This document shows, piece after piece, positions 1 to 64,000 of a stretch of DNA of 64,000 bases. The first letter of the stretch is position 1; every line of letters starts with the position of its first letter. The stretch spans positions 62,001 to 126,000 of the forward strand of contig LWTL01000123.1 in assembly GCA_002101235.1 (NCBI GenBank), in the 5' to 3' direction. The notes under the pieces are model-generated. The model made no database searches. It worked only from the letters and a program-made list of their open reading frames with translations, and was not told the origin of the DNA. Source of the DNA: Cycloclasticus sp. symbiont of Bathymodiolus heckerae. GTDB lineage: Bacteria > Pseudomonadota > Gammaproteobacteria > Methylococcales > Cycloclasticaceae. Position numbers and translations under genes: made by a program.

Positions 1-560
1 ATAAGGCCCGTTTCACCCTCCCACGTCACTGCCCCGGACAGTGCCGGTATAAAGTGAAAGTTCGCATATTTAGCCGCTAACGCAACCATAGGCTCTACTT
101 CCAATAACTCGTCCTCTTCTTGCGCACCTAAAAAATAATAAACTTCTCGGTCTAACAGCTGATTAGTTTCATCCAAATAATGAATCATTGATCGCACATA
201 ACTCGCGCCCGATGCACCCGCCACAAAAACAATATTATGACGACTCTCTTCGCGTAGAAAAGCCTCGCCCATTGGCATCGCGAAACGCGCTTCATCACCC
301 GCTTTTAATGAAAATAAATAATTCGCACCCGCGCCCAAAGTATCTTCTTTTACCAACAGCTCAATATGGTTAGCCAAGTTGGGTGAAGATGCTATGGAGT
401 AATAAGACTGTTTATCCTCATCATCTGGCAAAAACACAGCCAAATACTGCCCCGCTTTAAAATCAAGCACGGTCGGTTTAAGTAATTTACAAGTTATTAG
501 CAAAATACCTTTACTAACAAACGTGGAGGAAACAACCTGAGCGGTATGGGTTACTTGCAT
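1..560 (-). CDS. Fre-like FAD/NAD(P)-binding reductase, C-terminus outside window
   Basis: About 186 codons are visible, reading from ATG at 560 and running off the window edge. The protein has the layout of the ferredoxin-NADP reductase superfamily: an N-terminal FAD beta-barrel with AGQYLAVFLP (residues 36-45) and YYSIASSP (53-60), then the nucleotide-binding domain starting with IVFVAGASGASYVRS (110-124). The usual FAD motif is R-x-Y-S; here the Arg position reads Ser. Proteins of this shape next to ubiX/ubiD are usually NAD(P)H-flavin reductases (Fre), which supply reduced flavin. No iron-sulfur domain is seen in the visible part, but the missing C-terminus prevents a firm choice between Fre and longer reductases. 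Confidence 0.8.
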   Translation of the reverse strand, partial: MQVTHTAQVVSSTFVSKGILLITCKLLKPTVLDFKAGQYLAVFLPDDEDKQSYYSIASSPNLANHIELLVKEDTLGAGANYLFSLKAGDEARFAMPMGEAFLREESRHNIVFVAGASGASYVRSMIHYLDETNQLLDREVYYFLGAQEEDELLEVEPMVALAAKYANFHFIPALSGAVTWEGETGL

Positions 561-689
561 GGTGTATTTGATACTAAATTAAAGAATTCGAAGGTAACAC
601 CTCCGTAAAGCTGCCTATTTTAGGCTATCTACCAAAACAACACCAAACATAACCGCCTCTATTAATCTGTAATGTCTGTTGCGCGGCGT

Positions 690-926
690 TTAAAACCAAG
701 CATCCAGCGTCCCGTCGTTCAGTTCACCTATCGCATGAATATTAAATTCACGATAGCTCGTCCAATCATGAATCTTTTGCTTTGCTTTTAATACCGCCGC
801 CGCGTCATCAGCGCCCGCTTCTTCCTCATAGCGCACCAGCATTTGCTCGCTGTAACCATTACACTTTTGCAAAAAATCGATGATAATTTGCTTCTTATCT
901 TCCATGCTGATCGCCTCTATAGACAT
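690..926 (-). CDS. small hypothetical protein, 78 aa
   Basis: I do not recognise a family. The 78-residue product is soluble, acidic and probably helical, with KKQIIIDFLQKC near the N-terminus, an E/D/A-rich middle (YEEEAGADDAAAVLKAK) and a DAWF end. The start at 926 is supported by a GAGG ribosome-binding site six bases upstream; a second Met at residue 8 is an alternative. It has no signal peptide or membrane segment. It lies between the Fre-like gene and the divergent ubiX, with about 80 bp to ubiX, so the two promoters probably share that gap. Function unknown. Confidence 0.6.
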   Translation of the reverse strand: MSIEAISMEDKKQIIIDFLQKCNGYSEQMLVRYEEEAGADDAAAVLKAKQKIHDWTSYREFNIHAIGELNDGTLDAWF

Positions 927-1009
927 CTTTAACCTCTACATTGTATTGACGCTGAAAATCATTAGCGATATGGTTCAAACAGATTCTATAACCATTTTGC
1001 TGTATTTGT

Positions 1010-1588
1010 ATGAAAAAGAAAATTATCGTTGCCATTACCGGCGCTACCGGCTCCATTTACGGCATCCGCCTGTTGGAATTTTTAAAAACCATCGATAACG
1101 TTGAAAGCCACCTCATCATCTCCAGCGCAGGTGCATTAACCGCCCAATACGAACTTGGCATGGACAAACAATCCATCATCGCACTGGCCGACCATTCGCA
1201 CAGCCCAAAAGACATAGGCGCAACCTTATCCAGCGGGTCGTTCATCACCCACGGCATGGTTATCGCCCCTTGTTCAATGAAAACACTCGGCAGCATAGCC
1301 CACGGCATAGCAGACACCCTCGTTTCCAGAGCCGCCGATGTGATTTTAAAAGAACGTAGACAACTGATCCTCATGGTCAGGGAAACACCGCTCAACCTTA
1401 TACACTTAAGAAACATGGTCACCCTAACCGAAATGGGCGCCATCATAGCGCCGCCCGTTCCCGCGTTTTATACCCAGCCAGAAACCATCAATGATATCGT
1501 CAACAACTCAGTTGGCCGAATACTCGACACACTCAACATCCCCACCAGCGACTATGTAAATCGCTGGGCAGGGCTCAACAAAAAATAA
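1010..1588 (+). CDS. ubiX: flavin prenyltransferase UbiX
   Basis: UbiX joins a dimethylallyl group to FMN to make prenylated FMN, the cofactor of the UbiD decarboxylase in ubiquinone synthesis. The 192-residue length is typical. Family signatures visible are the flavin-binding start IVAITGATGSIYGIRLLE (residues 5-22), APCSMKTLGSIAHG in the middle, and RETPLNLIHLRNM before the C-terminal helix. It starts at ATG 1010. The rhodanese gene follows 12 bp downstream and may be cotranscribed. ubiD itself is not in the window. Confidence 0.95.
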   Translation: MKKKIIVAITGATGSIYGIRLLEFLKTIDNVESHLIISSAGALTAQYELGMDKQSIIALADHSHSPKDIGATLSSGSFITHGMVIAPCSMKTLGSIAHGIADTLVSRAADVILKERRQLILMVRETPLNLIHLRNMVTLTEMGAIIAPPVPAFYTQPETINDIVNNSVGRILDTLNIPTSDYVNRWAGLNKK

Positions 1589-1600
1589 CCGGAGAAAATC

Positions 1601-1951
1601 ATGATCAAAGCCGCCAGCGAATTTATTGCAGAAGCCCAACAACACATCAATTGCCTAGATCCGGTTCAAGCCAAAAAATTATTGGATGAAACTAAAGACG
1701 CACTCGTTTTAGACGTTCGCGAACCGGGCGAGGCTGCAGAAGCAAAACTTAGCTGTTCCGTCAATATTCCACGCGGTTTACTGGAAATGAAAATACAAAA
1801 ACATTGCACCAGTGAAACAACCACCATCGTCACACATTGTGCAGGCGGTGGCCGCGCATCACTCGCTGCAGCAAGGTTAAAAGAAATGGGCTACACCAAT
1901 GTATACGCCATAACCGCTAAATTTGCGGATGTAAAAGCATTGATTGGTTAA
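1601..1951 (+). CDS. single-domain rhodanese-like protein
   Basis: A 116-residue single rhodanese domain. LVLDVREPGEAAEAK (about 36-50) is the conserved CH2A-type segment, and THCAGGGRASLAA (78-90) carries the presumed persulfide cysteine Cys80 in the active loop. Such proteins carry sulfane sulfur or act as thiosulfate sulfurtransferases in the cytoplasm; the actual acceptor cannot be told from sequence. The start has a GGAG ribosome-binding site. It follows ubiX by 12 bp, so an operon is likely, though no link between the functions is known to me. Confidence 0.88.
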   Translation: MIKAASEFIAEAQQHINCLDPVQAKKLLDETKDALVLDVREPGEAAEAKLSCSVNIPRGLLEMKIQKHCTSETTTIVTHCAGGGRASLAAARLKEMGYTNVYAITAKFADVKALIG

Positions 1952-1973
1952 CAAGTTAGTGGGGTTATTTGCA

Positions 1974-2267
1974 ATGTGGGAGTCCCATACACCAGAAGAT
2001 ATCTCAGAGTGGCTGATCGATGAAGAAAACAAAACACTAAATGCATTTAAGCATGTTAGAGATAGTGCAGTACAAAGGTGAAAGAGCTGACTATAAAAGC
2101 AGGCGTAATGCATTTGAAGAAAAAATCCATTTTCCAGCATCTCCTGGGACCAAGAGACTGATACTATTAATATATCAAGCTCATCTGTCGCCCTAGACTG
2201 CCACAGACTCATAACGGACTTAACTAAAAAACTAGTAGTTCGCTTATATGAAAACAAGAAATCATAA
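1974..2267 (+). pseudogene. decayed or frameshifted unknown gene
   Basis: Three protein-like stretches lie in order on the plus strand. The first begins at ATG 1974 in one frame (MWESHTPEDISEWLIDEEN...) and stops at 2079. The second continues from about 2071 in the next frame (KGERADYKSRRNAFEEK...). The third returns to the first frame from about 2118 to a stop at 2265-2267 (WDQETDTINISSSSVALDC...). Two compensating frameshifts would join them into about 95 residues of soluble charged protein. I recognise no family. Sequencing error in a real small gene is the main alternative to decay. Confidence 0.4.
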
Positions 2268-2377
2268 AATTCCTAACAATAACATCCAGCAGATTCACGA
2301 AAGCTATAAAACTCATAAGCCTGAACACTTAACTCTTTATGTTTAGGTAAGCGATAAAAATTAGAATTAAATAGGTT

Positions 2378-2674
2378 ATGTTCATGCTCAAATATTTCAG
2401 AGTTATCAGTATTGTTGAGGGGTTATCATACTTAACAATTTTAAGTGTTACCCTCGGTCTCATAAGCAGAGAATTCGTTTTTTATCTTGGCATGTTCCAT
2501 GGTTTCTTGTTCATTATTTACCTTGTACTATCATTTATTGTTTCCGATAAAAAAGGTTGGCCTATTTTAACTTGGCTAGCATTATTTTTAGCGTCTGTTG
2601 TTCCATTTGCTTTTATTTTTGTCGAACTATTCTTACGAAAAGAATCCATAAAGCAAGAAATACCCAAAGCTTAA
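2378..2674 (+). CDS. DUF3817 small membrane protein
   Basis: A 98-residue inner-membrane protein with three hydrophobic helices and a charged C-terminal tail (RKESIKQEIPKA). The arrangement R-x-x-S-x-x-EG-x-S near residues 7-17 and a GMFHGFLFIIYLV segment in the second helix match DUF3817, a family of unknown function. ATG 2378 is the longest start; ATG 2384 is equally plausible because AGG lies 9 bases before it. It has no partner gene, and the decayed gene precedes it. Confidence 0.75.
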   Translation: MFMLKYFRVISIVEGLSYLTILSVTLGLISREFVFYLGMFHGFLFIIYLVLSFIVSDKKGWPILTWLALFLASVVPFAFIFVELFLRKESIKQEIPKA

Positions 2675-2761
2675 TACGGTCAAGCGCGCATCCAAATCAA
2701 AGGGAGCACTACCCTTTTCTAAACTGACTTAAAAAGTTAAGCTAAATCTATTCAATAAACA

Positions 2762-3244
2762 CTAAGAACACGAGTCACATAACCCATGCAATTCTATGGT
2801 TAATGTTGTTGGCGTAAACTGTTTTTCTTTACTCATGGCGAATATGGTTTTGTAGACGGATGAGGCATCCAGTTCAAACGCGTTTTTGCAGTTATCACAA
2901 ATTAGAATAACGGATTGATGCTGTGTTTCGGCCTGTAGGCAACCAATGAAAGCATTAAGCGATTCTATTTTGTGTACGAGCCCTGCTTCCATTAAAAAAT
3001 CTAAGGCACGGTAGATGGTAACGGGCTTTGCTTTCATGTCCTCTTTACGAAACAGATCCAGCAGTTCGTAAGCGCCGATTGCTTTATGGCTTGAACAAAT
3101 CAACTCTAAAATACGTTTGCGAATAGCGGTTAAGCGAACGCCTTTATCTGTACATATTTTTTCTGCTGACTGTAATGCTTGCGTCATGCAGTGCTGATGA
3201 TTATGCGGTTGCTGTAGTACTTTTTCGTCAGCTGTTTTATTCAT
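2762..3244 (-). CDS. zur: zinc uptake regulator Zur (Fur family)
   Basis: A 160-residue Fur-family repressor. The winged helix covers about 35-100 (RLTAIRKRILELI, AYELLDLF, KPVTIYRALDFL). The dimerisation domain holds a zinc site with CDNC and CDSC pairs at the C-terminal half. The extended N-terminus contains HNHQHC, common in Zur. Its coding start lies 1 bp after the znuD stop, so the two are cotranscribed, and a Zur-like operator sits upstream of znuD. Zur represses zinc-uptake genes when zinc is sufficient; this layout implies autoregulation. Assignment as Zur rather than Fur rests on this context and on the sequence. Confidence 0.88.
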   Translation of the reverse strand: MNKTADEKVLQQPHNHQHCMTQALQSAEKICTDKGVRLTAIRKRILELICSSHKAIGAYELLDLFRKEDMKAKPVTIYRALDFLMEAGLVHKIESLNAFIGCLQAETQHQSVILICDNCKNAFELDASSVYKTIFAMSKEKQFTPTTLTIELHGLCDSCS

Positions 3245-3245
3245 A

Positions 3246-5228
3246 TTAAAATGTTATTTTTATGCCCAGTTCTACCCCACGACCCGGCTCGGGTGCATGG
3301 TCTTTTAAAAACGATGTTGAGTTTCGAATCGTTTCATTTAATAGGTTATTAGCTTTTACAAAAAACAGGGCATTACTGTTTTTTGATAAGGCGTAGTTGT
3401 AATTAATATTAGCATCTAATAACAAATAACCTTTTGTTGAGGTTTCATTATCACCTATCTGCGTCTGGTTTTCTGCGCGCGTTAATCGCATGCCTGCTGC
3501 AAAACCTTCATGTCTTGTATAGTTCAGTTGTACGCCATAGCGCAACGGCGGTAAGCGTGGCACATTGCCTCCGCTGTCGAGCTGGCCGCGCACGTAATCA
3601 CTAAAAAGCTGTCCTTCTAGTTGTGCGTTTTTAGAACCCCATAGTGGAAATGTAAGTTGGGATTCAAAGCCATAAAAACGCGCATCTTGTTGTACGGTTT
3701 GATAGATGGGCAGGCAGTTGCCTACACACACTGCACTGATAACATCTGTATCTAAGTTAAAGGATTGCTCTGTTCTTTGTTGAATGATGTAGTCTCTGCT
3801 CCAATTATGGAATAGGTTGAGTTCTGCTGATAGCCCGTTAAAGTCTGCTTTAAAGGCAAACTCCAAGTTGTATGAAGTTTCTAGGCCTAGATCTTTATCG
3901 CCCAGTTCATAACTTTGTGTTGCAAAGTGAGCGCCATTTGAAAAGAGCTCTTGTATATCTGGCGCACGTTGCGCACGTGTTAATGCAAGGCTAAGCATGA
4001 TGTCGTCTGTTGCAAACCACAACGCAGAAACAGACGCATTAATAGGCGTATGCGTTGTGCGGTTGTAGCCTTCTGTATCAATTTGTTGTTGCTCTACTCG
4101 CAAGCCCACTTCGTAGGTTATGTCGTCAACATGAATGTCTTCAACCGCAAAAACGGCATAACTTTGCAAGGTGGAGGGCGGAACAAAGGCTTCTTCACCC
4201 GTTGCTGAAAAGTCTTTATGCTGCGTTTGGAAGCCTACGGCTCCATGGTCAAACACGCCTATTTTATGGTGTACGGCTTCTACTCTAGCTTCCATTCCTT
4301 TGTTATCAAACTCTGTACCAACGGTTACGCCATTTTCCAGTTCTGCATGTTGGTAATCGTTATAGGCAAAGCGAAATTTTAAACTTTCAATACCTGAGAA
4401 CGGTTCATCAAACTCGGCTTTTAGGTCGTACCGCGTTTGCTGCATGTCAATTCTGACTAACTCATCAACCGGTGGCACGCCGTAATTATTATCCAAATGA
4501 TTAATAGAAAACCCGACCATTCCCCAATCATCAATCCACGATGCTCCTAAAGTTCCGCTCCAACTTTCGGCATCTGTATTGTCTATAGATCCAGAATTAT
4601 TACCGTCACTCGATACATCGTAGTCGCCACTTTCACGCAAGAAACCATCAATATGCCATGCGATATTATTAACTCCACCCTCGTGCTTTAGCGCATTACT
4701 CCAACCATCGGAAACTGAGTTATAGCGTTGTTCAAAAGAATAAATAGGTGATTCTGGAACCGAAAGAGGAATACGGTTATCAATAACATTAACCACACCA
4801 CCAATGGCGCCACTGCCGTATAAAAGACTGGCAGGGCCACGTAGAACCTCAATTTGTTCGGCAAACAAACCTTCTGTACTGTTTGCATGGTCTGGGCTTA
4901 CGCCGGTAACATCAAGACTACCAATACCATTTTGTAATACTTGTACTCGGGCGCCAAATTGTCCCCGTATAACCGGCTGACCAACACTTGAGCCAAACGA
5001 ACTGCTATGAATGCCCAGCTCTTGCTTTAGTGTTTCACCAATCGTTGTGCCTTGCTTTAGGGCTAAATCCGTTCCTGTCAAAATATTAATAGGGTGAATA
5101 GTTTCAGCCTCTTTTTTGTGTAACGGTGTAGAGGTGATGACCATAGAATCAAGCGCGGCTGGCGGCTGAGCATTAGCAGAACAAAAAACGATCAATAAAG
5201 GGAGTGCGGCATACAATTTAGAAAGCAT
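3246..5228 (-). CDS. znuD: TonB-dependent outer-membrane receptor, ZnuD-like
   Basis: About 660 residues. A signal peptide (MLSKLYAALPLLIVFCSANA) is followed by a plug domain (TLKQELGIHSSSFGS, GQPVIRGQFGARVQVLQNG, VLRGPASLLYGSGAIGGVVN) and a 22-strand type barrel ending in GVELGIKITF with terminal Phe. I take ATG 5228 as the start; the in-frame TTG at 5238-5240 would lengthen the protein by four residues with no better ribosome-binding site. Cotranscription with zur and the operator at 5248-5271 point to zinc transport across the outer membrane, as for ZnuD. The substrate is inferred, not shown. Confidence 0.85.
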   Translation of the reverse strand: MLSKLYAALPLLIVFCSANAQPPAALDSMVITSTPLHKKEAETIHPINILTGTDLALKQGTTIGETLKQELGIHSSSFGSSVGQPVIRGQFGARVQVLQNGIGSLDVTGVSPDHANSTEGLFAEQIEVLRGPASLLYGSGAIGGVVNVIDNRIPLSVPESPIYSFEQRYNSVSDGWSNALKHEGGVNNIAWHIDGFLRESGDYDVSSDGNNSGSIDNTDAESWSGTLGASWIDDWGMVGFSINHLDNNYGVPPVDELVRIDMQQTRYDLKAEFDEPFSGIESLKFRFAYNDYQHAELENGVTVGTEFDNKGMEARVEAVHHKIGVFDHGAVGFQTQHKDFSATGEEAFVPPSTLQSYAVFAVEDIHVDDITYEVGLRVEQQQIDTEGYNRTTHTPINASVSALWFATDDIMLSLALTRAQRAPDIQELFSNGAHFATQSYELGDKDLGLETSYNLEFAFKADFNGLSAELNLFHNWSRDYIIQQRTEQSFNLDTDVISAVCVGNCLPIYQTVQQDARFYGFESQLTFPLWGSKNAQLEGQLFSDYVRGQLDSGGNVPRLPPLRYGVQLNYTRHEGFAAGMRLTRAENQTQIGDNETSTKGYLLLDANINYNYALSKNSNALFFVKANNLLNETIRNSTSFLKDHAPEPGRGVELGIKITF

Positions 5229-5247
5229 TAGTGAAACCAATAATTAA

Positions 5248-5271
5248 AATGTAATGTTATATTATTACATT
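5248..5271 (-). promoter_or_regulatory. candidate Zur operator upstream of znuD-zur
   Basis: A 24-bp palindrome with perfect 8-bp arms AATGTAAT and ATTACATT around an 8-bp centre; 20 of 24 positions match their reverse complement. It resembles the gammaproteobacterial Zur box, an A/T-rich ATGTTATA-type palindrome. It ends 20 bp before the znuD start, where it would overlap the promoter. Confidence 0.75.
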
Positions 5272-5485
5272 TAGTATGTACATCATTTCTTAGAAAGAAA
5301 TACTCATGTTCAACCGAGCGTTTAACTCAGCATGCTAAAATAAAAATGGATTTGTAGCGTCAGACAAATCAATCCAGCCTTTACCGTAATTAAAGAGAAC
5401 GTTACCCTTTTAATTTGGCTTGGTTAGCAAGACGCTAATCTTTACAGCCGGTCACTTACTTATATTAATTAACACAGGAACAAAC

Positions 5486-5929
5486 ATGAATTTAAATGTA
5501 TACCTCTCAGGTGAAATACATACCGACTGGAGGCAGCGCTTAAAAGATGGGTGTGAGGCACTCAATCTACCTGTAGTGTTCACATCTGCCGTCACAGATC
5601 ATGACGCTAGTGACGCCGCAGGTGATATGCTCGGTGAAGAAAACAGTAATTACTGGCGCGACCATAAATCTGCAAAAGTTAACGCGATACGCACTAAAAC
5701 TCTTATTGGAAACTGTGACGTGGCAGTAGTGCGTTTCGGGGATAAGTATAAACAGTGGAACGCCGCTTTTGATGCGGGCTATTGCTCTGCGTTGGGTACG
5801 CCTTATATAACGCTACACGATGAAAGCATAATACATCCGCTTAAAGAGGTAGATGCTTCCGCAATGGCATGGGCTACAACACCAGAACAAGTTATCGAAA
5901 TTCTACAATATGTGCTTACTAAGGAATAA
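5486..5929 (+). CDS. ytoQ: YtoQ family protein
   Basis: A 147-residue cytoplasmic protein of the YtoQ family, related in fold to nucleoside 2-deoxyribosyltransferases. Signatures are the start MNLNVYLSGEIHTDWR, then NYWRDHKSAKVNAIRT, FGDKYKQWNAAFDAGY and a HPLKEVD segment. I choose ATG 5486 because AGGAA precedes it by five bases and it matches the family start; the frame stays open upstream to 5420. The biochemical role of YtoQ is unknown. It stands alone between znuD and the tRNA-related repeat. Confidence 0.85.
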   Translation: MNLNVYLSGEIHTDWRQRLKDGCEALNLPVVFTSAVTDHDASDAAGDMLGEENSNYWRDHKSAKVNAIRTKTLIGNCDVAVVRFGDKYKQWNAAFDAGYCSALGTPYITLHDESIIHPLKEVDASAMAWATTPEQVIEILQYVLTKE

Positions 5930-5957
5930 ACCTAACAAGGCACACTAATCAGTTATT

Positions 5958-6023
5958 AACCGCGTAAAAGTCGCGTAATTTTTGAATGGATGGCTTGAAA
6001 TGGTGGTAATGGGTCGACTTAAA
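5958..6023. repeat. direct repeat, left copy, carrying a degenerate tRNA-Met 3' end
   Basis: This 66-bp stretch aligns with 9999-10065: about 57 of 67 aligned positions are identical, with one single-base gap. The first 24 bp are identical (AACCGCGTAAAAGTCGCGTA plus four more bases). Bases 6001-6023 match the last 23 nt of the tRNA-Met gene, CCA included, with three mismatches. A partial tRNA 3' end repeated in direct orientation is the usual footprint of integration at a tRNA gene. Confidence 0.75.
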
Positions 6024-6038
6024 GAGAATCTTAGATAA

Positions 6039-8531
6039 ATGTCATCAATACTATTAGCTTTTTATAACCGAACGATATTAGGCCACCCATTAATTACGTT
6101 GCTTATGGTAGCCCTCGTCATCGCTGGCTTGGCGTCTTATGCTCCTAAATTTAGGTTGGATGCATCTGCTGAGTCTTTGGTGCTTGAGAATGATGAGTCG
6201 CTTGAATATTACCGATCAGTTAAAGCACTTTATGGGTCAGATGATAGTTTAATTATTACATATACTCCCAAAGCTGCGCTTTTCTCTGATGAGGTTTTAG
6301 AGGATTTAAAACAGCTGCGTTCTAAGTTAGAAAAAGTAGATCGGGTGGAGTCTGTCACGACATTATTAAATGTCCCTCTAATCAAAAGCCCACCTGTTAC
6401 GTTGCTTGAATTAAGTCAAGAAGTGATTACCTTAGAAAGTGTGAAGGCTGATCGTGAGTTGGCTCGTAAAGAGATTCTTTCTAGCCCACTCTATCGTGAT
6501 TTATTGATCAGCAAGGATGGAAAGACAACAGCCTTGCAGGTCATTTTTGAATATGATGAAACGTGGGAGCAGTTGTTAAAGCAGCGTGATGCCTTGCGTA
6601 CTAAACAACTTGAGCTTGGGCTTTCTTTGCAAGAAAGTGAGCAGTTAAATGCGTTTTCTAATGCGTTTGATGCTCATAACGCTTCGTTACAAGCCCAGCA
6701 AAATAGAAATATTGTTACTGTACGTAACATTATGGATGAACACCGAGAAGTCGCTAGCCTTTATTTAGGTGGCGTGCCGATGATCGTGAGTGACTCCATT
6801 GATTTTGTTCGCCATGACTTAATGACGTTTGGTGTGGGTGTTTTTATTATTCTTATCGTCATTCTCAGCATTATTTTTAGGCGCCCACGTTGGGTTGTGC
6901 TTGCGATGATAACTTGTGCGGCGTCAGGTATAAGTATGATTGGCATGCTGGGTTTACTCAATTGGCCAGTGACGGTTGTTTCATCAAATTTTGTTTCGTT
7001 ATTGCTTATTCTGACGCTGTCGTTATTGGTGCACTTGATCGTTCGATATAGAGAACTGCATGGTTTAAAGCCGACAATTACTCAGCGAGATTTAGTTCTT
7101 GAAACAGTGGGAAGTAAGTTTATTCCCTGCTTATATACCTCAATAACAACAATGGTGGCATTTAGCTCTTTACTGGTAAGTGGTATTCGCCCCGTTATTG
7201 ATTTTGGCTGGATGATGGTTATTGGGATAACCCTTGCCCAGCTGATTGCATTTACATTGTTTCCAGCCGCTCTGATGTTGTTTGATAAGGAAAAACCGGT
7301 TCATGAGCATGACGTTACCGAGGCGGCCACTCAATTTTTAGCTCGTCAGAATGAGAAGCATGGCCGCGGTATTATCCTGTTATTTGTGGCCTTAGCGTTA
7401 TTAAGCATTTGGGGTATTACTAAGCTAACGGTTGAAAACAGGTTTATTGATTACTATAAAGAATCAACCGAAATCTATCAGGGAATGGAGCTAATAGACC
7501 GCAAGTTAGGTGGTACAACACCTCTGGATGTGGTGATTGATGCACCGGCTTATTTCTTATTGGAAGAAGAGGACGATGATGAGTATGACGAAGATGATGA
7601 GTTCTTTGATGATGAATTTTCTGATGCTGGAGCAGGAATAACGGGGTCGAGCTATTGGTTCAACAGTGACATGTTGGGGAAAATTGAGGAGATACATCGT
7701 TACCTTGAGAGCTTCGATGAAACGGGCAAAGTAATTTCCATAGCGACGACGGTCAGTTTATTGAAAAGTCTTAATGAGGATATTCTCAATAATGACTTTG
7801 AACTGGCGATTCTCTATAAGAAACTACCTCCGGTTATTAAAGAGTCATTGATTGAGCCGTATATGTCTGAGGATGGGAACCAATTACGCTTTAGTATTCG
7901 TATTTTTGAGTCCGATCCTAAGCTGAAACGCGATGAGTTACTGGCGAATATTCGTCAAGGCTTAGCTCAAGAGCTGGGGTTAGAAGATGAGCAAATTAAA
8001 ATTACCGGCATGGTTGTACTCTATAACAATATGCTTCAAAGTCTTTTTAAGTCGCAAATTTTGACGCTAGGCGTTGTCTTTATTGCCATTGTATTAATGC
8101 TCTCAATACTCTTTAGAAATATACGTTTGGCTGTAATAGCTATTATTCCGAATATTATGGCGGCAAGTATGGTGCTTGGTCTTATGGGCTGGTTAGGCAT
8201 CCCACTGGATATGATGACAATAACCATTGCAGCCATTTGTATAGGCATTGCTGTTGATGACACTATTCATTACGTTCACCGTTTTACCAATGAATATAGC
8301 AAGCACCAAGACTATTGGCTTGCTGCACGGCGAAGCCATAGTACTATTGGTCGGGCGATGTATTACACATCGTTAACCATTACGATTGGTTTTTCTATTT
8401 TAGTATTTTCTAATTTTATACCTACAATATATTTTGGCCTGCTAACCGGCTTTTCTATGATTGCTGCATTGTTGGCAAATATGACGTTATTACCTTTGCT
8501 GATTATTCGCTTCAAACCACTAGATAGCTAG
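6039..8531 (+). CDS. RND superfamily (MMPL type) exporter
   Basis: An 830-residue inner-membrane protein with two repeats of one helix, a periplasmic domain and five helices. The second repeat contains the GIAVDDTIHYVHRF motif in the TM4 region, typical of bacterial RND/MMPL exporters. The periplasmic loop of the second half carries an acidic run at about residues 508-531 (EEEDDDEYDEDDEFFDDE). Such proteins are assigned to export of lipids or other hydrophobic molecules; the substrate is unknown. No membrane-fusion partner or outer-membrane channel lies nearby. It begins just inside the left tRNA-related repeat. Confidence 0.88.
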   Translation: MSSILLAFYNRTILGHPLITLLMVALVIAGLASYAPKFRLDASAESLVLENDESLEYYRSVKALYGSDDSLIITYTPKAALFSDEVLEDLKQLRSKLEKVDRVESVTTLLNVPLIKSPPVTLLELSQEVITLESVKADRELARKEILSSPLYRDLLISKDGKTTALQVIFEYDETWEQLLKQRDALRTKQLELGLSLQESEQLNAFSNAFDAHNASLQAQQNRNIVTVRNIMDEHREVASLYLGGVPMIVSDSIDFVRHDLMTFGVGVFIILIVILSIIFRRPRWVVLAMITCAASGISMIGMLGLLNWPVTVVSSNFVSLLLILTLSLLVHLIVRYRELHGLKPTITQRDLVLETVGSKFIPCLYTSITTMVAFSSLLVSGIRPVIDFGWMMVIGITLAQLIAFTLFPAALMLFDKEKPVHEHDVTEAATQFLARQNEKHGRGIILLFVALALLSIWGITKLTVENRFIDYYKESTEIYQGMELIDRKLGGTTPLDVVIDAPAYFLLEEEDDDEYDEDDEFFDDEFSDAGAGITGSSYWFNSDMLGKIEEIHRYLESFDETGKVISIATTVSLLKSLNEDILNNDFELAILYKKLPPVIKESLIEPYMSEDGNQLRFSIRIFESDPKLKRDELLANIRQGLAQELGLEDEQIKITGMVVLYNNMLQSLFKSQILTLGVVFIAIVLMLSILFRNIRLAVIAIIPNIMAASMVLGLMGWLGIPLDMMTITIAAICIGIAVDDTIHYVHRFTNEYSKHQDYWLAARRSHSTIGRAMYYTSLTITIGFSILVFSNFIPTIYFGLLTGFSMIAALLANMTLLPLLIIRFKPLDS

Positions 8532-8573
8532 ATTCAATTAAGTTTTAAATCTAGGTGGCCGTTTTGTTTATAA

Positions 8574-8720
8574 AAGAGTGAGGTAACTGGTAATGCGGAT
8601 ATTTTACTAGCGCCAGATATGGAGGCAGGGAATATGTTAGCCAAGCAATTAATTTATCTATCGCCTGCTAAGGCAGGCGGAATTGTATTGGGTGCTCGTG
8701 TTCCGATGATTTTAAGGTAA
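8574..8720 (+). pseudogene. C-terminal remnant of a phosphate acetyl/butyryltransferase (Pta-like)
   Basis: About 48 codons, from an upstream stop to TAA 8718-8720, read GNADILLAPDMEAGNMLAKQ followed by LSPAKAGGIVLGARVP. This is the conserved near-C-terminal part of the phosphate acyltransferase domain, as in the bifunctional enoyl-CoA hydratase/phosphate acetyltransferase proteins. There is no start codon, and everything upstream of this segment is missing. The last 4-5 codons run out of frame into acetate kinase sequence, which marks a deletion junction near 8708-8715. Confidence 0.8.
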
Positions 8721-8809
8721 CGGTGCGGGTTATTCCTACTAATGAAGAACTTATCATCGCAAAACATGCGCTGGCACTGACACATCATCAAGGCGTATTT
8801 AACATTTAA
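8708..8809 (+). pseudogene. C-terminal remnant of acetate kinase (AckA)
   Basis: In the frame offset from the Pta remnant, the sequence reads DDFKVTVRVIPTNEELIIAK then a short tail to TAA 8807-8809. V-x-V-I-P-T-N-E-E-L-x-I-A is the C-terminal signature of acetate/propionate kinases. About 30 codons remain of a protein that is normally near 400 residues. It abuts fabI, whose ribosome-binding site overlaps the remnant's stop codon, so the original gene order was pta-ackA-fabI. Confidence 0.78.
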
Positions 8810-8818
8810 GGAGCAAAT

Positions 8819-9598
8819 ATGTACTCAATGGATAACTTTAATTTAAAAGGTAAAAAGGGTTTGATTTTAGGTATAGCTAACCAGCATTCAATTGCTTATG
8901 GCTGTGCAAAAGCATTTAAAACATTAGGTGCTGAGTTGGCAATTACTTATTTAAATGAGCCTTCAAAGAAATTTGTTGATCCGATTGCTGAAGAATTAGA
9001 GCCAGAAATCTTTATGCCTTGCGATGTGCAAAATGAGGAAGAATTTGCTGCTGTATTTGCAGCCATTGAAAAAAAATGGGGTAAATTAGATTTTGCTCTG
9101 CATTCAATTGCTTTTGCTCCGAAAGAGGATTTGCAGGGTCGCCTAGTTGATTCTTCAAGCGCAGGCTTTCTGACGGCAATAGATATTTCGTGCCACTCCT
9201 TTATACGGATGGCTAAAATGGCTGAGCCTCTTATGGTTGATGGCGGATCATTATTTGCGATGAGCTATTATGGCGCTGAAAAAGTGGTTAATAACTATGA
9301 CCTAATGGGGCCAGTAAAAGCGGCACTAGAAAGCTCTGTTAGATACCTTGCTAATGAGCTGGGGCCAAAAGGGATTAGAGTTTATACCATTTCCCCCGGC
9401 CCTGTTAAAACACGCGCAGCATCAGGCCTTAAATCATTTGATGATCTGATAACAGAAACAGTGAAGCGTACGCCGGCTCATCATTTAGCAACAATTGAAG
9501 ATATTGGTATGGCAACAGCCTTGATGGCAACACCAGCAGCTAAAATGATTAGTGGCGACACTGTTTATATTGACGGTGGTTTCCATGTAATGGGCTAG
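8819..9598 (+). CDS. fabI: enoyl-[acyl-carrier-protein] reductase FabI
   Basis: FabI performs the last reduction in each cycle of type II fatty-acid elongation, using NADH. The 259-residue protein is an SDR with the FabI-type cofactor loop GIANQHSIAYG (18-28), and the catalytic set Tyr150, Tyr160 and Lys167 in SYYGAEKVVNNYDLMGPVK. The substrate loop reads HSIAFAPKEDL, with Ala where E. coli FabI has Gly93; this form is typical of alphaproteobacterial FabI. The start has AAGGAG five bases upstream, overlapping the stop of the ackA remnant. It lies inside the repeat-bounded segment. Confidence 0.93.
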   Translation: MYSMDNFNLKGKKGLILGIANQHSIAYGCAKAFKTLGAELAITYLNEPSKKFVDPIAEELEPEIFMPCDVQNEEEFAAVFAAIEKKWGKLDFALHSIAFAPKEDLQGRLVDSSSAGFLTAIDISCHSFIRMAKMAEPLMVDGGSLFAMSYYGAEKVVNNYDLMGPVKAALESSVRYLANELGPKGIRVYTISPGPVKTRAASGLKSFDDLITETVKRTPAHHLATIEDIGMATALMATPAAKMISGDTVYIDGGFHVMG

Positions 9599-9603
9599 CT
9601 TTC

Positions 9604-9723
9604 ATGTCTGGACTCTTAGCATTTGATATTTCATCAATACAAGAGTCTATTGTTTGGGCGGCATTATTATTAGCGCTTATGAGCATTTTTTCCTTACCGC
9701 TTGGAGCGCCACTTCTTTTTTAA
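9604..9723 (+). other. short membrane-peptide ORF, possible truncated gene start
   Basis: A 39-codon frame from ATG 9604 to TAA 9721-9723, five bases after the fabI stop. It encodes one hydrophobic segment (ESIVWAALLLALMSIFSLPL). It looks like the N-terminal helix of a larger membrane protein whose remainder is missing, since the following sequence has no matching frame. No convincing ribosome-binding site. A functional small protein cannot be excluded. Confidence 0.3.
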
Positions 9724-9998
9724 ATTACGCCCAAGTATCTGTTCAGCATGGTGACAAAATCATTACGGTCTAAAGGTCGTCCTGTGTTTAGGTGACTCTC
9801 AAAATCGCCGCCTAATAACGACCGGAGTAAAAACAAGAGTATTCATCTCAGCTCGTAAAACCGATAAGGCCGAGCGTAAACAATATAAGGAGTTAGCCAT
9901 GCGTGAGCAATTCAATGGCTGAAATTGACAATTTATTAGCTGCTGTTGAGAGGATTACCGTTAACTGAACCCAGCATCAATTCTTACGTGTCACGTAA
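9724..9998. other. non-coding debris between fabI and tRNA-Met
   Basis: No intact gene on either strand. Short protein-like scraps occur: TRVFISARKTDKAERKQYKE around 9831-9890 and a 17-codon frame MAEIDNLLAAVERITVN from 9917, next to an ATAAGGAG-like site. None is long enough to name. Between 9985 and 10020 three spaced copies of an (A/G)CGTAA(AA) motif occur, the last two within the direct repeat. I read the stretch as decayed accessory DNA. Confidence 0.4.
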
Positions 9999-10065
9999 AA
10001 CCGCGTAAAAGTCGCGTAATTTCTAAGGGGAATGGCTTGGAATGGTGGTCATGGGTGGACTTGAA
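9999..10065. repeat. direct repeat, right copy, overlapping the tRNA-Met 3' end
   Basis: Partner of the repeat at 5958-6023. The right copy covers the last 23 nt of the intact tRNA-Met gene and 44 bp beyond it. CGCGTAAAAG-type units recur in this flank, like the spaced arm sites used by tyrosine recombinases, although no integrase gene is present. The two copies delimit about 4 kb. Confidence 0.75.
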
Positions 10066-10119
10066 CCACCGACCCCGGCATTATGAATGCCGTGCTCTAA
10101 CCAGCTGAGCTACATGACC
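10043..10119 (-). tRNA. tRNA-Met (anticodon CAT)
   Basis: A 77-nt cloverleaf reads on the minus strand from G10119 to an encoded CCA. The acceptor GGTCATG pairs with CATGACC, the D arm reads GCTCAGCTGGTTAGAGC, and the anticodon stem CGGCA/TGCCG closes a TTCATAA loop. The T arm has GGTTCAAGTCC. It lacks the three consecutive G-C pairs of the initiator anticodon stem and resembles elongator tRNA-Met; a tRNA-Ile2 with modified CAT is the alternative. Confidence 0.93.
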
Positions 10120-10193
10120 ATACTTTGAAGGTTGTGAATTTTCGTGGTTTCAGCTCATTTTGTCAAGCTGAACCACTATGCAAAGCCTAAGTT

Positions 10194-11285
10194 TTACACA
10201 TTAAACCTGAAATGCGTCACATCACCATCCTGCATGATGTATTCCTTACCTTCCACGGTTAATTTACCGGCTTCTTTTGCACCTTTTTCACCGTTGTATT
10301 GAACGAAGTCTTCATAGGCGGTAATTTCTGCGCGAATAAACCCTTTTTCAAAATCGGTATGAATAACCCCCGCAGCTTGTGGTGCTGTTGCGCCTTTTTT
10401 AACTGTCCAAGCGCGTACTTCTTTCACCCCAGCCGTAAAATATGTCTGTAGGTGCAACAAATCATAACCCGCTCTAATAACTCGATTTAAGCCCGGCTCT
10501 GTTAAGCCCATTTCTTCTAAAAACTCAGCTCGCTCGTCTTCTTCCAACTGAATAATTTCAGCCTCGAGTAAAGCGCACACGGCAACCACTGCCGCACCCT
10601 GTTCTTTCGCTAACGCTGTAACTGTATCTAAAAACGGGTTGTTTTCAAAACCATCTTCTTGCACATTGGCGATGTATAACATTGGTTTAAGCGTTAACAG
10701 CTGAAAGCCTGCCAATGATTCCAGTTCATCTTCTGTTGCGTCTAAGGTACGTAACGTCATTGTATCGTCTAAGTGTTTAAGAACTTTTTCAAAAAAAACT
10801 TTCTTCTTTAACTCGTCTTTATTTCCTGACTTTGATGCTTTTGTTGCTTTTACCACTGCCTTCTCAAGCGACGACATATCAGCCAACGCAAGCTCTGTTT
10901 GAATCACTTCAATATCGGCTATTGGGTCTATTTTTCCCGCTACATGAATGACATCATCATCTTCAAAACACCTCACCACATGAGCAATCGCATCGGATTC
11001 ACGAATGTTGGCTAAAAACTGATTACCCAAGCCTTCGCCTTTTGAAGCCCCTGCTACTAACCCAGCAATGTCTACAAACTCAAAAGTGGTTGGGATAACC
11101 CGTTCAGGCTGAACAATTTCAGCCAATTTATCTAACCGTAGGTCAGGCACTGGCACAATGCCAGTGTTTGGCTCAATTGTACAAAACGGGTAGTTTTCCG
11201 CTGCAATGGTTGCTTTTGTTAATGCGTTGAAAAGTGTTGATTTACCGACGTTCGGCAAGCCGACAATGCCACAATTTAAAGCCAT
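10194..11285 (-). CDS. ychF: redox-regulated ribosome-binding ATPase YchF
   Basis: A 363-residue Obg-family P-loop protein. The G1 motif is GLPNVGKST (9-17); the usual GTP-specificity motif is altered, which is why YchF/OLA1 proteins prefer ATP. The C-terminal TGS-like domain includes [20 protein letters not shown], a diagnostic YchF signature, and the protein ends in [10 protein letters not shown]. It binds the ribosome and takes part in stress responses. The usual pth neighbour is absent; tRNA-Met lies downstream and leuB is divergent. Confidence 0.95.
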
Positions 11286-11440
11286 GTTTATTCTCTTTAT
11301 AATTCTCTAAAGGCGGTGATTATACGTTACGCACCGAAATACTTAAAAACTATCTAAGCGAAAATAACGAACGCATAGCGCAGTGACCGCTTGTCGCGTA
11401 AAATGCGCGGTTTACTATTAACGAATTCAACAGGTAAACG

Positions 11441-12547
11441 ATGAAGAATTATAAAATTGCGATTATGGCCGGCGACGGCATTGGCCCAGAAATTATGCAA
11501 GAGGCTGTTAAAGTTCTTAAATTAGTCGAGGAACGTAACGATGTAACGTTTGAATTGATGCCTGCTTTATTTGGTGCATGCGCATACTTTGAAACAGGCG
11601 ATGCTTTTCCTCAAGCAACAAAAGACATTTGCGATGAAGCTGACGCGATTATTAAAGGTCCTATTGGTTTAAGCCATGAAGAGTCTAAAAAGATTCCGGT
11701 TGATAAACAGCCAGAACGCGGTGCTTTATTACCGATGCGCCGTCGTTACAACACATACGCAAACTACCGCCCTGTTTCTTTACCTAAGGGCTTGGCTCAC
11801 TTTTCACCGCTAAAACCTGAAATTATTGGCGATGGTATTGATTTAATTATGATCCGCGAATTAGTCGGCGGCTTATACTTTGGCGAAAAAGAAGTAGGCG
11901 TTAATGACGAAGGCTTACGCTACGTTAAAGAAACGTTGGAATATGACGAAAAACAAATTCGCCAAATTATGCTGCACGCTTTCAAGATGGCAAACAGCCG
12001 TAAGAAAGTGCTGCACAACATCCATAAGAGCAACGTTTTAAAGTCGTCTGTGCTATGGAATGAAATTATGGAAGAAGTAGCCGTTGATTTCCCTGAAGTT
12101 GAAGTAATCAACATTCTTGTGGATGCGGTAGCGACGTTACTTTGCCTTAAACCAACACAGTTTGATGTGATGGTAATGGAAAACATGTTTGGCGACATTC
12201 TAAGCGACCAAGGCGGCGGCATTTTAGGGTCTTTAGGCCTTATGCCATCTGCTTGCCTAGGTGACGAGAAAGCGTATTACGAACCATCTCACGGTTCTGC
12301 GCCTGATATTGCAGGCAAAAACATGGCCAACCCTTATTCTATGATTGGTTCTGTTGCTATGATGCTTGAATACAGCTTTGGCATGGTTGAAGAATCCAAA
12401 AATGTTTGGGCGGCTATGCAAGCTGTCTTTACTGATGGTTACTCAACGGCTGACCTTTCAAAACCAGGTTCTGGCGTTAATATGATTAGCACCGTAGAGT
12501 TTGGCGATAAAGTGGTTGAAAAGCTAAAGGCGATGCCTACAGTTTAA
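11441..12547 (+). CDS. leuB: 3-isopropylmalate dehydrogenase-like beta-decarboxylating dehydrogenase
   Basis: Oxidises and decarboxylates 3-isopropylmalate (or 3-methylmalate) with NAD. The 368-residue protein shows family signatures AGDGIGPEIM (10-19), RGALLPMRRRYNTYANYRP with substrate-binding arginines, the RELVGGLYFGE loop, ENMFGDILSD and EPSHGSAPDIAGK. It departs from standard bacterial LeuB after the metal-binding Asp: DQGGGILGSLGLMPSA in place of DEASMLTGS-type sequence. The context with leuC, leuD and leuA supports leucine or citramalate-pathway use. AGG precedes ATG 11441. It is transcribed alone and converges on leuA. Confidence 0.82.
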   Translation: MKNYKIAIMAGDGIGPEIMQEAVKVLKLVEERNDVTFELMPALFGACAYFETGDAFPQATKDICDEADAIIKGPIGLSHEESKKIPVDKQPERGALLPMRRRYNTYANYRPVSLPKGLAHFSPLKPEIIGDGIDLIMIRELVGGLYFGEKEVGVNDEGLRYVKETLEYDEKQIRQIMLHAFKMANSRKKVLHNIHKSNVLKSSVLWNEIMEEVAVDFPEVEVINILVDAVATLLCLKPTQFDVMVMENMFGDILSDQGGGILGSLGLMPSACLGDEKAYYEPSHGSAPDIAGKNMANPYSMIGSVAMMLEYSFGMVEESKNVWAAMQAVFTDGYSTADLSKPGSGVNMISTVEFGDKVVEKLKAMPTV

Positions 12548-12564
12548 GTTTAGACCCGCGCAAT

Positions 12565-12595
12565 AAAAAAGGCTTACATGATGTAAGCCTTTTTT
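12565..12595. terminator. bidirectional terminator between leuB and leuA
   Basis: Perfect stem GGCTTACAT/ATGTAAGCC with A-runs on one side and T-runs on the other, so it can end transcription in both directions. It lies 18 bp past leuB and about 23 bp before the leuA stop. Confidence 0.92.
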
Positions 12596-12617
12596 ATATC
12601 TACTGTTTTTTTTGAAT

Positions 12618-14144
12618 CTAGCTTTTTTCGTGCAGCTGAATATTAATCATTCGTAGCGCAGCTAAAATAGACGCAAAAACTTGATTTGAGTGCACGCCGC
12701 GTGTTTTACGTTTTTTAAAGGCATCTGCCCACGTAATAACACATTCCGTTAAAGCGCTGGTATGCCCGCCTTTCGGAATTCTTACTTCGTAATCGTCCAG
12801 TTCTGGCAAAACAGCACCGTACTCTGCGAGCACTTTATTAACCGCATCAATAAAGGCATCAAATCCGCCATTACCTGAACCTGTAGACTCATGCACATCA
12901 CCTTTTACATCCACCTTAATCGTAGCAACGGATGACTGATCTAAACGACTGGTGATAGAACAATCCAGTAATTTGATGTGCTTATAGCTTTCGCTTTCTA
13001 ATACATCAGCAATAATAAACGGTAAGTCTTCCGTCGTAATCGTTTGCTTTGAATCACCCAAGCGCACGATACGTTCTAGCACCTTTTTCTGATTTTCTTC
13101 AGAAAGGGTGATTCCTAAACGTTCTAAATTATTACTTAATGAAGCTTTACCTGCCATTTTTCCCAAGGCATAACTGCGTATTCTTGAGAATCGCTCAGGG
13201 CTTAATTTACTTTCGTATAAGCCGCCTTTTTTATCGCCATCGGCATGAATGCCCGCTGTTTGAGTAAATACATCATCACCAATAATAGGCGCATTAGCAG
13301 CGACCCATTTACCAGAAAAATTCTCAACCATGTTACTTAAACGGACGATATTGCTTTCATCAATAGATAATTTCATGCCCATTTTGTCGCGCAGAACTAC
13401 CGTCACTTCCGACACGGATGCATTACCCGCACGCTCGCCCAAGCAATTTACCGTACAGTGAATGGCGCTAACGCCTGCACGTACAGCCGCCATAATATTA
13501 GCGGTGCCTAAGCCATAGTCATTATGTGGATGAAAATCAAACTGAACATCCGGGTAGCGTTCGCACATATCGCTTAATCCGGCAAACACTTCTTCTGGTG
13601 ACATAACACCTAATGTGTCCGGCAACATGAAGTGTTCAATACCCGAGTCTTTAATGCTGTCCATAAAGGCAAATACATAATCGGGACTATCCGCATAGCC
13701 ATTCGACCAATCTTCAAGGTATACGTTAACCTTTAAGCCTTTCTCTAACGCATAGTTAACGGTGTTAAGCACTTGTTCAACGTGCTCTTCTAGCGTTTTA
13801 CCTAATTGTTCACGGCAATGCTTTTCGCTACCTTTTGTTAATAGGTTGATCACTTTGCCATTCGCCGCAACAATCCAATCGACACTGCGTTTATGGTCTG
13901 AAAAACCCAGCACTTCAACCGCATCGCCAAAACCTTCGGCTTGCGCCCATTCGTTTATATTGCGAACGGCTTCTTGCTCACCCGCTGATACGCAAGCAGA
14001 AGCAACTTCCACGCGGTCAACACGTAATGATTCCAGTAACGCTTTGGCAATGCTGACTTTTTCAGCAGGCGAAAACGATACGCCTTGCGTTTGCTCACCA
14101 TCGCGCAAGGTGGTATCCATTATTTGAATGTAACGAGAATCCAT
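12618..14144 (-). CDS. leuA: 2-isopropylmalate / (R)-citramalate synthase, Leptospira CimA/LeuA2 type
   Basis: A Claisen-type synthase of 508 residues. The TIM barrel begins with IMDTTLRDGEQTQGVSFS (Arg and Asp catalytic) and has HPHNDYGLGTAN for metal binding; a regulatory LeuA dimer domain spans about 395-508. Segments such as VDRVEVASA, NVYLEDWSNGYADSPDYV and TQTAGIHADGDKKG match the synthase family known from Leptospira citramalate synthase and Bacteroidetes LeuA, not the usual gammaproteobacterial LeuA. It could make isopropylmalate, citramalate or both; sequence alone does not decide. ATG 14144 is used since the frame's longer start is TTG. It is last in leuC-leuD-leuA. Confidence 0.8.
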   Translation of the reverse strand: MDSRYIQIMDTTLRDGEQTQGVSFSPAEKVSIAKALLESLRVDRVEVASACVSAGEQEAVRNINEWAQAEGFGDAVEVLGFSDHKRSVDWIVAANGKVINLLTKGSEKHCREQLGKTLEEHVEQVLNTVNYALEKGLKVNVYLEDWSNGYADSPDYVFAFMDSIKDSGIEHFMLPDTLGVMSPEEVFAGLSDMCERYPDVQFDFHPHNDYGLGTANIMAAVRAGVSAIHCTVNCLGERAGNASVSEVTVVLRDKMGMKLSIDESNIVRLSNMVENFSGKWVAANAPIIGDDVFTQTAGIHADGDKKGGLYESKLSPERFSRIRSYALGKMAGKASLSNNLERLGITLSEENQKKVLERIVRLGDSKQTITTEDLPFIIADVLESESYKHIKLLDCSITSRLDQSSVATIKVDVKGDVHESTGSGNGGFDAFIDAVNKVLAEYGAVLPELDDYEVRIPKGGHTSALTECVITWADAFKKRKTRGVHSNQVFASILAALRMINIQLHEKS

Positions 14145-14163
14145 CAACTTATCTGCTAAACGC

Positions 14164-14778
14164 TTATGCCCAAAGCCAAGGGAAACGTTTTTTGTGCTGC
14201 TCTTCGTACTCGGTGATTTTGGTTTCGTGCTCTAACGTTAAACCAATATCGTCAAGCCCTCTCAACATATTGTCTTTGCGGAATGGGTCAATTTCAAAGC
14301 TAAAGCCATTACCTGCAGGTGTTGTAATCTTTTGATTTTCAAGATCAACTGAAAAGCTAACGCCTTCATTTGCATTGATTTCTTCCATTAACGAGGCTAA
14401 CTGCTCTTCGTTAACTTTAATGGCCAATATGCCATTTTTGAAACAGTTGTTATAAAAGATATCGGCATAGCTGGTTGAAATAATGGTGTTAAAACCAAAG
14501 TCAGCCAATGCCCATGGCGCATGCTCACGCGATGAACCACAACCAAAATTATCACCGGCAACAAGTACTTTAGCGCCTTTAAAGGCTGGCTTGTTTAATT
14601 CAAATTCTGGGTTATCGGTTACGCCATCTGCGTTGTAACGCCAATCGTGAAATAAGTGAATGCCAAAACCTGTACGTTCCACTTTTTTCAAAAACTGCTT
14701 AGGAATAATTTGATCAGTATCAACGTTGTTTCTGTTCATCAACGCTGCGATGCTTTCGTGCTTTTTATATTGTTCCAT
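14164..14778 (-). CDS. leuD: 3-isopropylmalate dehydratase small subunit LeuD
   Basis: 204 residues, the usual size. It forms with LeuC the enzyme that isomerises 2- to 3-isopropylmalate (or citramalate to methylmalate). Signatures are NRNNVDTDQIIPKQFLK (15-31) and the substrate loop GDNFGCGSSREHAPWAL. The start ATG 14778 lies 4 bp after the leuC stop, and leuA follows after 19 bp, so the three are one operon on the minus strand. Confidence 0.95.
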   Translation of the reverse strand: MEQYKKHESIAALMNRNNVDTDQIIPKQFLKKVERTGFGIHLFHDWRYNADGVTDNPEFELNKPAFKGAKVLVAGDNFGCGSSREHAPWALADFGFNTIISTSYADIFYNNCFKNGILAIKVNEEQLASLMEEINANEGVSFSVDLENQKITTPAGNGFSFEIDPFRKDNMLRGLDDIGLTLEHETKITEYEEQHKKRFPWLWA

Positions 14779-14782
14779 AGTC

Positions 14783-16183
14783 TTAACCTAATTTACTGAT
14801 ATCGACGAAGTGGCCTGCTGCCGCTGCTGCTGCTGCCATTGCAGGAGAAACCAAATGCGTACGCCCGCCTTTACCTTGGCGACCTTCGAAGTTACGGTTT
14901 GATGTTGATGCACAACGTTGCCCGTCTTTAAGCTCATCGCCATTCATTGCTAAACACATGGAACAACCCGGCTCACGCCATTCCCAACCTGCATCTTTAA
15001 ATATTTGATCTATACCTTCTTTTTCCGCTTGAATTTTCACGTGGAAAGAACCAGGTACGGCAATCGCTGTAACACCATCTGCCACTTTCGTGCCTTTAGC
15101 TATTGCTGCGGCATCACGGAAATCTTCAATACGACCGTTTGTACATGATCCAATAAAGACATAATCAATATTGATATCGGTAATTTTCGTGTTTGGTTCA
15201 AGGTCCATGTATTTCAATGCGCCTTCACAAGCCAAGCTTTTGCCTTTGTTCTCAAAACTGGCTGGAGCCGGAACAACACTATTAACACCGACTACTTGCT
15301 CAGGTGATGTACCCCACGTTACTTGTGGAGAAATTTTTGATGCGTCCAAAGTAATCGTTGCATCAAATTCAGCTCCTTCGTCAGTGACTAAAGATTTCCA
15401 GTAGCTTAATGCCGTTTCTAAATGCTCAGCTTTAGGTGCAAATTCTTTGCCTTCTAGGAAGTCGAATGTTTTTTGATCTGGAGCAACCATACCTGCTCGT
15501 GCGCCAGCTTCAATCGCCATATTACAGACGGTCATTCGGCCTTCCATTGAAAGCGTTTCAATCGCTTCGCCTGCGTATTCAATAACATAGCCTGTGCCGC
15601 CTGCCGTACCTGTAACGCCAACAATGGCCAAAGCAATATCTTTAGCGGTGCAATGCTTAGAAAGCTTGCCGTTAACTTGTACCAGCATGGTTTTTGATTT
15701 TTGCTGAGGCAATGTTTGCGTTGCCATCACGTGTTCAACTTCTGATGTGCCGATGCCAAACGCTAACGCGCCAAATGCGCCGTGCGTTGCTGTATGGCTA
15801 TCGCCACATACAACGACCATACCAGGGTGAACAAAACCGTGTTCAGGCACAACCACATGGATCACGCCATTATCTGGGCTATCCATATCGTATAAATTTA
15901 AGCCGTTTTCTTCGCAATTCTCTGCCATTGTTTCAATTTGCTTTTTCGCAATGGGATCAGCAATAGGAAGATCACGATTTTTAGTCGGCACACAATGGTC
16001 CATTGTCGCCAAAATACTACTCGGGTTACGCACTTTACGCTTCGCCGTACGCAATCCTTCAAACGCTTGCGGGCTGGTAACTTCATGCATTAAATGCCTA
16101 TCCACATAAAGCAAAGGCGCTTGGCCTGGCTCTTGGTGAACAAAATGGCTATCCCAAATTTTTTCGTACATCGTTTTTTTCAT
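14783..16183 (-). CDS. leuC: 3-isopropylmalate dehydratase large subunit LeuC
   Basis: 466 residues, the same as E. coli LeuC, from ATG 16183, which has GGAAAG four bases upstream; the longer in-frame start at 16195 is TTG. Aconitase-family signatures are the start [30 protein letters not shown], and the 4Fe-4S cysteines in [11 protein letters not shown] and GCSMCLAMN. It is the first gene of leuC-leuD-leuA. Its upstream region holds two palindromes that may be operators. Confidence 0.96.
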
Positions 16184-16209
16184 AATTCTTTCCAAAGCTA
16201 ACTTCTTAA

Positions 16210-16251
16210 TTGTTTAATAAACAAGAAAATAAATAATCGACACTATGTCGA
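16210..16251 (-). promoter_or_regulatory. two palindromes in the leuC leader
   Basis: TTGTTTAATAAACAA (16210-16224) and TCGACACTATGTCGA (16237-16251) are perfect inverted repeats with 7- and 6-bp arms. They lie 27-68 bp before the leuC start. No leucine-rich leader peptide is visible, so repressor control is more likely than classical ribosome-mediated attenuation. The regulator is unknown. Confidence 0.45.
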
Positions 16252-16327
16252 ATGAACCGTGTATTTTCGCTAAATTACATGAATTTTGCAATATATGCGG
16301 CTTGAAATAATGAAAATGACAGACAAT

Positions 16328-16362
16328 AAAAAAGGCCCAACAAGTCTTGTTGGGCCTTTTTT
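16328..16362 (-). terminator. terminator after tRNA-Thr
   Basis: Stem AAGGCCCAACAAG/CTTGTTGGGCCTT with a 1-2 nt loop and T-runs on both strands. It lies just past the tRNA-Thr 3' end and separates it from the leu promoter region. Confidence 0.92.
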
Positions 16363-16369
16363 ATACAAA

Positions 16370-16445
16370 TGGAGCTGGTGAGAGGATTCGAACCACCGAC
16401 CGGCTGATTACAAATCAGCTGCTCTACCGACTGAGCTACACCAGC
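16370..16445 (-). tRNA. tRNA-Thr (anticodon TGT)
   Basis: A 76-nt cloverleaf on the minus strand with encoded CCA. The acceptor GCTGGTG pairs with CACCAGC, the anticodon stem CTGAT/ATCAG encloses TTTGTAA with anticodon TGT, and the T arm has GGTTCGAATCC. In many gammaproteobacteria this tRNA starts the thrU-tyrU-glyT-thrT-tuf cluster after birA/coaX; here it stands alone, followed by a terminator and leuC. Confidence 0.95.
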
Positions 16446-16489
16446 GTCAGGGCGAGCATTGTATGCTAAATGAAAAGTTGGGGCAATGT

Positions 16490-17149
16490 TTAACAGGCAA
16501 TTTTACGGATACTGTTTTCCAGGCTTATTACTTGGGTATCTAGAAATGATTGAATCGCTTCTACACCGTCATTTGTTTCTACTTTAACGCCATAGCTAAC
16601 CTTTTCTCTATTGAGAATAGCCGCGTTGACTGTTTTTTTCTTTAACTCTTCCAATTTGCTCTCGGCGCGACTAAGCGTTTTAAACAGCCCTAAGGAAACG
16701 ACCCCTTTATCTTGCCCTTTGGGCACCAGCCATAAATCTGTCACGCCCTTTATTTTTAACATCTTGACGTTCTCTAGCGAATGATTCCAATCTCCCGTCG
16801 ACGGGTAAACCACCCAGTATTCTTGTTCAAGCCGAGATATCACCACCGGCACATGCAAAAAAATCTTTTTAATGTTGTCTTTTAACTGACTCGCGCTGTT
16901 TTTAGACCCAAAACCACCCACAACATAGCAGGTATATTGCTCCATTCCTTCTGGCACTACTTCCATGCTTTTTTGCTCGCTAAGCTTCTGAGTCGACTCA
17001 TCCTTTGAAAGCAACTCTAATACTTCAAGTTCTTTTTGGTCATAAAGCGGCTCTTGCCTAACCTGACTTTCTTGCGCTTCATTAACAGTCATTCCCCAAA
17101 AAAAATACACTACGTTAATAAACAATAAAAGCAAAAACAATTGTTTCAT
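16490..17149 (-). CDS. SPOR-domain membrane-anchored protein
   Basis: 219 residues. An N-terminal hydrophobic segment (MKQLFLLLLFINVVYFFWGM) anchors the protein, a charged coil follows, and a C-terminal half resembles SPOR domains, with YTCYVVGGFGSKNSASQLKD (about 72-91) and GVVSLGLFKTLSRAESKLEE. SPOR domains bind denuded septal peptidoglycan. Its ATG overlaps the coaX stop in an ATGA arrangement, giving birA-coaX-SPOR as one operon, an order common in gammaproteobacteria. Its exact role is unknown. Confidence 0.75.
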   Translation of the reverse strand: MKQLFLLLLFINVVYFFWGMTVNEAQESQVRQEPLYDQKELEVLELLSKDESTQKLSEQKSMEVVPEGMEQYTCYVVGGFGSKNSASQLKDNIKKIFLHVPVVISRLEQEYWVVYPSTGDWNHSLENVKMLKIKGVTDLWLVPKGQDKGVVSLGLFKTLSRAESKLEELKKKTVNAAILNREKVSYGVKVETNDGVEAIQSFLDTQVISLENSIRKIAC

Positions 17150-17883
17150 TGGCTTTGCGAAAACATATATTGCAAGCCTTGCAAAACAAGATCATTTTTC
17201 ACGTGGGCTGAGCTGCCCAACCCATCCGCCAATGTATTTGCATGCCCACCGGTCAATACCACTGTAATATCTTGCTGGTACTCTTCTTTCATTTTGAGCA
17301 CTTTAGCTTGCACGAAAGACTGCAACATAAACTCAATACCAAACACGACCGCTTCACTTGTACACTCGCCTAGTTGCCCCGTTCTTGTTACATCACCTAC
17401 CTTTATCTTCTGCGTGCTAGACAATAAACTACGCCGCATCAAGGCCGCTCCTGGAACAATAAAGCCACCTAAATGCCGACCGTTCCCCAATATAAAGTCC
17501 ATTGTCATTGCTGTCCCACTATCCACAATACAAAGCATCCCTTTGTATTGGTGATGCGCAGCAATAAGCGCCAACCAACGATCCACGCCTAACTGATTGG
17601 GCTTTGCATAGACATTAACCACCCCACAAGACTCAGCGGTACTTTCCACAAACTTAGGTTCTGGCTGTTGATATTGTTTAGCCCATTGCAACAAGTCATC
17701 AGCAAAGTCATTAGAACCAACGCTAGAAACATAGATGCCTGAAAGGCAATGCTCCGACACATCAGTCAATGCATCGCTAATCGATAACTCATTACAGGAA
17801 GTTCCTTCGTTTAACACCATGGAACCATCAAGCACCTGCCATTTGAGCGCCGTATTTCCTCGGTCTATATACAATTGAGGCAT
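17146..17883 (-). CDS. coaX: type III pantothenate kinase CoaX
   Basis: Phosphorylates pantothenate in the first step of coenzyme A synthesis. The 245-residue ASKHA-fold protein has the N-terminal phosphate loop LYIDRGNTALKW (4-15), VDRWLALIAA, and the DSGTAMTMDFI and GGFIVPGAALMRRSL motifs. The first loop normally reads D-x-G-N-T, which is kept here. Its start is directly after the birA stop, and its own stop overlaps the SPOR gene start. Confidence 0.93.
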   Translation of the reverse strand: MPQLYIDRGNTALKWQVLDGSMVLNEGTSCNELSISDALTDVSEHCLSGIYVSSVGSNDFADDLLQWAKQYQQPEPKFVESTAESCGVVNVYAKPNQLGVDRWLALIAAHHQYKGMLCIVDSGTAMTMDFILGNGRHLGGFIVPGAALMRRSLLSSTQKIKVGDVTRTGQLGECTSEAVVFGIEFMLQSFVQAKVLKMKEEYQQDITVVLTGGHANTLADGLGSSAHVKNDLVLQGLQYMFSQSQ

Positions 17884-17884
17884 C

Positions 17885-18880
17885 TTAATTATCGTCCAAT
17901 CTCAAGCTCACCTCACCAGACACCACCAATTGAATATCACCGTTAGGTTTTAATAACTGCAATTCTCCGTTTCGTGTAATACCTTGGGCTATACCCTGCT
18001 CACACGCTTTCCCAGAAATAATTCGAACCGCCTTGCCTCGGTAACAATCAAATTCATTCCATTCTTTAAGGTATGGCAACAAACCTTGATCCTCATAACT
18101 ACCTAATACACTTAAAACTTCCGTCATTAACGCAGCCACTAACTTATTTCTACCCATTGGTGCTCCGTAAGCTTGACACACATCAGTCCATGGCTGATCT
18201 ATATCGTTAGACGCTTGCTTGCTCATTTGATAGTTAATACCTATGCCAATAATTGCAGTGTAGCCACCCTGGCTTTCACCTTGAATTTCAACCAAAATAC
18301 CGCCCAGCTTTTTACCCTGCCATAAAATATCATTTGGCCACTTCAACCCATGCCCTGTTAAACCTAATGATTTCAGTGCATGGCACACTGCTACGCCGCA
18401 AGCCAAACTCAAGCCAGACAAACTAGAAATGCCACTTTTGAAATTCCAAACGAAGGACATATATATATTCTGCCCATAAGGGGATACCCATGTTTTGCCC
18501 AAACGCCCACGGCCCAATGTTTGCATTTCAGCCATGCAAATAGCCCCATTAACCAGAGGCATTAAACTATTTTTCTGAGCGAGATATTGGTTAGTTGAGG
18601 GGCAAACATCAAGTACTTCTAAGTGTTGAAGTAACGCCTTTCTATCTATCGGCAAGTGCGAAGTGATTTTTTCTTTATCCAATAATTCTATTGGAAATTT
18701 AAGACGAGTCCCCTTTCCTTTAACCGCATGAAACTCAAAGCCTGCAGCCTCTAACGTCTTAACGTAATTCCAGATGGATGCACGACTAACATCTAATTCA
18801 TCCGCTAATTGTTGACCCGAAAAGAATTGACCTTGAGCCAACCGTTGAATCATTTTTCTTTGTACCTGAGACAATTCCAT
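17885..18880 (-). CDS. birA: biotin-protein ligase / biotin operon repressor BirA
   Basis: 331 residues. The N-terminal winged helix (GQFFSGQQLADELDVSRASI, about 17-36) indicates the two-function BirA, which attaches biotin to carboxylase carriers and represses bio genes. The ligase domain shows GRGRLGKTWVSPYGQNIYMS, KWPNDILWQGKKLGGILVE, and a small C-terminal SH3-like domain. No biotin synthesis genes are in the window. It heads birA-coaX-SPOR. Confidence 0.94.
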   Translation of the reverse strand: MELSQVQRKMIQRLAQGQFFSGQQLADELDVSRASIWNYVKTLEAAGFEFHAVKGKGTRLKFPIELLDKEKITSHLPIDRKALLQHLEVLDVCPSTNQYLAQKNSLMPLVNGAICMAEMQTLGRGRLGKTWVSPYGQNIYMSFVWNFKSGISSLSGLSLACGVAVCHALKSLGLTGHGLKWPNDILWQGKKLGGILVEIQGESQGGYTAIIGIGINYQMSKQASNDIDQPWTDVCQAYGAPMGRNKLVAALMTEVLSVLGSYEDQGLLPYLKEWNEFDCYRGKAVRIISGKACEQGIAQGITRNGELQLLKPNGDIQLVVSGEVSLRLDDN

Positions 18881-18946
18881 TAAAAAAGCATAACAGCTTC
18901 ATAGCCACTGCTAAAGATACGCACTTAATAAAATAAACTTTTAGTC

Positions 18947-19519
18947 TTATTCGCTACTTTCGCGAATCTCGTTCATTTGCTTTTTAACCACATGGCGAAT
19001 CAATAAATCTCTATCTCCATCCGTTAACTGACTGTACTCAACAGCAACCCTGAACTTCTCACCTTCAGGCTTACAAGACACAATTTCTGAAAACGTTTTT
19101 ATAGTCGCTAATGAGGGCATTAAGATAAACTTAATTTCTAAACGCGCCCCCACATCTAACAATTCATCCGTAGTGAACGAGACGCCTGAACCACTAATGT
19201 TGACCGGCTGCGTGCTCTTCACAAAAAGAGCATCACTCGCCATCATCATATGATGTGCCAATAAATTTATTTTAGCTTCAATAAACGAAAAATAGCGAGC
19301 CACTTCTGGAGATTCTTTTTCCACATGACGAAGATGTATTCGAGACACATCATTCATTTTTTCTAACTCATTCACTAAAGATAATGGTGCATTGTCGTTA
19401 ACTTTTAGAGCATCCCCGCTTCGCTTAACCTCATCGTCAGACATCAAACGATATGTTAACGCGACCTCGTCATTTATTCTAAAAAAACCTCTACGTTCTA
19501 AGCCTTCTTCTTGACTCAT
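18947..19519 (-). CDS. PilZ-domain protein
   Basis: 190 residues. The N-terminus has ERRGFFRINDEVALTYRL, and the C-terminal part, including NISGSGVSFTTDELLDVGARLEI (about 108-130), is a PilZ-like barrel. PilZ domains bind cyclic di-GMP through an R-x-x-x-R and D/N-x-S-x-x-G pair; NISGSG fits the second. Its ATG overlaps the pomB stop (ATGA), so it is cotranscribed with pomAB and could link c-di-GMP to flagellar motor function, as YcgR does. That role is inference. Confidence 0.78.
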   Translation of the reverse strand: MSQEEGLERRGFFRINDEVALTYRLMSDDEVKRSGDALKVNDNAPLSLVNELEKMNDVSRIHLRHVEKESPEVARYFSFIEAKINLLAHHMMMASDALFVKSTQPVNISGSGVSFTTDELLDVGARLEIKFILMPSLATIKTFSEIVSCKPEGEKFRVAVEYSQLTDGDRDLLIRHVVKKQMNEIRESSE

Positions 19520-20445
19520 TGCTGCCTCATTACATCTAAGATAGGGTCGCCTAAATCTTGCGGCATTTCGCCCTGTGTCAAAATAATTTCCACACGCCTG
19601 TTCAACGCTCTATTCTCAGGCGTTTCATTATCAGCCAAAGGCACTGTATCTGCGTGCCCTTCAATAACTAACCTGCTTTCGTCTACCGAACCATCGGTCA
19701 ACATCGTTTGCGCAACCGTTACAGCTCGCGCTGCTGACAACTCCCAGTTAGAGCGATACAAACCTGCTTTGATCGGAATGTTATCCGTATGTCCCGCTAT
19801 CGTCACAGTGCCTGCACTGCCATTTACAACCGCTGTGATTTTATCCATTATCGGTAAAAATTCGGGGTTAAATTCTGCGCTTCCCGATGAGAAAGAACCG
19901 TTTTCATGAATCCTAATCACAACACGCGCAAGGTCGGTTTCAACGCTGATCATGTTTTCTTCAACCTCTTCAACCATGAACTCTTTGATTTCTTCCGCTA
20001 ACTCTATCGCTTCTGCGATCTTTTGCTCTGTCGCCTCTACATACTCTGTAATGATTTGTGCTTTTGCCTGAATTTCTTCTGATTTATCGGCTTGTTCTTG
20101 CTTCTTTTCTTCTGACTCAGAATTAGAGTCTTTACCTAAAAACTCTTGCTCATGGGACGTTGTTTGCTGTCGAACCTCGTCCAAAATAGTAGGGGCACCC
20201 GCTGCTGGACTAAAGTGTTGCGCGACGACACTAGTGCCTTTTACAACTTCATATGCAATCACTTGGCGCTGCACACCAAACGCATCATTTAACGATTCTG
20301 CCATTTTTTTAAAACGATTGGCGTCCATTGTTGCCATAGATAATAGCAATACAAAGAAACACATCAACAATGACATTAGATCTGCAAACGTACCCATCCA
20401 CGCAGGGAGACCGTCTACGCATTTAGGGCAATCATCATCACTCAT
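19516..20445 (-). CDS. pomB: flagellar stator protein PomB/MotB
   Basis: 309 residues. The N-terminal segment PAWMGTFADLMSLLMCFFVL has the ion-binding Asp (the D of FADLMSLLM) in the single membrane helix and matches sodium-type PomB more than MotB. A long acidic coiled linker follows, then an OmpA-like peptidoglycan-binding domain with AGHTDNIPIKAGLYRSNWELSAAR and a repeated EGHADTVPLADNETPENRALNRRVEI. It anchors the stator to the cell wall. It is the second gene of pomA-pomB-PilZ. Confidence 0.9.
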   Translation of the reverse strand: MSDDDCPKCVDGLPAWMGTFADLMSLLMCFFVLLLSMATMDANRFKKMAESLNDAFGVQRQVIAYEVVKGTSVVAQHFSPAAGAPTILDEVRQQTTSHEQEFLGKDSNSESEEKKQEQADKSEEIQAKAQIITEYVEATEQKIAEAIELAEEIKEFMVEEVEENMISVETDLARVVIRIHENGSFSSGSAEFNPEFLPIMDKITAVVNGSAGTVTIAGHTDNIPIKAGLYRSNWELSAARAVTVAQTMLTDGSVDESRLVIEGHADTVPLADNETPENRALNRRVEIILTQGEMPQDLGDPILDVMRQQ

Positions 20446-20469
20446 GTTTTCTTATCTTCTTGCATAGAG

Positions 20470-21243
20470 TTACTCAGCTACTTCTTGCTCACCAACAGCT
20501 GAACGTTTGCTTTCTGGAAGATATGTTTTTAGCAGTGTTTCTAAAACCCGCGGATTCATCCCTTCTTGAATACTTTGAACCGTTTCAAGAATAAGCGCTT
20601 TGTTAAGCCGCTCGTTATTACAAATACTCGCAAGCTTTGCCGACATCGGTAACGCAAAAGCATTCGCAATAACCGCACCATACAATGTAGTTAACAATGC
20701 CACCGCCATAGCCGGCCCAATAGCCGCTGGATCAGCCATATTCGCTAACATTTGCACCAAACCAACCAACGTACCAATCATGCCCATTGCAGGCGCCATG
20801 TCACCTACGGACTTCCACATGGTTTGACCCACTTCATGACGAGCAATAGCTAAATCCATATCGCGGCTGAGTAACTTTTGAACCATGGCTGCATCGTGCC
20901 CATCGACACAGAGACTTAAACCACGTTTAAGGAATTCATTATCGACTTCTTGATCTTCCAGCGCTAACAAACCATTCTTTCGCGCTATATCGGCTAGTTC
21001 TACAGCCTTCTCAATCAAGGCAATAGGGTTATCATTCTTGTTCATAAAGGCTTTTATCGCGACCTTAAATGAACCTAGGAATTCAGGGATCGACAGCTGC
21101 ATGAGTGTCACCATGAACGTACCAATAACAACAATCAGGATGGATGGAACATCCACAAACATCATGACATCGCCACCCGTTGCGATAGCAGCAATAATAA
21201 TATCTAACCCACCTATAAAACCTATGATCGTTGCAAAATCCAA
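20470..21243 (-). CDS. pomA: flagellar stator protein PomA/MotA
   Basis: 257 residues, with four membrane helices. MDFATIIGFIGG at the start and GDMAPAMGMIGTLVGLVQML in TM3 and the following ALLTTLYGAVIANAF in TM4 match PomA, the stator channel subunit. The start is TTG at 21243, supported by AAAGGG seven bases upstream and by alignment with known PomA starts; no in-frame ATG fits. With PomB it forms a probably sodium-driven stator. A sigma-28-like promoter lies about 40 bp upstream. Confidence 0.9.
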   Translation of the reverse strand: MDFATIIGFIGGLDIIIAAIATGGDVMMFVDVPSILIVVIGTFMVTLMQLSIPEFLGSFKVAIKAFMNKNDNPIALIEKAVELADIARKNGLLALEDQEVDNEFLKRGLSLCVDGHDAAMVQKLLSRDMDLAIARHEVGQTMWKSVGDMAPAMGMIGTLVGLVQMLANMADPAAIGPAMAVALLTTLYGAVIANAFALPMSAKLASICNNERLNKALILETVQSIQEGMNPRVLETLLKTYLPESKRSAVGEQEVAE

Positions 21244-21284
21244 AACACTACCCTTTAATTATTAACCTTAGCCGTTACCGTACA

Positions 21285-21312
21285 TAATCGGCAATACAGT
21301 GCTAAAACTTTA
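21285..21312 (-). promoter_or_regulatory. candidate sigma-28 (FliA) promoter of pomA
   Basis: On the minus strand TAAAGTTT (21312-21305) and GCCGATTA (21292-21285) match 8/8 and 7/8 of the FliA consensus TAAAGTTT-N11-GCCGATAA, with a 12-bp spacer, one longer than usual. The predicted mRNA start is about 35 bases before the pomA TTG. Confidence 0.7.
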
Positions 21313-21448
21313 GCAGATATAATCCTTATTGATAGAGGTGCATCAAAAAATGATGCTTTTCTCCATAAACAAACACCATCGCCTCACCTTACGCCCCCTT
21401 CTCAGCCCACTAATGTAGAACACTCTTACACCAAACAGAATTCATACT

Positions 21449-22699
21449 CTAGCCAAAAAAAGCTTTAAGAATATAGAAGAAAATAATTGCGAGCACGCCA
21501 CCGATTGGTAAGGTGATGACCCACGACATAAAGATTCCACGTACAACATCCATATTAATGGATGAAATACCACGCGCCATACCCACGCCCAATACCGCAC
21601 CTACCATCGTATGTGTCGTTGAAATAGGCATACCCATGCCTGAAGCTAGCACAACTGTCGATGCCGCTGACAGCGTGCAACAAAAGCCACGGCTCGGTGT
21701 TAGTTCTGTGATTTTAGTGCCCACTGTTTCCATAACTTTCCGACCATACATCGCCAACCCTAAAACAATACCCACACCACCCACAAACAATATCCAAATC
21801 GGCAAAGGTGAGTTTTGCGATAACTCGCCAGACATAACAATACTGTTAATCGCTGCCAGAGGACCGATGGCATTGGCGACATCGTTTGAACCATGTGCAA
21901 ATGCCATGGCGCATGCTGTTAAGACCATCAATGCACCAAATATTTTTTCCACATTAGCGTAATGAAAATCTTTATCTGCATCAGGATCAAACTTAACTCG
22001 ACTCACCATGTACTTACCTAATATGGTAATTAACGCACCGCACACAGTCGCAGCGATTAATGACTCACCCATCGATAAATCAAGTCCTACGTGTTTCAGG
22101 CCTTTCATAATAGTCACAAGCGCCAAAATAAAGCCTACTAGAAACACATAGTAATGCACATATTTTCTAGCGTTTTCCAGTGGTTTTTCAGTATCTAAAA
22201 TAAGCTTTTGAATTGAACGAAACAACATAAACGCAATGACGCCAGCTAATAACGGCGAGGTCACCCAGCTCATCACAATGGTACCCAGCTTACCCCAATA
22301 CACAGCATTCATACCCATGCCAACTATCGCAAAACCGACGATAGAACCGACGATAGAATGCGTTGTAGACACCGGCCAACCTTTCATAGAAGCAATCAGT
22401 AACCACGTGCCGGCCGCCAATAAAGCAGCCAACATGCCGAAGACTAGTATCTCAGGTGTAGCGCCAAGGCCGCTCACATCCACGATGCCTTTACGAATAG
22501 TAGACGTTACTTGACCACCCGCTAAAATAGCCCCAGCAAATTCAAAAATACCGGCAATAATAACCGCCTGCTTAACCGTAATAGCTTTAGAGCCTACTGA
22601 TGTTGCCATGGCATTTGCCACATCATTAGCGCCAATACCCCACGCCATAAACAAACCAAAAATAACCGCTAAAACTAAATAAGTTGTTCCATAGTCCAT
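21449..22699 (-). CDS. pit: PiT-family inorganic phosphate transporter
   Basis: 416 residues, about ten membrane helices. The duplicated PiT signature appears as WGIGANDVANAMATSVGSKA near the N-terminus and FAHGSNDVANAIGPLA in the second half, and each half also has a PVSTTHSIVGS / PISTTHTMVGA motif. This is a low-affinity, proton- or sodium-coupled phosphate carrier in the inner membrane. The DUF47 gene precedes it by 12 bp, a common pairing, so they form one operon on the minus strand. Confidence 0.93.
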   Translation of the reverse strand: MDYGTTYLVLAVIFGLFMAWGIGANDVANAMATSVGSKAITVKQAVIIAGIFEFAGAILAGGQVTSTIRKGIVDVSGLGATPEILVFGMLAALLAAGTWLLIASMKGWPVSTTHSIVGSIVGFAIVGMGMNAVYWGKLGTIVMSWVTSPLLAGVIAFMLFRSIQKLILDTEKPLENARKYVHYYVFLVGFILALVTIMKGLKHVGLDLSMGESLIAATVCGALITILGKYMVSRVKFDPDADKDFHYANVEKIFGALMVLTACAMAFAHGSNDVANAIGPLAAINSIVMSGELSQNSPLPIWILFVGGVGIVLGLAMYGRKVMETVGTKITELTPSRGFCCTLSAASTVVLASGMGMPISTTHTMVGAVLGVGMARGISSINMDVVRGIFMSWVITLPIGGVLAIIFFYILKAFFG

Positions 22700-22711
22700 C
22701 GTTAAACCCTC

Positions 22712-23392
22712 TTACTTAGCTAACATTTGCTGGAAACGACGACCAACACGCTCAGCATCATCTGCAATTTCTGCAATTGATTCAATCACGCGGTACATAA
22801 ACATCACATCAACGGCGTATAAATCACGCTCAACAGCAAATAGAGCGGCTCTCAAATCCACTTGCATCCGATCCGTTGTTGATTCCAGTTCGTCCAACTC
22901 AATCAACATGGCCTCCACAACCCTTACTTCATGTCCTCTAAAGCCTGTTTCTACTAATTCATCAAGTTCGTTCACTACTTTCAATGCTTGATTACATGTC
23001 GCAACCGTTGCTTTTACTAGCTTTAGCGCACTTTCATTGGCTGCTTCAGGAAATTGAAGCTTACGTCCCACAATAATACCGGCGATATCTCTTGCTCTGT
23101 TTGCCAACATGTCCTGAACTCGCAAAGCGTCTAATAAATCTTGACGCTCGATCGGCATAAACAAACCCGTTGGCAAATGCTCACGCAAGAAGTGTTTCTT
23201 ATCGTCTGCTTTTTGCTCCAGCTCCGCCATTTCATAATACGTTTTTTCAACCGCGCCAGTATCACCACGGCTCATCGATTCAAATAAATCAACCAATTTA
23301 GACACACACTCATCCACTAATGTCATATGTTCTTGCAAAGGCGCAACAGGCGAAGCGCCAAATAAGCCTGAAAGATAATTTTTAGTAGCCAT
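22712..23392 (-). CDS. DUF47 / PhoU-like phosphate transport regulator
   Basis: 226 residues, mostly helical, of the TIGR00153/DUF47 family, which is related to PhoU. NYLSGLFGASPVAPLQEHM at the N-terminus is a typical start, so ATG 23392 is used although the frame stays open to a GTG at 23467. DUF47 proteins lie beside Pit transporters and are thought to modulate phosphate uptake; the mechanism is not established. A strong hairpin occurs in its leader. Confidence 0.87.
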   Translation of the reverse strand: MATKNYLSGLFGASPVAPLQEHMTLVDECVSKLVDLFESMSRGDTGAVEKTYYEMAELEQKADDKKHFLREHLPTGLFMPIERQDLLDALRVQDMLANRARDIAGIIVGRKLQFPEAANESALKLVKATVATCNQALKVVNELDELVETGFRGHEVRVVEAMLIELDELESTTDRMQVDLRAALFAVERDLYAVDVMFMYRVIESIAEIADDAERVGRRFQQMLAK

Positions 23393-23414
23393 GTGTTTAC
23401 TCTGTATTCGAAAA

Positions 23415-23448
23415 TTGGCATTTTGCACCAATCCATTGGCAATGCCAA
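23415..23448 (-). promoter_or_regulatory. hairpin in the leader of the DUF47-pit operon
   Basis: TTGGCATT and AATGCCAA form perfect 8-bp arms around an inner CCAAT-CC-ATTGG hairpin, ending 23 bp before the DUF47 start. It has no trailing T-run on the coding strand, so it is not a terminator. It may be an RNA structure or a protein site. Confidence 0.4.
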
Positions 23449-23476
23449 ACCTTTTAATTTTCTCCACGCATAAAAA

Positions 23477-23500
23477 AGCCTAGGCATTATGCCTAGGCTC
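23477..23500 (-). terminator. terminator after the porin gene
   Basis: Stem AGCCTAGGCAT/ATGCCTAGGCT followed on the minus strand by a run of six T. It separates the phosphate porin gene from the DUF47-pit operon. Confidence 0.88.
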
Positions 23501-23548
23501 ATTAAAATAATAACTTAACGCTTTCGTAACGCTATGAAATAGCTCGAT

Positions 23549-24733
23549 TTAGAACTTAGCTTTTAGATCAATCTGCCATGTATCTGAATCCAAGTCACCG
23601 TTTAATTTTCCAACCTCAGAATCAATATACGTTGTTGCTACACTGAAGTTTTTATCAATTGTATAAGCTAATTTCCAACGACTGCCTTTTGAATCAGTGC
23701 GACCGCCAGCAAAATCAGAGTCATTAAATGCGCCATTTACTGCATTTAGCTCTGTATCACGGTAGTCATAACTAGCTTTCCAAGCACCTACTTTAGTTTG
23801 CACGCCGAGTAACCATGCAGTATCTTCGCTTTTATTAACGCCATCCGCATCATCATTCACTACATACTGGCCGTAAAACTTAAGTGGTAAAGGCGCTTTC
23901 ACACTGACAGAACCAAACACTTCCTGCATACCAAATTTTGTGGAATCATTACCACCACCGAATGTAAAGGCTCCCGCTTTATTTTGATCATAATCGTAAA
24001 GGCTGGCACCCAACATTGCTTTTGCTCCTGCCACGTCAAATTTAGCCACTAACTGAGCAAATTGCATTGTATTATCTTCGTCAAAGCTGTAACCATCAAT
24101 ATCATCCAGCACAAAATGTCCTACAGAACCTATAACTTTCGCCCCACCTAACTCTGTTGTATAACGTAATGCCGCACCTTCTGGATTAACATCGCTATCC
24201 CAAACCAATGCACCTGAAACGGTTTCCCATGGTTGCGCTATTTTACCGCCCATAAGTTCTAAGCCTTGCACAGGCTGCCAGTTGATATAAGCTCTGTCAA
24301 AGTACACCGCGTCATTTTCAAATCCATCGCCCATTGTTTCATTGGTTGATGTTGCACCACCTGCCGAAGCCATCCTAACGCCTGCTTGAACGTTATCAGT
24401 CACTGCACCTTCTATTGCAATACGTGCACGGTAGCGCTGACGGTCTTCACGGCTTGAAGAACCATTCGTGTCATTACGAAACTCTTGACGCAAACGCAAG
24501 TCACCTTTGACTTTAAGCTTTCCTGCCCATGCCATTTTCTTTAATAATGCTGACGACTCTGAAGGAGCGTCTGATTTTGCTAATAACTCGTTATATTGGC
24601 TTACTGAAATAGAGCCATTTGCTTTCAATATATCCAGTAATTCTTTATCTGCTGCAAAAGCAACTGAAGACATACTCAGTGCTGCACCCATTAATGTGGC
24701 TTTTACCGCCACTGATAATTTATTTTGTTTCAT
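23549..24733 (-). CDS. phosphate-selective porin (OprO/OprP family)
   Basis: 394 residues. A signal peptide ends at VAFA-ADK. A short helical SHOCT-like segment (LLDILKANGSISVSQYNELL) is followed by a beta-barrel from about residue 70, with LKVKGDLRLRQEFRND and a C-terminal IDLKAKF ending in aromatic Phe. The family comprises trimeric outer-membrane channels for phosphate or polyphosphate. A three-unit Pho box upstream and the adjacent phoU-pst operon support the phosphate role. Flanked by terminators, it is a single-gene unit. Confidence 0.87.
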   Translation of the reverse strand: MKQNKLSVAVKATLMGAALSMSSVAFAADKELLDILKANGSISVSQYNELLAKSDAPSESSALLKKMAWAGKLKVKGDLRLRQEFRNDTNGSSSREDRQRYRARIAIEGAVTDNVQAGVRMASAGGATSTNETMGDGFENDAVYFDRAYINWQPVQGLELMGGKIAQPWETVSGALVWDSDVNPEGAALRYTTELGGAKVIGSVGHFVLDDIDGYSFDEDNTMQFAQLVAKFDVAGAKAMLGASLYDYDQNKAGAFTFGGGNDSTKFGMQEVFGSVSVKAPLPLKFYGQYVVNDDADGVNKSEDTAWLLGVQTKVGAWKASYDYRDTELNAVNGAFNDSDFAGGRTDSKGSRWKLAYTIDKNFSVATTYIDSEVGKLNGDLDSDTWQIDLKAKF

Positions 24734-24795
24734 TTTTTAGTCCCTACAATTAATAATTTGTTGTTTTTAAAGCAAGGGCATTCTAAAAATTTCAC

Positions 24796-24824
24796 ATGAC
24801 AGTTTTGTGACAAAACGATGACAA
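24796..24824 (-). promoter_or_regulatory. Pho box upstream of the porin gene
   Basis: On the minus strand three direct units with 11-bp spacing: TTGTCAT, TTGTCAC and CTGTCAT, separated by CGTT and AAAA. This fits the PhoB consensus of CTGTCAT repeats with A/T-rich 4-bp gaps. It lies about 60 bp before the porin start. Confidence 0.9.
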
Positions 24825-24845
24825 TTGTTGTTTATTTCAGACAAT

Positions 24846-24873
24846 AAAAAAGCCCGTTACAAAACGGGCTTTT
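24846..24873 (-). terminator. terminator after phoU
   Basis: Stem AGCCCGTT/AACGGGCT with a 4-nt loop, then a T-run on the minus strand, 22 bp after the phoU stop. It ends the pstS/pstCAB-phoU transcript before the porin promoter. Confidence 0.9.
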
Positions 24874-24894
24874 AAAACACACTAAAACTACAGC

Positions 24895-25596
24895 TTACTC
24901 AATATGCGCTTCCAACTCAGACATTTCGATATGCCTTACATCCTTGCCTTTAACCAAATAAATCACGTATTCACAAATATTGCAGGAACGATCACCAATA
25001 CGCTCTAACGCTCTTGCTGACCATAATAAATCAATAGAAGCCGGTATTTTTCGAGGGTCTTCCATCATGTGGGTAATTTGCTGGCGCGTCAGGTTCTCAT
25101 AATCTTTATCCACTTTCTGATCTAAACCAATCACTTCAAACGCTTCTTCTATATCTTTGCGAGCAAAGGCATCTAAGCTTCTATTGAGCATTTCTTTAAC
25201 GCGTGTTGCTAATTGCTCCATGCTGTCAAATTGATCTGGCAGTGCGCCGCGTTCAGAAATATCAATGGCTTGGCGTGCTATACGCTTGGCCTCATCACCC
25301 ATGCGTTCTAAGTCATTGGTTGTCTTAATAATCGCCATAATAAGGCGCAAATCGGTTGCCGTAGGTTGGCGCATAACAATAATTCGATTACACATTTCAT
25401 CGATACTGACATCAAATGTATTCACCTTTACATCGTCGGCGATTACATTTTCAGCCATTGTTTTATCGCTCGTTAACAACGCAGTCACAGCAAGATCAAG
25501 CTGTTGCAAAACTAGCCCGCCCATATTCAATACGCTACTGGTTACAGCGGCAATTTCTTCATCAAATTTGTGTGAAATATGTTTTCTTGTATTCAT
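24895..25596 (-). CDS. phoU: phosphate signalling protein PhoU
   Basis: 233 residues from ATG 25596, chosen because AAGGAG lies seven bases upstream; the frame is open further to 25623. Two three-helix repeats carry the metal-binding signatures TNDLERMGDEAKRIA (about 100-114) and ARALERIGDRSCNICE (about 200-215). PhoU couples the Pst transporter to PhoR and keeps the Pho regulon off when phosphate is plentiful. It is the last gene of the pstC-A-B-phoU run, 10 bp after pstB. Confidence 0.96.
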   Translation of the reverse strand: MNTRKHISHKFDEEIAAVTSSVLNMGGLVLQQLDLAVTALLTSDKTMAENVIADDVKVNTFDVSIDEMCNRIIVMRQPTATDLRLIMAIIKTTNDLERMGDEAKRIARQAIDISERGALPDQFDSMEQLATRVKEMLNRSLDAFARKDIEEAFEVIGLDQKVDKDYENLTRQQITHMMEDPRKIPASIDLLWSARALERIGDRSCNICEYVIYLVKGKDVRHIEMSELEAHIE

Positions 25597-25606
25597 TGCT
25601 TTCTCC

Positions 25607-26392
25607 TTAACCGAAACGACCACTAATGTAGTCTTCCGTTTGTTTTTTTGATGGCTTCATGAAAATATTATCCGTTTGGCCGTACTCAATCATTTCGCCT
25701 AAGTACATAAAACCTGTGTAGTCTGAAATTCTCGCTGCTTGCTGCATATTGTGCGTAACGATACAAATACTGTATTTTTCCCGTAACTCCGAGATCATTT
25801 CCTCAATCGCTAACGTGGAAATAGGGTCTAACGCACTGGTCGGCTCATCAAACAAAATAACTTCTGGCTTTAACGCAATCGCTCGCGCAATACATAAACG
25901 TTGTTGCTGTCCACCACTCAAGCCACGCGCATCATCATTCAAACGGTCCTTTACTTCGTTCCACAACGCAGCATCATGCAGGGACTGCTCCACAACGTCT
26001 TGTAACGCCGCTCTTTTTTTCACACCAGACAATCTTAATCCATATGCAATATTTTCAAAAATCGTCATTGGGAATGGCGTCGGCTTCTGGAAAATCATTC
26101 CCACACGTTGGCGTAAGCGAATCATCTCTGCTTCACTCTTCAACGTTAAAATATCCGTATATCCCTTCTTATCAGAGTCTAGTAAGTTAATAACCCCGTC
26201 GTATTGATGCCCTGGATACAAGTCATGAATGCGGTTCATCGCTCGCAATAATGTTGATTTCCCACAGCCACTTGGACCAATCAACGCTGTTACTTTATTT
26301 TTTTCAACCGGTAGTGAAATATTCTGTAACGAAGGGGCTGGCGCACCACTATAGGTGAACGTTAAATCTTGAACATCCATCATGTTTTTCAT
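25607..26392 (-). CDS. pstB: phosphate ABC transporter ATPase PstB
   Basis: 261 residues. Walker A is GPSGCGKST (about 39-47), the Q-loop is FQKPTPFP, the ABC signature is [14 protein letters not shown], and Walker B is [12 protein letters not shown], followed by [18 protein letters not shown] after Walker A is typical of PstB. It powers the PstCA permease. The start ATG 26392 is 3 bp after pstA. Confidence 0.97.
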
Positions 26393-26395
26393 TGA

Positions 26396-27205
26396 TCAGC
26401 GTCTCTGTTTATTATTGGCGTATCGGCCAATTAAATTGATAATTAGAACCATCGCAGTTAATAAGAATGCTCCTGTCCAACCGAGCTGTACCATTTCTTC
26501 ATCCGGCATGGTTGCAAGGTTATAAATAGAGACTGTTAACGATGGAAATGTACTGGTTAAGTCAGTCGACCAGAACTCACTCGAACCACTGGTATATAAC
26601 AATGGCGCTGTTTCACCAACAACACGTGCAAAAGCGAGCAAAATACCGGTCATAATACCTTCTCGAGCATAGCGAATAACAATGTTCATAGTGACATGAT
26701 ATTTTGATGCGCCAATCGCCATACCTGCTTCACGCAGTTCAATCGGCACCAGTTTCAACATATCGTCTGTTGTCCTAACAATGATCGGTACCATCAATAT
26801 AAACAACGCCAATACGCCGGCCCAACCGCTTGTATGCCCTGTTGGTATGACAATAATGGCATACACAAAAGTGCCCACAACAATTGAAGGCGCAGACATC
26901 ATCACATCGCTCAAATCACGAATAAATTCCGTAAGCTTTGAATTGCCGCCGTACTCTTGTAAATAGATGCCTGCCATCATACCCACAGGGATACCAATAA
27001 TCGTTGCAACACCCGACATGATCAACTGACCCACAATAACGTTGCGCAAGCCACCGTCTATCAAGTCATGCGTGAAAACTTGCAAACTCAGACCAGCTAG
27101 CCCTTTTGCACATAAGGTATACAAAATCCAACCGAGGAAAAACAAGCCGACAACGGCTGCTAAGGTAGAAAAAATAATGAACAAGCGGTTCATAATTAAT
27201 CGCAT
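26396..27205 (-). CDS. pstA: phosphate ABC transporter permease PstA
   Basis: 269 residues with six membrane helices and the ABC-permease EAA loop ELREAGMAIGASKYHVTMNI (about 171-190). YLQEYGGNSKLTEFIRDLSD and the GVLLAF-like segment before the C-terminal helices match PstA. It pairs with PstC. Its ATG overlaps the last base of the pstC stop; a second ATG four codons in is possible. Confidence 0.95.
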   Translation of the reverse strand: MRLIMNRLFIIFSTLAAVVGLFFLGWILYTLCAKGLAGLSLQVFTHDLIDGGLRNVIVGQLIMSGVATIIGIPVGMMAGIYLQEYGGNSKLTEFIRDLSDVMMSAPSIVVGTFVYAIIVIPTGHTSGWAGVLALFILMVPIIVRTTDDMLKLVPIELREAGMAIGASKYHVTMNIVIRYAREGIMTGILLAFARVVGETAPLLYTSGSSEFWSTDLTSTFPSLTVSIYNLATMPDEEMVQLGWTGAFLLTAMVLIINLIGRYANNKQRR

Positions 27206-28188
27206 TATTTTCTCCTCAATAAGTAATGTTTAGCTACTACAATCACCATAAAGCTCATGACAAATAAAACCAGTGCTAAATAGAATAAGACGGATAAACT
27301 CAAGCCACTTGACTCCGCAAAACTATTCGCTAAAACAACCGGAATAGAGTTCGTTGGGTCAGTCACTTTACCGACAAATTGATACACGCCACCGATAACA
27401 AAGGCTACCGCCATTGTTTCACCCAACGCTCTACCGAAAGATAAAATAATCGAACCAATAATGCCCGACTTGGCATAAGGAAAAACAACGTCTTTAATCA
27501 CTTCCAGTTTCGTTGCGCCCATCGCATAAGCCGACTCCTTCAGCATATCGGGCACTGTTCCAATAGCGTCTCGGCTAAGTGCGGCCATAAAAGGAATAAC
27601 CATCACACCTAACACAAGCCCTGCCACCAATAACGACACCGTATTGCCGCCAAAAATATCAGCTATAAATGGCCCAAAGTAAAACAAACCCCACATACCG
27701 TAGATAATACTGGGTATAGACGCCAATAATTCAATGGCTATGCTGATAGGTTTGGCTAACGTAGCACTTGCAATTTCAGATAAGAAAACAGCTATTCCCA
27801 TTGCGATAGGGATAGAAAATAACATCGCAATAAGTGTTGAGAAGATCGTCCCAATAATAGGCACCAAAGCACCATAAATGATCTCTGAATCATTCGTTTC
27901 AGACTCTGTATCGTCATCCGTCACGAAATCTTCATCATCTATAAAATCATCCTCGTCTTCCATAAAGTCATCGGCATCTTCACCATCAACAACCAATTCT
28001 TGATTTGGAACCACCTCAGAAACATTTTTCGTTTCTTCAACGCCCCAGCGTGACTCGAACAAGAAACCTGCTCCAAACTCTTGAATAGCGGGCTTTGCTG
28101 ACAAGTACAACACAATGGTTGTTGCCGCTAATATGACAAATAAAAGACTAGCGCTTATTTGTGCAAGTTTTTTAAAAATGAGTTCCAT
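27205..28188 (-). CDS. pstC: phosphate ABC transporter permease PstC with an acidic insert
   Basis: 327 residues. The C-terminal three quarters is a normal PstC: IIYGALVPIIGT, ASIPSIIYGMWGLF, the EAA loop ESAYAMGATKLEV, and the last helix before RRK. Between helix 1 and helix 2 an extra stretch at about residues 68-102 is almost all Asp/Glu (DGEDADDFMEDEDDFIDDED). It lies on the periplasmic side where PstS docks. Its effect is unknown. The gap to pstS is 77 bp. Confidence 0.94.
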   Translation of the reverse strand: MELIFKKLAQISASLLFVILAATTIVLYLSAKPAIQEFGAGFLFESRWGVEETKNVSEVVPNQELVVDGEDADDFMEDEDDFIDDEDFVTDDDTESETNDSEIIYGALVPIIGTIFSTLIAMLFSIPIAMGIAVFLSEIASATLAKPISIAIELLASIPSIIYGMWGLFYFGPFIADIFGGNTVSLLVAGLVLGVMVIPFMAALSRDAIGTVPDMLKESAYAMGATKLEVIKDVVFPYAKSGIIGSIILSFGRALGETMAVAFVIGGVYQFVGKVTDPTNSIPVVLANSFAESSGLSLSVLFYLALVLFVMSFMVIVVAKHYLLRRK

Positions 28189-28265
28189 TACAGGCCTTTT
28201 AATTAACCAAAAACCTTCCCAGCGAGGCTAGGAAGGCTCCAAGTATTATACTTTCGTTAATGTAT

Positions 28266-29264
28266 TTATTTTAAACCTTTCTCTACCCAATAACCTTGAA
28301 TCTTTTTAATAACAGCTTCAGGTAATGGCACATAACCAACCGGTTCTATTAACTGGTTCTTTTTAGTCAGCGCGTATTCAAAGAACTTAATTACTTCTTT
28401 AGAATTTTTGCCATCCTTAGGAACTAAAGCAAACGTTGCCGTTACAACAGGATAACCTTTTGGTGGATAGGCAATATTGGCGTAAAAATCTTTCTTTGGA
28501 TCTAAGTCAGCAAAAACGGCTGCTGCTTCAAACGAACCTGGCGTTGGTTTTATAAACGCTTTTTCGCGATTTTCAATTATCGCCATATCTAGGCCATTTT
28601 TCTTTGCATCAGCATAATCAACATACCCTATAGAGTAGGCATTGCTTTTAATCGCTGTTGCAACGCCAAAGTTTCCTTTGCCCGCAATACGGTTTTTTGA
28701 AGGCCATTCCACTACTTTTTTAGCACCGAATTTTTTGCGCCATTCTTTGTTCATTTTGCTTAAGTAATAGGTGAACGCGAATGTTGTTCCTGACTTATCA
28801 CTACGGTGAACAAATAGTATTTCCTTATGCGGCAAACTAGCACCTGCATTTTCCCGTGTAATAGGCTCATCATCCCAGTACTTAATTTTACCCAGCATAA
28901 TCCCTGAAATAGCGGCTTCACTAAGCCTTAAGTTATCAACGCCTTCAACGTTATAAGCAAACGTAATCGCACCAATGGCTGTTGGGAACATGATCAAACC
29001 ATGTTTTCTCAACGCCTTAGGCTTAAGCGGTTTATCAGAACCACCAAAATCAACATGACCAGCAATTACTTCTTTAATGCCAGAGCCACTGCCTGTTGGT
29101 GTGTAATTAACTTGATTATCTGTTTCGTCGTAATAAACTTTACTCCACGCTTTGTAAGCAGGGTAGGCAAAACTTGAACCTGTCCCTTCAATTTTAGCCG
29201 CGTGAGCTGCAGTGCCGATTGTTAAGCCAAGAAGCCCTAACGCTAATATTTTTTTCATGTTCAT
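28266..29264 (-). CDS. pstS: phosphate-binding periplasmic protein PstS
   Basis: About 332 residues. The signal peptide (MNMKKILALGLLGLTIGTAA) is followed by the mature start KIEGTGSSFAYPAYKAW. Phosphate-contacting segments TGSGSGIKEV, FGGSDKPL and HRSDKSGTTFAFTYYL are present. I take ATG 29264, which has GGAAAA upstream; ATG 29276 has no ribosome-binding site. It captures phosphate in the periplasm for PstCAB. A Pho box lies about 75 bp upstream. Confidence 0.95.
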   Translation of the reverse strand: MNMKKILALGLLGLTIGTAAHAAKIEGTGSSFAYPAYKAWSKVYYDETDNQVNYTPTGSGSGIKEVIAGHVDFGGSDKPLKPKALRKHGLIMFPTAIGAITFAYNVEGVDNLRLSEAAISGIMLGKIKYWDDEPITRENAGASLPHKEILFVHRSDKSGTTFAFTYYLSKMNKEWRKKFGAKKVVEWPSKNRIAGKGNFGVATAIKSNAYSIGYVDYADAKKNGLDMAIIENREKAFIKPTPGSFEAAAVFADLDPKKDFYANIAYPPKGYPVVTATFALVPKDGKNSKEVIKFFEYALTKKNQLIEPVGYVPLPEAVIKKIQGYWVEKGLK

Positions 29265-29339
29265 AGTTTTTTCCATTTAGTTACGTTATTAGTAAAGCTC
29301 TGCTCTACTATGAAACTCATTTTATTGGTGCCATGTGGC

Positions 29340-29374
29340 ATTATAATGAACGCTATGTGACAGTTTGATGACGG
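29340..29374 (-). promoter_or_regulatory. Pho box and -10 upstream of pstS
   Basis: On the minus strand CCGTCAT, CTGTCAC and CGTTCAT recur every 11 bp (29374-29346), followed directly by TATAAT (29345-29340). The Pho units replace a -35 box, as expected for a PhoB-activated promoter. Confidence 0.88.
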
Positions 29375-29376
29375 CC

Positions 29377-30672
29377 TTACTCAGAAAACCTTTCAGAGGG
29401 AAAGCAGCACTGAAACTGGCTACCTTCACCCACTTTGCTATCAATAATTAATCGGGCTTCATGGCGCTCCAGCTCGTGCTTCACAATTGCCAAACCCAAC
29501 CCTGTCCCCGTTTTGTGCAAAACATTATTTTCTGCTATTCGGTAAAAGCGCTCCGTTAGTCGAGATAAATGTCTTGAAGCAATACCTTTGCCGGTATCTT
29601 TGACAAAAAGAACACCACCCACCTCATTAACTCTCCAACCAATATATATTTCACCACCTTTAGCAGAGTAATTTATCGCATTACTAATCAGGTTTCTCAG
29701 CACAGTTAACAACGATATTTTATTCCCTTTAATATTGATATTCGGCGCTATATCAAATATTAACGTCTGCTCATTTTCTTGAGCTACAGCCTCAAGCTCC
29801 AACTTTATTTGTTCACATAAACTACGCACATTCACCAATTTATTAGAGCTCTCAGCTTTACCTTCCTCCAAACGACTCAGTGCTAGAAGCTCCTCTATCA
29901 TCGTCTGCATTTTTATAACTTGCTGATCAACTTTTTGTAATGGTGGAGCATATTTATTATCATCAACTGTCGAAGCTAATAACATTTCCACGTACCCTTT
30001 CATAACTGTTAATGGCGTTCTCAATTCGTGGGATGCGTTCGACACGAAGTCTTTACGCATTTGATTCGCACGTTCAACTTTCGTTACATCACGTACTAAT
30101 AAAAGACGCTCGTCATCACCGTACGGTAAAACTCTTATTTCAACTTTCTCGGCCGAAAAGTTTGTTTCAGCAATAGGCGCTTCTATAATCACGCCATCTT
30201 CAGGCATATGAGTTAAAAATTGTGTAAAACGAGGATGACGAACCAGCTGGTTAATAGGCTGCCCGGTATCACGTTTTTTTAGCACGAGTAATTTAGCTGC
30301 TTGGTCGTTAAACCACTGGATTTCGTTAGATAGCGATAAAATCACTACGCCATCGGGGAAAACAGAAATGAGCTTTCTAAAACGCTCTAATTGATACTTA
30401 ACACTTTCTTTTTGCTCAATTCGCTGCTTTTTACAACGCTGAATATGCACCGCAAGGCGCCCTAACGCACCATCTTCAAAGGGTATGTTGTCAGCATCGG
30501 GGGATTGCGCCCAAACATGTAACCTATCTAATTGGCTAAACTGAAAAATAATATATCCAATTAGGAACAATACTATTATTTCAGCGATATAACCCATCAA
30601 CCATCCAAGTAAAACCGCCATAATTAAACCCACAATCAACATATTACGCTCTCGTTTTGGCTTCTGATTCAT
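29377..30672 (-). CDS. phoR: phosphate sensor histidine kinase PhoR
   Basis: 431 residues. Two N-terminal membrane helices are followed by a short linker, a PAS domain (about 100-200), the H-box NASHELRTPLTVMKGYVEML with the phosphorylated His, then the N, G1 and G2 boxes LRNLISNAINYS, FVKDTGKGI and KTGTGLGLAIVKHE. It phosphorylates PhoB when phosphate is scarce. The ATG overlaps the phoB stop (ATGA). Confidence 0.95.
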   Translation of the reverse strand: MNQKPKRERNMLIVGLIMAVLLGWLMGYIAEIIVLFLIGYIIFQFSQLDRLHVWAQSPDADNIPFEDGALGRLAVHIQRCKKQRIEQKESVKYQLERFRKLISVFPDGVVILSLSNEIQWFNDQAAKLLVLKKRDTGQPINQLVRHPRFTQFLTHMPEDGVIIEAPIAETNFSAEKVEIRVLPYGDDERLLLVRDVTKVERANQMRKDFVSNASHELRTPLTVMKGYVEMLLASTVDDNKYAPPLQKVDQQVIKMQTMIEELLALSRLEEGKAESSNKLVNVRSLCEQIKLELEAVAQENEQTLIFDIAPNINIKGNKISLLTVLRNLISNAINYSAKGGEIYIGWRVNEVGGVLFVKDTGKGIASRHLSRLTERFYRIAENNVLHKTGTGLGLAIVKHELERHEARLIIDSKVGEGSQFQCCFPSERFSE

Positions 30673-31364
30673 GAGTTAACACTCACCAACTTATAGCCAA
30701 AGCCACGTACTGTTTGCACCAAGTCAACGCACCCTTGAGCATCAAGTATCTTCCTTAAACGCCGGATATGCACATCCACTGTGCGGTCTTCAACATAGAC
30801 GTTATCGCCCCAAACATTATCGAGCAACTGATTGCGCGAGTACACTTTGTTTGGGTTAGAAGCAAAAAAGTGAATCAGCTTATACTCTGTTGGACTCATC
30901 ATGACATCCACACCATCAATCGTTATACGGTGACTTTCAGAGTCAATTGATAGCGAGCCAACAGAAATAACATCATTACCTTTCTGTATTTTCGCCCGCC
31001 TAAGCACTGCATTCATACGGGCAATTAATTCCTTAACAGAAAAAGGTTTCGTCACATAATCATCTGCTCCCGTTTCTAGGCCTTTTATTTTATCTTCTTC
31101 CGTACTTCTAGCCGTTAACATGATGATGGGAATACGTTTGTTTTCTTCTTGATTTTTCAAGAACTTAACCCAGTCAGGCCCACTAATGCCGGGAAGCATC
31201 CAGTCGAGTAAAATAATGTCGGGTAACGCTTCTTTAAGTACCTTCTGAGCTTCCATAACGTCTGTGCGCCACGTCACATCGATGTCATTCACTTGTAGCG
31301 ACATTTGTAACATCTCACCAATGTCTTCGTCATCTTCAACAAGTAATACTTTTATTTTTTCCAT
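30669..31364 (-). CDS. phoB: phosphate response regulator PhoB
   Basis: 231 residues from ATG 31364. The receiver domain has acidic DD at VEDDED, the phospho-acceptor Asp in ILLDWMLPGISG, and conserved Lys in YVTKPF. The C-terminal OmpR-type winged helix shows LSIDSESHRI, MSPTEYKLIHFF and DVHIRRLRKIL. An in-frame GTG at 31370 is a weaker alternative start. It binds Pho boxes such as those described before the porin, pstS and its own gene. Confidence 0.96.
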   Translation of the reverse strand: MEKIKVLLVEDDEDIGEMLQMSLQVNDIDVTWRTDVMEAQKVLKEALPDIILLDWMLPGISGPDWVKFLKNQEENKRIPIIMLTARSTEEDKIKGLETGADDYVTKPFSVKELIARMNAVLRRAKIQKGNDVISVGSLSIDSESHRITIDGVDVMMSPTEYKLIHFFASNPNKVYSRNQLLDNVWGDNVYVEDRTVDVHIRRLRKILDAQGCVDLVQTVRGFGYKLVSVNS

Positions 31365-31408
31365 AGCCACAGCCTTTTAAATCATTAGAGCCAGAATACA
31401 TCCCTATT

Positions 31409-31426
31409 ATGACGGTAATGTGACAA
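31409..31426 (-). promoter_or_regulatory. Pho box upstream of phoB
   Basis: Two units TTGTCAC and CCGTCAT at 11-bp spacing on the minus strand, 45 bp before phoB, consistent with positive autoregulation of phoBR. Confidence 0.85.
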
Positions 31427-31458
31427 TAATAAACCTATTCGACAATCTCGCTCCCAAA

Positions 31459-31485
31459 AAAAACGCTCTTAAAAAGAGCGTTTTA
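31459..31485 (-). terminator. terminator after the cytochrome c gene
   Basis: Stem AAAACGCTCTT/AAGAGCGTTTT with a run of eight T on the minus strand, 24 bp after the cytochrome gene stop. Confidence 0.9.
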
Positions 31486-31508
31486 TCTTTGCTATCCTGT
31501 GAAGAAGT

Positions 31509-32003
31509 TTAATGCTTCATTCCACCACAATCGCCTTTTTTTCCATCGCTATGGTCATGGCCTTCTCCGCCATGCTTATGACCTTTCCCACCATGCATTT
31601 TTTTAACATGCTCATCAAAACCTTCTGGTCTGTCTAATTTCCCTTCAAATATATACTCTGCAATATTCTCCACATCATCCTGTGTCACAGGAATAAGAGG
31701 CATTAAACCAAACTTACGAACAGCCATTTTAATTAAACTTTTATCTTTTTCAGGCTTTTCCACCCATGAAACAATAGCCCCGACAAAAGACTCTTTATCT
31801 GGGTACTTTTTTATGTAGTGCATTCGCACGCCCATCATCGGCGGAGCAAGACGTTTACTCATATTCATCCCACCGGTGCCACCATGGCAAACAGCACAGT
31901 TTTGCTCGAACAACTGGCGACCCGCCTCCACTTTATCATTGGCAAACACCAACGAAGAGGCTAAAAAACCTGCAATGAATAATATTGACTTTAAACTTCT
32001 CAT
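31509..32003 (-). CDS. monohaem cytochrome c with a His/Gly-rich tail
   Basis: 164 residues from ATG 32003, with AAGGAG eight bases upstream; the frame is open further but without a good start. A signal peptide (LFIAGFLASSLVFA) precedes a single c-type domain with haem motif CAVCH (about residues 39-43) and a methionine-rich PPMMGVRMHY. The last 30 residues are rich in His, Gly and Asp (GKGHKHGGEGHDHSDGKKGD), which suggests metal binding. Periplasmic electron carrier; partner unknown. It stands alone between phoB and DUF3047. Confidence 0.85.
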   Translation of the reverse strand: MRSLKSILFIAGFLASSLVFANDKVEAGRQLFEQNCAVCHGGTGGMNMSKRLAPPMMGVRMHYIKKYPDKESFVGAIVSWVEKPEKDKSLIKMAVRKFGLMPLIPVTQDDVENIAEYIFEGKLDRPEGFDEHVKKMHGGKGHKHGGEGHDHSDGKKGDCGGMKH

Positions 32004-32209
32004 ATAAAAAACTCCTTCCAACTTGTAAACGCATAATTTATCAACTATTTGAAAGCGATAAAACCCTCTTTGACGAAAAACTGACACTTATCATAAAAGA
32101 GTCAATTAGCTATATTAACATTGAACTTCAACAACCCAACGTAAGCAACTTGCATTACCACTAATGCCTAATGCTACACTAAACCTCAATATTCACGAGC
32201 CAAAACAAT

Positions 32210-32854
32210 ATGAAAACTAAACTTGCCTTCTTTTTTTTATTGCTTTTAACAGCAACTGCGTCTCATTCTGAAAAGATTATTGTTGGTGGCTTTTCAGGTA
32301 ACAATTTACACGGTTGGCAAGAAAAAGAGTTTGAAGGTAAAACGTCCTACACATTAATTCAAGAAGATGAACTCATTGTATTAAAGGCGTCAAGCTCAAA
32401 CAGTGCGTCTGGTCTGTTTAAAGAAATGGACATTGATCTTAACAATACTCCTGTTATTCACTGGTCATGGAAAGTAAAAAACACGCTTAACAGTAAGAAT
32501 GAACGTGTAAAGTCAGGCGATGATTTTGCAGCTAGAATTTATGTTGTATTTTCAGACGGTCCTTTTTTTTGGCAAACAAAAACACTTAATTATGTATGGG
32601 CAAACCAAGCAAAAGCAGAAGAGCATTGGCCTAACCCATTCACCAGCAACGCCCAGATGCTTGCTATAAAGTCCGGCGATGAAACAACCGGTGTATGGCA
32701 CACTGAAAGCCGAAACGTTTTAGAAGATATTCAAAAAACGTTTGGCAAAAACATTACCCAAATTGAAGCTATTGCCATCATGACGGACACCGATCAAACA
32801 GGTGCCGCCACTGAGGCTTGGTTTGGTGATATTTGGTTTAGCGCTAAACCTTAG
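32210..32854 (+). CDS. DUF3047 periplasmic protein
   Basis: 214 residues with a signal peptide ([20 protein letters not shown]). The mature part carries DUF3047 features: [31 protein letters not shown] and a C-terminal [20 protein letters not shown]. The fold resembles carbohydrate-binding beta sandwiches; the function is unknown. Its last 11 bp overlap the 3' end of the convergent clpB. Confidence 0.82.
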
Positions 32855-35435
32855 TAAACGTTAAGCTCGCATCTTCTGCCTCGCCCTCTACGTCTACTTT
32901 CACCGTATCGCCTGGCATAAACCTGCCTGACAGAATATCTTGCGCTAAACTATTTTCTAGTCGTTGTTGAATCGCCCTTTTCAACGGCCGCGCACCGTAT
33001 ATAGGATCAAACCCCGCTTCTCCTAATTTATCCAGTGCAGCCTCTGAAACATGCAAACTTATCTCACGTTCTTGCAAACGTTTACGCAATACGTCTATTT
33101 GTATTGTTGTAATGGCTCTAATCTGAGAACGACCTAAAGGATGAAAGACAACCGATTCATCAATTCGGTTAATGAACTCTGGACGGAAATGACTACCCAC
33201 TACTTCCATCACAGCTTTTTTCATTTCATCATAATTTGCCTCGCCGGCAAGCTCTTGAATCCGATTTGACCCTAAGTTAGACGTCATCACAATAACGGTG
33301 TTTCTAAAATCAACTGTACGGCCTTGGCCATCGGTTAAACGGCCGTCATCCAATACTTGCAATAAGATATTGAATACGTCTGGATGCGCCTTTTCCACTT
33401 CGTCCATCAATATAACGGAATAAGGTCGGCGGCGAATCGCCTCGGTTAAATAACCACCCTCTTCATAGCCCACATAACCAGGAGGCGCACCGATTAAGCG
33501 TGCGACAGAATGTTTTTCCATAAACTCCGACATATCAATACGAACAATCGCTTCTTCAGTATCAAACAAGAACTCGGCTAATGCTTTGCATAGCTCTGTT
33601 TTGCCTACGCCCGTTGGGCCTAAGAATAAAAACGAACCGTTTGGACGATTAGGATCTGACAACCCCGCGCGCGAACGACGAATAGCATCACTCACTGCTT
33701 TCACCGCTTCTCCTTGGCCAATCACTCGGTCACCTAAATTAGTTTCCATTTGAAGTAGTTTCTCACGCTCACCTTCGAGCATTTTTGAAACTGGAATACC
33801 TGTCCATTTAGACACGACTTCGGCAATTTCATCTTCTGTTACCTTATTTCGTAGTAAGGTAAACACCTGATCATCATCGCCTTCTTCCGCTTCTTTAATC
33901 GCTTTTTCTAAGCGTGGAATTTCACCATATTGTAATTCTGACATACGTGTTAGATCGCCGGCTCGGCGCGCTGTTTCCATTTCCAATCTCACACGCTCTA
34001 ACTCTTCTTTGTGTTGCGCACTGCCTTGCATCGCTGCTTTTTCGGCTGTCCAAACTTCTTCTAAATCCGCATATTCTTTTTCAAGATCATTAATTTCTGA
34101 CTCCAACAAAGCAAAGCGTTTGATTGATGCATCATCATCTTCTTTCTTCAGTGCAACGCGTTCAATTTTCAACTGAATTAAACGACGCTCTAAACGATCC
34201 ATTGACTCTGGCTTTGAGTCCATTTCCATCCGGATAAGACTGGCTGACTCATCAATGAGGTCAATCGCCTTATCAGGTAACTGCCTGTCTGTAATATAAC
34301 GGTGTGATAATACGGCCGCCGACACAATAGCCGGATCGGTAATTGCCACACTGTGATGCACTTCGTAACGCTCTTTTAAACCACGTAAAATAGCAATCGT
34401 GTCTTCAACCGTTGGCTCTTCAACCAGTACTTTTTGAAAGCGGCGTTCAAGCGCAGCATCTTTTTCAATGTATTGGCGATATTCATCTAACGTTGTTGCG
34501 CCCACACAATGCAAATCACCTCGTGCCAATGCCGGCTTGAGCATATTACCGGCGTCCATTGCCCCTTCGCCCTTACCTGCACCCACCATCGTATGTAACT
34601 CATCAATAAAAAGAATCACTTGCCCTTCTTCTTTTGCTACATCGTTCAGAACAGACTTTAGACGTTCTTCAAACTCACCACGGAATTTTGCACCTGCAAC
34701 AAGAGCCGCCATATCTAAAGACAGCAAGCGTTTAGACTTCAAATTTTCGGGCACTTCGCCATTAACAATACGCTGGGCTAAGCCTTCTACGATAGCGGTT
34801 TTACCAACGCCTGGCTCGCCAATCAATACGGGGTTATTTTTAGTACGGCGCTGCAACACCTGAATAGTCCGACGAATTTCTTCATCACGACCAATGACCG
34901 GATCAAGCTTTCCTTGTTCTGCTCGTTCGGTTAAATCAATGCTGTATTTTTCTAACGCTTGACGATTTTCTTCTGCATTTTGATCATTCACCGCTTCGCC
35001 GCCTCGCACCTTCTCTATTGCTTTTTCTATAACGCTTTTTGTTGCGCCAGAGTCGCTTAATGCTTTGCCTGTAGGCCCTTTATCTTCAAGCGCTGCTAAT
35101 ACAAATAACTCGCTTGAGATATAAGCATCTTTTCGCTTCTGAGCCAGCTTGTCGGTAACATTAAACAAACGCCCCAAGTCATTGGACATTTGTACGTCTC
35201 CAGCCACACCTTCTACTGTAGCAATACGGTCCAACACATCACCTAATGATGAGCGTAATTGATTTACATTCACGCCCGCTATTTGCAGTAAATGGCGAAC
35301 ACCAGCACCTTGCTGATCGAGCATAGCAATAAGCAAATGTACCGGTTCTATAAATTGATGATCTTTGCCTAATGCTAAGCTTTGAGCGTCTGATAACGCT
35401 GTTTGAAATTGACTGGTAAGTTTATCCATTCGCAT
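32844..35435 (-). CDS. clpB: protein disaggregase ClpB
   Basis: 863 residues. The N-terminal Clp repeats ([20 protein letters not shown]) match ClpB starts, supporting ATG 35435. Two AAA+ modules carry Walker [10 protein letters not shown] (about 206) and GPTGVGKTE (about 606), and a coiled-coil middle domain rich in R/E/K spans about 410-520. ClpB rescues aggregated proteins together with DnaK. A sigma-32 promoter lies upstream. Confidence 0.98.
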
Positions 35436-35473
35436 GATCTATTCCCCGTTAATAGTTATCTTTGATAACCTAT

Positions 35474-35501
35474 TTATGGGGGCACCGTGCCGATTTTCAA
35501 G
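35474..35501 (-). promoter_or_regulatory. sigma-32 heat-shock promoter of clpB
   Basis: On the minus strand CTTGAAA (35501-35495), a 12-13 bp spacer, then CCCCATAAA (35482-35474). This matches the RpoH consensus CTTGAAA-N11-16-CCCCATnT. A 15-bp hairpin GTTATC-TTT-GATAAC (35455-35469) follows in the leader. Confidence 0.92.
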
Positions 35502-35529
35502 GTCTGGCTACCCGTAGGAGAAGTGAAGT

Positions 35530-36309
35530 TTAGTGTATAAAGCTATGCAGCCAACCAATTAAGCCAATGCCCGCCAAGATCAATACAATCTGTTCGACAG
35601 CTGCTGAAGGGCTCACGCGTTTATGTAACGTCGGAATTAAATCCGCTACAGCAATGTAAATAAAACTTGCTGCTGCAAAGGCTAAGACATACGGTAAAGC
35701 AGGCTGTAAATCATCCAACCAAAAGTAAGCTAGCAAGCCGCCAACTAATGTGGCAAAGCTTGAAATAACATTATATATAATCGCTTTTTTACGTGTGAAG
35801 CCGCTTTGTAGCAGAATCGCAAAATCACCTATTTCTTGCGGAATTTCGTGGGTTGTCACGGCTAAAGCTGTTACCACACCTAAATGAATATCCGTTAGAA
35901 ATGCCGCGGCAATCAAAATACCATCAACAAAATTATGCACGGTATCGCCAACCAGAATTAGCGTACCGGCAGACTTATGACTGTGCTCATTTACATCCAC
36001 ATGACCCTCACAATCATCGTGGTGACAATGACGCCATAACACTAATTTCTCGAGGATGAAAAAAGTCACTAATCCGGCCAATATTGTCATTGACAATAAA
36101 TGGAAGTTTTCCGCACCTACCCCTTCTAAAGCATGCGGTATTAACCCGCCAAATGAGGCGCTTAATAAAGCCCCTGTCGCAAAACTTACGCTGTACGGCA
36201 GTGCTTTATTGATGATTTTTTTCGGTAAAAATAAAACCAACGAGGCACCCAATACGCTCAGCACACCGCCGAATAACGTAAAAAGAATAATCCAAGTAAG
36301 TGGGCTCAT
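35530..36309 (-). CDS. ZIP-family metal transporter
   Basis: 259 residues, about eight helices. A His/Cys/Asp-rich loop lies between helices 3 and 4 (HCHHDDCEGHVDVNEHSHK, about 94-112). The metal pathway has DTVHNFVDGILIAAAF in TM4 and THEIPQEIGDFAILL in TM5, diagnostic of ZIP carriers. Likely imports zinc or other divalent metals. No clear Zur box is seen before it. It lies between clpB and pgeF on the minus strand. Confidence 0.92.
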   Translation of the reverse strand: MSPLTWIILFTLFGGVLSVLGASLVLFLPKKIINKALPYSVSFATGALLSASFGGLIPHALEGVGAENFHLLSMTILAGLVTFFILEKLVLWRHCHHDDCEGHVDVNEHSHKSAGTLILVGDTVHNFVDGILIAAAFLTDIHLGVVTALAVTTHEIPQEIGDFAILLQSGFTRKKAIIYNVISSFATLVGGLLAYFWLDDLQPALPYVLAFAAASFIYIAVADLIPTLHKRVSPSAAVEQIVLILAGIGLIGWLHSFIH

Positions 36310-36376
36310 AGTAGGTACATTATGCCAAATGCCTTATAGGCTTTGCTTTATTGCCGTGATAAATAAAAACTTTTCG

Positions 36377-37117
36377 TTAGCTCTCTGTTTCAAGCCAAAT
36401 TAACGATGCCATCCTGCCCGTCACCCCATCACGCCGATAGGAATAAAACTGATCCGACTGATTATACGTGCAATGCTCACCGCCATACATTCTTTTTACA
36501 CCGCACTGAAGGAGCGTTATACGAGCCAATGCGTACAAATCTGCTAAGAAATGCTCCTCATCACTTTGTTGGAATGCCTGCTGCATATTGGGGGTTTTTT
36601 CAACGAAGGCATTTTTTACTTCGCTCCCAACCTCAAAACATCCGGGGCCTATGGCTGGCCCCAACCAAGCAAGTATTTGCTGGGGCTGTCCTAGGCTTAA
36701 AACTGTATTTTCAATAACACCCGCGAGCAAACCACGCCAACCCGCGTGAATAACGGCAACCGCTGAACCGTCTTTTTTACACAATAATATCGGCAAACAA
36801 TCCGCCGTCATCACTGCGCACACCACATTGCTAGATCGCGTCATCGATGCATCGGCTATCGGCACAGTTGAATTTACGGCACCGCTTAACTCAACAACAG
36901 TCGTGCCATGCACTTGCTCCAACCAAATAGGCTGCGAAGGTAACCGGCCTTTTCTTACTAATATGGATTTATTTTGAGCGACACTCAACTCATTATCTGC
37001 TACATGATTAGCTAAGTTTAAACTGGAGTAACCACCAAGACTAACACCTCCTAATCGGCTTGTTGACAGCGCTTTTATTCGTTCTGGCGCTGGCCAATCA
37101 GGTGTAATACACTTCAT
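36377..37117 (-). CDS. pgeF: laccase-domain protein PgeF (YfiH)
   Basis: 246 residues of the YfiH/DUF152 family. Metal-binding signatures are WLEQVHGTTVVEL, TADCLPILLC and AVIHAGWRGLLAG, and the protein ends near GGEHCTYNQSDQFYSYRRDG. Members act as multicopper-like oxidases or purine nucleoside phosphorylases, and in E. coli PgeF edits peptidoglycan precursors. It follows rluD by 3 bp, the conserved order rluD-pgeF. Confidence 0.93.
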   Translation of the reverse strand: MKCITPDWPAPERIKALSTSRLGGVSLGGYSSLNLANHVADNELSVAQNKSILVRKGRLPSQPIWLEQVHGTTVVELSGAVNSTVPIADASMTRSSNVVCAVMTADCLPILLCKKDGSAVAVIHAGWRGLLAGVIENTVLSLGQPQQILAWLGPAIGPGCFEVGSEVKNAFVEKTPNMQQAFQQSDEEHFLADLYALARITLLQCGVKRMYGGEHCTYNQSDQFYSYRRDGVTGRMASLIWLETES

Positions 37118-37120
37118 TCT

Positions 37121-38113
37121 TTACGGCGCTGGGCTTTCGTGTTCCAAGACGTGAACTAAGTTTTTCATATCATCTGGCATCTCACAGGTCCAAGACATAG
37201 GCTCTCCCGTTACTGGATGTACAACGCCTAACCTTGCGGCATGCAATGCCTGCCGTTTAAAAGCACGTAACGTGTCGCTTAACAGTTCACTGGCATTTGC
37301 AATTGCTCTAAACCGTCCGCCATACACCTGATCACCCACGATGGAATGGTTAATATGGCTCATGTGTATACGGATTTGATGCGTTCGACCTGTTTCTAAT
37401 TTCACTCGTAATAATGTGTGTTTAGCAAAACGCTTCCCCACTCGATAGTGGGTTACCGCTTCCTTTCCACCCATCCGCACTGCATACTTTTTACGGTCTG
37501 TTGGATGCCGCGCTAACGGTTGATCTACTGTGCCGCCGGCAGTCAAATAGCCGCGAACAACAGCTAAGTATTCACGCTCAAACTCACGCGCCTGCAATTG
37601 GTCCACTAACGTTTTATGTGCTGTTAACGTGCGCGCCACCATTAGTAAACCACTGGTTTCTTTGTCAATCCGGTGAACTAAACCCGCTCGTGGCAAGCCT
37701 TCTAATTCGGAGTCATAATGCAACAACGCGTTTTGCAGTGTTCCACCCCAATTTCCTGCCGCAGGATGAACAACTAAACCAGCCGGTTTATTCACCACCA
37801 ACATCGCATCATCTTCGTAAACAATGTTCAACGCAATAGGCTCTGCTTTAACCTCTAGCGACGTATCTGCTACCGGCGTAATAATAACAACCTCACCGCC
37901 GTTCACTTTATCGCGTGGGCGTAACGTTTTATTGTCGATAATAATATCGCCACTTTTCACCCAGCTTTTCAACCGGCTGCGCGAATACTCTGGGCATAAT
38001 TCTGCCAGCGCTTGATCTAGTCTCAGCCCCGCCATTTCAGTCGGTATGATTAATTCGATTTGTTGTTCTATTTTCAAGCCAATAACGTTGTAATAATTGA
38101 TGTGCTGCGGCAT
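37121..38113 (-). CDS. rluD: 23S rRNA pseudouridine synthase RluD
   Basis: 330 residues. An S4 domain at about 27-85 (LDQALAELCPEYSRSRLK) precedes the RluA-type catalytic domain with GLVHRIDKETSGLLMVARTL (Asp nucleophile) and LETGRTHQIRIHMSHINH. RluD modifies helix 69 positions of 23S rRNA. It is divergent from bamD with 38 bp between starts, a typical gammaproteobacterial arrangement with pgeF downstream. Confidence 0.94.
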   Translation of the reverse strand: MPQHINYYNVIGLKIEQQIELIIPTEMAGLRLDQALAELCPEYSRSRLKSWVKSGDIIIDNKTLRPRDKVNGGEVVIITPVADTSLEVKAEPIALNIVYEDDAMLVVNKPAGLVVHPAAGNWGGTLQNALLHYDSELEGLPRAGLVHRIDKETSGLLMVARTLTAHKTLVDQLQAREFEREYLAVVRGYLTAGGTVDQPLARHPTDRKKYAVRMGGKEAVTHYRVGKRFAKHTLLRVKLETGRTHQIRIHMSHINHSIVGDQVYGGRFRAIANASELLSDTLRAFKRQALHAARLGVVHPVTGEPMSWTCEMPDDMKNLVHVLEHESPAP

Positions 38114-38151
38114 TATAACCGCTTAATTCTTCTTAACTCGTTATTTAGCCC

Positions 38152-39006
38152 ATGACTTCTATGAATCACTCGCCAATCAAACACGTTTTACTGGCCATTA
38201 TGTTTTTTGCCCTAAGCGCTTGTTCAACATTGGACATTCTTAATCCTGACGATGGTGTCGACAAACAAGCTAACTGGTCCGCCGCTGATTTCTACAAAGA
38301 AGCTAAAACAGCCATGGACGAAGAGAGTTATGAGAAAGCTATCACGTTGTATGAAGGACTGGAATCACGTTACCCTTTCGGGCGTTATGCCCAACAGGCT
38401 CAAATTGATTTAGCTTTTGCTTACTATAAAAATGATGAGCCTGAATCTGCCATTGCCACAGCCAACCGTTTCATCCGCATTCACCCGCGCCATGAAAATA
38501 TTGACTACGTGTATTACTTGAAGGGCTTAATTAATTTTAATCGCGGCATTGGCTTTTTAGAACGCTACTTACCAACAGATAAATCACAACGCGACCCAGG
38601 TGCTGCCGTTGAGTCATTAGATGATTTTGCCACTTTGATCAGACGGTTCCCTAACAGCCAATATATTACTGATTCTAAACAGCGTATCGTCGCGCTAAAA
38701 TCCAACCTTGCGCTACATGACTTAAATGTTGCTAAATATTATATGAAACGCAAAGCTTATATTGCCGTTATAAACCGAACAAAACATATTATTGAAAAGT
38801 ACCAAAGAACCACCGCTGTTCCACGCGCACTATTACTAATGGTTGATGCATATCAGAAAATTGGAATGAATGATTTGGCCGCCGATGCCCAGCGTGTTTA
38901 TGACCTTAACTACCCGAACGGACTACCGCCGATCAATAATCCAAAGTTTGTACACGAGCAAACCACCTCTGAGAAAATCTGGGAATACTTGGAGCTTGAT
39001 CAGTAG
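38152..39006 (+). CDS. bamD: outer-membrane assembly lipoprotein BamD
   Basis: 284 residues. The lipobox FALSACSTL gives a lipidated Cys at about 24. TPR-like repeats follow, with YEKAITLYEGLESRYPFGRY and AIATANRFIRIHPRHENIDY matching BamD/ComL. It is part of the BAM complex that inserts beta-barrels into the outer membrane. ATG 38161 is an alternative start. A terminator hairpin begins in its stop codon region. Confidence 0.95.
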   Translation: MTSMNHSPIKHVLLAIMFFALSACSTLDILNPDDGVDKQANWSAADFYKEAKTAMDEESYEKAITLYEGLESRYPFGRYAQQAQIDLAFAYYKNDEPESAIATANRFIRIHPRHENIDYVYYLKGLINFNRGIGFLERYLPTDKSQRDPGAAVESLDDFATLIRRFPNSQYITDSKQRIVALKSNLALHDLNVAKYYMKRKAYIAVINRTKHIIEKYQRTTAVPRALLLMVDAYQKIGMNDLAADAQRVYDLNYPNGLPPINNPKFVHEQTTSEKIWEYLELDQ

Positions 39007-39036
39007 CTTAGGGCGGATGCTAGGCTACTGTTTTTT
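39001..39036 (+). terminator. terminator overlapping the bamD stop codon
   Basis: CAGTAGC (39001-39007, including the bamD TAG) pairs with GCTACTG (39024-39030), followed by TTTTTT. The convergent nadE ends at 39074. Confidence 0.8.
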
Positions 39037-39073
39037 CAAGCTAGGGCTTAAAACAGCCTACTTATAAGGCGCA

Positions 39074-40699
39074 TTAATCCCCTGCGAACAGAACCCGACT
39101 AAAGCCCGACGTCATCGGGAAACGTCGCTCACGACCAAACGCGCGAGATGTTATTTTTACACCCGGTGGCGATTGCCGACGCTTATATTCATTCTGCTCA
39201 ACAAGCCTCAAAACCCTATCTACAACAACTTGATCATACCCTGTTGCTAAAATTTCAGCCCGTGACTGATCCAGCTCAATATACCTCTCTAAAATATCAT
39301 CCAACACGGGGTACGGCGGCAAGCTATCTTCATCCTTTTGATCAGGTGCAAGCTCTGCTGATGGCGGCCGAGTAATCACTCGTTCAGGAATCACGGGGGA
39401 TATATTATTTCTGTATTCTGCTAAAGCGTACACCATCATTTTTGGCACATCTTTAATCGGCGCAAAACCACCCGCCATATCACCATATAGCGTGGCATAA
39501 CCCACAGCCATTTCACTTTTATTACCGGTTGTCAGCAATACCTTTCTTTTCTTATTCGATATCGCCATCAACACAACGCCTCGGCTACGTGCTTGAATAT
39601 TTTCTTCGGTAACATCTGCCCCTAAACCTTCAAAAGCAGGCTCTAGCATTGCAGAAAACGCCTTAACCGCGAGTTCTATAGGAATTGTTTGGTGTTTAAC
39701 GCCTAGAGCATCAGCTTGTTTTACAGCATCTTCATTACTCATATCTGCTGTATATTTTGATGGCATTAGCACCACTTCCACACGGTCACCACCTAATGCA
39801 TCTGCTGCTATGGCTAACACCAAGGCAGAATCAATACCACCAGACAAGCCTAACAGCGCACCGTTAAAGCCATTCTTCATCACATAATCACGTACCGCTA
39901 AAACTAATGCTTGGTAAATGCTCTCTAAATTTTCTCGCTTGGCTGCTTTAGGTAAATTCGTTTCATCCTGCACACCATCATCATTAAACTCAACGTAATC
40001 AATCGCTTCTTCAAAGGTTGGCAAGCTCTGCACAATAACTCCTTCTGCATTCATAATAAAAGAGCCCCCATCAAAAACCAACTCATCCTGGCCACCCACT
40101 TGGTTAAGGTAAACTACTGGCAAACCTATTTCGCTTACCCTATCTCGAACTGTTTTCTCTCGCTTCTCTACCTTTCCTATTTCAAACGGTGACGCATTCA
40201 AGTTAAGAACAACCGTTGCTTTCGTTTGTTTTATTTGTTCGCAAACACCTGCCGTCCATATATCCTCACAAACGGTTAACGCAACACGTTGCATGCCTAT
40301 CTTAAAAACACAGGCTTGCTTGCCCGCTTTAAAATAACGCATCTCATCAAACACGCCGTAGTTAGGTAATTGTTGCTTGCGATAATTGGCAACCAACTCC
40401 CCCGCTTGAAGCACAGCAACACTGTTGAGCAAGGCGTTTTCACCCTTTTCTGGGTAACCAATAATAATGGATAATAACGGACAAGCTATTGAAATACGCT
40501 CAAGTTCTTTTTCTACACGGCGAATAAAATCATCCCGAAATAGCAAATCTTCCGGTGGATAACCTGTAATCGCTAATTCAGGAAATACAATCGCATCCGC
40601 GTTTTGCTCTACAGCTTGATGGCAGAAGTTAATAATACGATCGGCATTGCCTATCAAATCGCCCACTGTGGGATTAAATTGTACGAGTGCTATTTTCAT
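39074..40699 (-). CDS. nadE: glutamine-dependent NAD+ synthetase
   Basis: 541 residues. The N-terminal nitrilase-like glutaminase domain (to about 260) has the Glu-Lys-Cys set in FPELAITGYPPEDLL, the RKQQLPNYGVFDE segment and VCEDIW. The C-terminal synthetase has the PP-loop GLSGGIDSALVLAIAADALG. It converts deamido-NAD to NAD with ATP and glutamine, the final step of NAD synthesis. A single gene on the minus strand between bamD and sucD. Confidence 0.96.
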   Translation of the reverse strand: MKIALVQFNPTVGDLIGNADRIINFCHQAVEQNADAIVFPELAITGYPPEDLLFRDDFIRRVEKELERISIACPLLSIIIGYPEKGENALLNSVAVLQAGELVANYRKQQLPNYGVFDEMRYFKAGKQACVFKIGMQRVALTVCEDIWTAGVCEQIKQTKATVVLNLNASPFEIGKVEKREKTVRDRVSEIGLPVVYLNQVGGQDELVFDGGSFIMNAEGVIVQSLPTFEEAIDYVEFNDDGVQDETNLPKAAKRENLESIYQALVLAVRDYVMKNGFNGALLGLSGGIDSALVLAIAADALGGDRVEVVLMPSKYTADMSNEDAVKQADALGVKHQTIPIELAVKAFSAMLEPAFEGLGADVTEENIQARSRGVVLMAISNKKRKVLLTTGNKSEMAVGYATLYGDMAGGFAPIKDVPKMMVYALAEYRNNISPVIPERVITRPPSAELAPDQKDEDSLPPYPVLDDILERYIELDQSRAEILATGYDQVVVDRVLRLVEQNEYKRRQSPPGVKITSRAFGRERRFPMTSGFSRVLFAGD

Positions 40700-40726
40700 A
40701 ATGACTTATCAGTTTATTACAGGCAT

Positions 40727-40758
40727 AAAAAAGGGCTGTACAGTTTACAGCCCTTTTT
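40727..40758 (-). terminator. terminator after sucD
   Basis: Stem AAAAAGGGCTGTA/TACAGCCCTTTTT with T-runs on both strands, about 40 bp past the sucD stop. Confidence 0.9.
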
Positions 40759-40796
40759 CATTATTGTGAGATTTCTCTCTGAAACGTTAAGCGGTG

Positions 40797-41669
40797 TTAG
40801 CCTAAAATTTCTTTCATCTTCGCACCCATTTCAGTCGGCGATTTCACAATGTGAACACCCGCTGCTTCTAAAGCTGCAAATTTAGCTTCTGCTGTACCTT
40901 GTCCACCAGAAACAATCGCACCAGCATGGCCCATACGTTTACCTGGAGGCGCTGTAACACCCGCAATATAACCAACAACTGGCTTAGTTACGTGCTCTTT
41001 AATGTATTCGGCTGCTTCTTCTTCAGCTGTGCCACCAATTTCGCCCACCATGATAATACCTTTAGTATCTTCATCAGCTTCGAAACGAGAAATCACGTCA
41101 ATAAAGCTCATGCCGTGAATAGGGTCACCACCAATACCAACACACGTTGTTTGACCAAGGCCAGCAACCGTTGTTTGGTGAACAGCCTCATACGTTAATG
41201 TACCAGAGCGTGACACCACACCAATGCTACCTGCTTGGTGAATAAAGCCAGGCATAATGCCAATTTTACATTCACCCGGTGTAATAACACCTGGGCAGTT
41301 AGGGCCAATAAGAACGGTATCTTCGTATGACTCTAATGATGCTTTTACTTTCAGCATATCCAACACTGGAATACCTTCTGTAATACAAACAATCACTTCA
41401 ATACCTGCAGCCGCCGCTTCTAAAATAGCATCCGCAGCAAATGGAGGTGGCACATAAATCATTGTTGCTGTTGCGCCTGTGGCTTCAACTGCGTCGGCAA
41501 CTGTATTAAATACAGGTAAGTCTAAATGTGTTTCACCACCACGACCTGGCGTTACACCACCAACAACCTTAGTTCCATAAGCAATGGCTTGCTCTGAGTG
41601 GAATGTACCTTGTTTACCGGTAAATCCTTGGCAAATTACTTTTGTGTCTTTATTTATTAAAATACTCAT
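40797..41669 (-). CDS. sucD: succinyl-CoA synthetase alpha subunit
   Basis: 290 residues. The CoA-binding Rossmann domain begins with [16 protein letters not shown] (14-29), and the active-site histidine is in [17 protein letters not shown] (phospho-His). [16 protein letters not shown] is also diagnostic. With SucC it makes ATP or GTP from succinyl-CoA in the citric acid cycle. It follows sucC by 13 bp. Confidence 0.97.
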
Positions 41670-41682
41670 ATCTGTCCTTAAC

Positions 41683-42843
41683 TTAAGATGCTGCTTTTAC
41701 AGCAGCTTTTGCAGCGATCGTTAAATCATCTGCAGCAATAATATCAAGACCTGAGTCTTTCAATATTTGACGGCCTTGGTCAGCATTTGTACCTTCTAAA
41801 CGAACAACAACCGGCACTTTAACGCCTACTTCTTTAACTGCTTGAATAATACCGTCTGCAATTAAGTTACAACGAACAATACCGCCAAAGATATTCACTA
41901 AAACAACTTTTACTTTGTCATCAGACAAAATAAGTTTGAATGCTTCAGAAACACGTTCTGCTGTTGCTCCGCCGCCAACGTCTAAGAAGTTAGCTGGAAA
42001 GCCGCCTTCTAATTTAACCAAATCCATCGTTGCCATCGCTAAACCAGCACCGTTCACCATGCAACCAATGCTGCCATTTAGTGTGATGTAGTTAAGGTCG
42101 TGTTGTTGCGCCGCATGCTCTTTTTCATCTTCTTGAGACGGGTCACGCATAGCAACCATATCTGGGTGACGGTAAGCTGCGTTGTCATCCAAGTTAACTT
42201 TTGCATCCAATGCAATTAAGTCGCCATCGCCATTTACGATCAATGGGTTAATTTCAATTTGGCTAGCATCTTTCGCATGGAAAACAGCCAAAATAGCGCC
42301 CATTACTTTTTCTAGTTGGCGAATTTGTTTGCCTTCTAAGCCCATTTTAAACGCAATATTACGACACTGGTAAGGCTGTAGGCCTGCAACAGGGTCAATC
42401 GCTGCTAATAAAATCTTTTCAGGTGTTTCTTCAGCAACTTCTTCAATATCCATGCCGCCAGCTTCAGACGCCATAAACATAATGCGTTTCGTACCACGGT
42501 CAACCATGGCACTTAAATACAGTTCACGTTCAATTGGCTTAACTTCTTCAACAATTAACGTTTCAATTGGCAAACCTTCAACATCTGTTTGCGGTGTTAC
42601 CAAACGAGAGCCTAGTAGCTTTTTGCTGAATGCTTCAACTTCATCCATGCCTTTACATAGTTTTACGCCGCCAGCTTTGCCGCGACCGCCAGCATGTACT
42701 TGCGCTTTAACAACCCAGCAATCACCGCCTAGTTCTTTTGCAACGTTAATGGCTTCTTTTACTGATCGAGCAGGCTTACCTGCTGGGACCGGCACGCCAA
42801 ATTCAGCAAACACTTGTTTTGCCTGATATTCATGTAAATTCAT
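41683..42843 (-). CDS. sucC: succinyl-CoA synthetase beta subunit
   Basis: 386 residues. ATP-grasp domain starting [20 protein letters not shown], with [25 protein letters not shown] and [13 protein letters not shown]. The gene is first of sucC-sucD. Other citric-acid-cycle genes usually found upstream (sucAB) are absent here; pilS is divergent, 93 bp away. Confidence 0.97.
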
Positions 42844-42924
42844 TCAAATTCCTCTATTATTAATTGTTACGTAACCTAACCAAGCCATTCTAATAGATTT
42901 TAGAACTTAAATCAGCCAGGCACC

Positions 42925-42930
42925 TATAAT
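42925..42930 (+). promoter_or_regulatory. -10 box of pilS predicting a leaderless mRNA
   Basis: A perfect TATAAT ends six bases before the pilS ATG. Standard spacing would start the transcript at or beside the A of the ATG. No -35 match is strong and there is no ribosome-binding site, so a later start is not excluded. Confidence 0.45.
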
Positions 42931-42936
42931 AACGCC

Positions 42937-44568
42937 ATGCATTCTGCACCGAAACGAAGCGAATTCGTAAAAACCTGCCCATTTGGGAGCGGTTTTTACT
43001 TGCCTGCGAGTCAAGCATGGCAAACGCTTAAAGTTTTCCATGCTTATCAATTAGTTTTGTCTGCCGCCTTCTTTGGCCTGTTTATTAGCCACTCTGGCCC
43101 GTCCATTTTCGGTCAGCACGACGCAAACTTATTTCAATCCGTAAGCTTAACCTATCTCGCATTAACCGCTTTTAGCACCGTTTTTATTCGCAAGCCTTAT
43201 ATTGCCTACACGCGGCAAGTACAGTTCAAAATTATTGCAGATATTGTTTTATTGACTCTATTAATGCACGCAAGTGGTGGCATTACTAGCGGGCTTGGGA
43301 TTCTACTGGCCGTTAGCGTTGCGGCTGGCGGTTTACTGGCCGGTGGCCAATGCTCGTTAGCCTTCGCGGCTATTGCCACTTTTGCTGTTTTAGGCGAACA
43401 AGCTTATGCCGACACATCGAATGTTTTTGCTACAACCGCCTATACCTACGCTGGCGTTTTAAGTGCTTCATTCTTTACTATTTCACTCCTAGCATTAGTT
43501 CTCGCAAAGCGTGTTGAGGTGTCTGAACGTATAGCACAACAACAAAGCCGCGAAATTGATGACCTCGTTCACCTCAATGACTACATTATCAAACATCTTC
43601 AGTCTGGCATTATTGTCGTCGATAAAAGCAACAATGTACGTCTAGCTAACGAAGCTGCTAACGAATTGCTGCACCATACCGTTTCTATTGGCCGCCCTTT
43701 ATCAGAAGCATCCGCAGAAAGCTGGCAATTATTCAACCGTTGGTTACGAGCACCTAGCGAAAACAGCGCGTCCCTGTCAGCTACTTCCAACACACCAAGA
43801 ACAAAACTACGCTTTAATAAACTAGACAGCTTTGCTGACGATACCTACATTATATTTTTGGATGACTTATCGTCCGTTGACCATCAAGTACAACAGGGCA
43901 AGCTTGCATCCTTAGGTCGGCTAACCGCAAGCATTGCACATGAAATACGAAACCCTTTAGGCGCCATTAGCCATGCTGGTGAATTATTATCAGAATCTTC
44001 CTCTATTGAAAAAGAAGACCAACGTTTACTCGACATCATCCACAATCACACGGGGCGCGTAAACAGCATTGTAAAAAGCATCCTCCAGCTTTCACGGCAA
44101 GAAGAAAGTCATATTGAAAGTTTTCCATTAGCTGCTTGGTTTGCTGAATTCGACATCAGCTTTAAAGAGCAATTTGGCTTAACAAAATCCCCCTTACAAA
44201 TAAACATTAACGATGATTTGGCGAATATACATTTCGACAAAAACCACCTTAAACAAATTATAGACAACCTTTGCGGCAACGCATTAAAATACGGCCAACT
44301 CGACCCAGCTATACCTTTTATTGATATCCATTGCGGGCTACACACTGCAAATAAACAAGTCTTTATAACTGTATCCGATAACGGCGCAGGCATTGATGAA
44401 AAAACCGCTCAGCAAATTTTCGAACCTTTCTATACAACATCTGCCTCGGGAACCGGCTTAGGCCTGTACATTTCAAGTCAGCTTGCCGAGTTAAATCGTG
44501 CTAAATTAAGCTACCTTGCCAACGCCGAAGGCGGCAGCCGTTTCACCTTACTTTTCAGCAACTCTTAA
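42937..44568 (+). CDS. pilS: sensor histidine kinase PilS
   Basis: 543 residues. An N-terminal set of six membrane helices (about 25-200), typical of PilS, is followed by a PAS-like region, the H-box SIAHEIRNPLGAISHAGELL, and ATPase boxes DNLCGNALKYG, VSDNGAGIDE and SGTGLGLYISSQL. PilS responds to pilin levels in the inner membrane and phosphorylates PilR. pilR follows after 6 bp. Confidence 0.93.
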   Translation: MHSAPKRSEFVKTCPFGSGFYLPASQAWQTLKVFHAYQLVLSAAFFGLFISHSGPSIFGQHDANLFQSVSLTYLALTAFSTVFIRKPYIAYTRQVQFKIIADIVLLTLLMHASGGITSGLGILLAVSVAAGGLLAGGQCSLAFAAIATFAVLGEQAYADTSNVFATTAYTYAGVLSASFFTISLLALVLAKRVEVSERIAQQQSREIDDLVHLNDYIIKHLQSGIIVVDKSNNVRLANEAANELLHHTVSIGRPLSEASAESWQLFNRWLRAPSENSASLSATSNTPRTKLRFNKLDSFADDTYIIFLDDLSSVDHQVQQGKLASLGRLTASIAHEIRNPLGAISHAGELLSESSSIEKEDQRLLDIIHNHTGRVNSIVKSILQLSRQEESHIESFPLAAWFAEFDISFKEQFGLTKSPLQININDDLANIHFDKNHLKQIIDNLCGNALKYGQLDPAIPFIDIHCGLHTANKQVFITVSDNGAGIDEKTAQQIFEPFYTTSASGTGLGLYISSQLAELNRAKLSYLANAEGGSRFTLLFSNS

Positions 44569-44574
44569 TTCAAC

Positions 44575-45939
44575 ATGACCCAAGCACTCGCCTTAATCGT
44601 TGACGATGAACCCGACATTCTAGAATTGCTCGAAATCACCTTGTCACGTATGGGTATCGAGAGCAAATCAGCACAAGACTTAACTGAGGCAAAAAGGTTA
44701 TTAAAAATCCATTCTTTCGATTTATGCCTAACCGACCTTCAATTGCCTGATGGCAACGGGCTTGAACTGGTCGAGCATATACAAAAACATTGCCCAAACG
44801 TTCCCACCGCGGTTATTACCGCATTCGGCAGTATGGAAACAGCCATTAACGCGCTCAAACTAGGCGCATTTGATTTCGTCTCTAAACCTGTCGACCTTAA
44901 AAGCTTAAAAAACCTCGTCAGCTCCGCCATAAAAATTAACGACACAGTAGAGCCCGTTGATAGACGCAGCCGCGAACAGTTACTTGGCGACTCTGTTGTT
45001 ATGGCAAAAGTTCGCGCAAAAATTGCTAAACTTGCACGCAGCCAAGCACCTATATATATAAGTGGTGACTCAGGCACCGGCAAAGAACTAGTTGCAAAAT
45101 TAATACACCAAAAAGGCCCGCGCGCAAGCCAAGAATTTGTTCCCATAAATTGCGGTGCTATCCCACAAGAACTGATGGAAAGTGAGTTTTTTGGGCATAT
45201 AAAAGGCAGCTTTACTGGCGCTATCGCTAATAAGAAAGGCTTATTCCAGTCGGCAAGTGGCGGCACACTTTTTTTAGATGAAATTGCCGACTTGCCGTTA
45301 CACATGCAAGTCAAATTACTACGCGCCATCCAAGAGAAATCTGTTCGCCCAATAGGGAGCGATAAAGAAATCCCCGTTGATGTGCGCATACTAAGCGCCA
45401 CCCATAAAAACCTAGCCACACTCGTAGATGAAGGCAGCTTTCGGCAAGATCTGTACTACCGTATTAATGTAATAGAACTGCCATTGCCTAAATTAAGCGA
45501 GCGGAAAGAAGACATTCAACAACTAGCAAAACACATACTTAACAAATTAAATGTCGAGCAAAACTGCTCCATAAAGCTTGCAAATGATGCCCTAAAAGCA
45601 CTCTGCCAATACGACTTTCCTGGCAATGTTCGTGAACTAGAAAACATTCTCGAACGCGCTTTCACTTTATGCGAAGATGACGTTATTCAGCACCATGATT
45701 TACAACTCCCCAAACCTAACAATAAAAACCCACTTAACAACCAGCACCCCATCACGCAAAAAACCGCGGCCGATCAAACAGACGCACCATTAGAAGACTA
45801 CCTTGGAACATTGGAAAAAGAGGCTATTGTTAACGCACTTGAAAAAACGCGTTGGAATAAAACCGCTGCTGCCAAGGAGCTAGGCATTACCTTTCGCGCA
45901 TTACGTTATCGCTTAAAAAAGCTAGGACTAGAGGATTAG
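44575..45939 (+). CDS. pilR: sigma-54-dependent response regulator PilR
   Basis: 454 residues. Receiver domain with VDDEPDI and phospho-Asp in CLTDLQLPDGNG; AAA+ domain with Walker A GDSGTGKELVAK; sigma-54 contact loop reading GSFTGA in place of the common GAFTGA; FLDEIADLPLHMQ; and a Fis-type HTH at the C-terminus (NKTAAAKELGITFRALRYRL). It activates pilA with sigma-54; a matching promoter lies before pilA. Confidence 0.95.
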   Translation: MTQALALIVDDEPDILELLEITLSRMGIESKSAQDLTEAKRLLKIHSFDLCLTDLQLPDGNGLELVEHIQKHCPNVPTAVITAFGSMETAINALKLGAFDFVSKPVDLKSLKNLVSSAIKINDTVEPVDRRSREQLLGDSVVMAKVRAKIAKLARSQAPIYISGDSGTGKELVAKLIHQKGPRASQEFVPINCGAIPQELMESEFFGHIKGSFTGAIANKKGLFQSASGGTLFLDEIADLPLHMQVKLLRAIQEKSVRPIGSDKEIPVDVRILSATHKNLATLVDEGSFRQDLYYRINVIELPLPKLSERKEDIQQLAKHILNKLNVEQNCSIKLANDALKALCQYDFPGNVRELENILERAFTLCEDDVIQHHDLQLPKPNNKNPLNNQHPITQKTAADQTDAPLEDYLGTLEKEAIVNALEKTRWNKTAAAKELGITFRALRYRLKKLGLED

Positions 45940-46030
45940 CACAAAGTGGGTGTCATAGGCGATTTTAAATTAAAAAACAAATTTCAACATAACCCTTTAA
46001 TATCAACAATCTATAAAGAAACCTAAACCA

Positions 46031-46046
46031 TGGCACGACTCATGCA
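46031..46046 (+). promoter_or_regulatory. sigma-54 promoter of pilA
   Basis: TGGCACGACTCATGCA fits TGGCAC-N5-TTGCA at all but one position, with the invariant GG and GC 10 bp apart. It lies 50 bp before the pilA start. A TGTC motif at 45951 is a possible PilR contact, weakly supported. Confidence 0.9.
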
Positions 46047-46095
46047 TTAAATTACTTGCAACAATTATTTATTACATATTAATAAGGATATAAAC

Positions 46096-46578
46096 ATGAA
46101 AAATCTACAAACAATAAAACAAAGCGTACAAAAAGGCTTTACGCTAATCGAATTAATGATCGTGGTTGCGATCATTGGTATTTTGGCTGCGTTGGCTATT
46201 CCGGCTTATTCGGACTACACCATTAAAGCGAAGGTTTCTGAAGCCGCATCACTAACTGGCGCAATGAAAGCAGCGGTGGAAATCTATTACAGCGAAAACG
46301 GTGTCTTACCAGACCTAACTGATAACTCTACATATGCTGATGATAATGCCTGGTACGATGGCCTTGGCGTATCCAGCCAATTCACAGGAAAATATGCGAG
46401 CTCTGTTCTGCTTACATCAGCCACTCCTGCAGCAATAGACATTACAATACACGGCTTCCCTGCTAGCAGCACGGGGCTAAACGGCGAAACAGTCACCTAC
46501 ACACCAACCGTTCCTGGTGGAAACGTAGTATGGGAAGTTACTGGCACTATAGAAACAAAGTACTTACCTAAAACTTAG
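46096..46578 (+). CDS. pilA: type IV major pilin PilA, without cysteines
   Basis: 160 residues. The prepilin leader ends at QKG and the mature protein starts [20 protein letters not shown] with Glu5, the class IVa signature. AAGGAT lies eight bases before ATG. The C-terminal end reads [17 protein letters not shown]. Many pilins read W-x-C...KYLP..C here; both cysteine positions are replaced (Val and Thr), and the whole protein has no Cys. It forms type IV pili for twitching, attachment and DNA uptake. The putative glycosyltransferase follows the pilA terminator. Confidence 0.95.
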
Positions 46579-46596
46579 TATTTCAGCAACATAAAT

Positions 46597-46629
46597 AAAA
46601 AAGAAGCGGCCTAGAGCCGCTTCTTTTTT
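46597..46629 (+). terminator. terminator after pilA
   Basis: Stem AAGAAGCGGC/GCCGCTTCTT with loop CTAGA and a T-run, starting 19 bp after the pilA stop. Confidence 0.92.
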
Positions 46630-46644
46630 AATTTGGCTTAACCC

Positions 46645-48543
46645 TTGACGCACCCCCGCTTCAAAACGCTCTTATTTTTCATAGCGTTTTACGGCTTAAT
46701 TCTAGGCATCTATTCACCCGGCATCAGTGGTCCATTTGTATTCGACGACATCACCAATATTACAACCAATACCGCACTGAGAGTTACAGATTTAAACTTT
46801 ATTAATTTAACAACCGCCGCCTTATCCGGGGAAGCTGGGCCACTAAAGCGCCCAGTTGCAATGATAAGCTTTGCCTTTAATTATTACTTTGCAGAAGGGT
46901 ATTCGGCACCGCACTTTAAAATTACCAATATTTTAATTCAATGCCTTAACGCCACACTCGTTTTTATTTTAAGTTTACAGCTTTACAAAACTACCGCCGT
47001 CAAAACAGGTTCTTCAACCAACCTAAAGCACGCCACAGCCTTCGCTTTCATCATCAGCTTACTATGGGCCGTTCACCCCATCAACTTAACGAGCGTACTG
47101 TATGTAGTACAACGCATGACATTATTAAGCACGCTGTTTAGTCTCGGTAGTATTATTCTATATCTCTCAGCACGTAATCGCTGGGTTAACCACTCATTCT
47201 CTTGGCGCGTTGCAGGTTTGTTTTTTACCGGCATTATCAGTCTACTATTTGCCTTGTTCAGTAAAGAAAATGCTGTTCTTATCCCCTTTATTATTTTACT
47301 CATTGAACTGGTTTTTTATACCCATGAAAAACCATGGCCATTCATTAAAAAACTTTCTAAAAAACAACGATTAGCGGGCATCATCGCCATCATATCGATC
47401 AGTACCGTGGCCTTATTCTGGGCTATTGACTATGCTGCAGGTGGTTTTAACAGTAGAACCTTTACCATGCTAGAGCGCGTCTTAACCGAATCGCGCGTAG
47501 TTTGCTTATATATCGCCATGATATTTATTCCGCGCATTAATAGTTTTGGTTTGTTTCACGATGACATTATTCTTTCGACGTCTTTACTCTCCCCCTGGAC
47601 GACAATAACATCAATTATTTTTATCCTGGGCTTACTAATTACTGCCTTTCATTACCGTAAAAAGAACCCTTTGTTTGCCTTAGGTATTGGTTGGTTTTTT
47701 ATCGGACACCTATTAGAGTCTACATTCTTTCCCTTGGAAATCGCCCACGAACATCGAAATCACCTCCCTTCTATTGGTTTAATTATTGCTGCAATATCCT
47801 GCATTCCAATACAGAAATTTAATTACACAAAAAATATAATTCTAATTATTTTAGTTTCACTCATTCTAGCTAGCATTACTTGGATTCGATCAAACCAATG
47901 GAGTAACCGCTACGATCAAGCATTCTACGAAACATTGCATCACCCGCTATCGGCAGCCGCACAAACAACCTTTAGTTCTGCCGCAGGAAGTGCCGGAAAA
48001 TATAACGAGGCTTTAATGGCAATTAAAAAAGCATCTCAAATTGACCCTAAGGAAATAGCATTGCCCATTTATTATCAACATACACTTTCAATACTAAAGC
48101 TTCCGATCACAAAAGAAACGCAAGATGAGACGCTATTAAGAATAAAGCTCAACAAGATTACAGCGACGACAAAATTAGCTTTAAGTGAAATAGCAAATTG
48201 CCTTCATAAAGAAATATGTGAGCCACTAAGAGAAAACTACATTGGCTGGATTAACGCCGTCATCTTAAAACAGCCCAATATTGCTTACTACTACTTGTTT
48301 AAAGGCAAAGCGGAATCCTCTCTTGGGAATAACTTAAAGGCACTCAACGCATTCCAACTCGCGCTATCCAAAGACCCTGAATATATCCAACCACTCTACG
48401 AAATTATTAATATTCTTTTAAAAAACGGTCAGATTTTAAATGCCTTAACCATGATTGAACAATTCAAAAAGAAAAACCATGGCATTCAATATCCCCAACT
48501 AATTAAACTTGAAAATGATATTAAGCAACAACCAAGAGAGTGA
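46645..48543 (+). CDS. TMTC-like membrane protein with TPR tail, possible pilin glycosyltransferase
   Basis: 632 residues, ten or so membrane helices and a C-terminal TPR region (about 430-630; YNEALMAIKKASQIDPKEIA and SLGNNLKALNAFQLALSKDP). GPFVFDD in the first loop (about 30-36) and LKRPVAMISFAFNYYF resemble the acidic loop and first-loop region of TMTC and other GT-C transferases. The start is TTG 46645, the first codon that can serve after an in-frame stop; the 16-bp gap to the pilA terminator makes a separate weak start likely. Pilin glycosylation is inferred from position and fold. O-antigen-ligase type proteins are the alternative. Confidence 0.65.
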   Translation: MTHPRFKTLLFFIAFYGLILGIYSPGISGPFVFDDITNITTNTALRVTDLNFINLTTAALSGEAGPLKRPVAMISFAFNYYFAEGYSAPHFKITNILIQCLNATLVFILSLQLYKTTAVKTGSSTNLKHATAFAFIISLLWAVHPINLTSVLYVVQRMTLLSTLFSLGSIILYLSARNRWVNHSFSWRVAGLFFTGIISLLFALFSKENAVLIPFIILLIELVFYTHEKPWPFIKKLSKKQRLAGIIAIISISTVALFWAIDYAAGGFNSRTFTMLERVLTESRVVCLYIAMIFIPRINSFGLFHDDIILSTSLLSPWTTITSIIFILGLLITAFHYRKKNPLFALGIGWFFIGHLLESTFFPLEIAHEHRNHLPSIGLIIAAISCIPIQKFNYTKNIILIILVSLILASITWIRSNQWSNRYDQAFYETLHHPLSAAAQTTFSSAAGSAGKYNEALMAIKKASQIDPKEIALPIYYQHTLSILKLPITKETQDETLLRIKLNKITATTKLALSEIANCLHKEICEPLRENYIGWINAVILKQPNIAYYYLFKGKAESSLGNNLKALNAFQLALSKDPEYIQPLYEIINILLKNGQILNALTMIEQFKKKNHGIQYPQLIKLENDIKQQPRE

Positions 48544-48547
48544 TCAA

Positions 48548-48685
48548 GGGGTCAGCCAGCTTGATATTTAGCAAGTAAAAACCTCTCTTCTACTTCAGCC
48601 TCTTTTTGTTGGGCTTCACAAGCTCAGCACCAACCTACAAAAGATTGATATAACCCGACTAGAGCAGAAGGTCGTCAATGACCCC
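48548..48685. repeat. short inverted repeat in intergenic DNA
   Basis: GGGGTCA at 48548-48554 and its complement TGACCCC at 48679-48685 bound 138 bp with no gene. The ends look like small non-coding repeat elements of the REP type, but only one copy is in the window and no direct target repeat is clear. Confidence 0.25.
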
Positions 48686-48711
48686 AAAAGAAAAGTAAGC
48701 TCGGGGCCGTT

Positions 48712-49809
48712 TTAAAACAGTTCTAACATATTGTCTAACGACTTTTTAGCCATCTTCTTATCATCGTCAGCCACTTGAATTTGATTAACAACAGCACCTT
48801 CCACTAAGTTCTCAAGTACCCACGCTAAATGCTGCGGGTCCGTTCTAAACATGGTGGAGCACATGGCGACGGTTGGAGACATAAAGTGAACATGTTTACC
48901 TTGATCTTTTACTTCTTCTTTTAAGCGATTAACTAAGTTTAGCTCGGTGGCAATAAGCCAACGGGTATTTGGCTTTGCTTCACGAACAGTTTTTAAAATC
49001 ACCTCTGTTGATCCAATATGGTCAGCTTTTTCACAAACCTCAAAATTAGCTTCTGGGTGGGCAATAACAATTGTGTCAGGATGCTTTTTTTTGAAATCGT
49101 CGATTTGGTTTGCCTGAAACATTTGATGAACAGAGCAAAAACCTTTCCACAGAATCATTTTCGCGTTCTGGATTTGCTCTTTTGTTAACCCACCTAATGG
49201 CTGATTAAAATCCCAAACAACCATTTCTTCTAGTGAAATACCCATGCGATAGCCGGTATTTCTACCTAAGTGCTCATCGGGGAAAAATAAGATCTTTTCT
49301 CGCTTTTCAAAACACCAATCAAGTACCTGCTTAGCATTCGATGAGGTACACACAATGCCATCATGTCGGCCACAAAAAGCTTTTAAATCGGCCGCTGAAT
49401 TAATGTAGGTAACAGGCGTTACTTGTTCATCAGCATTAATAACCGAATTCAACTCTTTCCAACTACGCTCCACATTCTTCCGATTTGCCATGTCCGCCAT
49501 TGAGCAACCGGCCGCTAGGTCAGGCAAAATAGTTATTTGCTCTGGGCGTGACAAAATATCGGACACTTCTGCCATAAAGTGCACACCGCAAAAGACGATA
49601 TATTCAGCTTTAGAGTCCGCAGCATAGCGCGATAATTTAAGCGAATCACCGCTTACATCTGCGTGCTTAAACACTTCATTACGCTGATAATGGTGACCTA
49701 AAATAACGCACTTATCACCTAATACTGCTTTTGCTTTTTGAATACGCGCATCACATTCATCATCACTGAGTAGCGAGTAGTCTTGAATCGGCTTAATAAC
49801 GGCTGACAT
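48712..49809 (-). CDS. nadA: quinolinate synthase NadA
   Basis: 365 residues. It condenses iminoaspartate with dihydroxyacetone phosphate to quinolinate in NAD synthesis. Motifs include ILGHHYQRNEVFKHADVSGD near the start, VCTSSNAKQVL, FFPDEHLGRNTG and the C-terminal TVAMCSTM with an iron-sulfur Cys. It lies 10 bp after aspS and is likely cotranscribed. Confidence 0.95.
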   Translation of the reverse strand: MSAVIKPIQDYSLLSDDECDARIQKAKAVLGDKCVILGHHYQRNEVFKHADVSGDSLKLSRYAADSKAEYIVFCGVHFMAEVSDILSRPEQITILPDLAAGCSMADMANRKNVERSWKELNSVINADEQVTPVTYINSAADLKAFCGRHDGIVCTSSNAKQVLDWCFEKREKILFFPDEHLGRNTGYRMGISLEEMVVWDFNQPLGGLTKEQIQNAKMILWKGFCSVHQMFQANQIDDFKKKHPDTIVIAHPEANFEVCEKADHIGSTEVILKTVREAKPNTRWLIATELNLVNRLKEEVKDQGKHVHFMSPTVAMCSTMFRTDPQHLAWVLENLVEGAVVNQIQVADDDKKMAKKSLDNMLELF

Positions 49810-49818
49810 TGTCTTTCC

Positions 49819-51603
49819 CTACTCTGACTCTACGACAGGTGGCTTTCTTAGCTTAATACCCAGCTCTTTTAATTGAGTATCGCTCACCATGGCCGGTGCG
49901 GATGTTAATGGGCACGCTGCTGTTTGTGTTTTTGGGAAAGCCATAACATCGCGAATGGTGCTTGCCCCTGACATCAACATCACTAAACGATCCATACCAA
50001 AAGCTATACCGCCGTGTGGAGGGCAGCCATACTCTAACGCATCGAGTAAGAAGCCAAATTTTTCTTTAGATTCTTCTTCCTCAAGCCCCAACAAATTAAA
50101 CACCGCTTGTTGCATATCGGTCTTATGAATACGAATTGAACCGCCACCCACTTCTGTACCGTTAAGCACTAAATCGTACGCTCTTGAAATGGTTTCACCT
50201 GGGTTAGCTTGCAGTGCTGCAATATCGCCAGCTGGTGCTGTAAATGGATGATGCAAAGCTGTCCAACGGTTTGATTTTTCATCCCAGTCGAACATTGGGA
50301 AGTCGATAACCCAAACTGGTTTCCAGTCGCCTTCTAATAAATCTTGGTCTTTTCCAATTTTATCACGCAGTGCGCCTAATGCTTCGTTCACTACTTTCGT
50401 GCTATCCGCACCAAAGAATACGATATCACCTGTTTGCGCATCAGTTCTTTGCATAATGGATTCAACAACATCATCCGGTAAGAACTTCAAAATCGGTGAC
50501 TGTAAACCTTCCATGCCAGCGGCACGGTCGTTCACTTTGATATATGCCAAGCCTTTTGCGCCATAAATGCTGACGAACTTTGTATATTCATCAATGTTTT
50601 TACGGCTTAATGAACTCGCACCAGGTACGCGTAAAGCAGCAACGCGACCTGTTTCGCTATTTGCTGGACCAGAGAACACTTTAAATTCTACGCCTGCCAT
50701 CAAGTCGCCCACATCCGTTAGCACTAATGGATTACGTAAATCAGGGCGATCTGTGCCGTACACATCCATTGATTCCGCATAGGTAATCGTTGGGAATTTT
50801 GTAGGCAACGCTACATCAATGACTTCTGCAAATAACTTGCGAATCATCCCTTCCATTAAGTCCATGATTTGTTGCTCGTTCATAAACGAGGTTTCAATAT
50901 CAAGCTGTGTGAATTCTGGTTGACGATCTGCACGTAAGTCTTCATCACGGAAACAACGAACGACCTGGTAGTAGCGATCCATGCCAGCGATCATTAGCAA
51001 CTGTTTAAATAACTGCGGTGATTGCGGTAAAGCAAAAAAGCTATTTTCGTGCGTACGACTTGGCACTAAATAATCACGCGCACCTTCTGGCGTTGCTTTA
51101 GTAAGGAACGGTGTTTCAATTTCGTAAAAGCCTTCATCTTCCAAGAAACGACGTAGGTTTAATGTTGCTTCACGACGCATGCGGATTTTTTCTAACATTT
51201 CTGGGCGGCGCAAATCAATATAGCGGTAACGTAAACGCGTTTCTTCGTTCACTTCAATATCGCCATCCACTTGAATGGGCGGTGTTTTAGATTCATTCAG
51301 CACTTCTAAACTCAAGCCCAATAACTCAACCTGGCCTGTCTTCATTTTAGCGTTTATTGTACCTTCTGGGCGCGCACGAACTCGGCCGCGTAGTTTCAAG
51401 ACATACTCACTACGTACACTTTCTGCAATCGCAAATGAATCCGCACGATCAGGGTCGTACACTACTTGTACAATGCCTTCGCGATCACGCAAATCGATAA
51501 AAATAACCCCACCGTGGTCTCGTCTTCTATGAACCCAACCACAAATTTCTACTTCTTGATCTAGGTGTGTTTCGTTAATATCGCCGCAATAATGACTACG
51601 CAT
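49819..51603 (-). CDS. aspS: aspartyl-tRNA synthetase
   Basis: 594 residues, bacterial-type AspRS. An OB-fold anticodon domain ([19 protein letters not shown], 22-40) is followed by the class II core ([33 protein letters not shown]) with a GAD insertion, and motif 3 [15 protein letters not shown] near the C-terminus. It charges tRNA-Asp (and perhaps tRNA-Asn if the organism lacks AsnRS). The start ATG 51603 is 38 bp after the fmdB-type gene. Confidence 0.97.
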
Positions 51604-51641
51604 TTATTCTATTCCTTACTGTAATGTTGTCTCGAGTAGCC

Positions 51642-51896
51642 TTATTTGCTACCACTGGATGTTTTTTTCTCGCTCGTTTTTTTTGACGAACCGTCCACTA
51701 AATTCTTCTTGTTTCCACTTTTGAAATCCGTTTCGTACCAGCCATTTCCTTTCAGCCTAAAACCCGCGGCTGACACTAGCTTACTCAATGCATCTTCGCC
51801 GCACTTTGGGCATTTTGTTAACGGTTCATCGCTAATTTTCCGCAGTGCTTCACTACGCTGCTCGCACGCGCTGCATTGATATTCATAAATAGGCAT
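51642..51896 (-). CDS. FmdB-family zinc-ribbon protein
   Basis: 84 residues from ATG 51896, with GGAGAG nine bases upstream; the frame is open to 51950 but the family start MPIYEYQCSACE fixes this one. CSAC and CPKC (zinc ribbon) lie in the first 40 residues and GNGWYETDFK at about 56; the tail is rich in Lys and Ser. FmdB proteins are of uncertain function. Placement before aspS is common in gammaproteobacteria. Confidence 0.9.
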   Translation of the reverse strand: MPIYEYQCSACEQRSEALRKISDEPLTKCPKCGEDALSKLVSAAGFRLKGNGWYETDFKSGNKKNLVDGSSKKTSEKKTSSGSK

Positions 51897-52051
51897 AATT
51901 AATTTCTCTCCAATACTAATTTCAGCCCAAACTCTGACAAAGGCAAGCATTCAACTGAACTCGCTATTTTCGGTGATTTACAAGGTCTATAGCAAGCAAT
52001 GTATGTAAAATAAGCTTACTTTTATAGAATATAATCAGAATTCAATCACAT

Positions 52052-53086
52052 ATGACGACTCAATTCACCATAACTCGACCTGACGATTGGCATTTACACT
52101 TACGAGACGGTGATGCACTTAATACTACTGTCGCCTTTACCGCTCAACAATTTCAACGCGCCATTGTTATGCCAAACTTGGCTCAACCCATTATTAACGC
52201 TGAATTAGCGTTGGCTTATCGACAACGAATTTTAAACTCCACCCCTGATGGCAGCAACTTTCAGCCATTAATGGTCGTTTACCTAACTGACAACACTAGC
52301 CCTGACGACATCAAGCAAGCGAGCAAAAGTGAACATATTGTTGCAGCAAAGCTCTACCCTGCTGGCGCGACAACGAATTCATCCAATGGCGTTACCGATA
52401 TTGATCGATTAGCTCCCGTTTTAGAAGCCATGCAGTCACATGGCTTACTATTACTGGTACACGCAGAAGTAACGGACAGTGATGTCGATATTTTTGACCG
52501 CGAACAAGTTTTTATAGACAAACATCTTTACGCTATTCGACGCGACTTCCCTAAACTTCGCATCGTGCTGGAGCACGCGACGACTCAACAGGCCATCCAG
52601 TTTGTTGAAGAAAATGACAACACTGCCGCCACATTAACCCCCCAACATCTTTTATTTAACCGTAACGATCTATTGGCAGGTGGCATTCGTCCACACAATT
52701 ATTGCTTACCTATTTTAAAGCGTGAGACTCACAGAAAGACTCTCATTAAAGCGGCTACAAGCGGAAGCCCCAAGTTCTTCTTAGGGACAGATAGCGCGCC
52801 TCATGCGACGCACGCAAAAGAAAGCCTTTGTGGTTGTGCAGGCTGCTTTACCGCCCATGCTGCTATTGAACTTTACGCTGAGATTTTTGAAACCGAAAAC
52901 GCACTTGATAAGCTTGAAGGCTTTAGCAGTTTCTATGGCGCAGACTTTTATGGACTACCTAGAAACAATTCGACAATCACCCTTATCAAAAAACAATGGC
53001 AAGCACCTAGCTATTACTCTTTTGGCGAACAGACCCTGACTCCGTTTAGGCAAGAAACTCCTTTGAACTGGGAGATTCAACGCTAA
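52052..53086 (+). CDS. pyrC: dihydroorotase PyrC
   Basis: 344 residues, type II dihydroorotase of the E. coli kind. The metal ligands are in [11 protein letters not shown] (10-20), the carboxylated Lys in [13 protein letters not shown], His in LLVHAEVT and LEHATT, and Asp in GTDSAPHA. It closes carbamoyl-aspartate to dihydroorotate in pyrimidine synthesis. A TATAAT at 52030-52035 gives a short leader of about 10 nt. Confidence 0.95.
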
Positions 53087-53107
53087 TTTACTATTGTATA
53101 AAGCAAT

Positions 53108-53135
53108 AAAAAGCCCCTTTTAAAAGGGGCTTTTT
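53108..53135. terminator. bidirectional terminator between pyrC and mlaA
   Basis: Stem AAAAGCCCCTTTT/AAAAGGGGCTTTT with T-runs on both strands, between convergent pyrC and mlaA. Confidence 0.93.
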
Positions 53136-53147
53136 ATTTAAAACGAA

Positions 53148-53885
53148 TTAATCTTCTTCGTCGAGAATACTTTCATCATTTTCTGGCGGATTCCCATCGT
53201 AAATTAGATACTCACGACGCTGGAAATAGGCACTACGACGAAACTCGTAAGGGTCTAAAGAAGCTTCATCTGCAATTTTTTTAGTCGATATCAAGTCTGC
53301 TCGTCTATCTAAACCTTTCAGAGCAACCGTTGCCCACATCGCATCAGAGTCATGCAATTGATAGATTGGATCCACAAACATATCACCATACAACCCGACT
53401 GTGTCACGTAATGTGCTTTCACCTAAAATTGGTAATACGATATACGGGCCTGTACCAATGCCATAAGCACCTAATGTTTGGCCGAAATCTTCGTTATGCT
53501 TTGGCATACCCATATCGGTTGCCATATCAACAAAACCTAATACGCCGACTGTTGTATTCACAACAACACGGCCGCCATCAGACAATGCTTGATTAAATTT
53601 CAACTGCAATACGTCATTAACAAAAACGACAACATCATCTAAATTACTGAAGAAATTGCTAATACCTTGGTCAACGACATCAGGTGTTATGTATTGATAA
53701 CCTTTCGCAGCAGGCTCAAGAACACACTCATCTGCTTTCTCATTAAAGTTATAAATACCTCTATTCACATACTCTAAAGGGTCATTTTCTTCATGCGATG
53801 TCAACGATGCACAGCCAGACAATGTTGCTGCCGCCGCAATAGTTGTACACACAAATCCTTTTTTTAAATAAACCGTAAATCCCAT
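53148..53885 (-). CDS. mlaA: outer-membrane phospholipid transport lipoprotein MlaA (VacJ)
   Basis: 245 residues from ATG 53885; the longer in-frame start at 53900 is TTG. The lipobox TLSGCASL gives a lipidated Cys at about 24. DPLEYVNRGIYNFNEKAD, FFSNLDDVVVFVNDVLQL and GTGPYIVLPILGESTLRDT are MlaA signatures. MlaA removes misplaced phospholipid from the outer leaflet and hands it to MlaC. Other mla genes are not in the window. Confidence 0.94.
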   Translation of the reverse strand: MGFTVYLKKGFVCTTIAAAATLSGCASLTSHEENDPLEYVNRGIYNFNEKADECVLEPAAKGYQYITPDVVDQGISNFFSNLDDVVVFVNDVLQLKFNQALSDGGRVVVNTTVGVLGFVDMATDMGMPKHNEDFGQTLGAYGIGTGPYIVLPILGESTLRDTVGLYGDMFVDPIYQLHDSDAMWATVALKGLDRRADLISTKKIADEASLDPYEFRRSAYFQRREYLIYDGNPPENDESILDEED

Positions 53886-53986
53886 CGAAAATATCTCCAA
53901 GTCTTTTTTAAGCCACTTTATTCAAGCCGCCAGATGTTCGTTGCTTTATTATAGCTGAATATTCCTAAAATGTTAGCCACCTGCAT

Positions 53987-54610
53987 ATGCCCGAGTCACA
54001 GCAAAAAATCATGTCACAGCGTTTCCGCAGCTATCTGCCAATTGTTGTTGATATAGAAACTGCCGGCTTCAACGCTAATAAGGACGCCCTATTAGAAATG
54101 GCCGTGGTTATTCTAGCAATGAACAACGACGGAAAATTATTCATTCAATCCAGCCATCGCGAGCACGTTATTCCATTTGAAGGCGCAAACCTTGACCCCG
54201 CCGCATTGAAATTTAATGGCATTGACCCGTACCACCCTTTTCGTTTGGCTATTGATGAAAAAGAAGCTTTAAAAAAACTGTTCACACCTGTTCGAGAAGC
54301 GGTAAAGGCTCAACAATGTACGCGCGCCATTCTAGTGGGGCATAACCCAGCTTTCGATATTGCTTTTATGAATGCCGCTGTAGAACGCACAAAATTTAAG
54401 CGCAACCCCTTCCATCCGTTCAGCACCTTTGATACGGCCACGTTAGGCGGTTTAGCTTACGGGCAAACCGTACTCGCCAAGGCAGCAAAAGCCGCCAATA
54501 TTGAATGGGACAACGAACAAGCCCACTCAGCTTTATACGATGCTGAGCAAACTGCTCTTTTGTTTTGTAAAATTGTTAATCAGTGGGATTCGTTTGCTCA
54601 GCAGGCGTAA
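53987..54610 (+). CDS. rnt: ribonuclease T
   Basis: 207 residues. DEDD-type 3'-5' exonuclease: ExoI VVDIETAGFNANKDALLEMA (about 20-39), ExoII ILVGHNPAFDIAFMN, and ExoIII AHSALYDAEQTALLF with catalytic His and Asp. It trims the 3' ends of tRNA and other stable RNA. Its last 35 bp overlap the end of the convergent grxD. A second ATG eight codons in (54011) is possible. Confidence 0.95.
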   Translation: MPESQQKIMSQRFRSYLPIVVDIETAGFNANKDALLEMAVVILAMNNDGKLFIQSSHREHVIPFEGANLDPAALKFNGIDPYHPFRLAIDEKEALKKLFTPVREAVKAQQCTRAILVGHNPAFDIAFMNAAVERTKFKRNPFHPFSTFDTATLGGLAYGQTVLAKAAKAANIEWDNEQAHSALYDAEQTALLFCKIVNQWDSFAQQA

Positions 54611-54914
54611 CACTATCAAGTAACGTTTTTAATTCGCCGTTTTCAAACATTTCAATCAAAATATCCGCACCGCCTACTAATTCAGCATTCACATAAAGCT
54701 GCGGATACGTTGGCCAATTTGAATACACTTTCAAGCCTTCACGTACTTCGTTGTCGTCAAAAATATTAACGTAGGCAAACTCGGTTTCACACGCTTGTAA
54801 AATTTGCACCACTTTGCTCGAAAAACCACACTGTGGGAAATACGGCGTGCCTTTCATATACAGCAAAATATCGTGACTATTCAGCTGCTCTTCAATTCTT
54901 TCATTAATACTCAT
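54576..54914 (-). CDS. grxD: monothiol glutaredoxin GrxD (Grx4 family)
   Basis: 112 residues. The CGFS active site is present in FPQCGFSSKVVQIL (about 27-40), with YMKGTPYFP before it and WPTYPQLYVNAELVGGADI later. CGFS glutaredoxins bind a 2Fe-2S cluster with BolA and deliver it to target proteins. Most relatives read KLPSCGFS; here it is YFPQCGFS. The C-terminal tail shares 35 bp with rnt. Confidence 0.95.
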   Translation of the reverse strand: MSINERIEEQLNSHDILLYMKGTPYFPQCGFSSKVVQILQACETEFAYVNIFDDNEVREGLKVYSNWPTYPQLYVNAELVGGADILIEMFENGELKTLLDSVTPAEQTNPTD

Positions 54915-54974
54915 GTTGACTATACCTTTAAGTTCTTAAATTAATTTGGCGCAATTATACCTTGTTTAACACAC

Positions 54975-56504
54975 TCAACTACCATAACCGCCACCACCCG
55001 GCGTTTTTATTGTTAAGCAATCGCCCTCTTTTACTTCAAGATTTACTTTTGCATCCAACCCCTCACCATTCAATAAATTCTCGCCGCTCGCCCCATCACT
55101 ACCACCTTGAAGCCCCCACGGCTTATACTTTCGCCGCTCTGTTAGTAACGTGAGCTGCGCCGGTTGTAAAAAAGTCATTTCCCTGATTAAACCGTCTCCA
55201 CCCTGATGCTGTCCTTGCCCACCGGAGCCTCGCCTAATTTGATAGCGGTTAACCCGTAACGGGTAATGCATCTCTAGTGACTCAATCGGCGTGTTCAAGG
55301 TGTTTGTCATGTGTGTTTGCACCCCAGACAGTCCATTTTGCTCTTTCCCTGCCCCCATACCACCACCAATGGTTTCGTAATAATTCCAGCTTCCAGCCTC
55401 GGTTTTAGCACCCATTGCTACATTATTCATACTGCCATGGCTTGCCGCAGCAATACGATCGGGCAAGGCTTGAGCTAACGCGCCCATAACAACATCCACT
55501 AACCTCGTGCTTGTTTCAACATTACCCGCCGCAACAGCAGCTGGCTTAATAGCATTCACTAATGAACCGTGTCGCGCACTAATGCGAATGCGCTGATATA
55601 CGCCAAAACACGCCGGCGTATTCGCTGGCATTAAACACCTAAATACGTAATAAACCGCTGCCGCCACAACAGATAAAGGGCAGTTTATATTCCCTCTTAC
55701 CTGTTCTGCCGTGCCGTTAAAGTCAGCCAACGCCCTGCCGTTTTCAACGGTTAGGCGTAGTTTAATTTTTATATTTTCAGTTCCCAGCCCATCACCATCC
55801 ATGACATCATCAAAATTATATTGCCCATTCGGAATGCTATCTAATAGCTGCTTCATCAATCGGTCGCCATAAACGTTCAAATCAATTAACGCCTGCTTAT
55901 AATGTTCGGCACCCGCTTCTTCAACAATAGACAACAATCTACCCGCGCCCCGCTGATTCGCGCTCATTTGCGCATTAAAATCGCCGGTAGATTCAATGGT
56001 ATGGCCGAGTGACTGCATGATGCCGTCGAACTCAGTCGACGTTTGTCCATCACGCATGATTTTGATTGGCGAAATAACGACGCCCTCTTCTTCTAAAGAC
56101 GTTGCTAATGGCATTGAACCCGGCGTATCCGAACCTATATCAGCATGATGCGCCAGGTTGGCAACAAAACCAACCAAATTACCCCCCTCATGCACAGGGC
56201 ATACTAGCGTTACATCCGGTAAATGCGTGCCGCCTAAATAAGGATCATTAAACGCCACCATATCGCCAGCCTGCCAATCAAACTGATCTACAATATCTTG
56301 CATGGCATATGCCATACTCCCCAAGTGCACTGGGATATGAGCGGCTTGCGCGCACAGCTGACCTTGCGTATCAAACACTGCGCAAGAAAAGTCTAAACGA
56401 TCTTTTATATTGGGTGAAAATGCAGCGCGTTGTAATACTGCGCCCATTTCATCGCACACCGATTCGATTCGACTGGAGAAAATACTGAGTTCAATGGCAT
56501 TCAT
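54975..56504 (-). CDS. hydantoinase B / oxoprolinase family protein (HyuB-like), no HyuA partner
   Basis: 509 residues. NIKDRLDFSCAVFDTQGQLC, HLGSMAYAMQDIV, AGDMVAFNDPYLGGTHLPDV and the C-terminal RRKYKPWGLQGGSDG are HyuB-family signatures, and the protein ends in IKTPGGGGYGS. HyuB normally works with HyuA as an ATP-dependent hydantoinase, 5-oxoprolinase or acetone-carboxylase-like enzyme. No HyuA lies beside it, so the substrate is open. It is divergent from argD with 100 bp between. Confidence 0.9.
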   Translation of the reverse strand: MNAIELSIFSSRIESVCDEMGAVLQRAAFSPNIKDRLDFSCAVFDTQGQLCAQAAHIPVHLGSMAYAMQDIVDQFDWQAGDMVAFNDPYLGGTHLPDVTLVCPVHEGGNLVGFVANLAHHADIGSDTPGSMPLATSLEEEGVVISPIKIMRDGQTSTEFDGIMQSLGHTIESTGDFNAQMSANQRGAGRLLSIVEEAGAEHYKQALIDLNVYGDRLMKQLLDSIPNGQYNFDDVMDGDGLGTENIKIKLRLTVENGRALADFNGTAEQVRGNINCPLSVVAAAVYYVFRCLMPANTPACFGVYQRIRISARHGSLVNAIKPAAVAAGNVETSTRLVDVVMGALAQALPDRIAAASHGSMNNVAMGAKTEAGSWNYYETIGGGMGAGKEQNGLSGVQTHMTNTLNTPIESLEMHYPLRVNRYQIRRGSGGQGQHQGGDGLIREMTFLQPAQLTLLTERRKYKPWGLQGGSDGASGENLLNGEGLDAKVNLEVKEGDCLTIKTPGGGGYGS

Positions 56505-56513
56505 AGTGATTAG

Positions 56514-56590
56514 TTGCTGATTCTTATAGAGAGAATTATAATGATCTATTGTTCAAACAGGCAGTCTTATTAGACTGCCTTTGCTTTTAT
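56514..56590 (+). promoter_or_regulatory. argD promoter followed by a terminator-like hairpin in the leader
   Basis: TTGCTG (56514-56519), 17 bp, TATAAT (56537-56542) is a good sigma-70 promoter with mRNA start near 56549. Ten bases later a perfect 9-bp stem AGGCAGTCT/AGACTGCCT (56559-56580, TATT loop) is followed by TTGCTTTTAT. That is an intrinsic-terminator shape upstream of argD (ATG 56605), so it may work as an attenuator. Confidence 0.6.
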
Positions 56591-56604
56591 ATATTGAGAC
56601 CATT

Positions 56605-57792
56605 ATGCATAATCACATCATGCCAACTTACGCATCACTTCCTGTTCGCTTTATTAAAGGCGAAGGCGCTTGGCTATGGGATGATAAAGGCGATAAATAT
56701 CTCGACGCACTATCCGGCATTGCCGTTTGTGGTTTAGGTCACGCCCATCCTGAAGTTGCTGCCGCCATCAGCGAGCAAGCTAACACGTTGATGCACACAT
56801 CAAACCTCTATTTCATTGATAAGCAAGAAAAACTAGCTAATAAACTCTGCGAACTCACCGGCATGAATGACGTGTTCTTTGGTAACTCTGGCGCGGAGGC
56901 CAATGAAGCGGCCATTAAAATAGCGCGCCGCTTTGCGCACAGCAAAAACATAAGCAACCCTGTTATCGTCACCATGAACAACAGTTTTCATGGTCGGACG
57001 TTAGCTACGCTAACCGCTACAGGCAATCCAAAAGTTAAAGAGGGGTTTGCGCCTTTGCCAAGCGGGTTTTGTCATATTCCATACAATGATATTCAAGCGC
57101 TTGAAGGCTTAGCTGAGCAACAGACTGACATTGTTGCTGTACTGGTTGAGCCCATTCAAGGCGAAAGCGGCATCAACATTCCTGCCACTGATTACCTTAA
57201 TAAGCTTCGTGAACTGTGCAACAAAAACGATTGGTTATTAATGCTGGATGAGATTCAAACAGGCATTGGCCGTACCGGTACTTTTTTAGCCAGTCAACAA
57301 AATAACATTAAAGCTGACGTTGTAACGCTTGCAAAAGCATTGGGCAATGGTGTGCCCATTGGCGCGTGTTTGACGCATGGAAAGGCAACGGGGCTGCTCA
57401 CTGCTGGCACTCACGGTTCTACGTTTGGCGGCAACCCGCTAGCTTGCGCTGCTGCGCTCACTGTTATTGATATTTTAGAACGCGATCAATTATCTAACAG
57501 GGCAACACAACTTGGCGAAAAAATGCGTGTTGCGTTTGAACAAGCGCTGAAAAATTGTGGTCACGTTGTCGAAATTAGGCAAAAAGGCCTAATGATCGGC
57601 ATTGAATTATCAACCCTATGCGTAGAACTCGTTAGTAAAGCATTAGAGCAAAACCTCCTTATTAATGTAGCAGGAGGGAATACCGTTCGCCTATTACCAC
57701 CACTAACAATAAGCGACGATGAGGCTGATAAAATCATCACCACTGTTAGCGACTTAATTATTGCTCATTCGCCTATTATTTCTGTACAGTAA
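56605..57792 (+). CDS. argD: acetylornithine transaminase
   Basis: 395 residues from ATG 56605; ATG 56620 is an alternative. Class III PLP aminotransferase: [46 protein letters not shown], the PLP Lys in [15 protein letters not shown], and [12 protein letters not shown]. It makes N-acetylornithine from N-acetylglutamate semialdehyde. argF starts 4 bp after its stop, so they share a transcript. Confidence 0.95.
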
Positions 57793-57796
57793 CCAC

Positions 57797-58699
57797 ATGA
57801 AACCACGTCATTTTATTACCCTCAACGATCTAAACGCCGACGAGCTGCGTTCAATCATTCAGCGTGCTATCGAATTAAAAAAAATGCGTGCTAATAATGA
57901 GGTTTACGAGCCACTTAAAAATAAAGTTCTAGCAATGATTTTTGAAAAGTCATCAACACGCACGCGTATTTCTTTTGAAGCAGGTATGGCACAATTTGGC
58001 GGCAGCGCATTATTTTTATCTCCCCGCGACACTCAGCTAGGCCGCGGCGAACCTATCGAAGATTCTGCGCGCGTTATTTCACGTATGGTAGATGGCATTA
58101 TGTTGCGCACCAACGATCACGAGACAGTGACAACCTTTGCTCAACATTCCAAGGTTCCCGTTATTAATGGCTTAACGGACCGCTTTCACCCTTGCCAATT
58201 ACTGGCTGATTTACAAACTTGGTTTGAACAACGCGGCGATATTCAAGGCAAGCGCGTTTGCTGGATTGGTGATGGCAATAATATGTGCCAATCGTATATG
58301 AATGCCGCAAAGCTGCTCAATTTCACACTAACCATTGCATGCCCTGCTGGGTATGAACCTGAGCAAGAATTACTAACTGCAACAGCGAGTCATGTTGAAG
58401 TATTTAACGACCCCAAACAAGCTGTTACAAATGCAGACCTTATCGTGACAGATGTTTGGGCTAGTATGGGCCAAGAAGATGAGCAAAAAGCTCGTGAAAA
58501 AGACTTTGCCAACTTCCAAGTTAACTCAACACTTATGGCGCTTGCTAAACCTGACGCTTTATTTATGCACTGTTTGCCTGCACATCGTGGCGAAGAAGTA
58601 AGTGCATCAGTACTTGATGGTAAACAAAGCGTCATATGGGACGAAGCCGAAAATCGCTTGCACGCCCAAAAAGCTCTTTTAGAATTTTTAATGAAATAA
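57797..58699 (+). CDS. argF: ornithine carbamoyltransferase
   Basis: 300 residues from ATG 57797 ([17 protein letters not shown]); the frame is open further inside argD but this ATG fits the family. Carbamoyl phosphate binding is shown by [15 protein letters not shown] (STRTR motif), [12 protein letters not shown] follows, and ornithine binding by [13 protein letters not shown]. It makes citrulline from ornithine. Part of argD-argF. Confidence 0.96.
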
Positions 58700-58732
58700 C
58701 TCATTCAATCCAAACTGACGACAGGACCTCCA

Positions 58733-59398
58733 GTGAAGAAACTATTTTTAGCAATTACCCTACTAACCAGCACAGCTATTATGGCTGAATCGGCCTATGT
58801 CTCTGACGAACTTGAAATCATGGTTCGTTCTGGCAAAAGTGCCGGACACCGTATTATTGCAACACTGAAAAGTGGCAAAAAGATTAATGTGATTGAGCGT
58901 GATCGTGACTCTGGCTATTCACGCGTTAAATTAAGCGAAACTCGCGAAGGCTGGGTTCTTTCTCGCCTACTACGCAAAACACCGTCCGCAAAATCTCGTT
59001 TAGCGAAAGCAGAGGCCTCACTAGCATCACTTAAATCAAAATTTAGCGCGTCTAGCAAACAGTTAACGGCATTAAGCGAACAAAAAGGAAGCCTGGACAC
59101 TGAAACAAGCTCCTTAAAGAAATCAAATGTTTCTTTATCTCGTGAACTTGAGCAGCTAAAAGAAACATCCAGTAATGCCGTCCAAATTCTTGAAGAGCGC
59201 AATCAACTTCAACAACGCGTAGTCACTATTGAGCGCGAGCTGGAAAGCCTAAAACGAGAAAACGATACTCTCGTCAATAGCGATGCCCAAGACTGGTTTT
59301 TAGTAGGTGCCGGTGTTTTATTATTCGGTATTCTTCTTGGTTTCATCCTACCTAAATTAAGCTGGCGCAAGAAAACATCTTGGCAGTCATCCTTCTAA
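58733..59398 (+). CDS. TIGR04211-type SH3-domain membrane protein (YgiM-like)
   Basis: 221 residues. A signal peptide (MKKLFLAITLLTSTAIMA) is followed by an SH3b domain (VRSGKSAGHRIIATLKSGKK, then REGWVLSRLL), a coiled coil (about 85-185) and a C-terminal membrane helix with a short basic tail (GVLLFGILLGFILPKLSWRK). This is the TIGR04211 layout. The start is GTG 58733 with AGGACC before it. The role is unknown. It sits between argF and ilvD on the same strand. Confidence 0.88.
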   Translation: MKKLFLAITLLTSTAIMAESAYVSDELEIMVRSGKSAGHRIIATLKSGKKINVIERDRDSGYSRVKLSETREGWVLSRLLRKTPSAKSRLAKAEASLASLKSKFSASSKQLTALSEQKGSLDTETSSLKKSNVSLSRELEQLKETSSNAVQILEERNQLQQRVVTIERELESLKRENDTLVNSDAQDWFLVGAGVLLFGILLGFILPKLSWRKKTSWQSSF

Positions 59399-59420
59399 AA
59401 CTTATTAACACGAGCACAAC

Positions 59421-61115
59421 ATGTCAGACAAAAAGAACGATAGCAGAAAATTTTCCTCCTTAGTAGTTGATGGTATGGAGCGCGCACCAAGTCGCGCCAT
59501 GCTGCACGCCGTTGGTTTTAAGAACGAAGATTTCAAAAAACCTCAAGTGGGCATTGCCTCCACGTGGGCTATGGTAACTCCGTGCAATATGCATATCAAC
59601 GAACTGGCCGATGACACTGCAATAGGCGTTAATGCCGCTGGCGGCAAAGGTGTTATTTTCAACACCATTACCATTTCAGACGGCATTTCTATGGGCACTG
59701 AGGGCATGAAATATTCATTGACCTCACGTGAAGTGATCGCCGATTCTATCGAAACAGTTGTTGGCTGCCAGGGCTTTGATGGTGTTGTTGCCATTGGTGG
59801 TTGCGATAAGAACATGCCTGGTTGCATGATCGCTCTTGCACGACTAAATCGCCCGGCTATTTTTGTTTACGGTGGCACCATCCTTTCTGGCTGTCACAAA
59901 CAACGCAAACTGGATATTATTTCTGTTTTTGAAGCTGTTGGCGCACGCGCAAACAACCAAATAGATGACGAAGAGTTATACGCTATTGAGTCCAAAGCCA
60001 TCCCTGGTGCGGGCTCTTGTGGCGGCATGTATACAGCCAACACCATGGCTTCTGCCATTGAAGCGATGGGAATGAGTTTGCCAAACAGCTCTGCTCAAGC
60101 TGCTATTTCTGCTGATAAAAAACAAGACTGTAAAGACGCTGGCGAAGCTGTTTTAAAGCTATTAGAACTCGACATAAAGCCTCGCGACATTATGACGCGT
60201 AAAGCGTTTGAAAATGCTATTACTGTTGTTATCGCCTTAGGCGGATCAACTAATGCCGTACTGCATTTACTTGCAATGGCACACAGCGCTGAGGTTGAAT
60301 TAAAATTAACCGACTTTACAGAGATCGGCAAACGCGTCCCCATGGTCGCTGATTTAAAGCCAAGCGGTAAATACTCTATGGGCGAGTTGATCGATATTGG
60401 CGGCATTCAACCGTTAATGAAAATTTTATTAGACGCTGGTTTATTACACGGCGAGTGCCTCACTGTGACAGGCAAAACACTAGCTGAAAATTTAGCGGAT
60501 GTTGCACCATACCCAGATAACCAAGACGTTATTCGCTCACTTGATAACGCCATTAAAAAAGACAGCCATCTTGTTGTTTTACATGGCAACCTTGCAAGCG
60601 AAGGCGCAGTAGCAAAAATCACCGGCAAAGAAGGCTTAGGCTTTACTGGCACAGCCCGCGTATTTGATTCTGAAGAAGAATCAATGGCGAGCATTATTGC
60701 CGGCTCCATCAAAGAAGGCGATGTTCTGGTTATTCGTTACGAAGGCCCCAAAGGCGGCCCCGGCATGCGCGAAATGCTCGCACCTACCTCCGCTATTATG
60801 GGTCGCGGCTTAGGTGACAAAGTAGCCTTTATTACAGACGGTCGATTCTCCGGTGGTACACACGGCTTTGTTGTTGGGCACATTACACCTGAGGCTTACC
60901 AAGGCGGCGCTATTGCCATTGTAGAAGATGGCGACACCATTACTATTGATAGCGTAAAAAATGAACTTCGATTGCATCTAGACGACGACGTGATTAAACA
61001 GCGTCTTACAAGCTGGGTTCAGCCTGCACCGCGTTATACACGAGGTGTACTTGCAAAATACGCAAAGTTAGTAAGTTCCGCATCTGAAGGCGCAGTCACC
61101 GATAAGGGTGAATAA
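59421..61115 (+). CDS. ilvD: dihydroxy-acid dehydratase
   Basis: 564 residues. Iron-sulfur ligands are visible in [11 protein letters not shown] (about 132-142) and [12 protein letters not shown]; the C-terminal part carries [11 protein letters not shown] and [17 protein letters not shown]. It forms 2-keto acids in valine, isoleucine and leucine synthesis. The start ATG 59421 is 22 bp after the SH3 gene. This is the short-form type related to the 2Fe-2S IlvD/Edd family. Confidence 0.96.
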
Positions 61116-61127
61116 GCCTCCAAACCG

Positions 61128-62291
61128 TTGATCAACCCTGTTAATACATTAGATATGATGCGTGCCTTAATCGGCACGCCATCGGTCAGCAGCACCAGTA
61201 ATAGACACGACCAAAGCAACCTGCCCGTTATTCATTTATTGGCAGACTGGCTTGAGAACTTAGGCTTCAGCGTTGACATTCATACCCTTGAAAACCAGCC
61301 CGGAAAAGCCAACCTTATTGCCACTATCGGCCCTCGTCATAAAGGTGCTGATGGACTTATTTTGTCAGGCCATACGGACACGGTTCCTTATGACGACAGT
61401 CACTGGTTGCAAGACCCGTTCAAGTTAACCGAAAAAGATAATAATTTTTACGGCTTAGGCAGTACCGACATGAAATCCTTTTTTGCACTCGCTATTAATA
61501 CGGTTGCAAAATTCAAAGCATCGGATTTCAAACGCCCACTGACTATATTAGCAACAGCTGATGAAGAAAGCGCTATGAGCGGCGCACAAGCTCTACTTAA
61601 AGAACAATTACAACACGCCAAGTATGCCGTTATTGGCGAGCCCACGGCCCTCACTCCTATTCGCATGCACAAAGGCGTGATGATGGAGTCACTCATTGTG
61701 ACAGGGCATGCAGGGCATTCAAGCAATCCCCACTTGGGTGCTAGTGCAACGGAAGGAATGCACCGTGTAATCAATGAGCTATTGTTGTGGCGAAATGAAC
61801 TGCAGACGAAATATCAAAACCCTGTTTTTGATGTCTCCTCACCCACTATGAACATCGGATCAATTCATGGTGGCGACAATCCAAACCGCATTTGCTCACA
61901 TTGCGAAACCCAAATAGATATTCGACCGCTGCCCGGTATGGACATCAATTCTATACGCGCAGACCTACAAAATCGTTTAGAACAAATACTCCCGGAAGAA
62001 AGCAAATTAAAACTAGCTTACCGCCCTATATTTTGTGGCGTACCACCGTTTGAAACACCCGCTGATGCAAAGCTCACCCGATTAATCGAAAGCATTACGG
62101 GTAAAGCGGCTGAGTCCGTTGCTTTTGGTACAGAAGCACCCTATTTGAGTAAGCTGGGCATAGAAACCATTGTGATAGGCCCTGGTAATATTGACCAAGC
62201 ACATCAACCCAACGAATTTATTCCCGGCAATCAAATAACGCCTTATTGCAATTTTTTGCAAAATCTAATACGAAAAATATGCATTAACTAG
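61128..62291 (+). CDS. argE: acetylornithine deacetylase
   Basis: 387 residues of the M20 peptidase family. Metal ligands lie in LSGHTDTVPYDD (His, Asp), TADEESAMSG (Glu-Glu) and IGEPTALTP, and FGTEAPYLSKLGIETIVIGPG near the end. ArgE releases acetate from N-acetylornithine in the linear arginine route. The start is TTG 61128, favoured because the family begins about there; ATG 61155 is the alternative. It lies 12 bp after ilvD. Confidence 0.94.
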   Translation: MINPVNTLDMMRALIGTPSVSSTSNRHDQSNLPVIHLLADWLENLGFSVDIHTLENQPGKANLIATIGPRHKGADGLILSGHTDTVPYDDSHWLQDPFKLTEKDNNFYGLGSTDMKSFFALAINTVAKFKASDFKRPLTILATADEESAMSGAQALLKEQLQHAKYAVIGEPTALTPIRMHKGVMMESLIVTGHAGHSSNPHLGASATEGMHRVINELLLWRNELQTKYQNPVFDVSSPTMNIGSIHGGDNPNRICSHCETQIDIRPLPGMDINSIRADLQNRLEQILPEESKLKLAYRPIFCGVPPFETPADAKLTRLIESITGKAAESVAFGTEAPYLSKLGIETIVIGPGNIDQAHQPNEFIPGNQITPYCNFLQNLIRKICIN

Positions 62292-62295
62292 ATAC

Positions 62296-62347
62296 AAACG
62301 CAATCAAAGCGACCAGTTTTTGCGTTTTATGCAAATAAAGCTATAAT
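62296..62347 (+). promoter_or_regulatory. argA promoter with overlapping inverted repeats
   Basis: TTGCGT (62320-62325), 16 bp, TATAAT (62342-62347). The ATG at 62354 is six bases after the -10, so the mRNA should begin at or beside it. AAACGCAA (62296-62303) and TTGCGTTT (62320-62327) form an 8-bp inverted repeat whose right arm covers the -35; TTTGC-N7-GCAAA (62319-62335) overlaps it. Candidate operators. Confidence 0.6.
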
Positions 62348-62353
62348 TAATGC

Positions 62354-63907
62354 ATGTTAAACGATGCAAACTTCATTATTCAGCAATTTGGCGGCGTAAA
62401 AGCCCTCGCAAGCGCTATTGGTAAAGACCCCGCAACCATCTACCGCTGGACATACCCTAAACACAAAGGCGGAACAGGCGGTCACATCCCGCCCTCTGCA
62501 TTGCGCAAAGTAAATGAAGCCGCGGTATTGCTTAACATTGAGATCACCCTTAACGAACAAGGACAAGCGCCCTCAATAACGCAAAACTCTGCATTACACC
62601 CTCACCAGTTTATTAATTGGTTTCGCAGCACAGCCCCCTATATTCATGCGCATCGCGGAAAAACGTTTGTTATTAATTTCAGTGGCGATGCTGTTGATGA
62701 CCCTCTGTTCTCTACTCTTATTGAAGATTTCGCCTTACTAAACAGCCTCGGCATTCGCTTAATTCTCGTACATGGCATGCGCCCACAGCTCGAAAAAAAA
62801 TTAATCGCTAGTCGCCACGCTAGCCAAGTTGTTCAGCACTTACGCATTACCGACAAACACACGCTCGAATTAGCAAAAGAAGCCTCCGGTACTGTCCGAA
62901 TTAATATTGAAGCGAGGCTTTCAACTAGCTTGGCTAACACGCCTATGGCCGATTCTGATATTCGCGTCACATCAGGAAATTTCATTGTTGCGAAACCGCT
63001 CGGCGTTATAAACGGTGTTGATCATCAGTTTACTGGCGAAGTCCGTCGTGTTGATACCAGCTCTATCTCAAAAAATTTAGATGCAGGCCATATCGTTTTA
63101 GTCTCACCGATTGGGTTCTCACCCACTGGCGATGTTTTCAATTTACGCAGTGAAGAAGTTGCCACGGCAATTGCTACCGCAATAAAAGCCGACAAGCTCA
63201 TTCTAATGACCGAGAAAACAGAGCTTTTAACCACTGAAAACACTTTAATACGTCAACTCACGACGCAACAAGCGCAAAGCCTTCTTGAAGAAAAAAACAA
63301 CCAAGACGATACCTGCCTGCATTTACAAGAAGCCATTAGAGCTAGCACACTGGGCGTAAAACGTATTCACCTCATTAGCCGTAAAATAAACGGCGGCTTA
63401 CAACTGGAGCTGTTTACGCGACAAGGGTCTGGGACGCTCATCAGCATACAACCATTTGAAGATGCGCGCCTTGCTACCGTTGATGATATTCAGGGCATTA
63501 TTGAACTCATTAGACCTCTGGAATCGCGTGGTTTACTCGCTTATCGCACATCAGAAGCTATTGAAATGGATATTGATAAATTTCATATTATTGAACAAGA
63601 TGGCCTCATAACAACCTGCGCGGCACTCTACGAATACCCTCAAGAAAAAATGGGAGAGCTTGCTTGCGTGGCGGTTCACCCTAGTTACCGAACCGGCGAA
63701 CGTGGAGATTATTTATTAAGCTTAATCGAAAACAAAGCCCGCTCAAAAGGTCTCGATACGCTCTTTGTACTCACTACTCAAAGTAGCCACTGGTTTGCCG
63801 AAAAGGGGTTCAATCCCGCTACAATTAATGAGCTTCCCCAAGAGAAACAGTGTAATTACAATCAAACGCGGCGATCAAACATCCTCATTAAGCGCTTAAA
63901 CAAATAA
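62354..63907 (+). CDS. argA: N-acetylglutamate synthase ArgA fused to an N-terminal helix-turn-helix domain
   Basis: 517 residues, about 75 longer than E. coli ArgA. Residues 1-63 form a phage Cro/YdaS-like helix-turn-helix (FGGVKALASAIGKDPATIYR and HIPPSALRKVNEAA). A linker follows to about 84, then a complete ArgA: the amino-acid kinase domain from AHRGKTFVINFSGDAVDD to about 365, and the GNAT domain from about 370, with VAVHPSYRTGERGDYLLS and FVLTTQSSHWFAEKGF. No in-frame ATG, GTG or TTG lies near the ArgA part, so it is a true fusion. It makes N-acetylglutamate in the first step of arginine synthesis. Regulatory use of the HTH is inferred. Confidence 0.92.
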   Translation: MLNDANFIIQQFGGVKALASAIGKDPATIYRWTYPKHKGGTGGHIPPSALRKVNEAAVLLNIEITLNEQGQAPSITQNSALHPHQFINWFRSTAPYIHAHRGKTFVINFSGDAVDDPLFSTLIEDFALLNSLGIRLILVHGMRPQLEKKLIASRHASQVVQHLRITDKHTLELAKEASGTVRINIEARLSTSLANTPMADSDIRVTSGNFIVAKPLGVINGVDHQFTGEVRRVDTSSISKNLDAGHIVLVSPIGFSPTGDVFNLRSEEVATAIATAIKADKLILMTEKTELLTTENTLIRQLTTQQAQSLLEEKNNQDDTCLHLQEAIRASTLGVKRIHLISRKINGGLQLELFTRQGSGTLISIQPFEDARLATVDDIQGIIELIRPLESRGLLAYRTSEAIEMDIDKFHIIEQDGLITTCAALYEYPQEKMGELACVAVHPSYRTGERGDYLLSLIENKARSKGLDTLFVLTTQSSHWFAEKGFNPATINELPQEKQCNYNQTRRSNILIKRLNK

Positions 63908-64000
63908 AACACCTCTTAGGTCACAGCAAATTTGCACACAGCGTCTATACTTAAACGAAAAACAATCAACGCATGAAAGGATTTAGAACTTAAACAATGA

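Follow-up and report, generated by a model that had tools for sequence, protein, structure and literature searches.

Passages of PMC8231600 describe the gene order ORF-pta-ack-fabI in Sinorhizobium meliloti, where pta-ack-fabI is reported to be co-transcribed and induced by phosphate starvation, and phaC-pta-ack-fabI in Burkholderia sensu lato. The DNA stretch analysed here (64,000 nucleotides from the genome of a Cycloclasticus sp. symbiont of Bathymodiolus heckerae, hereafter the window) contained the same pta, ack and fabI set in the same order, but whereas the operons in these passages are intact (PMC8231600), pta and ackA were present in the window only as remnants in front of an intact fabI (Table 1). 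The phaC gene of the Burkholderia sensu lato operon (PMC8231600) was absent from the scar; PhaC_N matches were found in 18 of 18 genomes of the genus and, in the symbiont genome, lay on other contigs.

With a probability of roughly 0.93, positions 8574-8809 are a pseudogene scar of a pta-ackA-fabI operon of the type found in Alphaproteobacteria, probably acquired horizontally, in which fabI was spared and maintained. The scar is the ordinary decay of an operon of known kind and has no wider mechanistic consequence; it offers a readable record of a probably acquired operon eroding in a Cycloclasticus lineage.

Table 1. Features of the pta-ackA-fabI locus in the window.
Feature	Position	Strand	Evidence
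pta remnant (phosphate acyltransferase), residues ~241-287 of ~320	8574-8717	+	Profile matches, tblastn, alignment
ackA remnant (acetate kinase), 33 terminal codons plus stop	8708-8809	+	NCBIfam, tblastn, alignment
Frame-change zone, fusion point of both remnants	8708-8717	+	Alignments
AAGGAG, likely fabI ribosome-binding site	8809-8814	+	Read from sequence
Intact fabI, enoyl-ACP reductase, NF005717 (PRK07533) subtype	8819-9598	+	431.5 bits, cut-off 337

Layout and losses at the locus

A stretch of 287 bases separates fabI from the stop codon of the gene ahead of it, which encodes an MMPL/RND transporter (6039-8531). The 48 codons of the pta remnant are bounded by an upstream stop at 8571-8573 and a terminal TAA at 8718-8720, while the ackA remnant (codons 8708-8806, stop 8807-8809) is read in a different frame, its stop overlapping the AAGGAG ahead of fabI. 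The initial annotation had described the last third or less of a phosphate acyltransferase running out of frame into the final 30 acetate kinase codons, while fabI and the ribosome-binding site ahead of it were untouched. The out-of-frame passage, with 33 acetate kinase codons, and the intact state of fabI were borne out, as was the identity of the Pta stretch; its position was not, as the last ~33 Pta residues are missing. The junction, expected near 8708-8715, was placed close by, at the frame change within about 8708-8717, by alignment to the genes of intact operons. Complete pta and ackA reading frames, which a functional pta-ackA-fabI operon would have, were absent from the locus; as members of a degenerate operon, a Pta homologue was found upstream (as a remnant only), an AckA homologue between pta and fabI (the 33-codon remnant, with weak family scores), and downstream a FabI of the operon-associated subtype (NF005717). 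A compact G-C-rich hairpin, terminator-like by its pattern, was also found at 8661-8680, inside the pta remnant.

Intact counterparts were surveyed in the best 80 of 361 confirmed FabI-relative loci, some of the stretches being short. The genes pta, ackA and fabI followed each other in this order in 44 of the 80, all of them from Bradyrhizobium or other Alphaproteobacteria, and both remnants matched in order and place, so that the resemblance to a pta-ackA-fabI operon proposed initially was supported. Other loci had fabI followed by pta-ackA (6) or only one of both genes (2), and in 28, including both Cycloclasticus loci, neither gene was found within the stretch examined; the FabI family is therefore not bound to the operon. 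The metagenome bin L070, which bears the doubtful label Bordetella parapertussis, carried fabI followed directly by ackA. The FabI proteins of Bradyrhizobium and its kin were about 57-60% identical to that of the window, and their gene order was that of the scar, with the remnants aligning at the expected places; their pta and ackA are whole, whereas 48 and 33 codons are left in the window. The two matched stretches, which lie ~1.2 kb apart in Bradyrhizobium L078 (3649 and 4852), touch in the window.

The initial claim that a deletion had removed nearly all of two genes held for the loss itself and failed for the single event: since pta has also lost its 5' three quarters, at least two boundaries are needed and one deletion does not account for all of the loss. 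An ancestor would have possessed, probably through horizontal gain, an operon of the pta-ackA-fabI type that Alphaproteobacteria carry today. One deletion would have taken the initial three quarters of pta, a separate one the stretch from the last ~33 pta codons through all but the last ~30 ackA codons, with fabI and its ribosome-binding site spared and fabI still maintained. This ancestral state is deduced from distant relatives (~60% FabI identity), because the genus yielded no intact operon and the sister loci carry no remnant. A limited search of the literature found nothing on pseudogenes in Cycloclasticus symbiont genomes.

It is improbable that the true genome is intact here and that the assembler dropped the middle of the operon. 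The assembly does consist of 123 contigs, but the scar lies inside a 183-kb contig, two separate losses would be required (the 5' part of pta and the pta-ackA junction), and the repeats in 8400-8900 are short (exact ones of 8-9 nt, or imperfect ones of 13-17 nt). Hardly to be expected, either, is a remnant turned useful as a leader, with a new promoter, hairpin or small peptide acting on fabI. The sole terminator-like site of 8400-8900 does fall in the pta remnant (8 pairs, 6 of them G-C; one found against 0.3 expected) and a promoter-like site lies at 8777-8805; the tail of the hairpin is nevertheless T-poor and its sequence single-copy in the window, promoter-like sites numbered 3 against 2.0 expected, and among the 18 genus genomes the scar DNA matched only the window's own, with no match in the 17 others. 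Under decay of a pta-ackA-fabI operon, the remnants would be without function.

Identity of the pta and ackA remnants

The whole-genome search with PF01515 (PTA_PTB) matched the window at 8571-8711 (24.8 bits, E 1.6e-5, profile positions 253-300), with one TAA falling inside the match, and the remnant peptide reached 24.1 bits where the Pfam cut-off is 24. Among the NCBIfam models, NF006045 (E 4.3e-20) and NF008852 (E 9.2e-20) scored below their whole-protein cut-offs, as expected of a fragment; this applied to the short-type Pta models in general, including the enoyl-CoA hydratase/Pta fusion PRK08190, which matched at about E 1e-20. Alignment with 11 chosen intact Pta proteins was gapless over 46-47 residues, with identities from 28/47 to 34/46 (60-74%). 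The same segment showed a mean identity of 79% (range 57-98%) among the intact relatives, calculated on 25 equal-length pairs of 55 and raised by several close kin among the 11 proteins. By this comparison the remnant would hardly exceed a living gene in divergence, and the loss need not be an old one.

The translated search against the FabI loci (tblastn, best 80 of 361) detected similarity to Pta and AckA in the respective stretches, with 67.0 bits for the pta remnant and 33.5 bits for the ackA remnant, while the best of 200 shuffles reached 26.9 and 24.3 bits, respectively. Both remnants matched at E <0.1 in 46 loci, namely the 44 with pta-ackA-fabI, one in which fabI precedes pta-ackA (L086) and one with a pta-ackA pair and no fabI seen in the stretch inspected (L057). 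The ackA remnant peptide obtained no match in the Pfam profile search and five in NCBIfam, all of them weak and to acetate/propionate kinases (best E 0.0066). These weak family scores are what a chance similarity to ackA, with the pta remnant alone being real, would have in its favour, but that explanation can practically be dismissed given the score above all shuffles and the position of the best matches, which in the 44 loci fall on the 3' end of ackA, next to the start of fabI.

Acetate genes and FabI in the genome and genus

A whole-genome search of the symbiont detected no acetate kinase, and two of the 18 genus genomes, several of which are incomplete, possessed one (G004 and G005). A free-standing Pta was likewise not found in the symbiont genome, whose only full Pta domain (PF01515) lies in a 756-aa protein that matches, from end to end, a model of NADP malic enzyme (1021 bits, cut-off 1178). 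The genome check for other pta and ackA copies supports the initial proposal that the Pta-AckA route between acyl-CoA and acetate has been lost at this locus. Ligase/GNAT fusions can be lysine acetyltransferases; for this reason, and because it scored below the NCBIfam cut-offs, a ligase/GNAT relative on contig C111 was rejected as a replacement acetate route. The fusions of Cycloclasticus G017 (894 aa; L056:7309-9993) and of the symbiont genome (899 aa; L175:2488-5187) were 67% identical.

FabI of the NF005717 subtype scored above cut-off in three of the 18 genus genomes, several of them incomplete, and in three of 301 sampled genomes of the order, which were the identical three; because of this distribution, acquisition of a pta-ackA-fabI cassette followed by its erosion is likely. 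The nearest FabI proteins were those of Cycloclasticus G017 (74% identical) and G003 (72%). The comparison of fabI with G017 gave 0.17 differences per nonsynonymous site and 0.77 per synonymous site (near saturation), and that with G003 gave 0.17 and 0.71, respectively. Judged from these substitutions, fabI is still maintained, with its protein sequence conserved.

A quick-method FabI tree was calculated on 93 rows, one for the window and the others for 92 of 107 loci, with loci left out that had a minus-strand match, an internal stop or a short match. The window and the two Cycloclasticus rows formed a group (support 98), and this group then joined the L070 bin (support 84) within a larger set composed mostly of Alphaproteobacteria, the group not being placed inside Alphaproteobacteria with firm support. 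The other FabI of the order that were entered fell on the opposite side of the tree (support 98). Such a topology agrees with a transfer into Cycloclasticus and names no donor.

FabV (PF12241) was present in 16 of the 18 genus genomes, among them the symbiont genome itself (G000:C123:42615-43322); of the good-quality genomes, 10 of 10 had it. FabI is therefore a second enoyl reductase and looks redundant beside FabV, an orphan whose presence is explained by the scar. That the surviving fabI, now without its acetate partners, was retained because of some separate benefit, such as specialisation or inhibitor tolerance of its enoyl reductase, with the scar now serving as its leader, is a rather doubtful proposition.

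Neighbourhood of fabI in Cycloclasticus relatives

Neither G017 nor G003 had a pta or ackA remnant in front of fabI, and an intact pta-ackA-fabI operon was not found in the genus. In both relatives, unlike in the window, the gene after fabI encodes an acyl-CoA ligase/GNAT protein. Downstream of fabI, G017 encoded the 894-aa ligase/GNAT protein, a DUF711 protein and then two genes in common with the window, where their counterparts lie at 10194-11285 and 11441-12547 (88% and 92% identical); we take these, and their G017 counterparts, to be ychF and icd. Between fabI and the first of them, the window contained ~0.45 kb without a recognised gene (9599-10042), followed by a tRNA-Met (10043-10119). 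As G017 has two genes at this place, 9599-10042 may be a second eroded zone. Two peptides from it were considered as debris of the G017-type genes and rejected, as none of their family matches rose above chance level (best E 0.016).

Upstream, no other queried window genes were found near the relative of the MMPL/RND transporter gene in the five genus genomes inspected; close relatives of this gene were present in six other genomes of the genus, in G006 in pieces.

Follow-up and report, generated by a model that had tools for sequence, protein, structure and literature searches.

Organization of the argA Locus

The DNA analyzed here (the window) is a stretch of 64,000 nucleotides from a contig of the Cycloclasticus sp. 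symbiont of Bathymodiolus heckerae. In this window argD, argF, argE, and argA lie together (56581–63907), with ilvD and a gene for a small SH3-like membrane protein between them; the names of the genes in this segment come only from reading their translations. The argA reading frame (62354–63907, + strand) is open from its ATG start to the stop codon at 63905–63907 and encodes a protein of 517 amino acids. Residues 1–64 form a helix-turn-helix (HTH) domain, residues 65–81 a linker, and residues 82–517 a complete classical ArgA, the N-acetylglutamate synthase (NAGS) that catalyzes the first step of arginine synthesis. The HTH-ArgA fusion in Cycloclasticus is real: the open frame and the family matches described below confirm the original prediction of an HTH joined in frame to a full ArgA. 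Because argE precedes argA in 9 of 14 HTH-less relatives, as it does in the fusion genomes, the arrangement argE-argA seems to be older than the fusion.

It had also been proposed that the enzymatic part has no start of its own. This is valid for the genus as a whole, since four relatives (L007, L011, L012, L013) have no ATG, GTG, or TTG at all within codons 2–110, and the candidate starts found in the window genome are not conserved across relatives. It does not hold literally in the window genome, where TTG stands in frame at codons 50 and 59, ahead of the enzymatic part, in neither case with a recognizable ribosome-binding site.

A Phage Cro-Type Domain at the N-Terminus

The HTH domain (62354–62545, + strand) has helices at residues 5–12, 15–22, 26–31 (the putative recognition helix), and 47–59. 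Profile matches, phage relatives, and the predicted fold together identify it as an HTH of the phage Cro kind, with the P22/N15 Cro fold and membership of the "carph-isopro" family. The isolated HTH (68 amino acids) scores 38 bits against the carph-isopro model NF046037, a value equal to the cut-off; within the full window protein the score is 31.3 bits, below the cut-off, and the model matches all 16 relatives. The Pfam families P22_Cro and YdaS_toxin also match 16 of 16 relatives, the window copy lying below their gathering scores. When 50,697 phage records were searched with the HTH by tblastn, six phages were matched, three of them with a Cro annotation, and in two Paracoccus phages the gene for the HTH relative is divergent from an adjoining CI-like repressor gene. 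Twenty more loci of HTH relatives come from viral contigs. Comparison of the HTH profile with that of its relatives from phages and mobile elements gave a probability of 99.9 at 42% identity.

Among known folds, the structure predicted for the HTH (pLDDT 91.5) has its best matches in P22 Cro (Z = 7.5), N15 Cro (7.2), and Xfaso1 Cro (6.8), all other rows reaching at most 5.3 and all Z values being below 8. Xfaso1 Cro and N15 Cro likewise take the top ranks in Foldseek, with E-values above 0.001. A search of the HTH profile against the sequences of solved structures returned nothing significant. In the relatives the segment PATIYRWTY is nearly invariant, and RWTY and the recognition segment are close to invariant. 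No protein of the genus other than ArgA is a significant match to this HTH family.

The ArgA Enzyme and Its Arginine Site

The remainder of the protein matches the ArgA equivalogs NF003641 (612.9 bits against a cut-off of 344, residues 82–515) and TIGR01890 (552.6 bits). It comprises the N-terminal helix and amino-acid-kinase domain (residues 82–365; 62597–63448, + strand) followed by a GNAT acetyltransferase domain (residues 366–517; 63449–63904, + strand). Classical NAGS is recognized by the motif E-(L/I)-(F/M)-(T/S)-X-X-G-X-G-T together with a key K and E. The arginine-binding motif of the window protein is ELFTRQGSGT (residues 352–361; 63407–63436, + strand), while K281 (63194–63196, + strand) is the equivalent of the arginine-binding K201 of Neisseria gonorrhoeae NAGS and E352 that of E270 in the same enzyme. 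ELFTRQGSGT, K281, and E352 are invariant at the defined positions in 16 relatives. In classical NAGS the kinase domain nucleates a hexamer of D3 symmetry, and arginine binds near the N-terminal helix and moves this helix, the ring changing by about 10–20 Å in a homolog (PMC4490483). By analogy with classical NAGS, the Cycloclasticus protein should be a hexamer too, and up to six Cro domains would therefore be expected on it.

Selection on the Fusion and Its Distribution

The domain is retained by selection: the median dN/dS of the HTH is 0.14 (core, 0.12), compared with 0.99 in the linker and 0.06–0.07 in the enzyme domains. These figures are rough, as dS is high, and only pairs with dS below 3 were used. 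The linker (62546–62596, + strand) is variable, with a mean identity of 10% and a dN/dS of about 1, and confidence of the structure model is low at residues 67–81, so that it is probably flexible. The distances of HTH and enzyme between genomes correlate (r = 0.76), which is what joint descent would give.

Of 18 genomes of the genus, 16 carry the full fusion in an uninterrupted frame of 511–523 amino acids. The same HTH stands on argA in all 17 genomes from which the gene was recovered, the seventeenth (G003) being one in which the frame runs off the contig after HTH residue 50; the eighteenth, 83% complete, gave no argA match. That a frame or assembly error fused two separate genes might be suspected from the closest relatives of the HTH, which are separate small genes. 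With the same uninterrupted frame in 16 full-length relatives, purifying selection on the HTH, and the correlated distances, the chance of such an error is negligible and this reading was dismissed. Loss of HTH conservation in relatives, raised beforehand as a further reason for doubt, is likewise contradicted by the presence of the same HTH in 17 genomes and by its dN/dS of 0.12–0.14.

The named relatives that possess the whole fusion are labeled Cycloclasticus, with the addition of one Methylococcaceae bin. The wider range of the architecture was tested by profile searches of 251 genomes of the order and 369 of the class, and no full-length fusion outside the genus was present among the matches listed. 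Every other listed match starts no earlier than residue 40, in nearly every case around 65–90, and therefore lacks the HTH. A single-sequence search of 321 class genomes with the HTH matched the window's own genome only. Seven other argA loci have long N-terminal frames that, read by eye, contain no HTH and look like out-of-frame readings of neighboring DNA. Thus, among the matches listed, the architecture is confined to the genus. In the literature covered, which took in few subscription journals, an HTH-ArgA fusion is nowhere described.

An Operator Shared with Phage cro Genes

A single strongly conserved block lies upstream of argA in the genus, approximately TTTGCGTTTTNYGCAA and about 35 bases ahead of the start codon. 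In the window it is a palindromic operator, TTGCGTTTTATGCAA, at 62320–62334 (no strand assigned; TTTGCGTTTTATGCAAA over 62319–62335). A putative -35 hexamer, TTGCGT (62320–62325, + strand), is located within the operator, and a putative -10 hexamer, TATAAT (62342–62347, + strand), follows 16 bp after it; most relatives have a box similar to TATAAT after the operator. A further, putative half-site, ACGCAA (62298–62303), precedes the operator by about two turns of the helix, a resembling half-site being present at -54 to -58 in about 10 of 16 genomes.

Versions of the palindrome TTGCG-N5-CGCAA occur upstream of argA in all 17 genomes. Fourteen of the 16 fusion genes have it with at most two mismatches (shuffle mean 0.18). 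The operators of L010 and L012 are imperfect, that of L012 being a three-mismatch version, and those of L013 and L014 are shifted by 8 bp; L015 has a perfect 16-bp version, TTGCGTTAAAACGCAA, and the sequence upstream of the truncated gene in G003 carries TTGCGTTTTATGCAA. None of 14 HTH-less argA genes has the palindrome at up to two mismatches. The pattern was derived from argA first and then tested on 24 phage-type cro loci, of which six have a perfect palindrome (shuffles, 0.01) and ten have one with at most one mismatch (shuffle mean 0.12), counts that are a guide and not a probability, because shuffling retained nothing but base composition and there is close kinship among several of the loci. 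Examples of the 15-bp palindrome upstream of phage-type cro are TTGCGTTTAGCGCAA (L083), TTGCGATTATCGCAA (L040, a bacterial contig), and TTGCGAAAACCGCAA (L094).

The operator is essentially a unique site in the genome. The strict pattern TTTGCRTTTWNNGCAA occurs once each in the window's own genome (G000), G008, and G017, every time at argA, and site counts at two mismatches are little above those of a reversed control pattern. A wider arginine regulon was considered and rejected: the additional strict or near matches examined (G009, G014, G000, G008), among them the extra site in G009 and the one in G014, both within reading frames, are situated inside reading frames or in a terminator-like repeat.

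In the window (62342–62356), TATAAT ends six bases before the ATG, and there is no Shine-Dalgarno sequence. The short distance suggests that the argA mRNA may be leaderless or nearly so. Farther upstream, the 3′ end of argE holds a second palindrome-like stretch, TTGCAATTTTTTGCAA (62246–62261), separated from the operator by 74 bp, or about seven turns of the helix; most relatives have comparable stretches, at distances that vary. The stretch in the window could be another site of binding, or it could simply be coding sequence (Cys-Asn-Phe-Leu-Gln).

Probable Control of argA by Its Own Product

Taken together, these features suggest, with a probability of roughly 85%, that the fused ArgA binds DNA at its own promoter and controls that promoter negatively. 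Action of the HTH at its own promoter had been predicted for the region 62296–62354; the operator lies within this region, and together with the Cro identity and fold and the purifying selection on the domain it gives strong support to binding there. A phage-type cro gene would have been fused to argA in the ancestor of Cycloclasticus, with a Cro-type operator standing at the promoter. The fusion protein would synthesize N-acetylglutamate, and its Cro domain would bind TTGCG-N5-CGCAA over its own -35 region and repress argA, since binding at this position should block RNA polymerase. In this proposal argA would be the single main target of an autoregulatory trigger enzyme. With as many as six Cro domains held on flexible linkers, the hexamer would allow the pairing that a palindrome needs.

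Two other functions of the HTH can be weighed against the same evidence. The domain might bind DNA but activate argA, or control mainly other genes; operators upstream of a -35 box can activate, and half-sites are present further upstream. Here, however, the -35 hexamer is itself part of the operator, and the remaining strict or near matches examined sit in reading frames or a terminator-like repeat, which makes this reading improbable. Even less probable is that the HTH has lost DNA binding and has become a structural or oligomerization domain, the palindrome being read by another regulator. A precedent of a kind appears in the fold list, where the enzyme methylphosphonate synthase has a similar helical domain. 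Against this stand the near invariance of RWTY and the recognition segment, the match between the palindrome and that of free-standing HTH relatives, its absence before HTH-less argA genes, and the fact that no second protein of the genus belongs significantly to the HTH family.

Whether negative control of argA by its product would also respond to a ligand is a separate question, arginine or acetyl-CoA state having been put forward earlier as possible signals. The flexible linker ties the HTH just before the helix that arginine moves in NAGS, so arginine could alter the reach of two Cro domains to one palindrome, and repression might be adjusted by the very signal that inhibits catalysis. Given the intact arginine site and the tethered HTH, such an effect is plausible, at about even odds. 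In its fullest form, the proposal is that Cro domain and operator were domesticated together on an allosteric hexamer, so that a single arginine-driven shape change would both inhibit catalysis and repress the gene, a convergent counterpart of ArgR built out of an enzyme and a phage switch; we put this just below an even chance. Constant autorepression is a serious rival to the arginine-coupled model. The Cro domain could hold the level of ArgA constant (dose homeostasis) without ligand control, arginine affecting catalysis alone. Phage Cro works without a ligand, and any allosteric coupling would suffer from the length and probable flexibility of the unconserved linker. Retention of the domain on an arginine-sensing ring whose N-terminal helix is mobile in a homolog (PMC4490483) speaks against constant autorepression without being decisive, and this reading keeps a considerable likelihood, somewhat short of even.

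Relationship to Known Systems

The earlier view of the protein as a trigger enzyme in the style of PutA or BirA fits the presence of a complete enzyme and a predicted DNA-binding domain in one protein. Like PutA, BirA, and NadR, the fused ArgA is an enzyme with its own DNA-binding domain, and PutA of E. coli has a single target, its own locus (PMC8249747). The fused ArgA differs from all three in the enzyme, in the HTH, and in the phage Cro origin of the latter with a matching Cro-type operator. With phage Cro proteins (P22/N15 fold, carph-isopro) it has in common the sequence, the fold, and a 15-bp operator upstream of its own start; unlike them, it carries the domain on a metabolic enzyme at a bacterial arginine locus, and its operator lies in the -35 region, whereas in phage-type genes the operator is often nearer -10. 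The fusion would illustrate how a transcription factor can originate, by the joining of a phage switch protein and a matching operator to a metabolic enzyme, kept by selection throughout a genus. As a clear test case, it also bears on the origin of trigger enzymes and on the question whether the activity of an enzyme and transcription can both be governed through a single allosteric transition.

In ArgR the DNA-binding domain is N-terminal, and the core binds arginine and forms a hexamer. The similarity of the fused ArgA to this plan is one of plan only and not of homology, the Arg_repressor domain (PF01316) having no match in the fused protein, and the target of the fused ArgA looks single, with no regulon. 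No genome among 18 of the genus or 81 of the order matches PF01316, while controls such as E. coli do. The fusion points to a way in which arginine synthesis may be controlled in a group without a recognizable ArgR. The idea that it took the place of an ArgR lost in the genus was considered and rejected, because ArgR is absent from the whole order sample.

Other fused forms of NAGS include an ArgH-NAGS fusion and bifunctional NAGS/K (PMC4490483). In these NAGS is combined with added catalytic functions, whereas the fused ArgA of Cycloclasticus adds a putative DNA-binding domain instead. On the phage side, more TTGC...GCAA sites stand close to the start of another gene in the viral contig of L083 (542–590), as if its Cro or CI might have several operators.
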